Both the position numbers and the translations under genes were made by a program. From an uncultured Lachnospiraceae bacterium (GTDB taxonomy: Bacteria; Bacillota; Clostridia; Lachnospirales; Lachnospiraceae), in assembly GCA_947169385.1 (NCBI GenBank), contig CAMVPR010000005.1, forward strand, positions 26,357 to 90,356: a stretch of 64,000 nucleotides of DNA, in the 5' to 3' direction. Each line of letters starts with the position of its first letter. Within the stretch, counting starts at the first letter, position 1. The notes beneath the pieces are model-generated. The model was given only the letters and a program-made list of their open reading frames with translations. It had not been told where the DNA came from and searched no databases. Positions 1-64,000 of this stretch are shown one piece after another.

Positions 1-1
1 C

Positions 2-703
2 TGGGGAGATGTTAGCAGAAAGAAGCCTATTACCGTCGAGTGGTCTAAGTATGCTCAGTCGTTAACCGACAAGCCGGTAAAGGGAATGCTTACCGGCCCG
101 GTTACTATATTAAACTGGTCGTTCCCGAGAGAAGATATCAGTATCAAAGAGTCTATGACTCAGATTGCTCTTGCGATTCGTGACGAGGTTCTTGATCTTG
201 AGGCAAATGGTATAAAGGTTATTCAGATTGATGAGGCTGCGCTTAGAGAGAAGCTTCCTCTTAGAAAATCTGACTGGTACAGTGAGTATCTCGATTTTGC
301 GATTCCTGCGTTTAGACTCGTGCACAGCGGTGTGAAGGCGGAGACTCAGATTCACACTCACATGTGTTACAGCGAGTTTACGGATATTATTCCTGCGATT
401 GATAATATGGACGCGGATGTAATAACATTTGAAGCATCAAGATCAAATCTTGAGATTCTAGATTCCTTGAAAGAGTGTAACTTCGAGACGGAAGTCGGTC
501 CGGGTGTTTATGACATCCATTCTCCTAGAGTTCCTTCTGTTGAGGAGATTACCGTTGCACTTAAGAAAATGCGCGAGAAAGTGAATGATGATAAGCTTTG
601 GGTTAACCCTGATTGCGGTCTGAAGACCAGAGGGGAAGCTGAAACCAAATCAAGCTTGATTAACCTGGTTGAGGCAGCCAAGTTAATTCGTAAGGAAGCG
701 TAA
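2..703 (+). CDS. metE: Cobalamin-independent methionine synthase, C-terminal part (truncated by window edge)
   Basis: Frame is open from base 2 ([21 protein letters not shown]...); MetE-like [29 protein letters not shown] and [10 protein letters not shown] motifs. Confidence 0.95.
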
Positions 704-826
704 TATTAATATCATTTTCCAATCTATAAAGAATATGCCACTCTAAAGGTGGTAACATCAGCTTAAGCTATGTGTTATAATTGATTTATGTACACATGAC
801 TTTAATACAGATTGGGGATTGATATC

Positions 827-1285
827 ATGGCTAAAGACACAGGCGAGTTGGAGAATATTCTAAAAAGCACCCACACCGGCAATATCAAGGAGTATATTGA
901 GGCAAATGCAGGCAGTATGCTAAAGGGAGATCGCCCGTTTACCGACTATATGCGCGACCTTATAAGAGATAAAGGAATTAAGCAACAGGATGTGTTTTTG
1001 GAGGCGGATATACCTGAGAGATATGGCTATAAGTTGGTGTCAGGTGAGAAACATACAAGGCAGAGAGATATCATTTTACGAATATGCTATGCAGCACAGT
1101 TTACTGTGGATGAAACCAACGGAGCCTTAAAGCGTTACGGCATGCCTACTCTTTACGCCAAGGACAAAAGAGACGCGATACTTATTGTGATTTTTAATGA
1201 CAGACCGGGAGATATCTTAAAGGTCAATTCGGTTCTTAAGGATAATGGAGTCGAGACTCTGAAGTCAAGCGGCGTGCAAGATTAG
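827..1285 (+). CDS. XRE-like helix-turn-helix protein
   Basis: ATG at 827 after attggggatt; HTH-like segment DYMRDLIRDKGIKQQDVFLEADIPERYGYKLVSGEKHTRQRD; precedes a protein kinase gene. Confidence 0.6.
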   Translation: MAKDTGELENILKSTHTGNIKEYIEANAGSMLKGDRPFTDYMRDLIRDKGIKQQDVFLEADIPERYGYKLVSGEKHTRQRDIILRICYAAQFTVDETNGALKRYGMPTLYAKDKRDAILIVIFNDRPGDILKVNSVLKDNGVETLKSSGVQD

Positions 1286-1300
1286 TTATATAAAGCAGTT

Positions 1301-1326
1301 AAACAGCAGGTTTTGCCTGCTGTTTT
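1301..1326 (+). terminator. Rho-independent terminator
   Basis: aaacagcaggttttgcctgctgtttt hairpin with T-run. Confidence 0.75.
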
Positions 1327-1392
1327 CACTTGTTTGTAAGTGTGGTATAATATGAACACTTAACACATCTCATTTTAAAAGGCGGTATTAGT

Positions 1393-3018
1393 GTGGACGA
1401 CAATGGATTAAGAATTCTATCCCAATATGAATATATAAGAGATATCAGTTCAGAGCATGGCGTTTCGCTTGTTGTGTCTAAATTAACGGGGGAGTACTGT
1501 GTACGAAAAGTAACTGCTGTTTATAATCGTGAGGTCTATGAATATATCAGATGTAATCCTGTCCTTGGAGTTCCTGTCGTAAAAGAGCTGATTGAAGATG
1601 GAGATAAGCTCATAATAATAGAAGAATACATTGAAGGGGAGACTCTTAGTGAGTGCCTTAATATTAGAGGTGTTGTATCTGAGGAAGAGACTTTGTCTAT
1701 AATAATCAGATTGCTCGACATTCTTGTTTCATTTCATCAGAATTATCCACCTATTGTGCATAGGGATATAAAGCCGTCCAATGTAATATTAGGCAACAAT
1801 GGGTCGGTGTGGCTTATTGATTTTAATGCTGCTAAATTCGTGGACAGCGGTAAGACTCAGGACACCGAGCTTATCGGAACCAAAGGTTACGCGGCTCCTG
1901 AGCAATATGGATTTGGTAGTTCAACAGAGCGCACCGATGTTTATGCAGTCGGTATGCTTATGAAGGAAATGCTATACGGCGATTCAACGCGTCCTGCCAA
2001 CATTTCCCTTTCGTTGTCAAATGTAATTAACAGGTGTACTATGCTTGAACCGAGTGACAGATACGAGGATGCCTACTCTCTCAGAAAAGCTTTGCATGCT
2101 GTTAAGTACGGTCTTGAGAATAAGGGCAAGGAGCCGTTAACTGATAACACTGTTAACACTAACGCTTCAAGTATTAATTCACGTTCTGTTTCTGAGCCGA
2201 GCCGAGGTAAGCGCGAAAGTAAGAAGACGAATATAATCTTTGGAACCGTGATTGGCATGATATTGATTGCTTCTATTGTGGGTGCAGCTGCTTCTGTAAT
2301 AAAGCTTTACAAACCTTACTTTAAAGAAATGACAAAGAGTGGCTTTGATTTCTCTAATAAACCGTATGGTACACTGGTTGAAGAAGATGGTAGTATCGTT
2401 GATATGAATGGTACGGTTTATACATATATGGCAGATGGGTGGAATCTTTATACTGCAAATATGATTTCAGATTCTGCAGTCAAGATAAGCAGATGGAAAA
2501 AGGGTAGTTCGAGTGACGTAGAGATAGAGCGCAATAAAGACTTGGGAGTGTATGATTTTGATAATCAGGATAGTGGCATAACATGGATAGATGAAGGGAA
2601 GAATGCATTTTCCATCGAAATAGAAGAACCTAAATATACATATTATGATACTACTGAGGAGCAGGATACTTATGTGAGGAGAGCTGTATTTACAATTAAC
2701 AAAGTATCTGGTGGCAAGCTTATTACAACGTCTTGTAGGACTAATTCAGAGTATTATAGGTTTAAAGCGGATTCATATTATGTCTATAGAGCTATTCCCT
2801 TGGAGAACGGATTAATTAAGATAGAGAAATGGAAGGAGGCAGATTATCTTTCAGGTAATGAATACTATTATGATCTTACAACTGTTAATCCTGAAGGAGA
2901 TGAGCTTGACTTTGAGTGGATTGATGATGACGAGTCTTCATTTACGATAAAGACACACGATCCTGAGGAGAAAGAGTGGTCTGAGGATAAGAAGGTGTTG
3001 TTTGAGAGGAAAAAATGA
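1393..3018 (+). CDS. Membrane-anchored Ser/Thr protein kinase with extracytoplasmic C-terminal region
   Basis: HRDIKPSNVILG catalytic loop, DFN (in place of DFG), GTKGYAAPEQYG activation segment, TM segment IIFGTVIGMILIASIVGAAASVI. Confidence 0.9.
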   Translation: MDDNGLRILSQYEYIRDISSEHGVSLVVSKLTGEYCVRKVTAVYNREVYEYIRCNPVLGVPVVKELIEDGDKLIIIEEYIEGETLSECLNIRGVVSEEETLSIIIRLLDILVSFHQNYPPIVHRDIKPSNVILGNNGSVWLIDFNAAKFVDSGKTQDTELIGTKGYAAPEQYGFGSSTERTDVYAVGMLMKEMLYGDSTRPANISLSLSNVINRCTMLEPSDRYEDAYSLRKALHAVKYGLENKGKEPLTDNTVNTNASSINSRSVSEPSRGKRESKKTNIIFGTVIGMILIASIVGAAASVIKLYKPYFKEMTKSGFDFSNKPYGTLVEEDGSIVDMNGTVYTYMADGWNLYTANMISDSAVKISRWKKGSSSDVEIERNKDLGVYDFDNQDSGITWIDEGKNAFSIEIEEPKYTYYDTTEEQDTYVRRAVFTINKVSGGKLITTSCRTNSEYYRFKADSYYVYRAIPLENGLIKIEKWKEADYLSGNEYYYDLTTVNPEGDELDFEWIDDDESSFTIKTHDPEEKEWSEDKKVLFERKK

Positions 3019-3093
3019 CACTTTTGGAGGGTGGTCAAACAAAGTGCAGCAAATACGCGGTACAAAAATGGTTAAATTCCTCTAACATCATTC

Positions 3094-3122
3094 TTGTAAT
3101 TTTTTTTCATTTGCGATATAAT
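3094..3122 (+). promoter_or_regulatory. Sigma-A-type promoter for aldolase
   Basis: TTGTAA-17 nt-TATAAT. Confidence 0.6.
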
Positions 3123-3177
3123 AACTCTATCTGGTGTTTGCATCGGAAATTTAAGATTGTTTGGAGGATTTTTTACA

Positions 3178-4041
3178 ATGATCGTTTCAGCTAAAGAAAT
3201 GTTAGAGAAGGCTGTTGAGGGACATTATGGCGTAGGTCAGTTCAACATCAACAACCTCGAGTGGACTAAAGCTATTTTGCTTACATGCGAGGAGCTTAAG
3301 AGCCCTGCTATCCTTGGTGTTTCAGAGGGCGCTGGCAAGTACATGGGCGGATTTAAGGTAGTTGCCGCTATGGTTAAGGCTATGGATGAGAGCCTTGGAA
3401 TTACTGTTCCTATCGCTCTTCACTTAGACCATGGTACATACGAGGGAGCAAAGGCTTGTATTGAAGCTGGTTTTTCATCTATCATGTTCGACGGCTCATC
3501 ACTTCCTATTGATGAGAATGTTGCTAAAGCTAAGGAGCTTGTTGAGATTTGTCACTCTAAGGGTATTTCAATTGAGTGTGAGGTCGGCGGTATCGGCGGC
3601 GAGGAAGACGGAGTTGTATCATCAGGTGAGTGTGCAGACCCTGAAGAGGCAGCTCAGGTTGCAGGTCTTGGTGTAGATATGCTCGCAGCAGGTATCGGTA
3701 ACATCCATGGCAAGTACCCTGACAATTGGGCAGGACTTCAGTTCGATGTATTAGAGAAGATTCAGGAGAAGACCGGTAAGCTTCCACTCGTGCTTCACGG
3801 TGGTTCAGGTATTCCTGATGAGCAGGTCAAGAAGGCTATCGGTTTAGGTGTTGCCAAGGTTAACGTTAACACCGAGTGCCAGCTTGCATTTGCTGCAGCT
3901 ACACGTAAGTATATCGAGGAAGGTAAGGACTTAGAGGGTAAAGGATTTGATCCTCGTAAGCTTCTTGCTCCTGGTACAGAGGCTATCAAGGACGTTGTTC
4001 GTGATAGAATCGCATGCTTCGGTTCAGCTAACAAGGCTTGA
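3178..4041 (+). CDS. fba: Class II fructose-bisphosphate aldolase
   Basis: MIVSAKEMLEKAVEGHYGVGQFNINNLEWTKAIL, HLDHG, VLHGGSGIPDEQ, KVNVNTE motifs. Confidence 0.95.
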   Translation: MIVSAKEMLEKAVEGHYGVGQFNINNLEWTKAILLTCEELKSPAILGVSEGAGKYMGGFKVVAAMVKAMDESLGITVPIALHLDHGTYEGAKACIEAGFSSIMFDGSSLPIDENVAKAKELVEICHSKGISIECEVGGIGGEEDGVVSSGECADPEEAAQVAGLGVDMLAAGIGNIHGKYPDNWAGLQFDVLEKIQEKTGKLPLVLHGGSGIPDEQVKKAIGLGVAKVNVNTECQLAFAAATRKYIEEGKDLEGKGFDPRKLLAPGTEAIKDVVRDRIACFGSANKA

Positions 4042-4070
4042 TAATCGATTGGCTAAACAATTGACTTTAA

Positions 4071-4098
4071 GGACGGGTTTATCCCGTCCTTTTTCTTT
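4071..4098 (+). terminator. Rho-independent terminator after fba
   Basis: ggacgggtttatcccgtcc followed by tttttctttt. Confidence 0.9.
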
Positions 4099-4304
4099 TG
4101 TCTGAATTGCTAAATCAAGGTTAGCGATAGTTAACCATTTTTCGTCAAAATACACAAATTTTATTAAAAATTTTCGGCGCGTGAAGATTGCATAAAATTA
4201 AGACTAAATACATATTACTATGATACAATAAAGGTTAGTGCGTCAGGCATGTAGGGGTGTCTGGCTGGTTCGGAATTATATCATTTTAAGGAGGCTTGGT
4301 TTTT

Positions 4305-6629
4305 ATGAGTTTATCTAAAGGCGAGGAGCGCTTTAAACGAGTCGTGGCGTTGGTGGTGGCATTTGCTGTGGCGTTAACTGTAATTATTCCAGCGAATGAA
4401 GGATGTGAAGTTAACGCGGAGGGTGAAGTAGGTCAGATTACTAACTATGAGGTATTGCGCGCCGAAGGAGCAGGACCTAAGGTAGTTAGGAATCTTGTTC
4501 AGGAGAATGAACGAGCTATCTATTTTACTATTGACGGAGTCAGGGCTGTAGAAGAGACAGGCAGAGGAATCTATAGTGTCAAGGTAGAGGGTGGAAGCGA
4601 GTACTTCTACACCGGAGAGACAATAACATCATCTACTACTACACCGGGCGTATATTACAGCGATGGAAGGAGCGGAAGCCTCGCTAAAGGCTATTATTTC
4701 GTATATCCTGATGGAGATAAGAGCAAGAACATTCAGGTTCAGGTCTTGGATGTTGATGCAGCATTTTCTAAGAATTTTTCTATCAATAAATCATCATTTA
4801 GTGGAAGCGCAGGAACCTGGATAACCGATGCTTCGCTTAAGTCTGAGCTTGACTCGATGGTTAATGATAATGCGTCTGCAATGTATATCAATTATACCGA
4901 TTATAGCGGAGTTCCTTCGAGGACGCTTAGACCGGGAACTTCCAACAGTACGACTACATTCAGCACCTCTTTGTTAAGCTATTATGTTGATTCTGTGTCG
5001 GCAGAGAGAGTAGATATCAAGATTTATTACGGAAGCAAATACATAGGTCCGGCTTCGACACTTTATAGCTCATTTATTAAAATAGGCAGTGCGTTAGCTA
5101 ATTCGCCGGGATTTGGTTACAACACCAATGCATATAAGCTTAACGCCAATATGCCTAGCAAGGATTATTTAGCTGTGCTTGATTGGTGCGTGTACAGTGA
5201 TTCTAACGGTGCTACCGGAATACATTATAGTAACAGTAACAATAGTTCTAATTATGTTAAAGGTTCAGGAAGCACACCTGACAATGCAAGCTCACTTGCT
5301 CTTATTCCTGATGAGGGTGTGTATCTTCCACTTTCTGCAAGTTCGAGCAAGAAGAATTATCTGAAGATAAGATCGGCAAGTTATGCGGATAATCAGGCTC
5401 CGGCAATTAATGGAGCGGTAACGACGATATATGGAGCCGGAGGTCCAAATGTGATTACGTATAATTCGCTGAATGTAGGTCAAAACGTCGGCGTGGATGA
5501 TGCAGATTTATTTAAGACTATGACAGTTAATGCATCTAAGGGAGAGAGGGTTCTAGGAGAGATTACATCTGTAGGTGGTAAGAGCATTGGTGCTTCATTT
5601 TCAGATGATTATATAACTATTACACCTTCAGGAAATATAACGGTTAAGAAAGGTAGTTCTAAAGCGCTTACCTACAAGCTTGTAACCAAGACTCCTTACA
5701 CTAAGTTCAGAAATGAAAGCGGATCAGCTGCTACGAAGACAGAGCCTGTCATTTATGATTCGGGAAGTTCAGCGAGTCCGTCATCATACACTTTGGGATA
5801 TCAGACATGGAATGTAACCCTCACAATATCAGCAATAAAGGGAGAGGGAGCTGAAGATACGACAGAGGCAACAACTACCGAGGCGGAGACAACAGCAGAG
5901 GCATCCACAACTGAAAATGGAACAACTACCGAGACTTCTACAACTGCAGTTGATGGAACGACAGAGAGTGCGACAACAAATGTTGACTCAACAACAGGAG
6001 CTAACGCTACTACTGAGACTCCGGTGGTGATTTCACCTCAACCGGAGGTTCATGCCGATGACCTTGGAAATGTAACTATCAGCAAAATTACAAGCAAGAA
6101 ACTTAAACTTACTGTCAAATGGAATGAGGTCGCCGGAGCGGACGGCTACGAAGTATATATCGCCAATAGCAAAGCATTTACTAACTATGAAAGAGCAGCT
6201 GTTGTAAGTAACAAGACTTCTTGTGTAATTAAGTCATTTAACTGTAAGAAATTAAAGAAAGGCAAGAAATATTTCATCATGGTAAGGCCTTTTAAAGGCG
6301 CGCCGGTATTCACAACGACGGAGGACGGATACACTAAGGTGTGTAAGAAGAAAGGTAAGATGAATATTGTTATACCGAGCAATCCTGAGGAACCTAATCT
6401 AAGGTCGACCAAGATTCAGATTTCTACATCCGAGACATCAGGATTTAAGACTGTGGCAACGGTTAAGAATACTCTTAGAAGAAAGTGTACAGTCACGGTT
6501 AAGAAGTATAAGTCTAAGAAGCTTAAGAAGGGCAAGACGTACTATATTAAGTTGATTAGAACTATAGATACAACGCCTAAAGAATATGGCGATCAGAGTA
6601 CTGTTAAAGGATGCAAATGTAAAAAATAA
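4305..6629 (+). CDS. Secreted surface protein: signal peptide, novel N-terminal domain, Thr/Glu-rich linker, C-terminal Fn3-like domains
   Basis: RBS aaggagg; hydrophobic N-terminus; Thr-rich linker TTEATTTEAETTAEAST...; Fn3-like ADGYEVYIANSK...KLKKGKKYFIMVRPF. Confidence 0.75.
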   Translation: MSLSKGEERFKRVVALVVAFAVALTVIIPANEGCEVNAEGEVGQITNYEVLRAEGAGPKVVRNLVQENERAIYFTIDGVRAVEETGRGIYSVKVEGGSEYFYTGETITSSTTTPGVYYSDGRSGSLAKGYYFVYPDGDKSKNIQVQVLDVDAAFSKNFSINKSSFSGSAGTWITDASLKSELDSMVNDNASAMYINYTDYSGVPSRTLRPGTSNSTTTFSTSLLSYYVDSVSAERVDIKIYYGSKYIGPASTLYSSFIKIGSALANSPGFGYNTNAYKLNANMPSKDYLAVLDWCVYSDSNGATGIHYSNSNNSSNYVKGSGSTPDNASSLALIPDEGVYLPLSASSSKKNYLKIRSASYADNQAPAINGAVTTIYGAGGPNVITYNSLNVGQNVGVDDADLFKTMTVNASKGERVLGEITSVGGKSIGASFSDDYITITPSGNITVKKGSSKALTYKLVTKTPYTKFRNESGSAATKTEPVIYDSGSSASPSSYTLGYQTWNVTLTISAIKGEGAEDTTEATTTEAETTAEASTTENGTTTETSTTAVDGTTESATTNVDSTTGANATTETPVVISPQPEVHADDLGNVTISKITSKKLKLTVKWNEVAGADGYEVYIANSKAFTNYERAAVVSNKTSCVIKSFNCKKLKKGKKYFIMVRPFKGAPVFTTTEDGYTKVCKKKGKMNIVIPSNPEEPNLRSTKIQISTSETSGFKTVATVKNTLRRKCTVTVKKYKSKKLKKGKTYYIKLIRTIDTTPKEYGDQSTVKGCKCKK

Positions 6630-6640
6630 GGAGGCTCTTT

Positions 6641-9600
6641 ATGAGTAGCTACAACAAATACGTCAAGAGAATAACAGCTATGGGAGTGGCGTTAATAATG
6701 ACAATAAGCTTGTTGATTAATGGTTGGCAGGCTAATGGGGTTAAGGCTGAGACGATAGGAACGATAACTAATTATAATACGCTGTATTCTAATGGAGCAG
6801 GTCCGAAAGTTAATAGGAACACCGCCCAAGGAAATGACAGAGCAATCAGATTTTTGATTGATGGAGTTCAGGCTGTAGAGGAGACTGGTAGAGGAATATA
6901 CAGTGTCAAGGTAGAAGGAGGAAGTGAGTACTTCTACACCGGAGAGACTATAACATCAGCTACTACCACCCCTGGTGTTTATTACAGTGATGGAAGTAGC
7001 GGAAGTCTCGCAAAGGGATGGTATTTTGTATATCCTAATGGAGATAGGACTAAGAATATTCAGGTTCAGGTGTTAGAATCTGATTCACGACAAACTGGAG
7101 AGATATTTATTCGCAAGTCTTCTTTTAGTTATGCGGAGCATACTTGGATCACAGAAGGTTCATTAAAGAGTGAATTAGATACACTCATACTAAACAATAA
7201 TCGCTCGGTAATTTTGGCATATGTGAACTATAATGGAATAGTAGTTAACCCAGTTTATCCTGGAGCTTCGAATGGATCAACATCGTTTGAAGTAAATAAC
7301 TTAAGGTATTATATTGACTCGGTATCTGAAGTAAGAGCAGACATAAAAATATATTACGGTAGCAAGTTGATTGATAAATCTTCTTCGGGAAGTAGTTTTT
7401 GTATTAAAATCGGAGATAGACTTACTAATGCTCCTAGTTTGGATTACAATTCTAATGCTTATAAACTTAATGCGAATATGGAAAGCAAGGATTATTTGGC
7501 TATTTTTGATTGGAGTATTTATAAAGATAGCTATGGCATTAGCAATAATGTGAGTTATAAACACACTTATAATGCTGCGGCTTATAATCCTGGAAGCGGG
7601 AGTCAGCCGGATAATCCTGATTCATTTGTGTTGATTCCTAAAGAGGGAATATATCTACCTTTGTCCGCTTCGAAAAAGAATTATTTAAAAATTAGATCAG
7701 CGAGCTTTGCGGATAATCAATTGCCGGTGAATGGTGATTATACTACTGTCTATGGTCCTGGTGGTCCTCACGAGATTACTTATGATTCGCTTAATGTAGG
7801 TCAGACGGTAGGTGTGGACGATGCAGATTTATTTAAGAGTAAGTCGGCTAATGAGACTAAGGGAAATAGAATCCTTGGAGATATAACCTCTGTCAATAAT
7901 AATGCGATTGGTTCTGGATATTCGGATGAATATGTTACTATAACACCAACCGGTAGAATAACAGTTAAGAAGGGTAGTGGATCTCGTACTTATACACTGA
8001 AAACAAAGACGAAGTATACTAAATTTATTAAAGATACAAATACTGAGGCTGTGTTATATGATTCAGGTAGTGGAGCTTCTCCAACCAATTATACCTTTGG
8101 CTATCAAGAATGGACGGTAACATTAACAATTAAGTCTATTGTTGCTCCAACATCAGAAGCAGAAGAGACTGAAGCTGCAACTACGACAACAACTGAGAAG
8201 GCTACAACCACAGAAGCAACTAAAACAGAGGCTCCAACGACAGAGGCGCCTAAGTACAAGGTTTCTTTTGGAACTTCTAATTACACAGGACTTAGCAGTA
8301 AGATTAAGTTTAGTGGCGGCGGATTAACCGGGTCTAGTATCAATGTTGAAGAGAACACCAGCGTAAGTATTACAGGATTAGAGGGCGACAGTACATATTA
8401 CGAGCCTACAGTAACTATCTCTTACGGTGGCAAAGAAGAGACTGTAACTAACGGCGTATTCACTATGCCTGCTACTAATGTTACTGTAAATGTTACTTAT
8501 AAAGTTAAGGCTACGTCTAATATTACATATTCGTTCCCTGACAGACAGGGGGCAACTGCGACAGGACCTGCAACAGCGTTAGAGGGAACGACGGTATCAT
8601 TTGCTGTGCCTGGTTCTAACGACCAGTATAAAGATCCTGTAGTAAGTGCTACTTATGGTGACGATAATTTGCCTATTTCTTCACTTAAGCCGGGCACAAC
8701 CAATTCAAATGGTACAATCAATTATTCATTTACGATGCCTAATGGTAATGTAAATGTTAAGATTTCATATACGGAGAATGAATTTCAGATTAGCGCTAAT
8801 TATGCTGATACATATACCACATACAGTGCTAATGACCTGATTCTTTCTAAGACAACAGGAAAGAAAGGTGAAGTTATAACTGTTACTATTCCCGCAGCTA
8901 ACACAAGGTATAACACTCCTTCAGTTACTGCATCATCTGCGACCGGTAGTATTACAGTATCTAAGACATCTGATGTAAGTTATAATTTTACGATGCCGGC
9001 AGGTAACGTTACAGTTATAGTAACATATCAAAAGATTAGTTATAAAGTTACGACGTCGTCCAATAACACACAAGCTGCGATAAATGTTACTTCTCCTGCG
9101 TACCCTGATGCTAAAGTAACATTTAGCTGCTCAACGGGTGATACAGTTTATAAGAACCCTGTTGTTACTGTTAAGAGTGGAAGTACACCGATTGCATGTA
9201 CATATTCTAACGGTTCGGGTTCATTTACAATGCCTGATTCTAATGTAACTATCGAAGTAACTTATGAGGTATGGCACGACGTAACGGTTACCACTAACGG
9301 ACTTACGGTTTCTTTAGATAAGACCAATGCTAAGACCGGTGATAAAGTTACTGCGACAATGCAGATAAATGATACAGATTTCTTATACACCAATCCTAAA
9401 CTTACAGCTACGGGGGTTACATTAGGCAATCCTAGCGATTCGGGTAATGTTAGAAAATATCAGTTTACAATGCCTGACAAAGCAGTTTCGTTATCGGCAA
9501 CCTATGAGACTGCCATGTCACAGAAGGTTACAGTGAGTAACATTACCGGTGAATTTACAGCAAGACAGGCGCTTTCAAGCCTTTCACCATCAGGTAATAT

Positions 9601-12600
9601 TACTGTTACCTACAGTGGCGGTGCGACGAGAACAAGAGAGCTTAACTCATCTTATTTCACGGACAAGGACGAAGTGACCGCTACAACAGAGGATGCCAAT
9701 AAGAACACGATTAAGACTCACACAGTCACTGTTACAGTTACTGCGCCTGCTATCGGTTCTACATGTACGGCTGCAACAGGGACATTTACCTATACATATA
9801 AAGAGACAATTGCTCCTAATGAGAGGAAAGTAGCTTTATCGGTCGGTGAGAGTATGACCGGTTCTGTAACACTCAGCAAGTCAACAGCAATAAAGGGAGA
9901 TACAATCACTGTCAATGCCAAAGCATCCGCTAAATATGCTTTCCCTACGATTACTGTGGATCAGAAAGTGGGAACTCTAAGCCCTACTTACGATTCGTTA
10001 GGAAATGCGACTGCTACGTTTAAGATGCCTGATGCTGACGTAACAGTAACTGTCAAATATACTGCGATAACATTGGCGATTACTTCTTCTAAAGTGACAA
10101 GCGGAGGCACATATGATGCAGGGACTAAGGCGATGACAGCCGATGAACTTAAGGCGCTTTGTACTGCAACAGCTAAATATGGCTCTAAGACAGTATCAGT
10201 TGCCGCGTCGTATATTTCTGCGGCAATAGGTAAGGAAACAACTACCAACGACAATGGTACAATCAAGCATAGCTTCCCTGTTACTGTTACCGCTAATTAT
10301 GGTGAAGTGGCATCTGAGTATAAGTTTACTTATGTATACGGAACTCCGGCTTCATATAACATAGTTGCTACAAGTGTTATGAGCGGAGTAAAGATAGAAC
10401 CTGCAAATGCATATTTCGGGGATACAGTTACGGTTACGGTTACTCCAGTTGCTGACACTCCTGAATATATCTATAATAATGTAACTTGGACATATGGTAA
10501 CGGAACTGCTCTTGCTGTTGATAGCGCAGGAACTAATAAATATACATTTAAGATGCCTGCGGGTAATGTAACTGCTTCTGTTAATTATAGCAAGATTAAG
10601 AGCATTGTAATTAACAAACCGACTACTATCAAGGAGTCTTACGATAAGAAGGTTTCAGATCCTAATTCTACATTTGCTGCACCTACAGCAACGGTTACTT
10701 ATGCTAACAGCAAAGTTAAGACAATTAATCTTACCAAAGATCAGTATGAATATGTAGAAGATACCAATAATATCAAGGTTACCAAAGGATTACTTAATTC
10801 TGCTACCGGTAAGTATGAGTGTGAGGCAGAGGTGCCTATTATTTTGAAACTTAAGGATGGCTACAAATATGGCGGATTGATGGCGGCTGAAGTTAAGTTC
10901 GCATATAAGTACAGATATCCTGAAGGACAGTATGCGGTTAATTTATCAGGAGCTTCTATTTTAAAAACAGATACAGATCCTGTGGCAGAGAAGATTGACG
11001 ATAAAGAACTAGCATCATTGGTTGATTTAGGTCGTGATCCTATTGACGGAAAGGTTAAGTACGATCCGGGTGAAAAGGTTACTGTAAAAGCTTTGTCAAA
11101 TGCATTATATGCTTACGCTACAATTAAGTCTTCTGAGGTTACTGATATAACGACAACGTACGGCGAAGACGGAACGGCAACATTTGCATTTACGATGCCT
11201 AATAAAGAGATTAGTCTTGCAATTACATACGCTCCTCTCATGAAGGTTTATGTAAGCAAAGGTATCACTACCACAGAATATGACAAGATGATGGACGTTA
11301 AAGGTGCAAGTCTCGATGGTGGAGAATTTACCCTTGACTTTGGCGGAAAGAACAAGATTGTCAAGAGTATGTGGAACAAGGAGAGCAATGAAATTAACGG
11401 TATGCTAAGTGTTGCATCCGGTGAAGCTAAGCTTAAAGAAACCAAAGACGGTAAAGATATTTACGAAGTTCCGGTTAATGTTACATACAATGCAACTATT
11501 AAAGACAAGAAGTATTCCGTTAAGGTTCTTAATTCTGAATCAGGAGCAGCAGGTGAAGCAACCCTTACATACACATATGCAGTAGATAAGGATTTCACAA
11601 TCACTAAGACTGCGTCAGTTAAAGAGGTTCAGGAGTCGGCAGGATATGTTGTTAAGGCAGGCGGTAAGAACGGCGAGAAGATAAGAGTAACCGTTCCTGC
11701 TGATACAGACACATACATTGAGCCTATTGTAACCATTACCGTAAACGGAAAGACCGAGAAGCTTACTTTGACAGACGGCTACTATGAGTTTACATTAACA
11801 GGTGATACAACTGTAAATGCTGACTATGCTGTGCTTAGTGCGATTGAAATTACAGATGTATCAACTCTTGGAGGAGCATCAGACAAGAGAATTAACGTGG
11901 CAGATTTTAACGCAGGTAAGGTTAAAGCTACTGCGGTATATAAGAGAAGCGATAATACTGAAATCAAGAAAGAGTTATCTCTTAACAATACCAATACATC
12001 ATTTGCCGAGACATCTGCTCCTAAGGTTAAGGAAGAGAAAGAAGAAACCAATGTTTACGAGGTTGGTATTACAGTAACAGTTACTGTCGGTGATAAGACA
12101 GCTACAAAGGATTTCACTTATACTTACGAAGAGTCTAAGGCAGCAACAGATGTTGAGGCTGTTGAGGAAGAGCAGGCCAAGGCTGAGGTTGTGGATTCGG
12201 ATGTTAAGTCTGACGCTTCGGCAGATGCTGCATTTGCAAAGCCTAAGATGCTTACCAAGAAATGTAAGTCCAAGAAAAAGAAGATTACAATAAAGTGGTC
12301 GGCTGTTGAGGGAGCTACGTATTACGCTGTCTTGATTTCCAAAAAGAAGAACGGTTTTTATGAGAGGAACAAGATTGTTCCTGCAAGCAAGACTTCTTAT
12401 ACTGTAACCAAGTTTAACGGTAAGAAGCTTAAGAAGGGTACTAAATATTTCATAAAGATACAGCCTATCTCCAATCTTCAGGAGGCCAGGGTTGAGACGA
12501 GTGAGGTTATTCAAAAAGCTGCCAAGAAGAAGGGCAAATTCACTGTCACGGCATCAGCCAACGGCAATCAGGCTGTAAGGAATATCACGGTTTATATGTC

Positions 12601-12814
12601 GCTTACGGGCGGTGAAGATGCAGGTGAGTGGAAGAAGGTTGCTTCTTACGGCAATACCGGAAGGAGTTATTCTAAGACTCTTAAGAAGTTCAACGGCAAG
12701 AAGATTAAGAAGGGCAGAACGTATTATATCAGATATCAATACACTCTGACGGATGCGGATTTTGGCGATGCGTCATCAATATCTGCCCCTATCAGGATTA
12801 AATGTAAGAAGTAA
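6641..12814 (+). CDS. Giant (2057 aa) secreted repeat surface protein, paralogous N-terminus to preceding gene
   Basis: Signal peptide; N-terminal ~270 aa closely matches the preceding gene product; repeated modules ending FTMPxxNVTVxVTY and F(T/K)YTY; C-terminal Fn3-like domains. Confidence 0.75.
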   Translation: MSSYNKYVKRITAMGVALIMTISLLINGWQANGVKAETIGTITNYNTLYSNGAGPKVNRNTAQGNDRAIRFLIDGVQAVEETGRGIYSVKVEGGSEYFYTGETITSATTTPGVYYSDGSSGSLAKGWYFVYPNGDRTKNIQVQVLESDSRQTGEIFIRKSSFSYAEHTWITEGSLKSELDTLILNNNRSVILAYVNYNGIVVNPVYPGASNGSTSFEVNNLRYYIDSVSEVRADIKIYYGSKLIDKSSSGSSFCIKIGDRLTNAPSLDYNSNAYKLNANMESKDYLAIFDWSIYKDSYGISNNVSYKHTYNAAAYNPGSGSQPDNPDSFVLIPKEGIYLPLSASKKNYLKIRSASFADNQLPVNGDYTTVYGPGGPHEITYDSLNVGQTVGVDDADLFKSKSANETKGNRILGDITSVNNNAIGSGYSDEYVTITPTGRITVKKGSGSRTYTLKTKTKYTKFIKDTNTEAVLYDSGSGASPTNYTFGYQEWTVTLTIKSIVAPTSEAEETEAATTTTTEKATTTEATKTEAPTTEAPKYKVSFGTSNYTGLSSKIKFSGGGLTGSSINVEENTSVSITGLEGDSTYYEPTVTISYGGKEETVTNGVFTMPATNVTVNVTYKVKATSNITYSFPDRQGATATGPATALEGTTVSFAVPGSNDQYKDPVVSATYGDDNLPISSLKPGTTNSNGTINYSFTMPNGNVNVKISYTENEFQISANYADTYTTYSANDLILSKTTGKKGEVITVTIPAANTRYNTPSVTASSATGSITVSKTSDVSYNFTMPAGNVTVIVTYQKISYKVTTSSNNTQAAINVTSPAYPDAKVTFSCSTGDTVYKNPVVTVKSGSTPIACTYSNGSGSFTMPDSNVTIEVTYEVWHDVTVTTNGLTVSLDKTNAKTGDKVTATMQINDTDFLYTNPKLTATGVTLGNPSDSGNVRKYQFTMPDKAVSLSATYETAMSQKVTVSNITGEFTARQALSSLSPSGNITVTYSGGATRTRELNSSYFTDKDEVTATTEDANKNTIKTHTVTVTVTAPAIGSTCTAATGTFTYTYKETIAPNERKVALSVGESMTGSVTLSKSTAIKGDTITVNAKASAKYAFPTITVDQKVGTLSPTYDSLGNATATFKMPDADVTVTVKYTAITLAITSSKVTSGGTYDAGTKAMTADELKALCTATAKYGSKTVSVAASYISAAIGKETTTNDNGTIKHSFPVTVTANYGEVASEYKFTYVYGTPASYNIVATSVMSGVKIEPANAYFGDTVTVTVTPVADTPEYIYNNVTWTYGNGTALAVDSAGTNKYTFKMPAGNVTASVNYSKIKSIVINKPTTIKESYDKKVSDPNSTFAAPTATVTYANSKVKTINLTKDQYEYVEDTNNIKVTKGLLNSATGKYECEAEVPIILKLKDGYKYGGLMAAEVKFAYKYRYPEGQYAVNLSGASILKTDTDPVAEKIDDKELASLVDLGRDPIDGKVKYDPGEKVTVKALSNALYAYATIKSSEVTDITTTYGEDGTATFAFTMPNKEISLAITYAPLMKVYVSKGITTTEYDKMMDVKGASLDGGEFTLDFGGKNKIVKSMWNKESNEINGMLSVASGEAKLKETKDGKDIYEVPVNVTYNATIKDKKYSVKVLNSESGAAGEATLTYTYAVDKDFTITKTASVKEVQESAGYVVKAGGKNGEKIRVTVPADTDTYIEPIVTITVNGKTEKLTLTDGYYEFTLTGDTTVNADYAVLSAIEITDVSTLGGASDKRINVADFNAGKVKATAVYKRSDNTEIKKELSLNNTNTSFAETSAPKVKEEKEETNVYEVGITVTVTVGDKTATKDFTYTYEESKAATDVEAVEEEQAKAEVVDSDVKSDASADAAFAKPKMLTKKCKSKKKKITIKWSAVEGATYYAVLISKKKNGFYERNKIVPASKTSYTVTKFNGKKLKKGTKYFIKIQPISNLQEARVETSEVIQKAAKKKGKFTVTASANGNQAVRNITVYMSLTGGEDAGEWKKVASYGNTGRSYSKTLKKFNGKKIKKGRTYYIRYQYTLTDADFGDASSISAPIRIKCKK
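8250..12135 (+). repeat. Diverged intragenic module array in giant surface protein
   Basis: Nine A-type module ends (GVFTMPATNVTVNVTY, YSFTMPNGNVNVKISY, YNFTMPAGNVTVIVTY, GSFTMPDSNVTIEVTY, YQFTMPDKAVSLSATY, ATFKMPDADVTVTVKY, YTFKMPAGNVTASVNY, FAFTMPNKEISLAITY, YEFTLTGDTTVNADY) interleaved with five B-type modules. Confidence 0.8.
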
Positions 12815-12829
12815 ATATTGTGCATTTTG

Positions 12830-12861
12830 ACCGGGTGGAATATTCCGCCCGGTTTTTATTT
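12830..12861 (+). terminator. Rho-independent terminator
   Basis: accgggtggaatattccgcccggtttttattttt. Confidence 0.9.
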
Positions 12862-12875
12862 TTGCAAGATGTTAC

Positions 12876-12904
12876 TTGACAACTTGCATTTAACCATATT
12901 ATAG
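12876..12904 (+). promoter_or_regulatory. Sigma-A-type promoter
   Basis: TTGACA-17 nt-TTATAG. Confidence 0.6.
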
Positions 12905-12940
12905 TAGAAAAGGTTTTTTAAAAAAGGAGGCATTTATAAT

Positions 12941-14191
12941 ATGAAGAAGATACCTTTCGTGACCAAAGAGAAATTAGACGAAATTATAGACAAGTACCCT
13001 ACACCTTTTCATTTGTATGATGAAGAGGGAATCAGAGAGAATGCAAGACGCATACAGGAAGCGTTCTCTTGGAATGAGGGATACAAGGAGTATTTTGCAG
13101 TTAAGGCTACTCCTAATCCTACTATATTAAAGATATTGAAAGAGGAAGGCTGTGGAACGGATTGTTCTTCGCTCACAGAGCTTATGCTTTCCGAGATGGT
13201 TGGAGTTACAGGTAATGACATTATGTTTTCAAGTAATGACACTCCTGCTGAGGACTTCAAGAAGGCTAAGGAACTTGATGCAATCATCAACTTAGATGAT
13301 ATATCTCATATCGATTTTCTTGATGAGGTTGCTGGAATGCCTGAGAAGATTTGTTGTAGATACAATCCGGGTGGCAAGTTCGAGCTTGGTACAGATATTA
13401 TGGACAATCCGGGTGATGCCAAGTACGGTATGACCAAAGAGCAGCTTTTTGAAGCATATTCAAGACTCAAGGATATGGGTGTTAAGGAGTTTGGTCTTCA
13501 CTCATTTATTGCCAGCAATACGGTCAGCAATGATTATTATCCAACTCTTGCAGGCATTTTGTTTGAACTTGCAGTTGAGATTAAAGAGAAGACCGGAGTG
13601 TGTTTGGACTTTATCAACCTTTCCGGTGGTGTAGGTGTTAACTACACTGAGGACAAAGAGCCTAATGACATCATGGTTATTGGTGAGGGCGTGCATAAAG
13701 CATTTGACAAAATATTAGTGCCTAACGGACTTGGTAAGGTTAAGATATTCACAGAGATGGGTAGATTTATGCTTGCTCCTTATGGTGGGTTGGTTACAAC
13801 TGCAATCCATGAGAAGAAGATTTACAAGGACTACATCGGTGTTGATGCATGTGCGGTTAACCTTATGAGACCTGCGATGTATGGTGCTTATCATCATATC
13901 ACTGTTATGGGTAAAGAGGATGCTCCTCGCGACCATGTATATGATGTTACAGGTTCGCTCTGCGAGAATAATGACAAGTTCGCTATTGACAGAGAGCTTC
14001 CTGAGATTGAGAAGGGCGATGTACTGTTTATTCATGACGCGGGCGCGCATGGATTTGCGATGGGATATAACTACAACGGCAAGTTAAAGTCAGCCGAGCT
14101 TCTTCTTCACGAGGATGGTAAGGTTGAGATGATTAGAAGGCCGGAGACGCCTGATGACTACTTTGCGACTCTTAGAGGTTATGGAATTTAA
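12941..14191 (+). CDS. lysA: Diaminopimelate decarboxylase-like fold-type III PLP decarboxylase
   Basis: PTPFHLYDEEGIRENARRI, YFAVKATPNP, GTDCSSLTE, NLSGGVG, DVTGSLCENND; RBS aaggagg. Confidence 0.85.
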   Translation: MKKIPFVTKEKLDEIIDKYPTPFHLYDEEGIRENARRIQEAFSWNEGYKEYFAVKATPNPTILKILKEEGCGTDCSSLTELMLSEMVGVTGNDIMFSSNDTPAEDFKKAKELDAIINLDDISHIDFLDEVAGMPEKICCRYNPGGKFELGTDIMDNPGDAKYGMTKEQLFEAYSRLKDMGVKEFGLHSFIASNTVSNDYYPTLAGILFELAVEIKEKTGVCLDFINLSGGVGVNYTEDKEPNDIMVIGEGVHKAFDKILVPNGLGKVKIFTEMGRFMLAPYGGLVTTAIHEKKIYKDYIGVDACAVNLMRPAMYGAYHHITVMGKEDAPRDHVYDVTGSLCENNDKFAIDRELPEIEKGDVLFIHDAGAHGFAMGYNYNGKLKSAELLLHEDGKVEMIRRPETPDDYFATLRGYGI

Positions 14192-14206
14192 GAATAAGGA
14201 GATATC

Positions 14207-15631
14207 ATGAGAGAGACAATTGATAACATTTTAGGTAGTATAGACGATTTTGTGTGGGGAGTTCCTTTGATGGTGCTTATCCTTTTAGGTGGATTGCTCC
14301 TTACTATCAGAGTCAAATGTCTGCAGGTTCACAAGCTTCCTCTTGCTTTAAGATGGATGGTTAAGAACGAGGAAGACGGTGAAGGCGAGGTTACTTCGTT
14401 CGGAGCGCTCTGTACAGCTCTTTCGGCTACAATCGGTACCGGCAACATCGTCGGTGTCGCTACCGCAATTGGAACCGGTGGTCCTGGTGCTTTGTTCTGG
14501 ATGGAAGTTGCTGCGTTCTTCGGAATGGCAACCAAGTATTCAGAGGGTCTTCTCGCTGTTAAATACAGAGAGGTTGCAGACGATGGTCACTCGCTCGGCG
14601 GACCTTTCTACTATATCGAGAAAGGTATGGGTTCTAAGTTCAAATGGCTTGCTAAGCTCTTCGCTTTCTTTGGAATCTGTGCAGGTCTTCTTGGAATCGG
14701 TACATTTACACAGATTAATGGTATTGTTTCTTCAATCCAGAATTTCTTCGATCCTGATATGGCTCATTCGGTAAATGTATTAGGTATCGGTGATTATTCT
14801 ATAGTTGTTGTAATTGCTTCAATTATATTGGCTGTTTTAGTTGCGCTTGTTGTAATCGGTGGATTAAAGCGTATTGCATCTGTAACACAGGTTGTAGTTC
14901 CATTTATGGCTATTCTCTACTTCGCAGTTACATTGGCTCTTATTGTTGTTAATATTGAGGCTGTTCCGGATGCTGTTGTTACTATCGTTAAGGCTGCATT
15001 TTCACCAAAGGCAATAACAGGTGGTATTGTAGGTTCAGTGATCGTTGCAATGCAGAAGGGTGTTGCAAGAGGTATCTTCTCAAATGAGGCAGGTCTTGGT
15101 TCTGCTCCTATAGCTGCAGCAGCTGCTAAGACTAAGGAGCCTGTAAGACAGGGACTTATCTCGATGACGGGTACATTTATTGATACAATCGTAATCTGTA
15201 CTATGACAGGTCTTTCAATCGTTATCACAGGTGCTTGGAAGGTAGAAGGTTTAGAGGGTGTTCAGATTACAACTTATGCATTCCAGAATGGGTTGCCGTT
15301 CCCTGCTAAGATATCGGCATTTATCCTTATGATATGTCTTGTGTTCTTCGCATTTACTACAATCCTTGGATGGGATTACTATTCTGAGAGATGTTTAGAG
15401 TACATGGCAGGTGGTAAGAGTAAGTCAGTTCTTGTATATCGTTGGTTATACATTATAGCTGTCTTTATTGGACCTTACATGACTGTTGCTGAGGTTTGGA
15501 CTATCGCTGATATTTTCAACGGTCTTATGGCAATCCCTAACATGATAGCGTTATTTGCGCTTTCGGGTGTAGTTGCCTATGAAACTAAAGATTTCTTTAA
15601 GAGACATACGGATCTGAAACACGAGAAATAG
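14207..15631 (+). CDS. Sodium:alanine/glycine symporter (AGCS family)
   Basis: GTGNIVGVATAIGTGGPGALFWM and RGIFSNEAGLGSAPIAAAAA motifs; multiple TM segments. Confidence 0.95.
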   Translation: MRETIDNILGSIDDFVWGVPLMVLILLGGLLLTIRVKCLQVHKLPLALRWMVKNEEDGEGEVTSFGALCTALSATIGTGNIVGVATAIGTGGPGALFWMEVAAFFGMATKYSEGLLAVKYREVADDGHSLGGPFYYIEKGMGSKFKWLAKLFAFFGICAGLLGIGTFTQINGIVSSIQNFFDPDMAHSVNVLGIGDYSIVVVIASIILAVLVALVVIGGLKRIASVTQVVVPFMAILYFAVTLALIVVNIEAVPDAVVTIVKAAFSPKAITGGIVGSVIVAMQKGVARGIFSNEAGLGSAPIAAAAAKTKEPVRQGLISMTGTFIDTIVICTMTGLSIVITGAWKVEGLEGVQITTYAFQNGLPFPAKISAFILMICLVFFAFTTILGWDYYSERCLEYMAGGKSKSVLVYRWLYIIAVFIGPYMTVAEVWTIADIFNGLMAIPNMIALFALSGVVAYETKDFFKRHTDLKHEK

Positions 15632-15646
15632 AATACATAATTACGT

Positions 15647-15674
15647 CACCGGGATTTACTCCCGGTGCTTTTTT
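15647..15674 (+). terminator. Rho-independent terminator
   Basis: CACCGGGatttactCCCGGTGctttttt. Confidence 0.9.
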
Positions 15675-15688
15675 ATGGCAAATCCACC

Positions 15689-15717
15689 TTGACGGTTTAA
15701 TTGAACAACACTATAAT
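15689..15717 (+). promoter_or_regulatory. Sigma-A-type promoter for PAS protein
   Basis: TTGACG-17 nt-TATAAT. Confidence 0.7.
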
Positions 15718-15761
15718 GAATAACAACTAGGTAAATTATTATATAATTGGGGGCAGTTTAT

Positions 15762-18362
15762 ATGAGTTATCAGACACTTATTTCAAGGTTTATATCTTTA
15801 ACCAAAGAATTTAAGTGCGCTATTGCTATATTCACCGAGGACGGTAATCTTATTCATTTGAATGAAGAGGCGATGGATATAATCGGCAGTAGCGTTATTA
15901 ATTTTGAGTTTAAGCCGGGCAGGTATGTCGGCAACGAGGATTTTTTTGAGAATTTAAGAAGATACAAGACTGTATTTACGCACAAGGCACTCATTAAAGC
16001 GGGGACTGAAGTGTTCAAGGTGCGTGGAATGATGCATTTGATTACACCTTCTGATCCTGCCAACAATGTTCCGGAGACTTATTGTTTTGCATTTGATTTC
16101 AGAGAGGGAAGAATCTTTGGTAGTGTTACCCTTGAACGTATTGTTGAGAACTCCGGATTCGTGGCTTTCAACTGGGTTATGAAGCCTGAAGATGAGGATA
16201 ACTGGTATGCGCAGTATGTGTCCAATACGGTAAGCAGGTTTGGCTATGACAGAGAGGAATTCTATAATAAGGACAAGTATTGGAAAGACCTGATTTATGA
16301 GGGCGATATTAATCGACTGAGAGAAGAGTTTATTCATAACTGGAAGAGTGGCAGATTAGAGTACACAAGAGAGTACAATCTTATTATGGGTGACGGGCAG
16401 GTTATCCCGGTTCACGGATATATTCATATTTTAGTGGATGGCAACAATAATTTTATTGGTGCAGAGGAATTGATATTTGACTTTGCGATGGAGAGTGAGC
16501 GTAATGCTAATCTCCTCTTCCTCGAAAATGTTATCAATAAGAGTAGTAATATTGTCTTGGTTTGGGAATACTCAGAGAGCGTTGATGAGCGAAAGATCAG
16601 ATACGTATCATCTAATGTTGAGAAGTTTGGATTCAGACCTTCTAAGTTCAAGTCGGGAGAAGTGTCTTTAAGAGATTATATTCATCCGGATGAGAGAGAA
16701 CAGGTTGTGAATGTCTTTCTTCAGTATTCCAAGAAAGGATTTACTTATCTTTCTCAAGAGTTTAGGATTATCAATCCTAAAGAGAAGGTATTCCATGTTA
16801 AGAGTGAGAGCAGTGTCATAATTCTTCCTGATGGCAATAAGTATATTGAGATGATTCTTACAGATATAACCGATATCAAGACGAAAGAGCAGCATTTGCT
16901 TGAATATCAGAGGTCGTTAGAGAAGAAGGTTGACTATATAGAATCAAGAGATGCGCTCCTTAGCGATATGTCTGTTGTTGATTTTGTACAGAAGGATGAG
17001 CTTCAGACACTTCAGGGTGCATTCTCCAAGTTGACCGAAAGCTACAATGCGGTTATAGATTTGGACGGAGAGCCGATTACATATCCTGACGGACCGGAGA
17101 CTAACATGGGTGCGTTCTATGATATGTTTGAGCGTAAGGAATATAAAGAGAGCTACTTTGCTCTGTCTAAGGCTGTAAGAAAGAACCACAAGCCTATGAA
17201 GATTGATCTTGCGACTCAAGAGGTTAGTGAGCTTATATCCCTTAATAATCCTAATCTCACTGAAGTGAGAGAGATTAGACCTGACAGTGAAGAGGTTGGA
17301 GAAACAGAAGTTAAGCCGGTTACTCTTATCGGATATCCGCTTTTTGTGGAAGATAAGCATCTTGCGACTTGGATTACATGTCTGTTCTCGGATGCCGAGG
17401 AGGACAGGATGGCTTACTATGTTCCTTCGTTATGGAATATATGCAGAGCAATGGCTAAGTATGTTTATTCCAGCACCATTATGGAGAGAGAGTCTGAGAG
17501 GTCTAAGCTGGCTGAGATTAGAGCCGGAGAGCTGCTTAACAGAAATCACACCCTCAGGGATATTTTAAGAAGATGTAATGAGACCAATGATGAGGATGTA
17601 TTAGAGTATGTTCTTCATAAGATTGGAGAATACCTAAAGCTCAGCAAGATTGATATTATGCTCTACAGCAGCGAGACCAACGAGAGGATAAGCTGGTATG
17701 AGTGGAAGGCTTACGGAATCAAGAGCAGTGAGCCGGAATTCTTCCTTTCGGACACATATTTTGAAGCGCAGAAGGAAGCATTTTTAACAGATGGAATGGT
17801 TGTATTTAACGGAAGCTCCATTCCTATCAGGTACAGAAGAGCTCTTGCTAAAGAGCGTGTAAGAGCTATGGTTGCAATGCCTATTTATACTTTGACAATG
17901 GATCAGCAGTACATTATATTCCAAGAGTTTGAGTACGACAGAGATTGGACTGACGAAGAGATTTCTTTTATGCAGTCTACCGTGTCAATCCTGCAGGGCT
18001 TCATTCAGCGTATGAGGAGCAATGTGGACGCTCACGAGGTTATGGAGCTTCACTTTGATTTTCTTGCGCTTTCAAGAGAATATATATACATCAAGAATCT
18101 CGACACTGACAAGATTACATATGTCAATCCGCGATTGGAGAAGCTTCTCGGTAATGTTGTCGGCAAGTCCGAGATTGAAGTGTTCAGGCACTCCGGAATG
18201 CACCATACAGATGCTATTGAGTCGATAGAAGGTGCAAGAGAGAGCAAGAACTGTATGATGTATTACAAGCTCTTTAACAGGCCGATGAGAGTAAGGGAGC
18301 TTGATTTTGACAAGCAGGGCAATCAGCGATTCAGAGTAATCGTTATAAGCGAAGAAGAATAG
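15762..18362 (+). CDS. Multi-PAS/GAF domain protein without recognisable output domain
   Basis: PAS-like repeats (SRFGYDREEFYNKDKYWKDLIYEGD; VEKFGFRPSKFKSGEVSLRDYIHPDER; YINPRLEKLLGNVVGKSEIEVF-like segment near C-terminus), GAF-like region; no GGDEF, EAL, kinase or HTH seen. Confidence 0.7.
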   Translation: MSYQTLISRFISLTKEFKCAIAIFTEDGNLIHLNEEAMDIIGSSVINFEFKPGRYVGNEDFFENLRRYKTVFTHKALIKAGTEVFKVRGMMHLITPSDPANNVPETYCFAFDFREGRIFGSVTLERIVENSGFVAFNWVMKPEDEDNWYAQYVSNTVSRFGYDREEFYNKDKYWKDLIYEGDINRLREEFIHNWKSGRLEYTREYNLIMGDGQVIPVHGYIHILVDGNNNFIGAEELIFDFAMESERNANLLFLENVINKSSNIVLVWEYSESVDERKIRYVSSNVEKFGFRPSKFKSGEVSLRDYIHPDEREQVVNVFLQYSKKGFTYLSQEFRIINPKEKVFHVKSESSVIILPDGNKYIEMILTDITDIKTKEQHLLEYQRSLEKKVDYIESRDALLSDMSVVDFVQKDELQTLQGAFSKLTESYNAVIDLDGEPITYPDGPETNMGAFYDMFERKEYKESYFALSKAVRKNHKPMKIDLATQEVSELISLNNPNLTEVREIRPDSEEVGETEVKPVTLIGYPLFVEDKHLATWITCLFSDAEEDRMAYYVPSLWNICRAMAKYVYSSTIMERESERSKLAEIRAGELLNRNHTLRDILRRCNETNDEDVLEYVLHKIGEYLKLSKIDIMLYSSETNERISWYEWKAYGIKSSEPEFFLSDTYFEAQKEAFLTDGMVVFNGSSIPIRYRRALAKERVRAMVAMPIYTLTMDQQYIIFQEFEYDRDWTDEEISFMQSTVSILQGFIQRMRSNVDAHEVMELHFDFLALSREYIYIKNLDTDKITYVNPRLEKLLGNVVGKSEIEVFRHSGMHHTDAIESIEGARESKNCMMYYKLFNRPMRVRELDFDKQGNQRFRVIVISEEE

Positions 18363-18412
18363 TATTATAGTGATTAACAAAAGTCCACTTATTTAGAAAC
18401 CACTATAATTAT

Positions 18413-18440
18413 TAAAGTATTTCAAATGATATGCCGATAT
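18413..18440 (+). promoter_or_regulatory. Candidate sigma-28 (FliA/SigD) promoter
   Basis: TAAA-16 nt-GCCGATAT. Confidence 0.6.
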
Positions 18441-18639
18441 ATTAACTGATAGATTGCCGCTAGTACCTCGATTTCCCAATAAACGGACTAAATACTTGTC
18501 TAATTTTGATTTTGCTGCGTATTTATAGTTCTTTTATTTGAAAACGATGTACTAGTTGTGAAAGATTGTCTATTTACAGTATAATATGCCGCGGTTTTTG
18601 GGTAAAATGATGTTTTTGCGCATTACCCCTAAAAAGTAT

Positions 18640-18667
18640 TTGAAATATTTTGGTTTTGAATTATAAT
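18640..18667 (+). promoter_or_regulatory. Candidate sigma-A-type promoter upstream of mbl
   Basis: TTGAAA-16 nt-TATAAT. Confidence 0.5.
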
Positions 18668-18774
18668 AGTTAGCGTAGCTTTATAATATGTACTTACTAT
18701 GTGGGTACCAGCTATTATAGCTTATAACTTGTTGAATATTAGCAACCATTTATTTATGGTGAAAGGGGATAACA

Positions 18775-19767
18775 ATGGCAAGCACAGATATTGGAATTGA
18801 TTTAGGAACCGCAAGTGTTTTGGTTTATGTTAAGGGCAAAGGAGTTGTTCTTAAGGAGCCAAGCGTAGTTGCATTTGATAAGGATACTAACAGAATCAAG
18901 GCAATCGGCGAGGAAGCAAGATTGATGCTTGGTCGTACACCCGGTAATATCGTAGCGGTCAGACCGCTTCGTCAGGGTGTAATATCCGATTATACCGTAA
19001 CAGAGAAGATGATCAAGTACTTCTTACAGAAGGCAGTTGGCAAGACTTTCAGAAAGCCTAGAATTTCAGTCTGCGTACCTAGTGGCGCTACTGAGGTCGA
19101 GAAGAACGCAGTTCAGGGAGCTACCATCAACGCAGGTGCTCGTGATGTATATATCATTGAGGAGCCTATAGCAGCAGCTATCGGCGCAGGTATTGATATT
19201 GCGAGACCATGTGGTAATCTTATCGTAGATATCGGTGGTGGTACAGCAGATATCGCTGTTATTTCTCTCGGTGGTACTGTTGTTTCTACTTCTATTAAGA
19301 CTGCAGGTGACGATTTCGATGAGGCTATCGTCAGATATATGCGTAAGAAGCACAACCTTCTTATCGGTGAGCGTACCGCTGAGGATATCAAGATTCAGAT
19401 TGGTACAGCATATCCAAGAGCAGAGGAAGTATCTATAGATGTCAGAGGACGTAACTTAGTTACCGGACTTCCTAAGACTATTACAGTTACTTCAGATGAG
19501 ACTATGGAAGCATTACATGATCAGACTTCATTGATTGTTGATGCAGTACATAGCGTATTAGAGAAGACACCACCTGAGCTTGCTGCAGATATTGCAGACA
19601 GGGGTATCGTCCTTACCGGTGGTGGAGCTTTACTTCACGGTCTCGAGGAATTGCTTGCTGAGAAGACAGGAATCAACACAATGACTGCTGAGGATCCGCT
19701 TACGGCAGTGGCAATCGGAACCGGTAAATACGTTGAATTCCTTAGCGGGAAGAGAGACGAAGATTAA
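18775..19767 (+). CDS. mbl: MreB/Mbl rod-shape actin homologue
   Basis: DIGIDLGTASVLVYVKGKGVVLKEPSVVA, IVDIGGGTADIAVISLGG, GIVLTGGGALLHGLEELL; upstream of flgF/flgG-like genes as in mbl-flhO-flhP. Confidence 0.93.
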   Translation: MASTDIGIDLGTASVLVYVKGKGVVLKEPSVVAFDKDTNRIKAIGEEARLMLGRTPGNIVAVRPLRQGVISDYTVTEKMIKYFLQKAVGKTFRKPRISVCVPSGATEVEKNAVQGATINAGARDVYIIEEPIAAAIGAGIDIARPCGNLIVDIGGGTADIAVISLGGTVVSTSIKTAGDDFDEAIVRYMRKKHNLLIGERTAEDIKIQIGTAYPRAEEVSIDVRGRNLVTGLPKTITVTSDETMEALHDQTSLIVDAVHSVLEKTPPELAADIADRGIVLTGGGALLHGLEELLAEKTGINTMTAEDPLTAVAIGTGKYVEFLSGKRDED

Positions 19768-19844
19768 TTAGATAGTAATGCATAATAATTCTTAAATTCG
19801 GATCCATAAGGGTTATCAGGCATGCCTATCGGTAAGGAGTACGA

Positions 19845-20621
19845 ATGCTAAGAGGTCTTTACACAGCCTACACCGGCATGAAGAATGAAGAGAGACGTAT
19901 GGATGTCATAGCCAACAACATGGCTAACGCCAATACCAACGGCTATAAGGCAGAAGGTACATCGTCCCGTGCATTTTCTAAGGTGTTTGGTATCAAGATT
20001 AATGACGATTCTGAAGCATATTTGCAGAGGAGCATCGGCAAGATGAGCTTGGGTGTCAAGATCGGCGAGTCCTACAGAGACTGGTCAAGCGGCAGTTTTC
20101 GCGTAACGGATAACACATACGATTTTGCGATTGCCGGTAACGGATTCTTTACAATTAGCATGACAGACAGGAGTGGCGTAGAGCACATCAGATACACAAG
20201 AGATGGCGCTTTTACCATAACCTCGGAAGGATACCTGGTAACCAAGGATGGAGACTTTGTGCTGGATGATAAGGGAGGAAAGATTCAACTTCCTACCAAT
20301 CAGGGAGATCCGTCTGTTGATGGTGATGGTAACATCATTTTCAACAATCAGACTATCGCTAAGTTGGGCATGGTCGATTTTGCAGATTATGACTACCTTG
20401 AGCAATATGGCGAGAATCAATTCGATGCCGTTAATGGAGCTACTATTATTCCTTTTACGGGATCTATTGAACAGGGAGTGATCGAGACCAGTAACGTCAA
20501 CATAGTTGACGAGATGGTCAATCTGATTGCAGTTACCAGACAGTATGAGTCTAACCAGAAGATGATTCAGACTGTAGACAGTATGATGGATAAGGCTGTT
20601 AATACCATTGGTAAGGTATGA
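19845..20621 (+). CDS. Flagellar hook-basal body rod protein (FlgF/FlhO-like)
   Basis: MLRGLYTAYTGMKNEERRMDVIANNMANANTNGYKAEG and C-terminal NIVDEMVNLIAVTRQYESNQKMIQTVDSMMDKA. Confidence 0.9.
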   Translation: MLRGLYTAYTGMKNEERRMDVIANNMANANTNGYKAEGTSSRAFSKVFGIKINDDSEAYLQRSIGKMSLGVKIGESYRDWSSGSFRVTDNTYDFAIAGNGFFTISMTDRSGVEHIRYTRDGAFTITSEGYLVTKDGDFVLDDKGGKIQLPTNQGDPSVDGDGNIIFNNQTIAKLGMVDFADYDYLEQYGENQFDAVNGATIIPFTGSIEQGVIETSNVNIVDEMVNLIAVTRQYESNQKMIQTVDSMMDKAVNTIGKV

Positions 20622-20656
20622 TAGTTTTAGATGATCCGAAGACGAGGTGAATTATT

Positions 20657-21496
20657 ATGATGAGAGCATTATGGACTGCTGCTAGTGGTATGACTAGTGA
20701 GCAGAGTAACGTAGATACAATTTCTAACAACCTTGCCAACATCAATACGGCAGGATATAAGACCGAGAAGGCTGAGTTCAAGTCTCTTCTCTATCAGAAT
20801 CTCCAGAGCCGTTCCACTAACTCAGATGGAACCAAGAAGCCTGTGGCTGCACAGGTCGGCTTAGGTACGAGATTAGCTTCTGTAACTAGTAAGTTTTCAC
20901 AGGGAATCCTTCAGGAGACCGGCAATTTTATGGATTGGGGTCTTGAGGGAGACGGATTCTACAAGATTAAATCAGGAACAGATACATTATATACAAGAAA
21001 TGCAAGCTTTAGTTTGTCTATCGTGAGTGATGATAAGGTTATGGTCACCAACAGCAACGGATGGCCTGTTCTTGATGTTGATAACAATCCTATTGTCATT
21101 AACACCCATGATGAAGAAGGCAATCTTAAGTATAACACAGCTAACTTGAGTCTTAAGATAGACGGTAAGCTTTATTGCAAGAGCGAGGCTACCGGAGAAG
21201 AAGAGTACTTAGGTATTCAGGTGGGACTTGTACAGTTCGCCAATCCTGCGGGATTAGAGAAGACAGGAAGCAGTCTTTTTAAGGCGACCGAGAATTCCGG
21301 TCAGCCTATGGAGGAGACAGCTAATCCGGCACTTAAGAAGAGTACATTTAGACAGAATTACCTAGAGGCATCCAATGTTAATGCAGCAGATGAGATGGTT
21401 AACTTGATTGTTGCTCAGCGTGCTTACGAGCTTAATTCTAAGGCTATCCAGGCTGCAGATACAATGATGGATCAGGCTAACAACTTGAGAAGATAG
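20657..21496 (+). CDS. flgG: Flagellar hook-basal body rod protein (FlgG/FlhP-like)
   Basis: MMRALWTAASGMTSEQSNVDTISNNLANINTAGYKTEKAEFKSLLYQNL. Confidence 0.9.
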   Translation: MMRALWTAASGMTSEQSNVDTISNNLANINTAGYKTEKAEFKSLLYQNLQSRSTNSDGTKKPVAAQVGLGTRLASVTSKFSQGILQETGNFMDWGLEGDGFYKIKSGTDTLYTRNASFSLSIVSDDKVMVTNSNGWPVLDVDNNPIVINTHDEEGNLKYNTANLSLKIDGKLYCKSEATGEEEYLGIQVGLVQFANPAGLEKTGSSLFKATENSGQPMEETANPALKKSTFRQNYLEASNVNAADEMVNLIVAQRAYELNSKAIQAADTMMDQANNLRR

Positions 21497-21521
21497 AGAG
21501 CTTAATTAAGGAGGGATTGTT

Positions 21522-22013
21522 ATGGATATGTCTATCGATAAGACATCGTTATATAGTCAATATTCAGCTATCACCAACAACAATAGCTCAGCTCTTAATG
21601 CTGCAACAAGTATCAACGCCAAGGATTCGACAGATGAGGAGTTGCTTGATGCATGTAAGCAGTTCGAGCAATATTTTATAAGACAGGTCATGAAGGAGAT
21701 GAAGAATACCATCCCTAAAGACTCGCTTATAGGTGACAATGAATACATGAATATGTTTGAAGATCAGATGCTTGATGCTATGGCGGAGACGATATCAGAC
21801 AATGCGAAGCTTGGTTTGGCTGAGCAGATGTATGACAATCTGAGACTTCAGTACAATACATCTAATATCAAGAGAGTTGATGATGCTGCGACCACGGCGG
21901 AGGCTTTGTCGGCAACAGCGGAAGCCAAGGCTTCTTCGGCGGCTGTTGAGGCCGAGGAAGAGGAGACCAAGGTTCAGGCAATATCGGAGATTACCAATTC
22001 AGTTGACATCTGA
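21522..22013 (+). CDS. Rod-binding protein (FlgJ N-terminal-like)
   Basis: LLDACKQFEQYFIRQVMKEMKNTIPKDSLIGDNEYMNMFEDQMLDAMAETISD. Confidence 0.85.
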   Translation: MDMSIDKTSLYSQYSAITNNNSSALNAATSINAKDSTDEELLDACKQFEQYFIRQVMKEMKNTIPKDSLIGDNEYMNMFEDQMLDAMAETISDNAKLGLAEQMYDNLRLQYNTSNIKRVDDAATTAEALSATAEAKASSAAVEAEEEETKVQAISEITNSVDI

Positions 22014-22029
22014 TTACATTTTCTATAAA

Positions 22030-22058
22030 ACGGGGAAGGAAGCTTCCCCGTCTTTTGT
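22030..22058 (+). terminator. Hairpin terminator between rod-binding protein and recD2
   Basis: ACGGGGAAGgaagCTTCCCCGTcttttgtttt. Confidence 0.8.
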
Positions 22059-22073
22059 TTTGGAGGATTATAG

Positions 22074-24317
22074 TTGGAAGAGAGAACCAAAGTTATCGAG
22101 GGATATGTCCTTCGTATTCGCTACAGAAATGAGAATAACGGATATACTGTTCTTGTGCTTGATACGAGATACGGAGAGTGGACGTGTGTGGGTACATTTG
22201 CAATGGTATCTGAGGGACAATATCTGGAAGTGACCGGAATAGAGCAGGACAATCCTACTTACCAGGAGACACAGTTTAAAGTGTTTTCTTACGTGGAGAA
22301 GAGACCTGAAGACCTACTTGGTATGGAGAGATACTTGGGTTCCGGAGTTATTAAAGGTGTTGGGGAAGCGCTTGCTAAGAGGATAGTTAAGAAGTTTAAA
22401 CTTGATACTTTTAGGATTATCGAGGAGGAGCCGGAGAGATTAGCTGAGGTTAAGGGTATATCTGAGAAGAAAGCTGAGAGCATCGCGATTCAGTTCGTTG
22501 AACTGAAGGAAGTAAGGGATGCTATGGTGTTTCTTGCGGGTTACAACATTCCAAGTCACTATGCGGTTAAGATATATGAGATGTACGGAGACGAGATGTA
22601 CAATATTCTTAAGGAGAATCCGTACAGACTTGCCGAGGATGTCAGTGGTATCGGTTTTAGGGTGGCTGATGAGATTGCCAAAAAGGTCGGTATTCCTGAA
22701 GATTCGGAGTTCAGGCTCGCGGCGGGAGTGCAGTATGCGATGACGATGGCGGGTGGACTCGGTTACACTTATCTTCCGAAAGATATGCTTCTTAAGCAGG
22801 CAGCGGTATATTTGAATATATCGATTCAGGACGAAATCCTACCTGATATACTTGACAGACTTGTTATGGATGGCAAGCTTATCGCTAAGAGAAGTGATGA
22901 TGATGAACTTAGATTTTATACGCCTTTGATGTATTACAGTGAGCTAAAGGTTGCCAAGATGGTGCTTGAATTAGACGATGTCTATGACGAGAAATCAGCT
23001 CCTAAGATTAGTGATGATACGATAAGTAAGATTGAGAACGGACTTGGCGTTAAGTTAGACGATCTTCAAAAAGACGCGATAACAGAGCCTATAAGACATG
23101 GAGTGACTATAATCACAGGCGGACCGGGAACCGGTAAGACGACGGTTATCAACGGTATCATAAGATATTTTGAAATGCAGGGTATGGAACTTCTTCTTGC
23201 TGCGCCTACGGGAAGGGCAGCTAAGCGTATGAAGGAAGCTACAGGATATGAAGCTATGACGATTCACAGATTGTTAGAGATTAGCGGTGATCCGAGCTCT
23301 GATATGCATTTTAAGTTTGAGAGAAACAGCTCTAATCCACTAGAGGCTGATGTCGTGATAATTGACGAGGTGTCGATGGTTGATATTCTTTTGATGAATT
23401 CACTTTTAGATGCTATTGCTTCGGGGACGAGGCTTATCTTGGTAGGTGATGTCAATCAGCTTCCGTCTGTCGGACCGGGTAATGTTTTAAAAGATCTTAT
23501 ATCTTCTAATGCATTTGCAACGGTTAGACTTATGCATATATACAGGCAGGATGAGGACAGCAGGATAGTGACCAATGCGCATATGATAAATGCCGGTGAG
23601 CAGATACCATTTGACAATAAGAGTAAGGACTTCTTCTTTATCTCCAGGAGGAATCCGTCGGAGATTGCTGAGGAGGTTGTGTCCCTGGTTAAGGAGAGGA
23701 TGCCTAACTATGTGGGCGTTACCTCTAATGAGGTGCAGGTGTTGACTCCTATGAAGAAAGGTGATGTAGGCTCTATTGTGCTTAATTCGCTTCTTCAAAA
23801 TAGTGTTAATCCGCCTTCTAAGGACAAGCATGAGAAGGATTCGGGTAAATTCACCTTCAGAGAAGGCGATAAGGTTATGCAGATCAGGAATAACTACAAG
23901 CTGGAGTGGGTTCTAGAGGATGAGACCGGCTACGAGATTGATAAAGGCACGGGTGTTTTTAATGGAGATGTCGGCGTGATTACTCATATAAGTGATTATG
24001 CTGAGGAGGTTACGGTGGAATTCGATGAGGGACACAAGGTTATATATCCTTTTTCTTTCCTTGATGAGTTGACTTTGGCTTACTCGGTGACTGTGCATAA
24101 GAGTCAGGGAAGCGAGTATCCCGTTGTCGTTATTCCGCTTGTTCAGGGCCCTCCGGTATTATATACGAGGAATCTATTATACACCGCGGTTACGAGAGCG
24201 AAGAAGTGCGTTGTAATAGTTGGTGACGTAAATGCAGTTGCGATGATGATTAACAACAACAACGAGCAGAAGAGATACAGTGGGCTTAAGGATGCGATAC
24301 TTACTACTAGGATTTAA
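22074..24317 (+). CDS. recD2: RecD2-type ATP-dependent DNA helicase
   Basis: HhH motifs, Walker A GGPGTGKTTVINGII, DEVSMVD, TVHKSQGSEYPVVV. Confidence 0.95.
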   Translation: MEERTKVIEGYVLRIRYRNENNGYTVLVLDTRYGEWTCVGTFAMVSEGQYLEVTGIEQDNPTYQETQFKVFSYVEKRPEDLLGMERYLGSGVIKGVGEALAKRIVKKFKLDTFRIIEEEPERLAEVKGISEKKAESIAIQFVELKEVRDAMVFLAGYNIPSHYAVKIYEMYGDEMYNILKENPYRLAEDVSGIGFRVADEIAKKVGIPEDSEFRLAAGVQYAMTMAGGLGYTYLPKDMLLKQAAVYLNISIQDEILPDILDRLVMDGKLIAKRSDDDELRFYTPLMYYSELKVAKMVLELDDVYDEKSAPKISDDTISKIENGLGVKLDDLQKDAITEPIRHGVTIITGGPGTGKTTVINGIIRYFEMQGMELLLAAPTGRAAKRMKEATGYEAMTIHRLLEISGDPSSDMHFKFERNSSNPLEADVVIIDEVSMVDILLMNSLLDAIASGTRLILVGDVNQLPSVGPGNVLKDLISSNAFATVRLMHIYRQDEDSRIVTNAHMINAGEQIPFDNKSKDFFFISRRNPSEIAEEVVSLVKERMPNYVGVTSNEVQVLTPMKKGDVGSIVLNSLLQNSVNPPSKDKHEKDSGKFTFREGDKVMQIRNNYKLEWVLEDETGYEIDKGTGVFNGDVGVITHISDYAEEVTVEFDEGHKVIYPFSFLDELTLAYSVTVHKSQGSEYPVVVIPLVQGPPVLYTRNLLYTAVTRAKKCVVIVGDVNAVAMMINNNNEQKRYSGLKDAILTTRI

Positions 24318-24329
24318 GAGGGTGATTGG

Positions 24330-25031
24330 GTGTTAGATATATTGTTTCCTAAGAGGTGTGCCCTCTGCGATGGTGTGCTCAGTGGAAGTGAAGTTAACTT
24401 TGGTTGTTGCAGTTTTTGCAATGAAAGGGTCGAGAGGATTCACTCTCCGAGGTGTTACGCGTGTGGAGCGCCGCTTTTATCATTTGACAAAGAATTATGC
24501 GACGACTGTGTTAACAGACCCAGAAGCTATGAGTCTAACCGGGCGGTTTTCGCTTACGGTGATGTGGTTAAGGATTCGCTTATGAGGTTTAAGTATCATA
24601 ATAGGCGTGAGTATGCTTCATATTACGGACAGGTGATTAACGAAGAACTCGGAGATTACATTAAGTCCAGCGGTGTTAAGGCTTTGATTCCGATTCCTAT
24701 TCACAGAAACAGAAGGAAGACTAGAGGGTATAATCAGGCGGAACTTTTGGCAAATGAAATATCAAGATGTTGTGGTGTGGAAGTTTTGGACAAATTTTTA
24801 ATTAGAAGCCAAGAAACCACTGCGCAGAAGGGTTTGAGCAATTTGGAACGCCTCAAGAATCTAGAAAACTCTTTTAATGTAACGCAAGATATGATACAAT
24901 TAGATAAAGTTATGTTAGTTGATGACATATTTACTACCGGGTCGACTATTGAGGCTTGTACGAGGGTACTATTGAGAGCCGGTGTGAGTAAGGTCTATGC
25001 TCTTACTGTTGCAGTAGGGCAGGGATACTGA
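24330..25031 (+). CDS. comF: ComF family phosphoribosyltransferase-like protein
   Basis: LFPKRCALCDGVL, CNERVERIHSPRCYACGAPL zinc finger, VMLVDDIFTTGSTIEACTRVL. Confidence 0.93.
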   Translation: MLDILFPKRCALCDGVLSGSEVNFGCCSFCNERVERIHSPRCYACGAPLLSFDKELCDDCVNRPRSYESNRAVFAYGDVVKDSLMRFKYHNRREYASYYGQVINEELGDYIKSSGVKALIPIPIHRNRRKTRGYNQAELLANEISRCCGVEVLDKFLIRSQETTAQKGLSNLERLKNLENSFNVTQDMIQLDKVMLVDDIFTTGSTIEACTRVLLRAGVSKVYALTVAVGQGY

Positions 25032-25068
25032 TGATATTTGGCTAATGTACGTATAAGGAGGGTTTATT

Positions 25069-25479
25069 ATGGATATTAGGAATTGCGTTAACTGTGGTAA
25101 TATGTTTCAGTATGTGGGTAACAGATTGTGCCCAAACTGTATCAAGAAGCTTGATGACGATCTTCAGAAAGTTAAGCAGTTTATAGAAGAGAATAAGGGA
25201 GCGACAGTGGCTAAGGTCGCTGAAGAGTGTGATGTTTCTACCAAGCAGATCAGAAGATGGATTAAGGAAGAGAGATTGATGTTTGCTCCGGGTGTTGATA
25301 CCGGTCTTGTTTGTACACAGTGCGGTATGCCTATTGAGAGCGGAAGCATCTGTAAGAATTGTAAGGCACAGCTTGCGGAAGGATTACAGTCAAGCATGAA
25401 TAAGAACATGCCTAAGCCTGAGCAGAAGAAGCCTTCAAGAACTACCGATTCAAGTCTTCATTTGTCTAAATATAAATAA
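25069..25479 (+). CDS. Flagellar operon protein (YvyF/TIGR03826-like), zinc ribbon + HTH
   Basis: NCVNCGNMFQYVGNRLCPNCIKK, VAEECDVSTKQIRRWIKEERL, second CxxC pairs. Confidence 0.85.
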   Translation: MDIRNCVNCGNMFQYVGNRLCPNCIKKLDDDLQKVKQFIEENKGATVAKVAEECDVSTKQIRRWIKEERLMFAPGVDTGLVCTQCGMPIESGSICKNCKAQLAEGLQSSMNKNMPKPEQKKPSRTTDSSLHLSKYK

Positions 25480-25487
25480 TAACAGAC

Positions 25488-25530
25488 TGATTGAGCGGCT
25501 TTTTAGCCGCTTTTTTTTTATTTTTTTGAT
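25488..25530 (+). terminator. Rho-independent terminator
   Basis: tgagcggctttttagccgc followed by a long T-run. Confidence 0.9.
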
Positions 25531-25538
25531 TTAAGTGT

Positions 25539-25565
25539 TAAGTATTCATTTATTCTGTCGATAAA
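25539..25565 (+). promoter_or_regulatory. Sigma-28-type promoter for flgM operon
   Basis: TAAG-15 nt-TCGATAAA. Confidence 0.75.
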
Positions 25566-25571
25566 TATATT

Positions 25572-25594
25572 AGTAGCATATGTTTTATGCTGCT
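25572..25594 (+). other. 5'-proximal hairpin of flgM transcript
   Basis: AGTAGCATA tgttt TATGCTGCT, 9-bp stem with one wobble. Confidence 0.6.
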
Positions 25595-25621
25595 CTAAGA
25601 TTACACAAGGTGGTGATTACT

Positions 25622-25900
25622 ATGAGGATAGGTTCTATTAATCAAGTGGCACAGATGTATCAGACACAGACTAAGGCTGCTAAGCCTAAAGCATCATTTG
25701 AGAGCCAGATGAACGCGTACTCAGTGTCTTCAACAGGTAAGGATTATCAGGTTGCCAAGACTGCACTTAAAGCTACTCCTGATGTGAGAGAAGATAAGGT
25801 TGCAGATATCAAGGCTAAGATTGATAACGGTACTTATGATGTCAATCTCGATGATTTTGCCAGTAAGCTTATAAGTGCATATCGTGAGCGTACTATCTAA
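25622..25900 (+). CDS. flgM: Anti-sigma-28 factor FlgM
   Basis: MRIGSINQVAQMYQTQ, DVREDKVADIKAKIDNGTYDVNLDDFASKLISAYRE. Confidence 0.9.
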   Translation: MRIGSINQVAQMYQTQTKAAKPKASFESQMNAYSVSSTGKDYQVAKTALKATPDVREDKVADIKAKIDNGTYDVNLDDFASKLISAYRERTI

Positions 25901-25949
25901 GAACCGGATATCTTCTGAATATAGATTCCGGTAAGCAGGAGGTAAGAAT

Positions 25950-26468
25950 TTGGCTACACTGATTGAGACATTGATTCAAGTGTTGGATGAGGAATGCGGA
26001 GTATTTGACCAGTTGCTTGAGATTTCTGAGAACAAGACGCAAGCGATTGTTGCCAATGATATCGCTAAGTTGCAGAAGATTACGGATCAGGAACAGGATG
26101 TATTGACCGTGATTACTAATTTGGAGAACAAGCGCGAGGAAGCGACAACGGATATAGCTACAGTGCTTGGGAAGGATCCTAAGAATTCAACACTAAAAGA
26201 TATCATTTCATATTTGGATGGTCAGGCTGATGTTAAGAATCAGCTCGCTAAGATTCATGATGACCTACTTACCAAGGTTAAGAGGTTGTCTGAGGAGAAT
26301 AATCACAATGCTGTATTGGTACAGGATCAGTTAGATTTGATTGATTTTAGCCTCAATGCTTTAAGGGGCATTAATCAGGCTCCTGAGACCGGAAGTTACA
26401 ATAAGGGTGCATACAATACGGGTGAGACCTATGCACCGATTAAAGGTACATTTGATTCCAGTTCATGA
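25950..26468 (+). CDS. flgN: Flagellar chaperone FlgN
   Basis: LIETLIQVLDEECGVFDQLLEISENKTQAIVANDIAKLQKITDQEQ; TTG start after aggaggt. Confidence 0.85.
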   Translation: MATLIETLIQVLDEECGVFDQLLEISENKTQAIVANDIAKLQKITDQEQDVLTVITNLENKREEATTDIATVLGKDPKNSTLKDIISYLDGQADVKNQLAKIHDDLLTKVKRLSEENNHNAVLVQDQLDLIDFSLNALRGINQAPETGSYNKGAYNTGETYAPIKGTFDSSS

Positions 26469-26508
26469 TCACAAGGAAGTGTTAGTGGTCTGGAGATATA
26501 TAAGTTTA

Positions 26509-26528
26509 GGCTATAACATTTTATAGCC
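26509..26528 (+). other. Hairpin in flgN-flgK spacer
   Basis: Perfect inverted repeat GGCTATAA catt TTATAGCC. Confidence 0.7.
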
Positions 26529-26546
26529 ATGACGGAATGTAAGGAT

Positions 26547-26640
26547 ACACACCATCAGATAAGCTTATTTCAGGATTTTGTTAATTGTTAATGGGCGCTG
26601 TTCCCGAAGCAATTATCGCTGATGCTTGTCAGTGGTGTGT
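26547..26640 (+). ncRNA. Structured RNA element of unknown class upstream of flgK
   Basis: ACACACCA(26547)/TGGTGTGT(26633) + GATAAGC(26558)/GCTTGTC(26624) + TAATTG(26582)/CAATTA(26610) + GGG/CCC; followed by T-rich tract and RBS. Confidence 0.5.
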
Positions 26641-26666
26641 TCGTTTTTATTTAAGGAGGTGACAGT

Positions 26667-28562
26667 ATGGGCGTTGGTTCAATGAGCGGTTTATATTTTG
26701 GAATATCGGGATTTCAGGTTAATCAGACAGCTTTGCAAGCGACGGCGCACAATCTGTCTAACTTAGATACTGACGGATATGTAAGACAGCAGGTTTTGAT
26801 GAAGGATACCCTTTATCAGAATTATTCAAGATCCAATGTCAGTGCTTCGCAGGTCGGTCTCGGAACTTCTATGGATACGGTTAGACAGGTTAGAGATGTA
26901 TTTGCCGACAAGCAGTACAGACTTGAGACCGGTAGAGGTGCTTTCTATTCAGCAATGGAAGAGGTTGGAGAGGAAGTTGAGACATACTTTGGAACTGATG
27001 TTGATGACGAGAAGCTTAAGAATACAATGATCAGGTTTTGGGAGACTTTGAATGAGCTTCAGAAGACTCCTGACAGTATTGTTAACAGAGAGACTGTTAT
27101 CCAGTCAGCTCAAGAGATGATCGAGCAGTCTAAGCTTATATATAACCAGATCGTGGAATATCAGAGGAATCTCAATGAACAGCTTACTAAACAGGTAGGT
27201 GAGGTCAATGACATTGCCAAGGAGATTCACGAATTAAACAGAGAGATAGTTAGAGTAGAGAGTAATCAATCTGAGCATGCTAACGATCTTAGAGATAAGA
27301 GGAATCTACTGCTTGATAAGTTGGCAACGTATGCTGAGATTAATTACAGAGAAGACGGTAACGGTTGTGTGACAGTTAACTTCGAAGGCATACCTTTGGT
27401 TGTTGATGACAGAGTGTTTGAGTTAGGTACAATTCCTGTTAGCGAGAGCAGTAATCTCTTGCAGGTTGTATGGGCTGATCACGGCAATATGCCTACATTT
27501 AACTTCACATATCTTCCAAGTGCCGAGACATCTACCGATGTTGGTTCACTTAAGGGACTTATTTATGCGAGAGGTAACTACATAGGAGATTACACTCTTA
27601 TGAATATGGAGACTTCACAGGCATATCTCAATAAACTTGATGAGTATGGATATCCTGAGTATGCATCATGGTATGATTTCTTCGTGGGTGAAGGCTACTT
27701 AAGCTCAACCGCAGCTGGTACTGATGAAGAATTAGAGTCAGCATATGCTGCATTTTACGAGAAAGAGATTGAGCCGTATCTGGTTACCAACGTTGAGGCT
27801 CAGCTCGATTATATGATGCACAATATAGTTACTACTATCAACGATATTCTGTGTCCTAATATAGAGGTAGATGCAGTTACTTCTGTCTATGATGATGAAG
27901 GTAATGAAGTCAAGCTTTATGTAGGTACTAAGATACTTGATACTGAGCATGCGCCGGTTGGCTTAGGTGTTGACGGTGAGCCGGGTGAAGAGTTGTTTAG
28001 CAGAGCTACAACTCCAAGGTACAAGAAGTACGTTGATGACGATGGTAACGCGGTGTACGTTTACAACGAAGAGGATCCTACTGACAAGTATTCGCAGTAT
28101 TCGATTACTCAGTTAGTTGTTAATGATACACTTATTAAGAATCCTAGTAAGTTACCTTTGTCAGATCCTAAAGAGCATTCTAACAGACAGGATGTATTGA
28201 ATGATCTGCTTGATGCCTGGTCATCAGAAGGTGAGTACGCCGGCATGGGAGATGATCATACCAAGTCTAACATGAAGGTGCTTACTCCTAATACCCTTAC
28301 GGGATATAATTTCCAGGGTTATTACAATGCTATGATTGGAGATTTATCCAACAGCATTAATTGTTATTATAACGTAGCTCAGAATCAGACGGTTGTTGCC
28401 AATCAGCTTGATGACAGAAGACAGACGGTTGCGGGTGTCAACAGTGATGAAGAGCTTACTAATATGATTATGTTCCAGCAGGCATTTAACGCTTGCTCAA
28501 GATATATCAATGTTGTTGCTGATATGCTTGATACGCTTATCAACAGAACGGGTAGAGCGTGA
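26667..28562 (+). CDS. flgK: Flagellar hook-associated protein 1 (FlgK), copy 1
   Basis: SGLYFGISGFQVNQTALQATAHNLSNLDTDGYVRQQV; C-terminal NSDEELTNMIMFQQAFNACSRYINVVADMLDTLIN. Confidence 0.9.
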   Translation: MGVGSMSGLYFGISGFQVNQTALQATAHNLSNLDTDGYVRQQVLMKDTLYQNYSRSNVSASQVGLGTSMDTVRQVRDVFADKQYRLETGRGAFYSAMEEVGEEVETYFGTDVDDEKLKNTMIRFWETLNELQKTPDSIVNRETVIQSAQEMIEQSKLIYNQIVEYQRNLNEQLTKQVGEVNDIAKEIHELNREIVRVESNQSEHANDLRDKRNLLLDKLATYAEINYREDGNGCVTVNFEGIPLVVDDRVFELGTIPVSESSNLLQVVWADHGNMPTFNFTYLPSAETSTDVGSLKGLIYARGNYIGDYTLMNMETSQAYLNKLDEYGYPEYASWYDFFVGEGYLSSTAAGTDEELESAYAAFYEKEIEPYLVTNVEAQLDYMMHNIVTTINDILCPNIEVDAVTSVYDDEGNEVKLYVGTKILDTEHAPVGLGVDGEPGEELFSRATTPRYKKYVDDDGNAVYVYNEEDPTDKYSQYSITQLVVNDTLIKNPSKLPLSDPKEHSNRQDVLNDLLDAWSSEGEYAGMGDDHTKSNMKVLTPNTLTGYNFQGYYNAMIGDLSNSINCYYNVAQNQTVVANQLDDRRQTVAGVNSDEELTNMIMFQQAFNACSRYINVVADMLDTLINRTGRA

Positions 28563-28592
28563 TAGATATTTATTGAAAGTGGTGGTGATTAT

Positions 28593-30467
28593 ATGTCTTC
28601 AACATTTTTTGGACTCAATATTTCTAAGACGGGTTTGTCGGGTTTTCAGGCGAGTGTTAATACGACGGCTCATAATATTTCCAACGCTGCCACTGACGGT
28701 TATTCCAGACAGGTTGTAGAGAAGCAGGCAGAGAAGGCTATTCGTACATACAACTCATACGGTAGTATGGGTGCCGGTGTTACTTTAGTTAGCGTTGAGA
28801 GACAGCGTAACGAGTACTATGACACTAAGTATTGGGATAATCAGGCGCATCTTGGTCAGTACGCATCTAAGGCTGACTATATGTCGCAGGTTGAGAATTA
28901 TTTCAATGAGATTTCGACAGATGGATTTAACACTGAGTTTAACAATTTATTCAATTCTTTGGTTGATCTTTCATCTGAACCTGACAGTTCTAACAAGAGG
29001 GTTACAACAGTTAGTTATGCGAGCAGTCTTTCTGATTATTTTAACGCATTGAGTGGCAATCTTACTCGTGTTCAGGAAGATGCTAACGATAGAATCAAGT
29101 CTATAGCAGATAGAATTAATTCAATTTCGGATCAGCTTTTATCACTTAACAAGCAGATTCAGACAATTGAGATTACCGGAGAGAAGGCCAATGATCTCAG
29201 GGATCAGAGGGACCTCTTGATTGACGAACTATCGGGATATGTTAATGTTCAGGTTATTGAGACAGATGTCTACGTAAGGGGAGCTACAGATTCTCATGGA
29301 GATCCTATAAAGGCAGGAATTACAGACGTTGCTGTATATCTGAATGATCAGATTCTTGTAGACAGTCTCAGTGCCAATCATCTTGTTTGTACTCCAAGAG
29401 AGTATCTTAACAATATGAATGACTGTGAAGGTCTTTATGACATTACTTGGAATTTCGCAGATGGCGATAGATTCGACCTTGCTTCGACAGGAATTGACGG
29501 AGAACTTAAAGGGCTTTTCGATATCAGAGACGGTAACAATAAGGAGAACTTTAGAGGAACGACAACATTTGCAGCGGGAGTCAATTCTATCGAAGTTCAG
29601 GCCGGCAATGTTACCAGCATGAACAGACTTAATATCCCTGATGAGGGCGAGATTAAGATTGGAAGATACACATACGAGTATTCAGATTTTGTAATTAATT
29701 ATAATGATGTCGGTGAGGTAGAGTCCTATACATTTAACCTTAAAGATGAGACTAAGGAAGCTGTTACGGAGACCAAGGCAGAGATTGCTGAGGATGTAGA
29801 TTTTAAGGGTGTACCTTACTATCAATACCAGCTCAATGAGTTCGTCAGAACTTTTGCTCAGAGATTTAATGAGATGCATAACAAGGGTATTGATGAGCAT
29901 GGTGAAGATGGAGTTGATTTCTTCACTACCGTTAATACAGTAACCGGTGCAGATATGGTTATGACTGAGGAAGGCGAAGAGTCTACCGGTGGCAAGACGT
30001 TTAGTTCTACGGCTGACAGTTATTACAGAATGACAGCTGCTAACATTTCCGTAGATCAGGGCATTCTAAAAGATGCCAACAAGATTTGTACGAGATACGG
30101 CCCTATAAGAACTGATGAAGGCGTTTTGTTAGAGCCTGAGGAGGGAGTTGCATCTTGCCAGCTTCTCAAGGATATTATCGATCTCAAGGCTGACAACAAG
30201 ATGTTTAGTCAGGGTAATCCTGCGGAGTTCTTGCAGGCGGTTGTCGCAGACATTTCCGTTGATTGCAGTAAGGCTAAGAATTTCGAGAGTTCTTTGAGTG
30301 ATGTTTTAAGGACGATCGACAATCAGAGAGAGTCGATTAAAGGTGTTGATTCCAACGAGGAATTAGCTAATCTTGTAATCTATCAAAAGGGATATAATCT
30401 ATGTTCCAAGATGATTTCTGTATTTAATGAGATTTACAATAAATTGATAAATGAGACCGGACTATAG
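28593..30467 (+). CDS. flgK: Flagellar hook-associated protein 1 (FlgK), copy 2
   Basis: STFFGLNISKTGLSGFQASVNTTAHNISNAATDGYSRQVV; GVDSNEELANLVIYQKGYNLCSKMISVFNEIYNKLIN. Confidence 0.93.
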   Translation: MSSTFFGLNISKTGLSGFQASVNTTAHNISNAATDGYSRQVVEKQAEKAIRTYNSYGSMGAGVTLVSVERQRNEYYDTKYWDNQAHLGQYASKADYMSQVENYFNEISTDGFNTEFNNLFNSLVDLSSEPDSSNKRVTTVSYASSLSDYFNALSGNLTRVQEDANDRIKSIADRINSISDQLLSLNKQIQTIEITGEKANDLRDQRDLLIDELSGYVNVQVIETDVYVRGATDSHGDPIKAGITDVAVYLNDQILVDSLSANHLVCTPREYLNNMNDCEGLYDITWNFADGDRFDLASTGIDGELKGLFDIRDGNNKENFRGTTTFAAGVNSIEVQAGNVTSMNRLNIPDEGEIKIGRYTYEYSDFVINYNDVGEVESYTFNLKDETKEAVTETKAEIAEDVDFKGVPYYQYQLNEFVRTFAQRFNEMHNKGIDEHGEDGVDFFTTVNTVTGADMVMTEEGEESTGGKTFSSTADSYYRMTAANISVDQGILKDANKICTRYGPIRTDEGVLLEPEEGVASCQLLKDIIDLKADNKMFSQGNPAEFLQAVVADISVDCSKAKNFESSLSDVLRTIDNQRESIKGVDSNEELANLVIYQKGYNLCSKMISVFNEIYNKLINETGL

Positions 30468-30485
30468 TATTTAGGAGGTGTGCTT

Positions 30486-32015
30486 ATGCGAGTTACTAAT
30501 TTAATGATGTCAAACAATGCATTATATAACTTACAGAGGCAGGAACAGAGGCTTAACACTCTTGATCAGCAATATACAACACAGAAGAAGATTAGTGCTC
30601 CTTCAGAGGATCCTATCATTGCGACAAGGGCTTTAAAACTTAATACTACTTATAGCGAGGTTTCACAGTACGTTGACAAGAATATACCTGATGCGCTTGC
30701 CTGGATGAGTATGACACAGAGTGCGCTTGACAATACTCAGGCTATGCTTTCGGGAATTTATGAGAAATGTGTTCAAGGTAATACCGATGGTCTTTCTGAC
30801 ACAGACAGAAGAGCTATTGCTACCACCTTGGCAGAGTATAGGGATCAGATATATCAGGAGGGAACAAGCTCTTACAGTGGAAGATTTTTGTTTACCGGAT
30901 TCAAGACCGATACCAATCTTGTATTTACCGAGGATACCAAAGAGCGATATGTAATTAACGAGGCGATAACTCCTGATTCTCTTAATTCATATTCTGATGT
31001 GTCATATCAGGTGTTGGTTACAGATACTGACGAGCAGGCTGCTCCTGTTCGCATGGATTTTCATAGAATAAGACTTGCTTATGATGCGGTAGACAGCGAA
31101 GTGACTCCTACTATAGCAGCTATAACTGTTGATGATGAGGGCGAGGAGACTTCTACTGATTTGTTGACTCCAACCAACACATACGAGACATATGATGACT
31201 TTATGAAAGCTGTTGAGGAAGGCGACATTGCAACTGATGGCAAGTTAAATGAAGACGTGGTTGCTTTCATAGCTGACAGAGGCGAGATTATGCTCGGCGA
31301 AGGTTCGTATAACACTATGAAGGCAGCGTTTGAGAATGACGAGTATGACAGAATTGAGGTAGGTTACCAGAAGAGTTCATTTAAAGAGAATGAGCTAAGA
31401 CCTGAGCATTACTTTACGTGTACAAGAGTTGTGGATGAGGGACTTGAGACCGAAGCTACATTTCAGTATACCAAGAAAGAAGAGGAGATTAAGTATCTCG
31501 TTAACTATAATCAACAGATGACAGTTAATGTACAGGGTAAAGATTGCTTTACTCACAACATTGGTAGAGATATAGACGAGCTTGTTGACATTGTAAATGC
31601 TGCTATTACGGCAGAGGATAATATGAATCAGCTTGAGAAGAAGTACAAGACTTTGACAGAGGGTACCGAGGAGTACGACAAGGCTAAGGCGTTATACGAG
31701 AATTCCAAGATTGCATATGAGCTCAAGTGTAAGGTGATGCAGGAAGCATTTGCCGACAATGAAACCAGATTCCAGGCGTACGGAGTAATGTTTAGTAACC
31801 GTGCATCTGATGTTGGTTCTAAGGAGCAGAGACTTGACCTTATCAAGACTCGTTTGGAGAATCAGCAGGCTGATGTTGAGCAACTTCAGTCAGACAACAT
31901 CGACGTGGATCTTTCAGAGATAATTGTAAGATACACTTCGGCTTATGATGTATATAATGCAGCACTTTCAGCTACAGCTAAGAGTATAGTTGATACACTG
32001 CTTAACTATTTGTAA
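30486..32015 (+). CDS. flgL: Flagellar hook-associated protein 3 (FlgL)
   Basis: MRVTNLMMSNNALYNLQRQEQRLNTLDQQYTTQKKISAPSEDPIIATRALKL. Confidence 0.93.
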   Translation: MRVTNLMMSNNALYNLQRQEQRLNTLDQQYTTQKKISAPSEDPIIATRALKLNTTYSEVSQYVDKNIPDALAWMSMTQSALDNTQAMLSGIYEKCVQGNTDGLSDTDRRAIATTLAEYRDQIYQEGTSSYSGRFLFTGFKTDTNLVFTEDTKERYVINEAITPDSLNSYSDVSYQVLVTDTDEQAAPVRMDFHRIRLAYDAVDSEVTPTIAAITVDDEGEETSTDLLTPTNTYETYDDFMKAVEEGDIATDGKLNEDVVAFIADRGEIMLGEGSYNTMKAAFENDEYDRIEVGYQKSSFKENELRPEHYFTCTRVVDEGLETEATFQYTKKEEEIKYLVNYNQQMTVNVQGKDCFTHNIGRDIDELVDIVNAAITAEDNMNQLEKKYKTLTEGTEEYDKAKALYENSKIAYELKCKVMQEAFADNETRFQAYGVMFSNRASDVGSKEQRLDLIKTRLENQQADVEQLQSDNIDVDLSEIIVRYTSAYDVYNAALSATAKSIVDTLLNYL

Positions 32016-32080
32016 TCTTAACTTTGATATGTTATTATACTTATAGTGCTTTACGAATAAATTTTAAGGAGGTTACATAT

Positions 32081-32548
32081 ATGCTAGTTAAATCCAAATT
32101 TTTTGGGGATGTAGATATTGAAGATGATAAGGTGATCACTTTAGTCAACGGATTGCTTGGATTTGAAGACTATACCAAGTTCGTTATCCTCTATGATAGC
32201 GACAAGTCCGGTGGTGATACCATCTCGTGGCTTCAGTCAACAGAAGAGCAGACATTGGCTCTCCCTGTAGTTAATCCGCTTTTCATTAAAGAGGGATATA
32301 ATCCTGTTATCAATGATGAACTTTTAGAGCCACTCGGTGAGGTTGGTGAAGATGGTTACTTTGTTTTGGTTACCATGCGTATACCTCACGATCCTAAGGA
32401 TGTTACATGTAACCTTAAGGCTCCTATCATCATTAATTCTGCTACCCTGTTAGGAAGTCAGATTGTAGCAGAGAACGAGGACTATGACGTAAGATATAAC
32501 ATTTACGATTCTGTCCAGGCACTTAAAGAAAAGGCGGGTGATTTATAA
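32081..32548 (+). CDS. fliW: Flagellar assembly factor FliW
   Basis: KFFGDVDIEDDKVITLVNGLLGFEDYTKFVIL; followed by csrA with overlapping stop/start. Confidence 0.95.
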   Translation: MLVKSKFFGDVDIEDDKVITLVNGLLGFEDYTKFVILYDSDKSGGDTISWLQSTEEQTLALPVVNPLFIKEGYNPVINDELLEPLGEVGEDGYFVLVTMRIPHDPKDVTCNLKAPIIINSATLLGSQIVAENEDYDVRYNIYDSVQALKEKAGDL

Positions 32549-32769
32549 TGTTAGCACTATCAAGGAAGTCAGGAGAGGCTATAGTTGTAGGCAACAACGT
32601 AGAAATCACTGTTTTAGAGGTTAAGGGCGATCAGGTTAAGATTGGAATCGCTGCTCCTAAGAGTGTTCCTGTATATCGTAAAGAGCTTTATCTTCAGATT
32701 CAGGAGGCCAACAAGGCAGCGGCTGAGGCGGACTCATCACCTGATGCAATCGCTAAATTATTCTCATAA
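32548..32769 (+). CDS. csrA: Carbon storage regulator CsrA
   Basis: MLALSRKSGEAIVVGNNVEITVLEVKGDQVKIGIAAPKSVPVYRKELY. Confidence 0.98.
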   Translation: MLALSRKSGEAIVVGNNVEITVLEVKGDQVKIGIAAPKSVPVYRKELYLQIQEANKAAAEADSSPDAIAKLFS

Positions 32770-32792
32770 ATATAATATATTGCCAAAATAAA

Positions 32793-32828
32793 GCTTCTGG
32801 TTTATTATATAAACTAGGAGCATTTTTT
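32793..32828 (+). terminator. Rho-independent terminator after csrA
   Basis: gcttctggtttattatataaactaggagc + atttttt. Confidence 0.8.
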
Positions 32829-32851
32829 ATTAACTTTTTTAAATTCAAGGT

Positions 32852-32878
32852 TAATATAGACTAATCTTATGCCGATAT
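32852..32878 (+). promoter_or_regulatory. Sigma-28-type promoter for flaG-fliD
   Basis: TAAT-15 nt-GCCGATAT. Confidence 0.8.
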
Positions 32879-32883
32879 AAATG

Positions 32884-32899
32884 ATAGCAGGGATACTAT
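32884..32899 (+). promoter_or_regulatory. Candidate CsrA-binding hairpin in flaG leader
   Basis: ATAG-CAGGGATA-CTAT, GGA in 8-nt loop. Confidence 0.4.
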
Positions 32900-32952
32900 G
32901 TTTTCTTTGTGTACCTATTTTTATTTTATACATCACACGGAGGTGATTTGTT

Positions 32953-33423
32953 ATGGCTATTGAAGCGTTATCAAACCCATCATCAGTAATCAATTCTATT
33001 AATAATGCGCAGACTACTGCTCCTACTGTTCAGGTGACACCACCGGAGCCTTCGTCTTCTAATTTTGCAAGACCGGAGAGTGTAGAGAGTTCATCTAAAG
33101 ACATGACTGCTGCGCCTAAGAATAAGAATGATATTAATATCGCTTCAGAGGAGGCAGACGAGCAAGGACGCTACGAGGTTGAGAACGCCAAGGATGTTTC
33201 GCCTGAGAAGGTTAAGAAGGCTGTTAATGAGATTAACAAGAAGATTAGACCGACTCACACATCTTGTCAGTTCTCATATCACGAAGAGACTAATCGTATA
33301 TCTATTAAGGTTATCGATGATGAGACAGAGAAGGTTATTAGAGAGATTCCGCCAGAGAAGACGCTGGACATGATCGCTAAGACCTTGGAACTTGAGGGTA
33401 TCTTAGTTGACGAGAAACGTTAA
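32953..33423 (+). CDS. flaG: FlaG family protein
   Basis: INKKIRPTHTSCQFSYHEETNRISIKVIDDETEKVIREIPPEKTLDMIAKTLELEGILVDEKR. Confidence 0.92.
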   Translation: MAIEALSNPSSVINSINNAQTTAPTVQVTPPEPSSSNFARPESVESSSKDMTAAPKNKNDINIASEEADEQGRYEVENAKDVSPEKVKKAVNEINKKIRPTHTSCQFSYHEETNRISIKVIDDETEKVIREIPPEKTLDMIAKTLELEGILVDEKR

Positions 33424-33456
33424 GCGTTTTAGATATTATAGAACGGAGGGATTGTC

Positions 33457-35697
33457 ATGGGTGGCATAAGATTGACAGGTATGGCTTCCGGGTTGGATAC
33501 GGATTCCATAGTACAAGGTCTTACATCTGCATATCAGGTTAAGATTGATAAAGTAAGTAAGAAGAAGAAGAGGATTGAGCTCCAGAAAGATGCTTGGGCT
33601 ACAATCAACTCTAATATAGTTAGTTTTTATAAGGGTAGTTTGTCTAAGATTAAGACTAAAGGTAACTACTCTGCCAAGAAAGCAAGTGTATCAGGATCTA
33701 ACACCAATCTTGCAAGTGTCAAGGCATCTTCTACAGCTGCCAACGGTACATACAAGATGAAGGTTAAGTCTGTGGCATCTTCTGCATTTATCTCAGGAGC
33801 CAATATTAAGAGCTCTAAGTTTGATGCAACATACAATGCTTCTAACACTACTAAGTTCGATGATATGAATATTGAGTCGCTTAGCGGCAAGAGTCTTACA
33901 TTTACAGGAACAGAGAGTGTTGTTAAGAAGAACGATGCGGGCAATAAGCTTTATAACCTCACCAAGGATGGAGTAGCACAAGAGATTGAACTTTATAACG
34001 AGGACGGTACTATTAAGGGCACTACGACAGAGGCTACCAAGGCGGAGATTGACGCATATCTTGCTAAACAGAAGAAAGATAATCCTACATTCAATGCCAA
34101 GGATTTTAAGAGAGAAGAAGTTAGAGAGGATGTAGCTAAGAATTACACTTATAGATTTGATGCTACAAGCTCGGTATCGGATCTCAATACGTATCTCAAA
34201 GACAACGGATTTAATAATCTTTCTGCTAATATGAAGAACGGTGTTTTGACATTTTCTAACACTGCTGATTATAGTAAGAATGAGGATGGCACTATTAAGA
34301 AGGCTAACGCATCTTACAGTATTACAGGAGATGCGTTAACTACTTTAGGATTTGAGTCAGACAGTATAGATGTTAATGTTACCGCGACCAAGGGCGATGA
34401 TGACAAGTATACATATAACACATCGGTTTCAACCAGCGGCAATGCGTTGACATATAACGTTGAGGATGTGAGTCTTAAGGGCAAAGATAAGTTATTCCAG
34501 TTCCTTGGAGATGGAATTACCGGTACAGCGCAGACTGATGCTGAGAATGGTAAGAAGTATATTGAGTTTCAGCTTACGGTAGGAGATGGTGAAGCACAGT
34601 CGGTTAAGATATATGAAGACACTTCTGCTGATGAATTTGCAGAAGCCGTTGCTAAGGCATCTGACGGTAAGATTACAGCTAAGTATGATCAGACCAATGG
34701 AAGATTCTTCTTCAACTCAAGCGAGACAGGCTCTGAGAATAATTTCACTCTTACAGCTGTTGGAGCCGAAGCTAATCAGGCGCTTGATAAGCTTGGATTG
34801 GTCGAGGATTCTGCTATTTATACAGATTCTTCGGTCAAGGGCAAGGTGCAGAGTGCAACTGACGCTGTTATCGAGCTCAATGGAGCGGAGATTACCTCTT
34901 CAACGAATACAGTTAATGTATCCGGATTAGGACTTACGGTTACAGTTGAGAATTCCGATCCTGATACTGAACTCACAGTTAATGTAAGTAATGATACCAG
35001 TGAAGTATACAATATGGTTAAGGATTTCCTTAAGGAATATAACAACCTCATTGCAGATCTTGCCGGTAAGTATTACGCAGAGGGTAACAAGTATGAGCCT
35101 CTTACAGATGAAGAAGAAGACGCAATGACAGAGACTCAGATTAATAAATGGAATGAGAAGGTAACTTCAGCGCTGTTTAGAAGAGATGACAGACTTAATT
35201 CTATTATGAACAATATGCGTACAGCATTGGCACAGTCGGTGTCGGTTAAGGGAGCTGATGGTTCAACATCTAAGTTTTCATTGGCATCACTTGGTATTAC
35301 AACCGGCGCGTGGACAGAGTATGGTGTACTTCACCTTCAGGGTGATAAGGATGATGGTGAATATGCATCTAAGGAAGATAAGCTTACCAAGATGATTGAG
35401 GAAGATCCTGACAAGGTAATGCAGATATTGAGCAATGTGGGTCAGAATCTCTATGATAAGGTTGGTAAGATGATGAGATCTTCTTCTCTTAACAGCTCAC
35501 AGACTATATACTATGACAAGCAGATGAAATCACAGATAGAAGATTATGATGATGATGTTAAGAAGTTACAAGATAAGTTGACTGCAATGCAAGACAAGTA
35601 TTACGATCAATTTAGCAAGATGGAGATTGCAATGTCTAAGATTAATGCAACCGCATCACAGCTTGGATTCCAGAGTACTACAGGAAGTCAATATTAA
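33457..35697 (+). CDS. fliD: Flagellar filament cap protein FliD
   Basis: RLTGMASGLDTDSIVQGLTSAYQVKIDKVSKKK; C-terminal coiled coil KLQDKLTAMQDKYYDQFSKMEIAMSKINATASQL. Confidence 0.95.
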   Translation: MGGIRLTGMASGLDTDSIVQGLTSAYQVKIDKVSKKKKRIELQKDAWATINSNIVSFYKGSLSKIKTKGNYSAKKASVSGSNTNLASVKASSTAANGTYKMKVKSVASSAFISGANIKSSKFDATYNASNTTKFDDMNIESLSGKSLTFTGTESVVKKNDAGNKLYNLTKDGVAQEIELYNEDGTIKGTTTEATKAEIDAYLAKQKKDNPTFNAKDFKREEVREDVAKNYTYRFDATSSVSDLNTYLKDNGFNNLSANMKNGVLTFSNTADYSKNEDGTIKKANASYSITGDALTTLGFESDSIDVNVTATKGDDDKYTYNTSVSTSGNALTYNVEDVSLKGKDKLFQFLGDGITGTAQTDAENGKKYIEFQLTVGDGEAQSVKIYEDTSADEFAEAVAKASDGKITAKYDQTNGRFFFNSSETGSENNFTLTAVGAEANQALDKLGLVEDSAIYTDSSVKGKVQSATDAVIELNGAEITSSTNTVNVSGLGLTVTVENSDPDTELTVNVSNDTSEVYNMVKDFLKEYNNLIADLAGKYYAEGNKYEPLTDEEEDAMTETQINKWNEKVTSALFRRDDRLNSIMNNMRTALAQSVSVKGADGSTSKFSLASLGITTGAWTEYGVLHLQGDKDDGEYASKEDKLTKMIEEDPDKVMQILSNVGQNLYDKVGKMMRSSSLNSSQTIYYDKQMKSQIEDYDDDVKKLQDKLTAMQDKYYDQFSKMEIAMSKINATASQLGFQSTTGSQY

Positions 35698-35706
35698 TGT
35701 GTATCG

Positions 35707-35740
35707 TACGTCGGACGATATCATATGATTGTCCGACGTA
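35707..35740 (+). terminator. Long hairpin between fliD and fliS (terminator or processing site)
   Basis: TACGTCGGAC gatatcatatgatt GTCCGACGTA followed by tttatattt. Confidence 0.6.
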
Positions 35741-35770
35741 TTTATATTTGACTTAAGGAGGCTTAATATA

Positions 35771-36154
35771 ATGGCATACAGAAATGCAGCACAGATATAC
35801 GGTCAGAATAAGATATTAACTGCAACACCTGCCGAGTTGACTTTGATGCTTTATGAAGGAGCAATTAAGTTCTGCAACAAGGCGATTGATGCAGTAGATA
35901 ATAACGATGTGGTCGGTGCACATCAGAATATTCGTAAGGTAGAGAATATAATTATAGAATTTCAGGCTACGTTAGATCACAAGTATGAGGTAGCCAAGGA
36001 TTTTGATATCATTTACGATTATATATACAGGAAGCTTGTAGAGGCTAATATCAAGAAAGATAAAGAGACACTTGAAGAAGTTCTTAAGGAGCTTAGAGAT
36101 TTGAGAGACAGTTGGAAGATTATTATGAAGACAGCCAACAGTCCGGCCCGTTAG
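35771..36154 (+). CDS. fliS: Flagellin chaperone FliS
   Basis: AYRNAAQIYGQNKILTATPAELTLMLYEGAIKFCNKAI. Confidence 0.95.
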   Translation: MAYRNAAQIYGQNKILTATPAELTLMLYEGAIKFCNKAIDAVDNNDVVGAHQNIRKVENIIIEFQATLDHKYEVAKDFDIIYDYIYRKLVEANIKKDKETLEEVLKELRDLRDSWKIIMKTANSPAR

Positions 36155-36189
36155 ATTGCGGGATAGTTTATGAGATATGAGGTGTTACT

Positions 36190-36672
36190 GTGCAAGAGAC
36201 TATCAGGAATATCAAGATACTAAGAGATTGCATGACTAGAAAAGAGAATATCCTTAATAACCTGATTGATATGACCAGAGAACAGGAAGCGTATCTTTCC
36301 GGTGATGAATTCGATGTAGATGTATTTGATGGGATGATAGATGCCAAAAATTTGATGCTTGATGAGCTAAATTCAGTAGACAATGGCTTTGAAAACGTGT
36401 ATAATAGAGTCAGAGAAGAGCTTAAGTCTAACTCGTCATCGTATGCTGATGAGATTAGAGATCTCAAGAATTGTATTCGAGAGATTACGAGTCTTGGCAT
36501 GCAGCTTCAGGCTCTAGAGGAGCGCAATAGGAATCGCTTAGAGCAGATTTTCTCTTCTAAGCAGGCCGAGATTACCGGTTATAAGCGTGCGAGCAATCAA
36601 GTGAGCGCTTATTATCAGACTATGACAGGCAATGCTGCAGCGCTCAATTCAATTATGGATAAGAAAAAATAA
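36190..36672 (+). CDS. FliT/FlgN-like flagellar chaperone (putative)
   Basis: Helical, position after fliS; DCMTRKENILNNLIDMTREQEAYL...MQLQALEERNRNRLE; GTG start. Confidence 0.6.
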   Translation: MQETIRNIKILRDCMTRKENILNNLIDMTREQEAYLSGDEFDVDVFDGMIDAKNLMLDELNSVDNGFENVYNRVREELKSNSSSYADEIRDLKNCIREITSLGMQLQALEERNRNRLEQIFSSKQAEITGYKRASNQVSAYYQTMTGNAAALNSIMDKKK

Positions 36673-36691
36673 TTTTTTTTGTAATTATTGT

Positions 36692-36718
36692 TAAGTTTTT
36701 GAAAGATTATCCGATATA
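36692..36718 (+). promoter_or_regulatory. Sigma-28-type promoter, flagellin 1
   Basis: TAAG-15 nt-CCGATATA. Confidence 0.85.
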
Positions 36719-36724
36719 TTTAAT

Positions 36725-36747
36725 GTAAGCAACATATACTAGCTTAC
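36725..36747 (+). other. 5'-terminal hairpin of flagellin 1 leader
   Basis: GTAAGC aacatatacta GCTTAC next to the predicted start site. Confidence 0.6.
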
Positions 36748-36812
36748 AACAACTGAATAACAATAGATAATAACTCTCTAGAGAGTCATTATAGAACTTA
36801 TTTATTAAGCAC

Positions 36813-36832
36813 CAGTGATAAGGATGTCACTG
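36813..36832 (+). promoter_or_regulatory. Candidate CsrA-binding hairpin in flagellin 1 leader
   Basis: CAGTGA-TAAGGATG-TCACTG; AAGGATG in loop of perfect 6-bp stem, upstream of SD CAAGGAGGA. Confidence 0.65.
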
Positions 36833-36853
36833 TATATTCAAGGAGGAATTATT

Positions 36854-37672
36854 ATGGTAGTACAACACAACATGCAAGCAGCAAACACAAACAGATACTT
36901 AAACGTATCAGTTAAGGCACAGGCAGGCGTAACTGAGAAGTTATCTTCAGGTTACAGAGTAAACCGTGCAGCAGATGATGCAGCAGGTCTTAACATTTCT
37001 GAGAAGATGAGAGCACAGATTAGAGGTCTTAATCAGGCTAACAGAAACTCAGAGGATGGTATCTCACTTATCCAGACAGCAGAGGGTGCTCTTCAGGAGA
37101 TCCACACCATCTTACAGCGTATGAGTGAGCTTGCTACCCAGGGTGCTAACGATACCAACGTAACCGCTGACCGTCACGCTCTTAAGCTTGAGCTTACAGC
37201 GCTTTCATCAGAGATTACACGTATCGCTAATACAACCGAGTTCAACACAATGAAGCTTCTCTCTGGTAACTTCAAGAGCAAGAACCTTCAGGTTGGTGCT
37301 AACTACATGCAGCATATTTCTATCTCAATTTCTGGTATGACTGCTACAAAGCTCAATGTTCAGAATGCTAATTTGAAGATTAGTAACTACAAGGTTGCTA
37401 CAGCTACAATTTCAGTAATTCACGCAGCTATCAATCAGGTATCTGATCAGAGATCACAGCTTGGTGCATTACAGAATCGTCTTGAGCACACCATCAACAA
37501 CTTGAGCAATGTTGCTGAGAACTTACAGGCAGCTGAGTCACAGATTCGTGATACAGATATGGCTACAACGATGGTTGAGTACAGCAAGAACAATATCATT
37601 CAGCAGGCTGCTCAATCAATGCTTTCACAGGCTAATCAGTCTACGCAGGGTGTATTATCATTGCTTCAGTAA
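36854..37672 (+). CDS. fliC: Flagellin, copy 1
   Basis: MVVQHNMQAANTNRYLNVSVKAQAGVTEKLSSGYRVNRAADDAAGLNISEKMR; start at ATG after aaggaggaattatt. Confidence 0.97.
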   Translation: MVVQHNMQAANTNRYLNVSVKAQAGVTEKLSSGYRVNRAADDAAGLNISEKMRAQIRGLNQANRNSEDGISLIQTAEGALQEIHTILQRMSELATQGANDTNVTADRHALKLELTALSSEITRIANTTEFNTMKLLSGNFKSKNLQVGANYMQHISISISGMTATKLNVQNANLKISNYKVATATISVIHAAINQVSDQRSQLGALQNRLEHTINNLSNVAENLQAAESQIRDTDMATTMVEYSKNNIIQQAAQSMLSQANQSTQGVLSLLQ

Positions 37673-37694
37673 TCGATTGATTATAAGAGCATTT

Positions 37695-37723
37695 AAAGGG
37701 ATCGGGTTATCCGGTCCCTTTTA
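37695..37723 (+). terminator. Rho-independent terminator after flagellin 1
   Basis: aaagggatcgggttatccggtccctttta. Confidence 0.85.
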
Positions 37724-37824
37724 TTGTTTTGTTATATTTTTTTACGATTTGACATTGTTCAAGGTGCTAAAACCCTTATAAACAGGGCGTTTTAAAGTTT
37801 TTTGAAAAATATTTGAAAAAGGGT

Positions 37825-37851
37825 TAAGTAATCAGCATATTAGACGATATA
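37825..37851 (+). promoter_or_regulatory. Sigma-28-type promoter, flagellin 2
   Basis: TAAG-15 nt-ACGATATA. Confidence 0.8.
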
Positions 37852-37903
37852 TATAGTGTAAGAAATAACAACTGAATTTTTCAGTATTCAAGGAGGAATT
37901 ATT

Positions 37904-38722
37904 ATGGTAGTACAGCACAATATGCAAGCATCTAACACAAACAGATACTTAAATGTATCAGTTAAGGCACAGGCAGGAGTAACAGAGAAGTTATCTTCAG
38001 GATATAGAGTAAACCGTGCAGCAGATGATGCAGCAGGTCTTAATATTTCAGAGAAGATGAGAGCTCAGATCAGAGGTCTTAATCAGGCTAATAGAAACTC
38101 AGAGGATGGTATTTCACTTATCCAGACAGCAGAGGGTGCTCTTCAGGAGATCCACTCAATCTTACAGCGTATGAGCGAGCTCGCTACACAGGGCGCTAAC
38201 GATACCAACGTAACCGCTGACCGTCACGCTCTTAAGCTTGAGCTTACAGCACTTTCATCAGAGATTACACGTATTGCTAACACCACTGAGTTCAACACAA
38301 TGAAGCTTCTTTCTGGTAACTTCAAGAGCAAGAACCTTCAGGTTGGTGCTAACTATATGCAGCACATCTCAATCAGCATCTCAGGTATGACGGCTACTAA
38401 ACTTCATGTTCAGAACAGCAACTTGAAGATTAGTAACTACAAGGTTGCTACAGCTACAATTTCAGTTATCCATGCTGCTATCAACCAGGTATCAGATCAG
38501 AGATCACAGCTTGGTGCTTTACAGAACAGATTAGAGCATACAATTAACAACTTGAGCAACGTTGCTGAGAACTTACAGGCAGCTGAGTCACAGATTCGTG
38601 ATACAGATATGGCTACAACGATGGTTGAGTACAGCAAGAACAACATCATTCAGCAGGCAGCTCAATCAATGCTTACACAGGCTAACCAGTCTACACAGGG
38701 CGTATTGTCATTACTACAGTAA
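37904..38722 (+). CDS. fliC: Flagellin, copy 2
   Basis: 272 aa, differs from copy 1 at about five residues by eye. Confidence 0.97.
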   Translation: MVVQHNMQASNTNRYLNVSVKAQAGVTEKLSSGYRVNRAADDAAGLNISEKMRAQIRGLNQANRNSEDGISLIQTAEGALQEIHSILQRMSELATQGANDTNVTADRHALKLELTALSSEITRIANTTEFNTMKLLSGNFKSKNLQVGANYMQHISISISGMTATKLHVQNSNLKISNYKVATATISVIHAAINQVSDQRSQLGALQNRLEHTINNLSNVAENLQAAESQIRDTDMATTMVEYSKNNIIQQAAQSMLTQANQSTQGVLSLLQ

Positions 38723-38741
38723 TTTACTATATAATATATAT

Positions 38742-38772
38742 GAGAAACCAGCATTTGCTGGTTTCTTTTTTT
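38742..38772 (+). terminator. Rho-independent terminator after flagellin 2
   Basis: gagaaaccagcatttgctggtttcttttttt. Confidence 0.92.
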
Positions 38773-38822
38773 ATCATAATAATGTATAATTATATCTATA
38801 TAGCTTATTAGGAGGTATTATA

Positions 38823-39074
38823 ATGGGACGTGACGTTATTATTAATGGAATCGGTGAAGTTACTGATTTATTGTACCAGCAGAAGATTCCTGAGGGATAT
38901 TCAAGACTTAATGGATTGATTCAGGATTTAAGTGTATATATAACTACTATTACGGATGAAGAGCAGCAGGTTGCTCTCTTAGAAACAGTTAAAGAAGCTT
39001 TAGCTGCTATGCAGGACAATGATACAACCCTTCTTGCAGATATATTACAGTATGAATTAGTTGAGAAATTATAA
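38823..39074 (+). CDS. Small acidic protein of unknown function, flagellar/glycosylation locus
   Basis: RBS taggaggtatta; 83 aa; between flagellin and DUF115 gene. Confidence 0.6.
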   Translation: MGRDVIINGIGEVTDLLYQQKIPEGYSRLNGLIQDLSVYITTITDEEQQVALLETVKEALAAMQDNDTTLLADILQYELVEKL

Positions 39075-39087
39075 AGGTGGTACAATA

Positions 39088-40980
39088 ATGGATTTTTGGG
39101 ACAAGAATCTTGAGGCTCTAAGAGAGTTGCAGCCTTACTTAGTTAATCATCTTGAGACTATGAAACAAGAGGGAGCTGACACAGTTACTCTTGGAGAGAA
39201 CATAAGCATAGGAGAGGCTAAGGATGGCAATCCGACATTAAGTGTTATAGTGGGTGGTAAGGAATATTGCCTTAACAGTCGTTTTAGACCAATAACCGAA
39301 GCAGAGAAATACGCTTCTCAGTTCGATGACATTAAAGATTATTCTGTTTCGTTGTTCTTTGGATTTGGCAATGGAACATTTGCAAGAGAGATCCTAAAAA
39401 AGGGCAGTGATAAGGTTAGATATTGTTTCTTCGAGCCTTCAAGAGATTCGTTTATCTATATGCTTCACAATGTGGATATGACAGACATTTTCTCAGATAA
39501 GAGGGCAACGTTTTTTGTTGAAGACATTAATAAAGATGAGACAGCTGCATATCTTCCATCGTTTATTGATTGGACCAATATACCTCTTACAGAGATTTAC
39601 GTTCTTCCTAAATATAAGGACATATTCTTGCAGGAATATACTGATTTTGTACATATTGTAAGGGATATTATCGTCAGAGCACAGCTTGCTATGAACACTG
39701 TTGTAGCTCACGGCAATAAGCTTATGAGAAGTTCGGTTCTACATCTTCAGTATATTTTTAATTGTGTTAATTCAACATCGGTTAAGGGGTATTTCCCTGA
39801 GGATATGCCGGCGATTCTTGTTTCGGCAGGACCTTCTATCATGAATAATATAGACGTACTTAGGGAGGCTAAGGGTAAGGCTCTTATTATGTGTGTGGAT
39901 TCGGCACATAGAGTTCTTGTTAAGGCCGGGATTAAGCCTGACATAGTAGTATCGGTGGATCCGGCTAAGTATGGACTTAAGAAGGTGTATGCTATAGATC
40001 CTAATGCATTTGACGGAGTTGCATACCTCTTTAATACTGTTGCTAACTGCAATAGAACAGCAGACATTGATACATACAAGAGGATAATATTTGACGGAGA
40101 TGATGATATTATCAAGCATATGTTTAATGATATCGGCGAGCAGACTATAACCGGATATGCAACAGGTGGTTCGGTTGCTTGTAGTGCTTTTTCAATCCTT
40201 GAGTATTGGGGATTTAAGACTATTATTTTCGTGGGGCAGGATCTTTCTTTCAAGGATGGTAAGAGATATGCCGATTCGGTAAGAGACGCTGCTGAAGTGT
40301 CTGCTGAGCATGGTTTCACGGTGTTTGATGTTCCGGGTTATTATGGCGGAACGGTTCAGACAAGAGAGGATTATTATACTTACCTTAAGTGGTTTGAATC
40401 TGCCGCTTATGTAACAGATTGCGACAATCTAATCAATGCTACCGAGGGTGGTGCATACATTAACGGACTTACCAATATGTCACTTAAAGACGCACTTGAT
40501 AAGTATGCAACCAAGGAGTATAACATAAGAGAGATTATTGAGAATATGCCTAGCGCATTTAACGAAGATCAACAGCAGCAGATTGAGAATTATATCAGGA
40601 GTCTGCCTGGAAGAGTTGAATACTTCTTAAGACAGTTTAAGGAGGGAATCTCGTTAGCGGAGAGAGGCATGACTCTTACTAAGAGAGCTAATCCAGATAC
40701 AAGGGAGCTTAACAAGATTAGTAAGTCTCTTGATAAGATTGATAAGGCTACATCTAATGAGACAGAGTTTGCTATGATTAGTTTAAGAGCTGTTGATGTT
40801 GAGAGAAGAATAGCCAGAGATCAGATCGTTTCGGGTAACAACGCAGATACTGCTGAGGAGCAGAAGGAAGTATTTGCTTCACTTATCTTGTTATATAGAG
40901 CATTTTATGATGCTACACTAGAGCTTAAGGATATCGTCAAAGAGTTGATAGATAATTTTGAAAGGAACGGAAGAAAGTAA
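39088..40980 (+). CDS. DUF115/Maf motility-associated glycosyltransferase-like protein
   Basis: AILVSAGPSIMNNIDVLREAKGKALIMCVDSAHRVLVKAGIKPDIVVSVDP; TGGSVACSAFSILEYWGFKTIIFVGQDLSF. Confidence 0.85.
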   Translation: MDFWDKNLEALRELQPYLVNHLETMKQEGADTVTLGENISIGEAKDGNPTLSVIVGGKEYCLNSRFRPITEAEKYASQFDDIKDYSVSLFFGFGNGTFAREILKKGSDKVRYCFFEPSRDSFIYMLHNVDMTDIFSDKRATFFVEDINKDETAAYLPSFIDWTNIPLTEIYVLPKYKDIFLQEYTDFVHIVRDIIVRAQLAMNTVVAHGNKLMRSSVLHLQYIFNCVNSTSVKGYFPEDMPAILVSAGPSIMNNIDVLREAKGKALIMCVDSAHRVLVKAGIKPDIVVSVDPAKYGLKKVYAIDPNAFDGVAYLFNTVANCNRTADIDTYKRIIFDGDDDIIKHMFNDIGEQTITGYATGGSVACSAFSILEYWGFKTIIFVGQDLSFKDGKRYADSVRDAAEVSAEHGFTVFDVPGYYGGTVQTREDYYTYLKWFESAAYVTDCDNLINATEGGAYINGLTNMSLKDALDKYATKEYNIREIIENMPSAFNEDQQQQIENYIRSLPGRVEYFLRQFKEGISLAERGMTLTKRANPDTRELNKISKSLDKIDKATSNETEFAMISLRAVDVERRIARDQIVSGNNADTAEEQKEVFASLILLYRAFYDATLELKDIVKELIDNFERNGRK

Positions 40981-41984
40981 TGGAAGTACTTGCAGTCATT
41001 CCTGCCAGGAGCGGGAGTAGAAGTGTACCTGATAAAAACATTAGAAATATGGCGGGCAGACCGATGCTCGCCTATTCGATTGAGCACGGATTAAAGTCAG
41101 AGCTTATCAATAGAGTAATTGTAAGTACTGACAGTGAGAAATACGCAGATATTGCAAGAGAATATGGTGCCGAAGTACCATTTATCAGACCGGCTGAGTA
41201 TGCAACTGATACTTCGTTAGACTACGATGTTTTCAAGCATGCTCTGGATTATTTAAGGGATAATGAAGGCTATGAGCCGGACATAGTTGTGCAGTTAAGA
41301 CCTACTTATCCGATAAGAGATATTAACGATATCAATGAGATGATACAGCGTCTAGCTGACGATGAAGAAGCAGATTCAGTGAGGGCTGTAGCTCCTGCTA
41401 AGGAGATTCCGTATAAGATGTGGAAGATGGATGATAAGGGTGTGATGAATCCATTTGTCACAGATATTCATGAGTGTTACAACATGCCTAGACAAGAATT
41501 GCCTAAGGTATTTTATCAGAATGCCAGCATAGATGTATTCAGACCAAGAACCATATATGACTATCACTCAATGACAGGTAAGAAGGTTTTAGGATATGTC
41601 ATGAAGAGGAATTTTGATGTTGATACGGAAGAGGATTTCTTGCGCGCTGAAAGATATATTGAACTGGTTAGAGGCGGACATAGATTTGTATTTGATATAG
41701 ACGGGGTTATTGCTCAATACGATGAGACTCTTGATTATGCCAATGTTGGTCCTAGAGAGAAGATGGTTGCTGCCATAAGAACTCTTCACGAGGCAGGTAA
41801 CGAGATAGTGCTGTTCACAGCGAGGGGATATGTGACCGGTATTGATTGGGAGGAGACGACCAAGAAGCAGATGGAGAAATTTGGTGTCCCTTATGACAAG
41901 CTTATTTTTGGTAAGCCAAATGCTGACTACTATATCGATGACAAGATGCTTGACATGGATTTGTTAGAGGATTATTTTTCCTAG
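40980..41984 (+). CDS. Acylneuraminate-type cytidylyltransferase fused to HAD-like phosphatase domain
   Basis: N-terminal VLAVIPARSGSRSVPDKNIRNMAGRPMLAYSI; C-terminal FVFDIDGVIAQYDE...VLFTARGY...GKPNADYYIDDK. Confidence 0.85.
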   Translation: MEVLAVIPARSGSRSVPDKNIRNMAGRPMLAYSIEHGLKSELINRVIVSTDSEKYADIAREYGAEVPFIRPAEYATDTSLDYDVFKHALDYLRDNEGYEPDIVVQLRPTYPIRDINDINEMIQRLADDEEADSVRAVAPAKEIPYKMWKMDDKGVMNPFVTDIHECYNMPRQELPKVFYQNASIDVFRPRTIYDYHSMTGKKVLGYVMKRNFDVDTEEDFLRAERYIELVRGGHRFVFDIDGVIAQYDETLDYANVGPREKMVAAIRTLHEAGNEIVLFTARGYVTGIDWEETTKKQMEKFGVPYDKLIFGKPNADYYIDDKMLDMDLLEDYFS

Positions 41985-41994
41985 AGGTGATTGC

Positions 41995-43638
41995 ATGGAT
42001 GAATATAAATTATATAACGACGGTAGAGTATTAATCGATATAGCTAATGTGATAATCAAGAATACCAGAAGAATGCACCTCGAGGATATTCACAGTGGGC
42101 TTAAGAGATTGTCTAAGCTTTATGGGCCGTACGCAGAGAGTGTGGCTATGATTGAAGCTGAGACAAGGGAGCACGGGATTTTCCCGGATGCTAATTGTCT
42201 TGCACTTACGATATCACAGATACTTGAATCAGATGCAGCTAAGGATTATATTATGGTTGCCGATTATCTTGAACTGTCTTTTAAACCTATGATTCTTCAG
42301 GTTCAGGAAGGATTGAGGATAGTTTTTGGAAATATTGGCGCAACATACAACAGGGAGACAGAGGCAGCTAATCTACTTGTAAGCGATGTCCTTGCAAGAC
42401 AGCTTAAGGATGTTAAGCCTTATGATTTAGAGGAGACGTCGACAGGGTACGCAACATTGGCTTTAGAGGATTCTGCCGGAAGGTATTATTTTCATAGCAA
42501 TGTAGATCCTGTGGTTGAGGCAGACGAGCTTATCAATGATTATTACGATCCGAGATATGAAGAGTATATATTGATTGGAACCGGACTTGGATATCTGATT
42601 CTCAGTCTGTTTAAGAAGGATGCTTTCAGTAAGCTTACAGTATATGAGAGCGATGCAAGGATGCTCAAATCAATGATATCTTATCAAGATGTGAGCGCGT
42701 TTATCAAGGGTGGAAGATTAAAGATTATTCTTGACGATAAACTCGAGCATTTAGCTAAGGCGTGCCAATCAGATTCAGCCAAGGTTATAATTCATGAGCC
42801 GAGTATCAGGAATATCAAGAATGATAATATGAGGACTCAGCTTTACAGATATTTCTATAAGGAGATGGGAATCAGACGCAACATTGATGTCATGCAGGCG
42901 AATTTCTATCAGAATTACAGAAATTGTAAAGGCAATGTTGATGAGCTTAAAGATAGATTCGAAGGCAAGACGGTTGTTATGGTTGCGGCAGGTCCTTCGG
43001 TTTCTAAGCACTACGAGGAGCTTAAGAATCTTCCTGAAGACGTAGTGGTTGTAGCGGTATCGACAATATATAGAAAGTTGCTTTCTGAAGGTATAAGGCC
43101 TGACTATGTTGTTCATATCGATCCACAGATTAAGACATTCGGGCATCTTAAAGACATCAATGAAGATATTCCGCTTCTTGTGCTTTCTACAGCATTTGAA
43201 GGATGTGCGAGATTATATCCCGGCAAGAGTTATATCATTTACCAGGAAGGCTATTATCTTGCAGAGCAGGAAGCTATAAAGGGCTATCAGTTATATGAGA
43301 CCGGAGGGTCGGTTTCTTGTGTAGCATTAGAGGTTGCCTATAAGCTCGGAGCTAGTAAGATAGTGTTGATAGGCCTCGATCTTGCATATACAGATGGGCT
43401 TGCACATGCCAAAGGAGTTTCTAAACAGAAGACGGCTGATTTGGCAAATGCATACAAGGTCAAGGGTTATTACGGCGGAGAAGTTCCGAGTACCCTTGTT
43501 TTCGCAGGGTTCATTGATTGGTTTTCTGACTATGTTAAGAGGCATAAGGATTGTAAGATTATAAATGCTACCGAGGGTGGAGCAGATATACCTGGAGTTG
43601 ATAAATGCGCATTTAAGGAGGCGATTTATCATGATTAA
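41995..43638 (+). CDS. Second DUF115/Maf-like protein
   Basis: VVMVAAGPSVSKHYEELKNLPEDVVVVAVSTIYRKLLSEGIRPDYVVHIDPQ; ETGGSVSCVALEVAYKLGASKIVLIGLDLAY. Confidence 0.85.
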   Translation: MDEYKLYNDGRVLIDIANVIIKNTRRMHLEDIHSGLKRLSKLYGPYAESVAMIEAETREHGIFPDANCLALTISQILESDAAKDYIMVADYLELSFKPMILQVQEGLRIVFGNIGATYNRETEAANLLVSDVLARQLKDVKPYDLEETSTGYATLALEDSAGRYYFHSNVDPVVEADELINDYYDPRYEEYILIGTGLGYLILSLFKKDAFSKLTVYESDARMLKSMISYQDVSAFIKGGRLKIILDDKLEHLAKACQSDSAKVIIHEPSIRNIKNDNMRTQLYRYFYKEMGIRRNIDVMQANFYQNYRNCKGNVDELKDRFEGKTVVMVAAGPSVSKHYEELKNLPEDVVVVAVSTIYRKLLSEGIRPDYVVHIDPQIKTFGHLKDINEDIPLLVLSTAFEGCARLYPGKSYIIYQEGYYLAEQEAIKGYQLYETGGSVSCVALEVAYKLGASKIVLIGLDLAYTDGLAHAKGVSKQKTADLANAYKVKGYYGGEVPSTLVFAGFIDWFSDYVKRHKDCKIINATEGGADIPGVDKCAFKEAIYHD

Positions 43639-43852
43639 GAAAGCTGTTAAGGCAGATTTGACGATGAAGGAGAGTATTCTTAAGAATAATCTTTCTAACA
43701 ATTACAAGGATGCGGCGCACGAGGCGCTTGACGACTTTGATAAGGCAGTTGAAGAGTATCATGATTCAGGACAGCTTAAGGATAAGGATTATATGAAATA
43801 TCACTCTATAGTTCAAAACTATAAGATAAGTATGAAGAATTATCATCACTAA
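43631..43852 (+). CDS. Small protein of unknown function overlapping the Maf gene
   Basis: ATG 43631 overlaps preceding stop; 73 aa MIKKAVKADLTMKESILKNNLSNN... Confidence 0.6.
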   Translation: MIKKAVKADLTMKESILKNNLSNNYKDAAHEALDDFDKAVEEYHDSGQLKDKDYMKYHSIVQNYKISMKNYHH

Positions 43853-43866
43853 TTTGGAGGACAATC

Positions 43867-46224
43867 ATGAAGATTAGCATAATTACACCGTTTAATAAGG
43901 GTGTATCGTTTTTATCGGATTATTTTGAGTGCCTTAAGGCACAGACTTTTAAGAGTTTTGAGGTTGTATTGGCTCTTAACGGAATTGAACCGTCTGAGAA
44001 GGAAGAGGTAGACGTACTTATAGCTAAAGCGTCTGAAGACATGCAGGTTCAAGTTCTTAATACCGACAATGACGTAGCAACAGCGCGTAACGAGGCTATC
44101 AAGGCTGCTAAGGGAGAGTTTCTCTTCTTTATGGATGCGGATGACTATATCGAGGAGAATACTTTAGAACTTCTTCTAGAGGGACTTAAAGATACTAAGT
44201 ATTTAGATTTTACATTTGCCTCATGGAAAGTAAGTTATAACAGATATGGTGTCTACATGGGTGTTGAACGCGAGATGGACAGAGATAATGATGTGGAGGA
44301 CGATTCAGAAGACGGTGACGATGTAGTTGAAGTTAAGACAGAGTGGGATGACTATACACCGGGTATGAATCCGAGAGTTGAGAAGATTGTTAGGAAGCGT
44401 AGATACAAGCTTCATCCGGATTACAGAATCAAGACGGATGTCGATGAACTTCCTGATGATGAGGCTAAGAAGCAGCAGTATCAGGTTGGCGCAGCTGAGC
44501 AGCTTCTGATAAGGCAGGGTGGCCTTAAGACTATAAGTGTGTTGAGTATACTTATTAGGAAATCATATATCGAGAAGAATAAGTTAGAATTTGATACAGA
44601 GGCTTATCTTTATCAGGATCTTAGGTTTATGGTTAAGCTTATTGATTCCGGAGCGATAGGCAAGAGGATAGAAGAAGCTTATTATATCAAGCATCGTCAT
44701 AACGATCCTGTCACTCTTCCTAGTATCAATCAGATTAAGGATCCTGAGAGATTTAATTATTCAATTAAGGCGTATAAGAGAGCTAAAGAGGCGATTGATG
44801 AGAAGGGTGTCGCAAGATTTTATCTCGATCAAATCATATTGAATTATTATTGCCGTTACTATGTTACGAGAGCCAGAAGAAGTGAGAATGACTACTGGAG
44901 AAAAGAACGCTTCGAGGTGATGGGCGAGATATGCCGTGGATGTAGAAAGGATGTCAAGAAGGGTTACAGAAGCTCGGAACGCAATATGATAAGCGCATGT
45001 GAGAAGGGTGACCTAAAGAAAGTTCTTAGGCTTACGGCTGTCAAGCTAGGTAAGAAGAAGGCTAAAGGTATGATTAAGAACAGTCATACTTTCCCTAGAT
45101 ACCTCTACTATAACTTCTTTACCAAGAAGCCAATATTAGATAATGTTGTAATGTTTGAGACGTTCTTTGGCAAGTCATATTCTGACAGCCCTAAGTACAT
45201 ATATGAGTACCTGGTTGAGAACTATAAAGATAAGTATAAGTTCGTGTGGTCAGTTGACAATATGGGTGTCAAGGTTCCTTATGGAGCTAAGAGAGTTAAG
45301 AGATACAGCATCGCTTACATGTATTATTTGGCAAGGGCTAAGTATCAGGTGTTTAACGTAAGACAGCCACTAGGATATCGTAAACAGGAAGGTAACGTTT
45401 TCCTTGAGTGTTGGCACGGAACGCCGCTTAAGAGGCTTGTGTTTGATCAGGAAGAGGTTGCAAGTGCGGATCCAAGATATAAGTCAAGATTCTATAAACA
45501 CACTCTTGACTGGGACTACCTTATCTCACCTAATCCGTTTAGTACAGGTGCTTTTCAATCTGCATTTAGGGTACCTAAAGAGAAGATTATCGAGACCGGT
45601 TATCCGAGAAATGATGTCTTATATAAAGGCAACACTCCTGAGAATATTGCTTCTATCAAGGAGAGGCTTGGAATACCTAAGGATAAGAAGGTTATCCTCT
45701 ATGCTCCGACATGGAGAGATGATGATTATGTTGAGTCGGGCAAGTATAACTTTAAGCTTCCTTTAGATCTTGAAGATATGAGAAATAAGCTCTCAGATGA
45801 GTATGTAGTCGTCCTTAGAATGCATTATTATATAGCGAGTCAGATGGATGTGTCTGAATATGAGGGCTTTGCATTTGACGAGAGCAGTTACAGTGATATA
45901 TCAGATCTTTATCTTATTTCTGATATATTGATTACAGATTATTCATCAGTGTTCTTTGACTATGGTAATTTGAAACGCCCTGTGTTATTCTTTACTTATG
46001 ACTTAGAAAAGTACAGAGACATGCTTAGGGGATTTTATCTTGATATTGAGAAAGATGTTCCTGGACCTCTTCTCTACACTTCGGATGAGGTCACAGATGC
46101 TATTCTAAATATTGATGAGATTAGTAAGAAGTATGCTGACAGATACGACACATTTTATGAGAGATTTTGTAGTGTTGATGACGGCAATGCTGCTAAGAGA
46201 GTATGTGAGATTGTATTTAAATAA
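43867..46224 (+). CDS. GT2 glycosyltransferase - CDP-glycerol glycerophosphotransferase fusion
   Basis: N-terminal MKISIITPFNKGVSFLSDYFECLKAQTFKSFEVVL...FMDADDYI; C-terminal ECWHGTPLKRL, LYAPTWRDDDY, ILITDYSSVFFDYGNLKRPVLFFTYDLEKY. Confidence 0.9.
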   Translation: MKISIITPFNKGVSFLSDYFECLKAQTFKSFEVVLALNGIEPSEKEEVDVLIAKASEDMQVQVLNTDNDVATARNEAIKAAKGEFLFFMDADDYIEENTLELLLEGLKDTKYLDFTFASWKVSYNRYGVYMGVEREMDRDNDVEDDSEDGDDVVEVKTEWDDYTPGMNPRVEKIVRKRRYKLHPDYRIKTDVDELPDDEAKKQQYQVGAAEQLLIRQGGLKTISVLSILIRKSYIEKNKLEFDTEAYLYQDLRFMVKLIDSGAIGKRIEEAYYIKHRHNDPVTLPSINQIKDPERFNYSIKAYKRAKEAIDEKGVARFYLDQIILNYYCRYYVTRARRSENDYWRKERFEVMGEICRGCRKDVKKGYRSSERNMISACEKGDLKKVLRLTAVKLGKKKAKGMIKNSHTFPRYLYYNFFTKKPILDNVVMFETFFGKSYSDSPKYIYEYLVENYKDKYKFVWSVDNMGVKVPYGAKRVKRYSIAYMYYLARAKYQVFNVRQPLGYRKQEGNVFLECWHGTPLKRLVFDQEEVASADPRYKSRFYKHTLDWDYLISPNPFSTGAFQSAFRVPKEKIIETGYPRNDVLYKGNTPENIASIKERLGIPKDKKVILYAPTWRDDDYVESGKYNFKLPLDLEDMRNKLSDEYVVVLRMHYYIASQMDVSEYEGFAFDESSYSDISDLYLISDILITDYSSVFFDYGNLKRPVLFFTYDLEKYRDMLRGFYLDIEKDVPGPLLYTSDEVTDAILNIDEISKKYADRYDTFYERFCSVDDGNAAKRVCEIVFK

Positions 46225-46238
46225 AAGGAAGGTAGATT

Positions 46239-47978
46239 ATGAGTATAATCGCTGTTAATCAGACTGGATATTTAAAAGGGAACAAGAAACAGGCTACTTA
46301 TGTTGATGAGACTAAATCAGGGGAAGGTCTTAGCTTCAATCTTGTTTCAAATGATGGCTCTGTTGTGTACGAAGGAACTACCAAGGTTATTGGAGATGAT
46401 AAAGATTCCGGAGATTATGTTCATCAGGTGGATTTTTCAGAGTATGACACTGATGGAACGTATAAGTTGGTTATAGGCTCCGACGAGTCGTATTCATTTG
46501 CAATAGGTGACAAGAGTATATATAAGACTTTGGTTAGAGATGTTTCTAATTATTTTTATCAGAATAGATGTAGTGAGGATATTCTTGAAGAGAGAATTAC
46601 GTCCGGAGATAAGAGTAAACTTAAACGTGCTGCCGGACATAAGCCGGATATAGCCAACACTATTGCTGTATGGAATTACAACGGTATTATGGAGACTAAG
46701 GATGTGTCTGGTGGCTGGTATGATGCCGGAGATCACGGCAAGTATACTGTGAACTCATCATTTTCATTGTGGTTTATGTTTAATGCCTTTGAGCTTGAGA
46801 AGGCTATGTTTAAGAAGACAGGCGTTAAAGGTATAATATTAGATAACTGTGAAATGTTCTATGAAGAGTGCAAATACGAGCTCGATCATCTTTCTAAGAT
46901 GCTTGTAAGTGAGGGTGCACATAAAGATATGGCTTACAGCAAGGTTCACGATAAGCATTGGACTCCGATAGGAACAGCACCTAGTGAGGATGAAGAGGAG
47001 CGTATACTTCTTCCGCCTACTACTGCGTCGACTTTGGATCTTAGTGCATGTTTTGCAATGGGAGCCAGGGTGTTCGCTGAGGAGGATGCAGAGTATAGTG
47101 ACTTCTTGCTTGATATTTCTAAGAGAGCATATGAAGCTGCTAAGAAGTTTCCTAATATGCTTGCACCAGTAGATTCTAGATTTGGTGGCGGTTCCTATGA
47201 CGATGATGATGTAAGAGACGAGTATTACTGGGCAGCTACAGAGCTTTATATTACTACCGGAGAGGAATATTACTTAAAGGATATGGAGAAGAATGATTAC
47301 TTCCTCGACATTCCGTTTAGGTTTATTAATTCAGAGAGTCCTGAGGTGTGCGGATGCTTTGACTGGGGTAATGTTGCTGCTAATGGTTCGTTAAGTCTTG
47401 TTCTTAGCGACAGGCTTGATGATGATAGATACTCAACTCTTAAATACAATGTGATTATGGCGGCTTCTAAGCTTTATGATTTGAGCAGGAAGCAGGGATA
47501 CGGTCAGCCTTTTGGACCAGAGTTCTTGAATGGAATTAAGGGTCCCGGTTATGCCTGGGGTTCTAATTCTTATGTATGTGAGAATTCCACAGTATTGCTT
47601 TATGCTTACTATATAACCAAGGATAAGCAGTATCTCAACGCAGCTATTTTAGGACTTAATTATCTGTTGGGATGTAATCCGCTTAATGTTTCTTATATTA
47701 CCGGATATGGAAGCAATGCAGTTAAGTATCCTCATCACCGTTTCTGGTCAGGACAGATTAGAGATGACAGACCTTTGGCGCCTGCCGGTGTAATGGTTGG
47801 TGGACCTAATTCCGGTATGCAGTGTGATTATGTTAAGAGCCTTGGTTGGGACGGCAAGACCATGCCACCTGCTAAGATGTATGTTGATCACATTAATGCA
47901 TTTTCTACAAATGAGTGCACAATCAACTGGAATGGTGCATTTCTTAATATGATTTTAGGAATAATGAGTTTGGTGTAA
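46239..47978 (+). CDS. Glycoside hydrolase family 9 with N-terminal Ig-like domain, no signal peptide
   Basis: VNQTGYLKGNKKQATYV; GGWYDAGDHGKYTVNSSFS; HHRFW...; cytosolic-type N-terminus. Confidence 0.9.
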   Translation: MSIIAVNQTGYLKGNKKQATYVDETKSGEGLSFNLVSNDGSVVYEGTTKVIGDDKDSGDYVHQVDFSEYDTDGTYKLVIGSDESYSFAIGDKSIYKTLVRDVSNYFYQNRCSEDILEERITSGDKSKLKRAAGHKPDIANTIAVWNYNGIMETKDVSGGWYDAGDHGKYTVNSSFSLWFMFNAFELEKAMFKKTGVKGIILDNCEMFYEECKYELDHLSKMLVSEGAHKDMAYSKVHDKHWTPIGTAPSEDEEERILLPPTTASTLDLSACFAMGARVFAEEDAEYSDFLLDISKRAYEAAKKFPNMLAPVDSRFGGGSYDDDDVRDEYYWAATELYITTGEEYYLKDMEKNDYFLDIPFRFINSESPEVCGCFDWGNVAANGSLSLVLSDRLDDDRYSTLKYNVIMAASKLYDLSRKQGYGQPFGPEFLNGIKGPGYAWGSNSYVCENSTVLLYAYYITKDKQYLNAAILGLNYLLGCNPLNVSYITGYGSNAVKYPHHRFWSGQIRDDRPLAPAGVMVGGPNSGMQCDYVKSLGWDGKTMPPAKMYVDHINAFSTNECTINWNGAFLNMILGIMSLV

Positions 47979-48009
47979 TTTTTTTGTTTATAAATATAAG
48001 ATTTTTTGA

Positions 48010-48040
48010 GGGGAGAATCATTGATTCTCCCTTGTTTTTG
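48010..48040 (+). terminator. Rho-independent terminator after GH9
   Basis: ggggagaatcattgattctcccttgttttt. Confidence 0.85.
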
Positions 48041-48051
48041 GAGGCGGTTAA

Positions 48052-48420
48052 ATGTCGGTTTTTCCTGATAGGGTAAGGCTTTTCGAGAGGCTTTCTAAGT
48101 CTGCTTTTAGGAGTAGGTTTCATTTGTCTAAGAAAGATAAAGATTATGTAAATGATAAAGGGTACGACACAATCAGGAGTCATGCGAGAGATTTTGTGTC
48201 TAAGAGGCTAGCGCCTGCATTTCCTAAAAATGATGGAAAGCAGACTCCTATGAAAGGGCACCCGGTGTTTATCGGACAACATGCTACTGCCTGCTGTTGC
48301 AGAGGATGTCTTAGAAAATGGCATAATATTCCTGAGGGCAGGGAGCTAACGGAAGCCGAGCAGGAGTATGTTGTAGGAGTCTTGATGGATTGGATTATGA
48401 GTGAGATGGAGTTGACCTGA
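48052..48420 (+). CDS. DUF4186 family protein
   Basis: GHPVFIGQHATACCCRGCLRKWHNIPEGRELTEAEQEYVVGVLMDWI. Confidence 0.8.
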   Translation: MSVFPDRVRLFERLSKSAFRSRFHLSKKDKDYVNDKGYDTIRSHARDFVSKRLAPAFPKNDGKQTPMKGHPVFIGQHATACCCRGCLRKWHNIPEGRELTEAEQEYVVGVLMDWIMSEMELT

Positions 48421-48478
48421 GAAATGATTAAAATATAAGTGGAATATGTAATCGTATGTAAAATCTATCTGTTAGCAT

Positions 48479-48657
48479 ATGGGCGAGGATAACGTATCAC
48501 GTGTGCCGGAGCTTAAGAAGTTTGAAGATATTAATGATTATAAGAATATTACTTCTACTATGGCGATGAGAGATACAAGATTACAGTATCCGGCTCACCC
48601 AGTGACGTCAATGCTGGCAAGAATATAGCGGATAAGATAATAACGCTTTGCTTATGA
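48479..48657 (+). pseudogene. Decayed gene remnant with apparent frameshift (family unknown)
   Basis: Frame 1 MGEDNVSRVPELKKFEDINDYKN; then frame-shifted EYYFYYGDERYKITVSGSPSDVNAGKNIADKIITLCL*, followed by terminator. Confidence 0.4.
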
Positions 48658-48659
48658 TT

Positions 48660-48686
48660 TTAGGCGGTCAGATTGACCGCCTTTTT
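48660..48686 (+). terminator. Rho-independent terminator
   Basis: taggcggtcagattgaccgcctttttt. Confidence 0.9.
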
Positions 48687-48804
48687 TGCGCGGCAAATAC
48701 CACTTTTGCGGTGGCAACAGATTGATTTATCCTTTGATATAATTATGGAGGTAAGATTAGTACTCCTTGTAACAAGGAGATCAATATCATAGGGAGGAAT
48801 CAAA

Positions 48805-49851
48805 ATGTATTACTTAAGAAAGATTTTAGTATTTGCGGTTGTACTTAGTTTATGTATTGGTGTGAGCGGCTGTGGAGGCACTAATAATGCTGCTGATCAG
48901 ATTGCTGCAAATGAAACTGAAGCACCGGTTACCACTGAGGAATTGGATGAGGAGTTTGAGAAGGACAAAGCGGATTTTGATGAAACAGTTACCGAGGCGA
49001 AAGATAGTATAGAAGAAAGTTTCGAAGAGATTCGTGACAAAGTTATTGATGAAATAACTGACGAAGAATATTGTAAAACAAATAGGAAGGATATTAAGAA
49101 AGTCTATAAGGAATATTCTAAATCCATAGATGAAATGGTTGAAGAATTGGATTATGGAGCAGCCTGTGAAAATATTACAAACTATGAAGAAGAGGATAGA
49201 GTTAAATATATTGACTATTTCTATGATATATTTGATGATTTAATCAATTCGGTATATGATGAAGCTTCGGATTGTTGCCAAGACATATATGACCATTGTG
49301 ACAGTTTGGTTGATGATTCTAAACTGGCATATAAAATGGAAAATGATTTTAACTCAGCAATGGAGAGCATGAATACAAAACACGAGGAAGTATCTGCCGA
49401 TTTAAGCTCTAAACACAGTCTTATCAGAAAAGAGTTCTTAAAAGGTAATTATGATGTCGATGAGATTTTGGCTGAAGTAGAAGAAGCAGAGGTGGAAGAA
49501 GAGGAGGAAGAGGCAACAACAGAAGTCAAGAAAAAGTCAACCAAGAAAAAGTCTAAAAAGAAGAAGTCAAGCGCCAACGGTGTAGATCCGGATTTAAAAG
49601 CATTTCTTGACGAGTACGAGAAAGTAATGGATGAGTATTGTAAGTTCATGAAGAAATATAATAATTCAAGTGATCAAGCGTCTATGATGATGGATTACTT
49701 AAACTATCTTGACAAATACTCTGAAATGGTTGAGAAACTAAATGAGTGGGATCAGAATGAAATGTCTGATGCTGACCTTAAATACTATCTTGATGTAACT
49801 AACAGAGTCAGTAAAAAACTGATAGACACAGGTGCTGCTATGGGACAGTAG
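48805..49851 (+). CDS. Putative lipoprotein, Glu/Asp/Lys-rich helical
   Basis: Lipobox-like SLCIGVSGCGG; RBS gggagga; VEEEEEEATTEVKKKSTKKKSKKKKSS linker. Confidence 0.75.
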   Translation: MYYLRKILVFAVVLSLCIGVSGCGGTNNAADQIAANETEAPVTTEELDEEFEKDKADFDETVTEAKDSIEESFEEIRDKVIDEITDEEYCKTNRKDIKKVYKEYSKSIDEMVEELDYGAACENITNYEEEDRVKYIDYFYDIFDDLINSVYDEASDCCQDIYDHCDSLVDDSKLAYKMENDFNSAMESMNTKHEEVSADLSSKHSLIRKEFLKGNYDVDEILAEVEEAEVEEEEEEATTEVKKKSTKKKSKKKKSSANGVDPDLKAFLDEYEKVMDEYCKFMKKYNNSSDQASMMMDYLNYLDKYSEMVEKLNEWDQNEMSDADLKYYLDVTNRVSKKLIDTGAAMGQ

Positions 49852-49865
49852 AATAATAATCAGAT

Positions 49866-49980
49866 TCTTCGCTGCGCTCAGAATGACATGCTATATGTAA
49901 CCGTAGTGGCGAACACTGTTCGCTATATGAGGAGTACACTGTGCTCCGCTACTGGTTAACCATGTCATCCTGAGGAGCGG
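49866..49980. repeat. Nested palindromic intergenic element (copy A)
   Basis: CTCAGAATGACATG (49877-49890)/CATGTCATCCTGAG (49961-49974) enclosing GTAGTGG/CCGCTAC and two inner hairpins. Confidence 0.75.
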
Positions 49981-49982
49981 AA

Positions 49983-50939
49983 TTATATAAGCTTCTTAAT
50001 ATGGTTATACATCTTAAGACCTCTTTCAGAGCCATACTGATAAATAATCGCCTGATACACTTCTTGCTTTCTGTTCTTCTTGGAATAGTTGGCGATTACG
50101 GTATCTAAGACAAATGTTGCCGCATCTTTAGAATAATTGGCATCATGCATTGTCCTGATAATCTTGTCTGATAACTCTTTCTTAGGGTCTTGTTTAGGCG
50201 TCTTTTTCTTAGGAGTAACGTATTTATTCAATATAGGTTTAGCAATCTTATAAATATCTGCAAAGTTGCTAAATCGCGTGGTAAGCTCGTTGTGAAACTT
50301 ACTAAACATATCTTTATCACCATAATAGGCTATTGCCAACATGGCAATAGTCTTGATATCTTCGTCTTTATAACGCGCTCTTTGAAGTGTTGACCTAAGT
50401 TCTTCAACTAACTTGTTCATCTTGGACTCGGCCGTGTTAGTAGTCGTGGCCTGGGGTGCCTGACTTGAAGCAGGTGCCTTCTTAGGTTGAGGAGGATTCG
50501 CAGTCTTCTTGGTTGCAGACTTCTTCTCTGCTTTAGGCTTGGTTACCTTCTTCTCTGCCTTAGGAGGCTGAACTCTGATGTGACTCGTTCTTGTAGCCTT
50601 GATATGACCGATAGAATTCCAAAAGTTGATAACATTATCGTAGTCGGTATCGTTGCTTACGATAATTACAGTACATTGATCCTGCTTAACAGAGTTAATT
50701 CCGGCAAGATATCCTACATAAGAGCATATATGCATATCTGCTGATTGGTCTCCTGCAGGAACTTCAGTCATCTTAATCTCGGCTTTACCGTTCGAAATGA
50801 TGGACATATCGACGTTGGTTCCATTCTTGGTAAAGAAAATGTTAACGTGATCTGTGCTGCCTAATTGGTCGTAGCCATGAAGACCGTCTGAATGAACATT
50901 TTCATAATCTATTAAATAATAAGTCTTTATAATAATCAC
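49983..50939 (-). CDS. NYN/PIN-like domain protein with Lys/Pro-rich linker and C-terminal helical domain
   Basis: TYYLIDYENVHSDGLHGYDQL, VIIVSNDTDYDNVINFWNSIG; PKAEKKVTKPKAEKKSATKK linker; GTG start with agaggg RBS. Confidence 0.8.
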   Translation of the reverse strand: MIIIKTYYLIDYENVHSDGLHGYDQLGSTDHVNIFFTKNGTNVDMSIISNGKAEIKMTEVPAGDQSADMHICSYVGYLAGINSVKQDQCTVIIVSNDTDYDNVINFWNSIGHIKATRTSHIRVQPPKAEKKVTKPKAEKKSATKKTANPPQPKKAPASSQAPQATTTNTAESKMNKLVEELRSTLQRARYKDEDIKTIAMLAIAYYGDKDMFSKFHNELTTRFSNFADIYKIAKPILNKYVTPKKKTPKQDPKKELSDKIIRTMHDANYSKDAATFVLDTVIANYSKKNRKQEVYQAIIYQYGSERGLKMYNHIKKLI

Positions 50940-51021
50940 CCTCTAAAATAATATGTATTCATTATAATATATCATCAAGATAATGCAAGTATCAAGGCAA
51001 TAAAACCACAGGGGCGGTCCA

Positions 51022-51038
51022 CTCAGAATGACATGCTA
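51022..51038. repeat. Half-site of palindromic element (copy B)
   Basis: CTCAGAATGACATGCTA identical to 49877-49893. Confidence 0.6.
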
Positions 51039-51109
51039 AAACCAATTGAGATTATTTATAATGTATGTTAGATTAATAAGAGTAAGGTGGTTACTATAAG
51101 GAGGTTACT

Positions 51110-52942
51110 ATGTGGAAGAAGATTATAATTGCGGTATGTTTAGTGGCGGTTACTGTTGCGTTGGCATTTGCAGGACGCGCTAAATTACAGAAAAAAGAAG
51201 CTGAGAAAACATCTAAGAATACAGTCAGCGAAACTAAGGATTACACATCTATGTCTGTTGAGGATATAGTTAAGTCGTTGACAATAGAGCAGAAAGCATG
51301 TCAGATGTTGCAGCCTGCGTGTTATAACCTGGAAAAGCGCAGTGTGCGAGATAATTGCTATGGAAGTATTCTATCGCTTGCAGAACCGCTGGACTATAAA
51401 GGCTGGCAGAAGCTTATTGACGGATTCCAAGAGGAGACACTTAAGTCAGAAGTTGGTATTCCCTTTATATACGGTCAGGATCAGGTTCACGGAGTATACG
51501 GGTGCTTGGACGCTGTAGTATTTCCGCATAATATCGGATTGGGTGCAGCTAATGATGAGCAGCTTATGTATGATATAGGGCTTGCCACGGCAGATGAGTC
51601 CAAGCTTTGCCATATGATGCTTAGCTTCTCGCCTTGTGTGGCCCAGTCGGTTGACCCTAGATGGGGAAGAACCTATGAGACTATTGGTTCAGATTTAAAG
51701 ACGATAACCGACCTGAGTGTTTCATTTACCAAAGGATTGCAGGATGGAGGAATCGCAGCCTGCGTTAAGCATTATTTTGGAGACGGTAATGTCAAGTACG
51801 GAACCGGAGAGAACTCCGATACAGAAAGACTTATAGACAGGGGAGATGCGATTCTTTCCGATAATGAGATAGAGGAATTGCTTAAGGTATACAAGGCACA
51901 GATTGACGCGGGAGTTAAGTCGATAATGATATCTCATTCTTCTCTCAACGGAGTTAAGATGCATGAGAACAAGGAATACATTGATATTTTGAAAAATGAT
52001 TACGGATTCGAAGGATTCATTTTGAGTGATTGGAATTCGATTCAGAATATCTCCAAGACAACATATTATGATCAGGTGGTTACATCGGTGAATGCCGGAA
52101 TTGATATGCTTATGGAGCCGGATAGATTTGACGAAGCAATTGAGATAATTGTAGATGCGGTTAATAAGGGTGATATAAGTGAAGATAGAGTTGATGACGC
52201 GGTCACAAGGATAATTAGTGTTAAGAAGGAACTTGGAGTCTTTGAGGATCCTATGCTTGAGAATATCAAGATTAAGCAACAAGAAACAGGTTCTAAGGAA
52301 TACAGAGATTTAGCAGAGAAAGCAGTTGAAGAGAGTCTTGTACTTCTTAAAAATGATAACAGTGTCCTTCCTCTTAAGAAAGGTTCCAGCGTATATATCA
52401 TGGGCCCTGCTGCTGATGACAAGGTTGCTCAGTGCGGTGGATGGACTTTAGGATGGAATGGAAGTCCTATTGATGATATGCCCGGAGTTACTACTATTGA
52501 AGAAGGATTTGAACAGGTGGCCAAAGAGTACGGAATAACAGTATACACAGATGATAAGGATGCAGACAAAGCTGATATAATAGTTCTTGCTGTCGGTGAA
52601 CAGTCTTACGCAGAGTGGTACGGAGATGTAGAAGACATGGATCTCTGTGCAGGAATGGGATTGAAAGCTAATAAAAAAGCAGTAAAAAAGGCAGCATCAT
52701 ATAACAAGCCTGTGGTAGCTCTGGTGGTTGCAGGAAGGCAAGTATTTATAAAGGATTATATGCCTTCATGGGATGCAGCGGTTATGTGTTATCTTCCGGG
52801 TTCCGAGGGACAGGGAGTCGCCAGAATGATTTGTGGAGACAGTGAGTTTAAGGGAACACTTCCTAGTCCATGGTATTCTGATGTCAGCCAGATAGGAACA
52901 GATGATGCGTGGCTTGATAGAGGATATGGTCTAAAGAAGTAG
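51110..52942 (+). CDS. Glycoside hydrolase family 3 beta-glucosidase-like, N-terminal membrane anchor
   Basis: GQDQVHGVYG, KHYFGDG, GFILSDWNSIQN, LVLLKNDNSVLPLKK, PGSEGQGVARMICGD. Confidence 0.92.
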   Translation: MWKKIIIAVCLVAVTVALAFAGRAKLQKKEAEKTSKNTVSETKDYTSMSVEDIVKSLTIEQKACQMLQPACYNLEKRSVRDNCYGSILSLAEPLDYKGWQKLIDGFQEETLKSEVGIPFIYGQDQVHGVYGCLDAVVFPHNIGLGAANDEQLMYDIGLATADESKLCHMMLSFSPCVAQSVDPRWGRTYETIGSDLKTITDLSVSFTKGLQDGGIAACVKHYFGDGNVKYGTGENSDTERLIDRGDAILSDNEIEELLKVYKAQIDAGVKSIMISHSSLNGVKMHENKEYIDILKNDYGFEGFILSDWNSIQNISKTTYYDQVVTSVNAGIDMLMEPDRFDEAIEIIVDAVNKGDISEDRVDDAVTRIISVKKELGVFEDPMLENIKIKQQETGSKEYRDLAEKAVEESLVLLKNDNSVLPLKKGSSVYIMGPAADDKVAQCGGWTLGWNGSPIDDMPGVTTIEEGFEQVAKEYGITVYTDDKDADKADIIVLAVGEQSYAEWYGDVEDMDLCAGMGLKANKKAVKKAASYNKPVVALVVAGRQVFIKDYMPSWDAAVMCYLPGSEGQGVARMICGDSEFKGTLPSPWYSDVSQIGTDDAWLDRGYGLKK

Positions 52943-53005
52943 TTTTTTTCAAGTGATAATGTGCTAAAATGTATCTATAATATACTTACGGAAGGAGATT
53001 TCACG

Positions 53006-53398
53006 ATGAAGGAAGTTTATGATTTTTTAAAGGAAGCTGAGACATACTATCTTGCAACAATGGATGGTGATCAGCCAAGAGTACGCCCTTTTGGAACAGC
53101 TGACATTTTCGAGGACAAGTTATATATCCAGACCGGCAAGTCTAAGGATGTATCTAAGCAGATTCAGGCTAATCCAAAAGTTGAGGTGTGTGCATTTAAG
53201 GATGGCAAGTGGCTCAGAGTTGCCGGCAAGCTTGTAAGGGATGACAGAGTTGAGGCTAAGGCTCACATGTTAGATGCTCATCCATCACTCAAGGCCATGT
53301 ATTCTGCAGAAGATGACAACACTGAGGTGCTATATTTTGAAGATGCAACGGCAACATTTTCATCATTTACAGATGCACCTAAGACGGTGACATTTTAA
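53006..53398 (+). CDS. Pyridoxamine 5'-phosphate oxidase-family flavoprotein
   Basis: YYLATMDGDQPRVRPFGTADIFEDKLYIQTGKSKDVSKQIQANPKVEVCAF. Confidence 0.9.
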   Translation: MKEVYDFLKEAETYYLATMDGDQPRVRPFGTADIFEDKLYIQTGKSKDVSKQIQANPKVEVCAFKDGKWLRVAGKLVRDDRVEAKAHMLDAHPSLKAMYSAEDDNTEVLYFEDATATFSSFTDAPKTVTF

Positions 53399-53413
53399 AC
53401 TAAATATGATAAG

Positions 53414-53448
53414 TATCCCCGGAGCAGATTGTTCCGGGGATTTTTTTG
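53414..53448 (+). terminator. Rho-independent terminator
   Basis: tatccccggagcagattgttccggggattttttt. Confidence 0.93.
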
Positions 53449-53557
53449 TTCACTGTTTGGTCACAGATTAACCACAGTTTTTCTACAATTGAACCCTCAT
53501 TTTGCTAAATCAGGCCTCGTATTATTAACTAAGATGATAAACAAGGAGGCGATTATT

Positions 53558-54346
53558 ATGGGATATCTTAATACATTTAAGAGATATGAAATGAAGTACA
53601 TAATTACGGTGGATCAGAAAAATGACATCATAAAAATGATGAGTGAATATATGGTCCCGGATGCGTTTGGGATGTCTACTATTAGGAATATTTACTACGA
53701 TACGGACTCGTATAGATTAATCAGAAATTCAATCGACAAGCCGGCATACAAAGAGAAATTAAGGATGAGAAGTTATAAAAGAGTTGACGGTGATGACACG
53801 GTATTCGTTGAGCTAAAGAAGAAATACGATAAGGTGGTATATAAAAGACGACTTGATCTTCCGGAAAAAGAAGCTGTTGAATGGCTTGATGGCGGAAAGA
53901 CACCGGTTGATTCCCAGATTGCTAGGGAGATAGATTACTTTGTTAATTATTATGAAACTATATCTCCGACAGCGTTTATAAGCTACGATAGAGAAGCTTT
54001 TTTTGCAAATGATGACCACGACTTTAGAATATCATTTGACACTAATATCTTAAGCAGAACCTGTGATTTGTCGCTTCAAAAGGAAGCATATGGGGATCAT
54101 GTTATTGACAAAGATATGTGTATCATGGAGGTCAAAGTTTCAAAGGGTATGCCGATGTGGCTTGTAAGATATTTGAGTGAGAATAAGATATATAAGTCTT
54201 CATTTTCTAAATACGGAACAGCTTATAAATTATATATTGCAAATGAAGTCAAGGTGATTCCTAACTTAGATGAAGTTAAGGTAAAGACAGTAGCATTTGA
54301 CAAGAAGAATTATTATGTTGGAAAAGGAGGAGTGGCTTATGCTTAG
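53558..54346 (+). CDS. VTC-domain (polyphosphate polymerase-like) protein
   Basis: FKRYEMKYIITVDQKNDI, RNIYYDTDSYRLIRNSIDKPAYKEKLRMRSY, VFVELKKKYDKVVYKRR, CIMEVKVSKGMPMWLV. Confidence 0.92.
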   Translation: MGYLNTFKRYEMKYIITVDQKNDIIKMMSEYMVPDAFGMSTIRNIYYDTDSYRLIRNSIDKPAYKEKLRMRSYKRVDGDDTVFVELKKKYDKVVYKRRLDLPEKEAVEWLDGGKTPVDSQIAREIDYFVNYYETISPTAFISYDREAFFANDDHDFRISFDTNILSRTCDLSLQKEAYGDHVIDKDMCIMEVKVSKGMPMWLVRYLSENKIYKSSFSKYGTAYKLYIANEVKVIPNLDEVKVKTVAFDKKNYYVGKGGVAYA

Positions 54347-55037
54347 TACATTATTTAACAGCGTTTTTACAAGCGCAGAATTAACAGAATCAATTACAAT
54401 TATTCCTTTTATTGAGTGCATTGCTTCAGCGCTTGTGATTGGACTTATACTTGCAGTTTTATATACATATAAGACCAGATACACTAAGAGTTTTGTTATG
54501 ACACTTGCCATTCTTCCGGCGGTGGTTGCAGTTGTAATTATGATGGTTAATGGCAATGTCGGAACCGGAATTGCGGTTGCGGGAGCGTTTAGCCTTGTCC
54601 GTTTTAGATCTGCTCCGGGTACAGCCAAAGAGATTGGAACAATCTTCATCGCGATGGGAGCCGGATTGATTGTAGGAATGGGATATATCATGTACGCGTT
54701 TGTTTTTGTGATTATTGTTGGGCTGATGAGTGTTATCTATACTGCAATTGATTTGGGCGGTAAGAAGGGCGATGCAGTATATAGAACAATCAGAATTACA
54801 ATTCCTGAGGATCTTGATTATGCAGGGATATTTGATAATGCTTGGAAAGAGTTTGCCAAGGAAGTCAAACTTACTCAGGTTAAAACAACCAATATGGGAA
54901 GCATGTTTAAATTAACTTACGATGTGACTTTGAAAAATGTCTCGGACGAGAAGAAACTTATTGATCAACTTAGAATTCTTAATGGAAATCTTGAAATATC
55001 AAGTTCCCCGCAAACAACTGTGTTTGAGGGGTTATAG
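54339..55037 (+). CDS. DUF4956 membrane protein
   Basis: VGTGIAVAGAFSLVRFRSAPGTAKEIGTIFIAMGAGLIVGMGYI; overlaps VTC gene end. Confidence 0.9.
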   Translation: MLSTLFNSVFTSAELTESITIIPFIECIASALVIGLILAVLYTYKTRYTKSFVMTLAILPAVVAVVIMMVNGNVGTGIAVAGAFSLVRFRSAPGTAKEIGTIFIAMGAGLIVGMGYIMYAFVFVIIVGLMSVIYTAIDLGGKKGDAVYRTIRITIPEDLDYAGIFDNAWKEFAKEVKLTQVKTTNMGSMFKLTYDVTLKNVSDEKKLIDQLRILNGNLEISSSPQTTVFEGL

Positions 55038-55052
55038 AAAGGTGTGATTACT

Positions 55053-56711
55053 ATGAAAGCGAGAGTATTTTTAAATAAACTAACAGCGTTTTTATTAACA
55101 TTTGCAGTGTGTGTAACCTTCAGCGGCTGCACCAAGAAATCGGTTGAAGAGAGTACTTCAAATGCGGAAAATACAACAACGATAGAGGCTATCTCTCCTG
55201 ATGAAGCATTTTCTGAGAGAGATTTATCCGGTGAATATGATGAAGGTGAAGCGACTTACATAACATTAGATGAAGATAAAATCTTGGTGGACGGTGAAGG
55301 GGTGGATGTTTCAGATTCTACTGCCACAATCACTAAGGAAGGTACATATATTGTGTCGGGAACTATTACTGAAGGGCAACTTAAGGTAAATGTCGGTGAC
55401 GAGGAAAAGGTTCAGTTGGTCCTTGACGGAGTGAACATGAGCTGCGAGTCAACCGCACCGATCTATGTTTTAAATGCAGATAAGGTATTTGTAACATTAG
55501 CTGAAGGAAGTGAGAATAATTTAGAGGTGACTGAAGAATTTGTTCAGATTGATGATAACAATATCGATGGTGTAATATTTGCCAAGGATGACGTAACTAT
55601 AAATGGCAGCGGTTCTCTTAATATCTCATCTGTAAGCGGTCATGGAATAGTGTGTAAGAACGATCTTAAGATAACCGGAGGAACAATTGATATTACTTCG
55701 GCTGAAGACGGACTTCAGGGCGAGGACAGTGTAAGAATAGCAGATGGAACGATAACTGTAAATGCAGGAGATGACGGTATTCACAGTGATGGCAATCTTC
55801 TGATAATTGGTGGAACTGTAAAAGTTACAGAGTCCGAGGAAGGACTTGAGGGTCAGATAATTACTATCACGGACGGGGATATAACCGTTGTTTCTAAGGA
55901 TGACGGTCTAAACGCGACCAGCGGAAGCAGCAGTTCAGGTGATGCAGGTACGGCTAAGATGCAGGAATTTGGTGATATGAGTAAAGAAGGAACACCACCT
56001 GAAATGGGTGAGAACGGCGGTACGCCACCAGATATGACTGACGGTGAGAGATTTAAAGGACACGGTTTTAGAGGCGATATGGCTTCCGGCGATGGAAGAG
56101 CGTTCAAGAAAGAAATGGGTTCCCAAGATGCCAGGGAATTTAAGAATAATATGGCTTCAGGTAATGCTAAAGGTTTCGGCGGAGGTATGATGGATAGTGA
56201 TGAGAGTGCTGTTATCAACATTTCCGGAGGAACAATCAACATCGATGCAGGTGGCGACGGAGTTGATTCTAACGGATATATCAACATTTTCGGAGGAGAG
56301 ATTTATGTTTCAGGCCCTACCAACAATGGTAATGCTTCTCTTGATTACGGCATCAGCGCTACGATTACGGGCGGAGTTGTTGTGATGGCAGGTTCATCAG
56401 GTATGGCTGAGAATTTCTCTGATGACTCAACTCAAGGTGTAATTCTTGCAAATGTTGACAATCAATCAGAAGATGCTACAATTACATTAACTGATAGTTC
56501 AGGAAATGAAATTGTAAGCTATACCCCTTTAAAATCATATAATTCCGTAATTATAAGTTCGCCTGAAATCACGAGCGGTTCGAACTACTTGCTTACGACA
56601 GGACAGACTGAGACTTCGATTACTATGGATAGTCTGATTTATGGTAGTGGAACAGGAATGAGTGGTATGATGAGGGGTGACCATAAAGGAGATATTGGTG
56701 AGCAGCTCTAA
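55053..56711 (+). CDS. Carbohydrate-binding (DUF4353-like) beta-helix lipoprotein
   Basis: Lipobox TFSGCTKK; repeated GGTIDITSAEDGLQGEDSVRIADGTITVNAGDDGIHSDGNLLIIGG; follows VTC-DUF4956. Confidence 0.85.
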   Translation: MKARVFLNKLTAFLLTFAVCVTFSGCTKKSVEESTSNAENTTTIEAISPDEAFSERDLSGEYDEGEATYITLDEDKILVDGEGVDVSDSTATITKEGTYIVSGTITEGQLKVNVGDEEKVQLVLDGVNMSCESTAPIYVLNADKVFVTLAEGSENNLEVTEEFVQIDDNNIDGVIFAKDDVTINGSGSLNISSVSGHGIVCKNDLKITGGTIDITSAEDGLQGEDSVRIADGTITVNAGDDGIHSDGNLLIIGGTVKVTESEEGLEGQIITITDGDITVVSKDDGLNATSGSSSSGDAGTAKMQEFGDMSKEGTPPEMGENGGTPPDMTDGERFKGHGFRGDMASGDGRAFKKEMGSQDAREFKNNMASGNAKGFGGGMMDSDESAVINISGGTINIDAGGDGVDSNGYINIFGGEIYVSGPTNNGNASLDYGISATITGGVVVMAGSSGMAENFSDDSTQGVILANVDNQSEDATITLTDSSGNEIVSYTPLKSYNSVIISSPEITSGSNYLLTTGQTETSITMDSLIYGSGTGMSGMMRGDHKGDIGEQL

Positions 56712-58077
56712 AACCTACATTTGCATCGATTTAAAATCTTTCTTCGCATCCGTTGAGTGCGTCCTTCGTGGGCTCGACCCGCTTAGTACAAGGCTGGTTG
56801 TGGCGGATGCGTCAAGAACAGACAAGACAATATGCCTGGCAGTTACGCCGGCTCTCAAAGCCTTTGGTGTCCCCGGACGCCCGAGGCTTTTTGAGGTTAA
56901 GAAGATTGTTGGTGATTATGAGAGGGTTAACAATACCAAGATTGACTTTGTTGTAGCTCCGCCACAGATGGCTAAGTATGTGGAGTATTCCGTCAACATT
57001 TTCAAAGTGTATCTAAGATATGTTGCGCCTGAGGATATCCATGTCTACTCAATAGATGAGGTATTTATTGATGCGACCGATTACATTAAGCTGTATGAGA
57101 TGACAGCACATGAACTCGCAATGCTTATGATTAAGGATGTTCTTAAAGAGACCGGAATCACTGCTACTTCGGGAATCGGAAGTAACCTTTATCTCGCTAA
57201 GATTGCGATGGATATTGTTGCTAAGCATACTGAGGCGGATGAGGATGGAGTCAGAATTGCCGAGCTTGACGAGAAGCGTTTTAGAGAGCTTTTGTGGGGG
57301 CATACTCCGATTACTGATTTTTGGCGTATGGGTAAAGGAACGGCTAAGAAGCTTGCCAAATGGGGGATTTACACGATGGGAGATCTTGCAAGGGCGAGCC
57401 TTCACAGTGAGGAGCAACTTTATGAGCAATTCGGAGTAGATGCGGAGATTATGATAGACCACGCTTGGGGGTATGAGCCATGCACAATGGATAAGATTAA
57501 GTCTTATAAGGCTACTTCACATAGTATTTCCTCAGGTCAGGTTCTACATGAGCCTTACGATTACGAGAAGGCCAAACTCATTGTCAAAGAGATGACAGAT
57601 CTTTTGGTGCTCGATCTTGTGAGCAAGAATCTTGTCTGCGACTCGGTGACGCTAAATATCGGATATGACAGAGAAAATGTTGACAAAGGCGGATTTAAAG
57701 GGGCGACGGTCATTGATTATTATGGGCGTAGTGTTCCGAAAGCAGCGCACGGGACTACAAGATTTGATCAGGCGACTTCTTCTACATCGACTATTATGAG
57801 CGGTGTTGTGGAATTGTATGATAGGATTGTTAATCATTCTCTAACTGTCAGGCGTATAACAATCAGTGCCAACAATGTTGTCGATGAGGCAAATGTTACC
57901 GGGCAGTTATCATTTTTCACAGATTATGATGCATTAGAAAAAGAAAAGAAACTTCAGAAGGCGATGCTGTCTATTAAGGATAAATTCGGTAGCAATGCGA
58001 TATTGAAGGGGATGAATCTTATGGAAGGTGGAACCACCATCGAGCGTAATAACCAGATTGGGGGACATAAAGCGTAG
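56698..58077 (+). CDS. Y-family DNA polymerase (Pol IV/UmuC-like)
   Basis: YICIDLKSFFASVECVLRGLDP, YSIDEVFID, TSGIGSNLYLAKIAMD, clamp-binding-like GQLSFF; GTG start overlaps preceding CDS by 14 bp. Confidence 0.93.
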   Translation: MSSSKTYICIDLKSFFASVECVLRGLDPLSTRLVVADASRTDKTICLAVTPALKAFGVPGRPRLFEVKKIVGDYERVNNTKIDFVVAPPQMAKYVEYSVNIFKVYLRYVAPEDIHVYSIDEVFIDATDYIKLYEMTAHELAMLMIKDVLKETGITATSGIGSNLYLAKIAMDIVAKHTEADEDGVRIAELDEKRFRELLWGHTPITDFWRMGKGTAKKLAKWGIYTMGDLARASLHSEEQLYEQFGVDAEIMIDHAWGYEPCTMDKIKSYKATSHSISSGQVLHEPYDYEKAKLIVKEMTDLLVLDLVSKNLVCDSVTLNIGYDRENVDKGGFKGATVIDYYGRSVPKAAHGTTRFDQATSSTSTIMSGVVELYDRIVNHSLTVRRITISANNVVDEANVTGQLSFFTDYDALEKEKKLQKAMLSIKDKFGSNAILKGMNLMEGGTTIERNNQIGGHKA

Positions 58078-58094
58078 GGGAGCGGATGTATTGT

Positions 58095-58234
58095 GATCAT
58101 AATGTATTATTTCTTTGGGACGCCTCTCGGCTCGAAGGCGCGTTGCTCACGTTACTAAATTCGTGCTAAGCTTACGCTTTCACTCATTAAGTAACGAGAC
58201 GCATGGGCGCCCTAAGAAATAACACATTATGATC
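58095..58234. repeat. 140-bp palindromic intergenic element (MITE-like or structured RNA)
   Basis: Termini GATCATAATGTATTATTTCTTTGGG / CCCTAAGAAATAACACATTATGATC; inner CGTTACT/AGTAACG. Confidence 0.7.
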
Positions 58235-58434
58235 TTATAATCCTCAGGGTGGTAAAACCACCGAATTTAATTTAGTGTCATGACTTCGCGAAGCGAAGAA
58301 TCTTTTTTGTTTAGAATAATTGACGAGTCCGTAACACAATGTGATGATATCCTGAGTTTAGTTTGTTACGCATTTGTAGCTTGCTTTATTGTAAAATGTA
58401 GGTGTGTAAATTAGGAAAGAAGCCGAGCGACTAT

Positions 58435-58722
58435 ATGAAGAAGCTTATTGAAACATGTCAGACATTTATGACCGCATTTGACGAGGGAGAGGGCGTTGTA
58501 AAAGCATCCATTGTTGATGATTTCAACAGGGCATGTCTAAAGTACTACGACAAAAGACAAGGTGTTATAGCCGGACCTGCGACGGATAAAGGGCAGGCTA
58601 GACTAGAGATAGCAGCCAAAATGGCTGAAATTACAAGTGATATCGTGAATCCGGTTAGGGAAGAAATGAATAAGACATATGAAGCTAATAAAAAGAATGT
58701 GAAGGCTAATCCTCATAAGTGA
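58435..58722 (+). CDS. Small uncharacterised helical protein (start uncertain, ORF opens at 58402)
   Basis: MKKLIETCQTFMTAFDEGEGVVKASIVDDFNRACLKYYDKRQGV. Confidence 0.55.
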   Translation: MKKLIETCQTFMTAFDEGEGVVKASIVDDFNRACLKYYDKRQGVIAGPATDKGQARLEIAAKMAEITSDIVNPVREEMNKTYEANKKNVKANPHK

Positions 58723-58737
58723 TATAAGCTGATAGTA

Positions 58738-58766
58738 AGGTGGCGGAGTTAATCCGCCACCCTTTC
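58738..58766 (+). terminator. Rho-independent terminator
   Basis: aggtggcggagttaatccgccaccctttc. Confidence 0.8.
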
Positions 58767-58850
58767 TGATTCTATTAGGTTGAATAAATCTGTATAATCT
58801 TATATAATAAGCTGTTGTAATTATATTAATTTCTGGGAGGAGAAGACCTA

Positions 58851-59411
58851 ATGAAGACTAAAGTTATCATTTCTTTGATAATCATCGTTGTTCTTCTTGC
58901 GACGGGAATAGGTGTATATGTATATCTCGTTCATAAGAATAGTCCAACTTTAACCACTTCATCAACTCTTGCAAATGTTATCGATAAGTATGATTTAGAA
59001 ACGGTTGATTACAAGTACAATTCTATTGCTACCATGAAGGACGGCGATAAGGATATGTATTATGTAAGATACGATGGGGATGTTAAGCTCGGTGTAGACC
59101 TGAATGAAGTAACATTTGACGTAAATCAAAGGAATAAAACAATAACGGTTAATGTTCCTAAAGCTACTGTTCAGACTATTCAGGTTAATCCGGTTGATTT
59201 CATTTTCGTGAAGGAGAAATACGAGACGGATACTGTTATCGTAGACGCGAGACAGCTTTGTAAGTCAGATTTAGAAGGTAAAGTTAGTTCAAATACTGAG
59301 CTCTATGATAGAGCGTGGAATAACGCCACAGGAATGATAGATGGTATCATAAAGCCTTTGTCAGAAGGCTATAAAGTTAAATATGAGGTGAATGGAGGTG
59401 GTTCGCAGTGA
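58851..59411 (+). CDS. DUF4230-like membrane protein
   Basis: TM N-terminus; YVRYDGDVKLGVDLNEVTFDVNQRNKTITVNVPKATV. Confidence 0.75.
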   Translation: MKTKVIISLIIIVVLLATGIGVYVYLVHKNSPTLTTSSTLANVIDKYDLETVDYKYNSIATMKDGDKDMYYVRYDGDVKLGVDLNEVTFDVNQRNKTITVNVPKATVQTIQVNPVDFIFVKEKYETDTVIVDARQLCKSDLEGKVSSNTELYDRAWNNATGMIDGIIKPLSEGYKVKYEVNGGGSQ

Positions 59412-60025
59412 TAAGTATTAAGAAGACACTTTTATTTACCGTTATATTGTTTTTAGTTGCATTTTCCGGATGTGGTAAGAAGCAGGTGGATACAACTATC
59501 AATCAGGAAAGCGTCAGATCGATAGGCAATCTGGTGACTATAGAAGGATATTACAATAATGTTGCCGAGTATACTAAGCCTGCGGGAGTGGGAATTAGTC
59601 ATTTAGGTGAGAAGGATAGAAAGATCTGGTGTGAGTACAAAGGATGGGCGAGAGTTGGAGTGAACATGAAAGAGGTTACTCTTACCCAAAAGGGCACTAA
59701 TGTAACAGTGACTATTCCGGAAGCCAAGGTGCTGGATTATGGTATAGATGAAAGCACTTTTACCAAAGAATCTTTTGTGATGAACAAGGATGGATTTTTT
59801 AACAAGAACCCAATATCCGTTGATGAACAGAATAAGATGATAAATGAGGCTCAGGAAACCATGAAAAAGCAAGCTAACGGTGATGAGGATTTGTTAAAAC
59901 GAGCTCAAGATAAAGCTAAGAACATTATAGAAGGATACATCAATTCTCTTGGCGAGATCAATGGTGTAACATATAACATCAATTTTAATTATGTTGCTAC
60001 CAGCGACAAGAATGAGAATGAATAG
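59408..60025 (+). CDS. DUF4230-like lipoprotein
   Basis: Lipobox VAFSGCGKK; WCEYKGWARVGVNMKEVTLTQKGTNVTVTIPEAKV; GTGA overlap with preceding CDS. Confidence 0.75.
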   Translation: MISIKKTLLFTVILFLVAFSGCGKKQVDTTINQESVRSIGNLVTIEGYYNNVAEYTKPAGVGISHLGEKDRKIWCEYKGWARVGVNMKEVTLTQKGTNVTVTIPEAKVLDYGIDESTFTKESFVMNKDGFFNKNPISVDEQNKMINEAQETMKKQANGDEDLLKRAQDKAKNIIEGYINSLGEINGVTYNINFNYVATSDKNENE

Positions 60026-60030
60026 GACTA

Positions 60031-60066
60031 TAAAGCTGCAGGTATTCCTGCAGCTTTATTATTTTT
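60031..60066 (+). terminator. Rho-independent terminator
   Basis: AAAGCTGCAGGtattCCTGCAGCTTT attattttt. Confidence 0.92.
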
Positions 60067-60097
60067 ATAAATCAACTAATTAAATGTTGCAGGGAAA

Positions 60098-60161
60098 ATG
60101 TCATCCTGAGGAACATTGTTCCGAAGGATCTTAATAGATTCTTCGTTGCTTAAGAATGGCA
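60098..60161. repeat. Palindromic intergenic element (copy C)
   Basis: atgtcatcctgaGGAACAttgTTCCgaaggat plus ATTCTTcgttgcttAAGAAT; shares ATGTCATCCTGAGGA with copy A. Confidence 0.6.
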
Positions 60162-60299
60162 GAGTAGCTAAATGCTGTTCTTATAATTAGTACAGACCCT
60201 GCATGTGTGGCGTCAATTTGCATTTTCATTGAATATAAAGTATAATACAATCTGTCTGTCAAACGGACATATTACTAATATTGAAGAAAGGAGGTTTAT

Positions 60300-61046
60300 A
60301 TGTTATTCATACACAAAAAGAAGAATGATAAGATGAAAGCTGCGTTGTTTGTTGATTTTGAACATTGGTATTATGGTTACCAGAACAGCTTCAATATGGA
60401 ACCTGATGTTTCCGAATGGGTGCAGGAGATTAATGATAGATACGTGGTTCAGCAAGTTGAGATTTTCGGGGATTTTAGTAAGAATAGTGGTATGAGCGCA
60501 CAATATGATATGCTCGTCAAATCATTTCCCGGGATACATCACACGCCTAGTAAGAAAGTTGGCGTCGAGAAGGATTTCACTGATTTTATAATATTAGATT
60601 CAATATATAGACTTGCTGCGAGTAAGAAGCGACCTGAAGTTGTGATATTGTTTACAGGAGATGCGCATTTTACACATGCTGTCAATTATCTTAAGGAACT
60701 GAATATAACGGTTATTGTATATGGTGTTAAGGGATGTATGAGTTCTATGATCAAGTCAGCGGCTCATTCGTATGTTGAAATGCCGAGGGAGCAGCAAGAG
60801 TATCAGTTTTATTATGACTTGATTCTTAAGTCGTTAGACTACATTGATAGAAAACATAAAGTTGCAACATATTCTAAGACTATCGAATATGTCTCTAAGA
60901 AGAATAAAGTTCCGAAAGATCGTATTAAGCGCGCGCTTGATCAGCTTATCGCTCAGAAATACGTATATAAAAAGGTTATCAAGAAGAAGATTGAATGTAT
61001 CAGGTGCAATTGGAAGCTTGCAAGAGAGAATGGTATATGGAAGTAG
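60300..61046 (+). CDS. NYN/PIN-like domain protein with C-terminal winged-helix-like region
   Basis: KAALFVDFEHWYYGYQN, VVILFTGDAHFTHAVNYLKELNITVIVYGVKG. Confidence 0.85.
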   Translation: MLFIHKKKNDKMKAALFVDFEHWYYGYQNSFNMEPDVSEWVQEINDRYVVQQVEIFGDFSKNSGMSAQYDMLVKSFPGIHHTPSKKVGVEKDFTDFIILDSIYRLAASKKRPEVVILFTGDAHFTHAVNYLKELNITVIVYGVKGCMSSMIKSAAHSYVEMPREQQEYQFYYDLILKSLDYIDRKHKVATYSKTIEYVSKKNKVPKDRIKRALDQLIAQKYVYKKVIKKKIECIRCNWKLARENGIWK

Positions 61047-61058
61047 GAGGAACATCGG

Positions 61059-61814
61059 ATGAAGTTTATATCATGGAATGTAAATGGATTGAGAGCTTGT
61101 GTTAATAAAGGTTTTTTGGATTATTTTAACGAGGTAGATGCTGATGCTTTCTGCCTTCAGGAGACTAAACTCCAGGAGGGACAGATTGATCTAGAACTTC
61201 CGGGATACCATCAATATTGGAATTATGCCGATAAGAAGGGGTATTCAGGCACTGCGATATTTGTCAAAGAGGAGCCTTTAAGTGTCAAGTATGGTATGGA
61301 CATAGATGAACATAATCATGAAGGAAGACTTATTACTCTTGAGTATGATAATTACTATTTGTTGACCGAGTATGTTCCTAACGCTCAGAATGAGCTTAAG
61401 CGTATAGATTACCGTATGAAATGGGAGGATGATTTTAGAGCATACATCAACAAGTTAAATGCTACTAAGCCTGTTATATTCTGTGGTGATCTTAACGTTG
61501 CTCATAATGAGATAGATCTTAAGAATCCAAAGTCTAATCGCGGGAATGCCGGATTCTCTGATGAGGAGAGAGGCAAGTTTGAGGAACTTCTTCAAGCAGG
61601 GTATGTAGATACATTCAGACATTTTTATCCGGACATGGAGCAGATTTATAGCTGGTGGAGCTATCGTTTTCATGCGCGTGAGAAGAACGCAGGATGGCGT
61701 ATAGATTATTTTATGGTAAGTGAATCCCTTAAAGATAATCTAGTCGACGCTAAGATCCACACTGATATATTGGGCTCCGATCATTGCCCGGTTGAACTGG
61801 ATATTGATATTTGA
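61059..61814 (+). CDS. xth: Exodeoxyribonuclease III
   Basis: MKFISWNVNGLRACVNKGFLDYF, CLQETKLQ, FCGDLNVAHNEIDL, YSWWSYRFHAREKNAGWRIDYF, GSDHCPVELDI. Confidence 0.96.
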   Translation: MKFISWNVNGLRACVNKGFLDYFNEVDADAFCLQETKLQEGQIDLELPGYHQYWNYADKKGYSGTAIFVKEEPLSVKYGMDIDEHNHEGRLITLEYDNYYLLTEYVPNAQNELKRIDYRMKWEDDFRAYINKLNATKPVIFCGDLNVAHNEIDLKNPKSNRGNAGFSDEERGKFEELLQAGYVDTFRHFYPDMEQIYSWWSYRFHAREKNAGWRIDYFMVSESLKDNLVDAKIHTDILGSDHCPVELDIDI

Positions 61815-61898
61815 TCGTAAAGATGTGAAATATTATATTGCCATTACATATTAAATGTGATAATATGACTTACAGAAAAAAAGAAAGGCACATTAGTT

Positions 61899-61940
61899 GT
61901 GAAGGTGAAGGAATGGAGATTAGATAGTTTGATTTGGTGA
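61899..61940 (+). CDS. Candidate 13-aa leader peptide upstream of ABC-F gene
   Basis: GTG AAG GTG AAG GAA TGG AGA TTA GAT AGT TTG ATT TGG TGA (MKVKEWRLDSLIW) preceded by agaaagg. Confidence 0.35.
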   Translation: MKVKEWRLDSLIW

Positions 61941-62068
61941 ACGTAAACAGGATTGTTATGGCCTAGAAGGGTCTGTTTAGGTATGCCGAATTAGATTATC
62001 GTATTCATTTTGAAGCCATCATTTGTTGCGTTGCTTTCGGTATATTTTTAGGTTTCATTTGTGCGTAT

Positions 62069-62099
62069 AATCTGCTTTCGGTAGGAAGCAGATTTTTTT
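62069..62099 (+). terminator. Leader terminator/attenuator upstream of ABC-F gene
   Basis: AATCTGCTT tcggtagg AAGCAGATT TTTTT, 28 bp before the ATG. Confidence 0.8.
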
Positions 62100-62126
62100 A
62101 TGCCCAATATACCGGAGGTGATTATT

Positions 62127-63662
62127 ATGGCACAGATACAAGTAAACGATCTTACATTTTCATACGATAAAAGTGCTGATGAAGTTTTGAAAAATGTGAC
62201 ATTTAGTATTGATACTAATTGGAAGCTTGGTCTTATCGGCAGAAACGGCAAAGGCAAGACGACTCTATTAAACCTATTTATGGGAAGATATGATTATCAG
62301 GGAAGCATCAAGAGTAATACTTATTTTGACTATTTTCCCTATCAGGTGTCGGATGACGATTTGGAAGAAAATACTGCTGACTTAATAGAAAAATGGAAAC
62401 CGCAAGTTGAGTCGTGGCAGGTTTTGATACAAATGAATGAGCTTAAGATGGATGCCGAATGCCTTTATCGCCCGTTTAAAACGTTGAGTTTTGGTGAGCG
62501 TACAAGGGTGATGCTGGCAGTCTTATTCGCAGCGGAGAATGAATTCCTTTTGGTTGATGAGCCTACCAATCACTTGGATACCGAGGCTCGTGAGATTGTC
62601 AAAGAATATCTAGCGTCCAAAAAAGGATTTATTCTTGTTTCTCATGACAGAGATTTGCTTGATAGAGTGTGTGATCATGTTTTGGTATTAAACAGATCTA
62701 CAATTGAAGTGCAAGCAGGTAATTTCACGAGTTGGTGGGAGAACAAAGAGAAGAAGGATGCATTTTCACAAGCAGAAAATGATAAGCATATGAAGGAGAT
62801 TGCTAAGCTTAAAGTTGCTGCGGACAGAAGCGGAAGGTGGGCCGACAAGAACGAGAACACCAAGATTGGTTTCGACCCTGTTAAAGAACATGACAGGAAT
62901 ATCTCTACCAGAGCGTATATTGGTGCTAAAACCAAGAAGATGCAAGCGCGCGTTAAGTCATATGAACAGCGCATCGATCGTGAGATAGAGGAGAAGGAGG
63001 GCTTGCTTAATGATATTGAGAAAGTCCCTGATTTGAGAATAGAACCGCTTGAATTCCATAAGGAAATTTTGATAAATGCCAACGACTTTTCACTTAAGTA
63101 CGAAGGCGCAGAGAGTGAGCTGTTTACTAACCTAAGGTTCCAGGTGAGACAAGGCGAAAGAGTCATTCTATCCGGTGAAAATGGATGTGGCAAATCAAGC
63201 ATTTTAAAAGCGATACTTCAAAAGACTAATATTTCTGATGATGTTAAAGATCATAATCTAGTGGTGTCAGGAATGCTTGAAGTACCATCCGGATTAACCG
63301 TTTCGTATGTGAATCAGGACACATCGTTTCTTAGAGGATCACTTAAGAAGTATTGTGAAGATAGAGAACTTAACGAAAGCATTTTCTTTGCTATACTAAG
63401 ACAGTTGGATCTTGGACGAGAGCAGTTTATTAAGAACATGGAAGATTTCTCCGAGGGTCAGAAGAAGAAAGTGTTGATAGCGGCGAGCCTGCTTACGCCT
63501 GCACATCTTTATATCTGGGATGAGCCGTTGAATTATATCGATGTGTTCTCGCGTATGCAGATTGAAAAGTTGATTATCAAGTATAAGCCGACGATGCTTT
63601 TGGTTGAGCATGATATCAGATTTCAGGAGAAAGTCGCTACGGAGGTTATCGAAATATTTTAA
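62127..63662 (+). CDS. ABC-F protein, Lsa-like (antibiotic target protection family)
   Basis: IQVNDLTFSYDKSADEVLKNVTFSIDTNWKLGLIGRNGKGKTTLLNLFMG; two ABC domains, no TM; ATG after ggaggtgattatt. Confidence 0.88.
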   Translation: MAQIQVNDLTFSYDKSADEVLKNVTFSIDTNWKLGLIGRNGKGKTTLLNLFMGRYDYQGSIKSNTYFDYFPYQVSDDDLEENTADLIEKWKPQVESWQVLIQMNELKMDAECLYRPFKTLSFGERTRVMLAVLFAAENEFLLVDEPTNHLDTEAREIVKEYLASKKGFILVSHDRDLLDRVCDHVLVLNRSTIEVQAGNFTSWWENKEKKDAFSQAENDKHMKEIAKLKVAADRSGRWADKNENTKIGFDPVKEHDRNISTRAYIGAKTKKMQARVKSYEQRIDREIEEKEGLLNDIEKVPDLRIEPLEFHKEILINANDFSLKYEGAESELFTNLRFQVRQGERVILSGENGCGKSSILKAILQKTNISDDVKDHNLVVSGMLEVPSGLTVSYVNQDTSFLRGSLKKYCEDRELNESIFFAILRQLDLGREQFIKNMEDFSEGQKKKVLIAASLLTPAHLYIWDEPLNYIDVFSRMQIEKLIIKYKPTMLLVEHDIRFQEKVATEVIEIF

Positions 63663-63663
63663 T

Positions 63664-63768
63664 ATAGTTTTTATGGATCATGCGGCAACCGCTGGTCGCC
63701 ACTACGAAGGATTATGAAAAACTATGTGTAGCGGAGCACATTGTGCTCCACAGTACAGATTCTGTGTG
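63664..63768. repeat. Palindromic intergenic element (copy D, opposite orientation)
   Basis: ATAGTTTTT/AAAAACTAT; GTAGCGGAGCACAttGTGCTCC resembles the reverse complement of 49931-49952. Confidence 0.55.
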
Positions 63769-63772
63769 GTCT

Positions 63773-63815
63773 ATCGACTTTGGAATATCCTGAAAATAGA
63801 CTTTAGAATATCCTA
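63773..63815 (+). repeat. Imperfect direct repeat
   Basis: tatcgactttggaatatcct / aatagactttagaatatcct. Confidence 0.6.
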
Positions 63816-63867
63816 CAGATGAACCACAGGGACAGATGAACCACAGGGACAGACCCTGTGGTTTTTT
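63816..63867 (+). repeat. Tandem 17-bp repeat ending in hairpin with T-run
   Basis: acagatgaaccacaggg x2, then AACCACAGGG acaga CCCTGTGGTT tttt. Confidence 0.75.
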
Positions 63868-64000
63868 AAATGACATTGGGACGGGTATAGTGGTTAGGAG
63901 CTTTTGCTTGCTTTATATAGTTGGATATGGTAACATTTTGTTATATGCATCATCTGTGCATCATCTGAGTGGGGACGGTTCTTGTGGTATTTTATCACAT

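Follow-up and report, generated by a model that had tools for sequence, protein, structure and literature searches.

The spacer between flgN and flgK in the window, a 64,000-nt stretch of DNA from an uncultured Lachnospiraceae bacterium, carries a conserved intrinsic terminator, of which the 94-nt structure found here is, on the well-supported evidence of the sister species, an enlarged form. This terminator lies inside an operon running from flgM to csrA and is preceded by a leader with two candidate CsrA modules, and we give a probability of roughly 0.4 to the reading that the arrangement is an attenuator tuned by CsrA and FliW. The best-known role of CsrA in Firmicutes is to repress flagellin translation, with FliW restraining it. 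The operon order, the conservation of the terminator and of a CsrA consensus, and the lack of a sigma-D motif in the spacer are apparent from the sequence of five genomes of the genus, each from a different species (the window included) and together counted as four independent lineages.

The unit and its parts lie on the forward strand. The gene preceding the unit is closed by a terminator at 25493-25512, which is followed by a putative sigma-D type promoter of flgM (TAAG, 14 nt, GTCGATAA; 25539..25564), whose motif recurs upstream of the window's two hag genes; in each of the five genomes flgM has a -10 of the CGATA type ahead of it. The unit comprises flgM (25622..25900; Pfam FlgM, E 2e-19), flgN (25950..26468; Pfam FlgN, E 1e-28), flgK as the first gene past the terminator (26667..28562; Pfam FlgK_D1), a second flgK (28593..30467; Pfam FlgK_D1), flgL (30480..32015; 511 aa, assigned by the Pfam flagellin N and C domains and operon position), fliW for the CsrA antagonist (32081..32548; Pfam FliW, E 6e-35) and, as the last gene, csrA (32548..32769; Pfam CsrA, E 1e-25). 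In all five genomes flgN precedes flgK and both fliW and csrA follow downstream; csrA also follows in G100, a member of another genus. The next strong terminator on the strand ends the unit after csrA (32793..32821), and weaker consensus matches also occur inside genes. The CGATA (sigma-D) motif is absent from all five flgN-flgK spacers, and a consensus screen of the window spacer for sigma-70-type/sigma-A promoters gave no match. Since the promoter lies before flgM, none was found in the spacer and the next strong terminator follows csrA, transcripts from the flgM promoter would require readthrough to reach flgK, the second flgK, flgL, fliW and csrA; other promoters, including internal ones, are possible. 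The two flgK genes share about 29% identity in their N-terminal portion, and the tandem pair occurs in all five species.

The spacer measures 198 nt (flgN stop, 26468; flgK ATG, 26667). A reading made from the sequence alone had called this unusually long, and the family comparison agrees, with a median of 27 nt at 147 other Lachnospiraceae loci, of which 17 have spacers of at least 100 nt. That reading had also described a closed structure of about 94 nt, which we recover as the terminator hairpin (26547..26640; -31.6 kcal/mol; orthologues in the sister species): the outer stem ACACACCA (26547-26554)/TGGTGTGT (26633-26640) and the inner stems GATAAGC/GCTTGTC, TAATTG/CAATTA and GGG/CCC are all in place and prevail in the predicted ensemble; their pair probabilities are about 0.9-1.0, except for a single outer pair at 0.66. 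The whole spacer folds at -53.6 kcal/mol, where shuffled versions give -43.4 kcal/mol (z -3.0; none of 200 as good). The T-rich tract noted at the end of the structure is likewise present as the U-rich tract tcgTTTTTATTT (26641..26652), directly ahead of the flgK Shine-Dalgarno sequence AAGGAGG (26653..26659). The 8-bp hairpin GGCTATAA/TTATAGCC (26509..26528) that had been placed before this structure exists as a sequence, but is outcompeted by a longer hairpin (26476-26522), which leaves it an ensemble probability of 0.01, and it is not conserved, being weakened in G001 and missing in the three other species; it stands outside the element. A possible leader peptide of 20 codons, starting with the ATG at 26528, was rejected by eye, its frame being broken in the sister species.

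Alignment of the five spacers resolves two conserved islands, set apart by 50-69 nt, within otherwise diverged sequence. Across the four lineages, 9 of 10 columns are invariant in island 1 and 20 of 27 around island 2, compared with 4/54 between the islands, 1/57 in the hairpin loop and 6/48 after the hairpin; the flanking coding ends reach 39/60 and 22/30. Island 2 runs into the 5' arm of the terminator, whose arms in the genus read AC(A/G)CCAUCAG and CUGAUGG(U/C)GU, followed by the U tract. The plainest forms are found in G003 (ACACCATCAG...CTGATGGTGT-TTTTTT, -17.4 kcal/mol) and G002 (ACGCCATCAG...CTGATGGCGT-TTTTTT, -16.8 kcal/mol), where perfect basal stems, not equalled in any of 60 shuffles, are followed by an uninterrupted TTTTTT; these terminators are 37-45 nt long, and that of G002 consists entirely of a hairpin of 11 bp closed by a loop of 15 nt. 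The terminator of G004 is longer than those two (-23.6 kcal/mol; U tract UUUUAUU), and the longest hairpins are those of the window and of G001 (Lachnospiraceae bacterium NC2004; -31.1 kcal/mol), whose spacer is 96% identical. In the window, the U run UCGUUUUUAUUU begins three bases off the stem. From the end of the terminator to flgK there are 23-28 nt in the window and 25 nt in G002, and the G003 hairpin ends 89 nt upstream of the start codon.

Of the stems that had been expected to persist in related genomes, the basal stem of the terminator is kept, whereas the internal stems and the first hairpin are not. The basal stem contains one A-U to G-C double exchange as well as G-U variants that keep pairing, and 88% of the cells counted are paired vs 27-63% with slid partners (five sequences). 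This covariation is thin (five sequences, four lineages), and 3'-letter shuffles often reach the observed values, so that it provides support for the stem rather than proof. The 3' side in the window, CTGATG-cttgtcag-TGGTGTG, resembles the arm of the sister species interrupted by an insertion of 8 nt. We therefore read the ATCAG/CTGAT pairing, proposed earlier as the basis of a two-state switch, as a probable remnant of the ancestral terminator stem beside that insertion; its probability in the window ensemble is 0.00, and the switch is abandoned. An antiterminator helix GAUGG/CCAUC, seen by eye in G002 and G004, is not fully kept in the other lineages, and comparison of the genus spacers revealed no conserved longer antiterminator helix.

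Terminators in this position extend beyond the genus. When all hairpin lengths up to 48 nt were scanned with a cut-off of -8 kcal/mol or better, 10 of the 48 spacers of at least 40 nt from other Lachnospiraceae contained a terminator, vs 0.9 expected. In G289 and G339 a sigma-D-like motif, ACCGATAT, follows the spacer terminator; other family terminators end near the flgK start. The complete element is single-copy in its own genome, and a search for the island 2 pattern in 392 genomes of the order gave matches in 23 (one exact, the rest with one mismatch), which are scattered, include no evident homologue and are read as chance. A wider scan for related loci gave mainly distant flgK genes from Selenomonadales and Planococcaceae, which do not inform the spacer.

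The first GGA module, site 1 (26470..26481), coincides with island 1 directly after the flgN stop codon. It reads CAC-AAGGAA-GUG, matches ACANGGANGU and has the consensus ACA-N-GGA-N-GU; ACANGGANGT is present in all five species and hence all four lineages (shuffle mean 0.02). All five can form a hexaloop closed by CAC/GUG (or UAC/GUA), with a C-G to U-A exchange in the stem in G004. This putative site fits the SELEX consensus for CsrA, RUACARGGAUGU, in which ACA and GGA are fully conserved (PMC7652899), and the CANGGANG type of hexaloop described for Campylobacter jejuni flaA (PMC4894983). The second module, putative site 2 (26539..26548; GUAAGGAUAC, GUA-AGGA-UAC), is kept in all five species as GTA(A/T)GGATAC with one variable column; it has the GGA, with GUA/UAC in place of ACA/UGU. 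Its last two bases are common to the 5' arm of the terminator in the window, G002 and G003 and do not overlap it in G004. Without the two bases at the start of the arm, the hairpin is 2.4-3.7 kcal/mol less stable and its stem lies further from the U tract. Further GGA motifs of the window leader are uGGAga (26491..26496) and cGGAat (26533..26538), the latter out of register in other species. Every species has four to five GGA before the terminator, only one of which per leader matches the high-affinity consensus in the genus; the four lineages together count 17, against 7.7 in shuffled sequence (reached by 0 of 5000).

In predicted protein-free folds, site 1 reaches a probability of 0.95 in G002, 0.33 in G004 and roughly 0.1 in G003, and falls to roughly 0 in the window and G001, in both of which a longer hairpin competes with it; site 2 is hardly formed in any species, and few leader GGA sit in stable hairpins. 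Genome-wide, ACANGGANGT shows no enrichment (93 matches vs 109 for the reversed control), and nearly all of the 30 matches inspected among the 93 lie inside open reading frames. On the strength of conservation and consensus, binding of the leader by CsrA is likely, probably at both site 1 and site 2. The earlier proposal that the GGA motifs are CsrA targets is thus retained with CsrA as a candidate binder of the leader; the Shine-Dalgarno sequence of flgK, which it had included, is an unlikely target because three of the five species (G002, G003 and G004) have no GGA there.

Based on this arrangement, we propose the following hypothetical course of events. Part of the transcripts would stop at the terminator and yield flgM-flgN messages, and only readthrough would supply flgK to csrA. 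In the window, G002 and G003, where the first two bases of the stem also belong to site 2, CsrA bound to that site would keep the pairs at the base of the stem, next to the U tract, from forming and so favour readthrough; FliW, freed on flagellin export, would reverse the effect. With csrA and fliW located downstream of the terminator, such an element would feed back on the supply of CsrA and FliW as well as on the synthesis of hook-junction proteins. We infer both that CsrA controls readthrough and the direction in which it does so, and the full proposal, in which CsrA at a GGA module sharing terminator-stem bases alters readthrough into the hook-junction genes and csrA so that the export status of the filament feeds back on elongation, is a tentative one. 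Attenuation need not apply in G289, because a sigma-D-like motif lies behind its terminator. If CsrA does also act on an intrinsic terminator before flgK-flgL-fliW-csrA, transcription elongation would become part of flagellin homeostasis, in the very operon that makes the hook-filament junction and CsrA itself.

A simpler account would be a fixed leaky terminator that only sets a ratio, with flgM-flgN transcripts exceeding those of flgK-csrA, and with the GGA modules acting on message stability or on the flgM-flgN 3' end rather than on termination. The terminator is the best-supported part of the element, spacer terminators of other genera mostly occur without a CsrA consensus, and site 2 and the terminator do not overlap in G004, all of which suits this account. 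However, it leaves unexplained why every one of the five species has a GGA module adjoining the terminator arm, and why both modules are retained across the diverged stretch between them, and we consider it rather doubtful. Alternatively, the terminated flgM-flgN 3' UTR could, possibly after processing, sequester CsrA in the manner of RsmX/Y/Z or CsrB. The excess of GGA over shuffles points in this direction, as do the flaA mRNA leader of Campylobacter jejuni, a FliW organism, which titrates CsrA (PMC4894983), and the G289 spacer, where the sigma-D-like motif behind the terminator leaves the sites in a 3' UTR. Small RNAs of the CsrB/RsmZ type have many GGA hairpins followed by a terminator; the leaders of the genus have four to five GGA each, few of them in stable hairpins. 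For a separate small RNA, no sigma-D motif lies in the spacer and, in the window, no sigma-70-type consensus match, though another promoter type or processing may serve. As only one GGA per leader fits the high-affinity consensus and the antagonist FliW is already present, such titration appears unlikely.

Control of flgK translation, with CsrA or the hairpin blocking the ribosome site as CsrA does at hag, would be in keeping with the GGA in the window Shine-Dalgarno sequence, 13 nt behind the hairpin, and with the CsrA sites before flgK in G100 and G396, where no terminator is found. The three sister species without GGA in this sequence and the distance of the G003 hairpin from the start codon argue against it, and we regard it as very improbable. 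The sequence-only reading had itself favoured a structured RNA of unknown class, such as a ligand-sensing riboswitch. The strong fold of the window suits that idea, and an Rfam search agreed with the earlier failure to recognise a known riboswitch (no match in the window at the gathering score; best E 8 around the spacer at a relaxed threshold). The sister species nevertheless largely refute it, leaving it hardly any credence: the internal stems are not conserved, the loop is almost free of invariant columns, the G002 structure is reduced to a short hairpin, and no conserved core resembling a pocket is seen. What is conserved is an intrinsic terminator and two GGA modules. With the sister species at hand, an RNA structure that seemed complex can be recognised as a terminator.

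Flagellar leaders with CsrA sites, intrinsic terminators and attenuators under protein control are each of a known kind. Like the hag leader of Bacillus subtilis, with its two CsrA sites and FliW as antagonist, the element has GGA hairpins of the CsrA type (candidates in the window), in a flagellar message that is predicted to depend on sigma-D, with csrA and fliW near flgK-flgL, and the hag leader of the window also has an upstream hairpin and a Shine-Dalgarno site. In contrast to B. subtilis hag, the two conserved sites of the window stand some 120-195 nt upstream of the start codon and are followed by an intrinsic terminator, and GGA is missing from the flgK Shine-Dalgarno sequence in three of the five species. 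In the Escherichia coli pgaA leader, CsrA promotes Rho-dependent termination, and CsrA has also been tied to RNA decay near the CsrB terminator (PMC7652899). The pgaA leader likewise has CsrA sites (candidates in the window) upstream of the termination point, but termination there is Rho-dependent and promoted by CsrA, whereas in the window it is intrinsic and the direction of the effect is only proposed. In C. jejuni, CsrA targets flaA, flaG and flgM and binds the flaG and flgM messages (PMC4894983); this FliW organism shares hexaloops of the CANGGANG type, but the passages covered describe no terminator element, and the flaA leader acts via translation and titration. The protein-controlled attenuators of Firmicutes, TRAP-trp and L10(L12)4-rplJL (PMC4027176, PMC4538822), also separate the promoter from the genes by an intrinsic terminator, with binding sites for a protein (candidates in the window) ahead of it, and that of rplJL involves feedback by an operon product, as proposed here. 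They differ in the protein, and in the window element no clear antiterminator helix was found and the location is mid-operon instead of at the start. The literature covered, chiefly open-access papers, describes neither an intrinsic terminator as a target of CsrA nor such an arrangement before flgK, which is a weak negative.

Matches to the CsrA consensus in the same spacer also occur in other genera, which speaks for CsrA as well: twice in G289, together with a terminator, twice in G100 and once in G396. The flgN-flgK spacer of G289 (L042) has two consensus sites, the terminator and then the sigma-D-like motif, and is an independent version of the arrangement. The spacers of G100 (L109) and G396 (L147) have one or two consensus sites (ACAUGGAUGU, ACAAGGAUGU) before flgK and no terminator; in G100 the gene upstream of the spacer is flgM, not flgN. 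Within the window, the flaG leader (32932-32947) contains the hairpin AUCAC-ACGGAG-GUGAU with GGA in a hexaloop over the Shine-Dalgarno sequence and is a predicted site of CsrA repression; a CACA-N-GGA-G-GUG core over this sequence in all five species supports the CsrA reading. A hag leader of the window (36813-36832) has the hairpin CAGUGAUAAGGAUGUCACUG and GGAGGA at the Shine-Dalgarno sequence, the layout of the CsrA sites of B. subtilis hag and a further point in favour of the CsrA reading, and the second hag copy (start near 37904) keeps the Shine-Dalgarno site without the hairpin. A GGA hairpin together with the Shine-Dalgarno site is found in the hag leaders of G000, G001 and G003.
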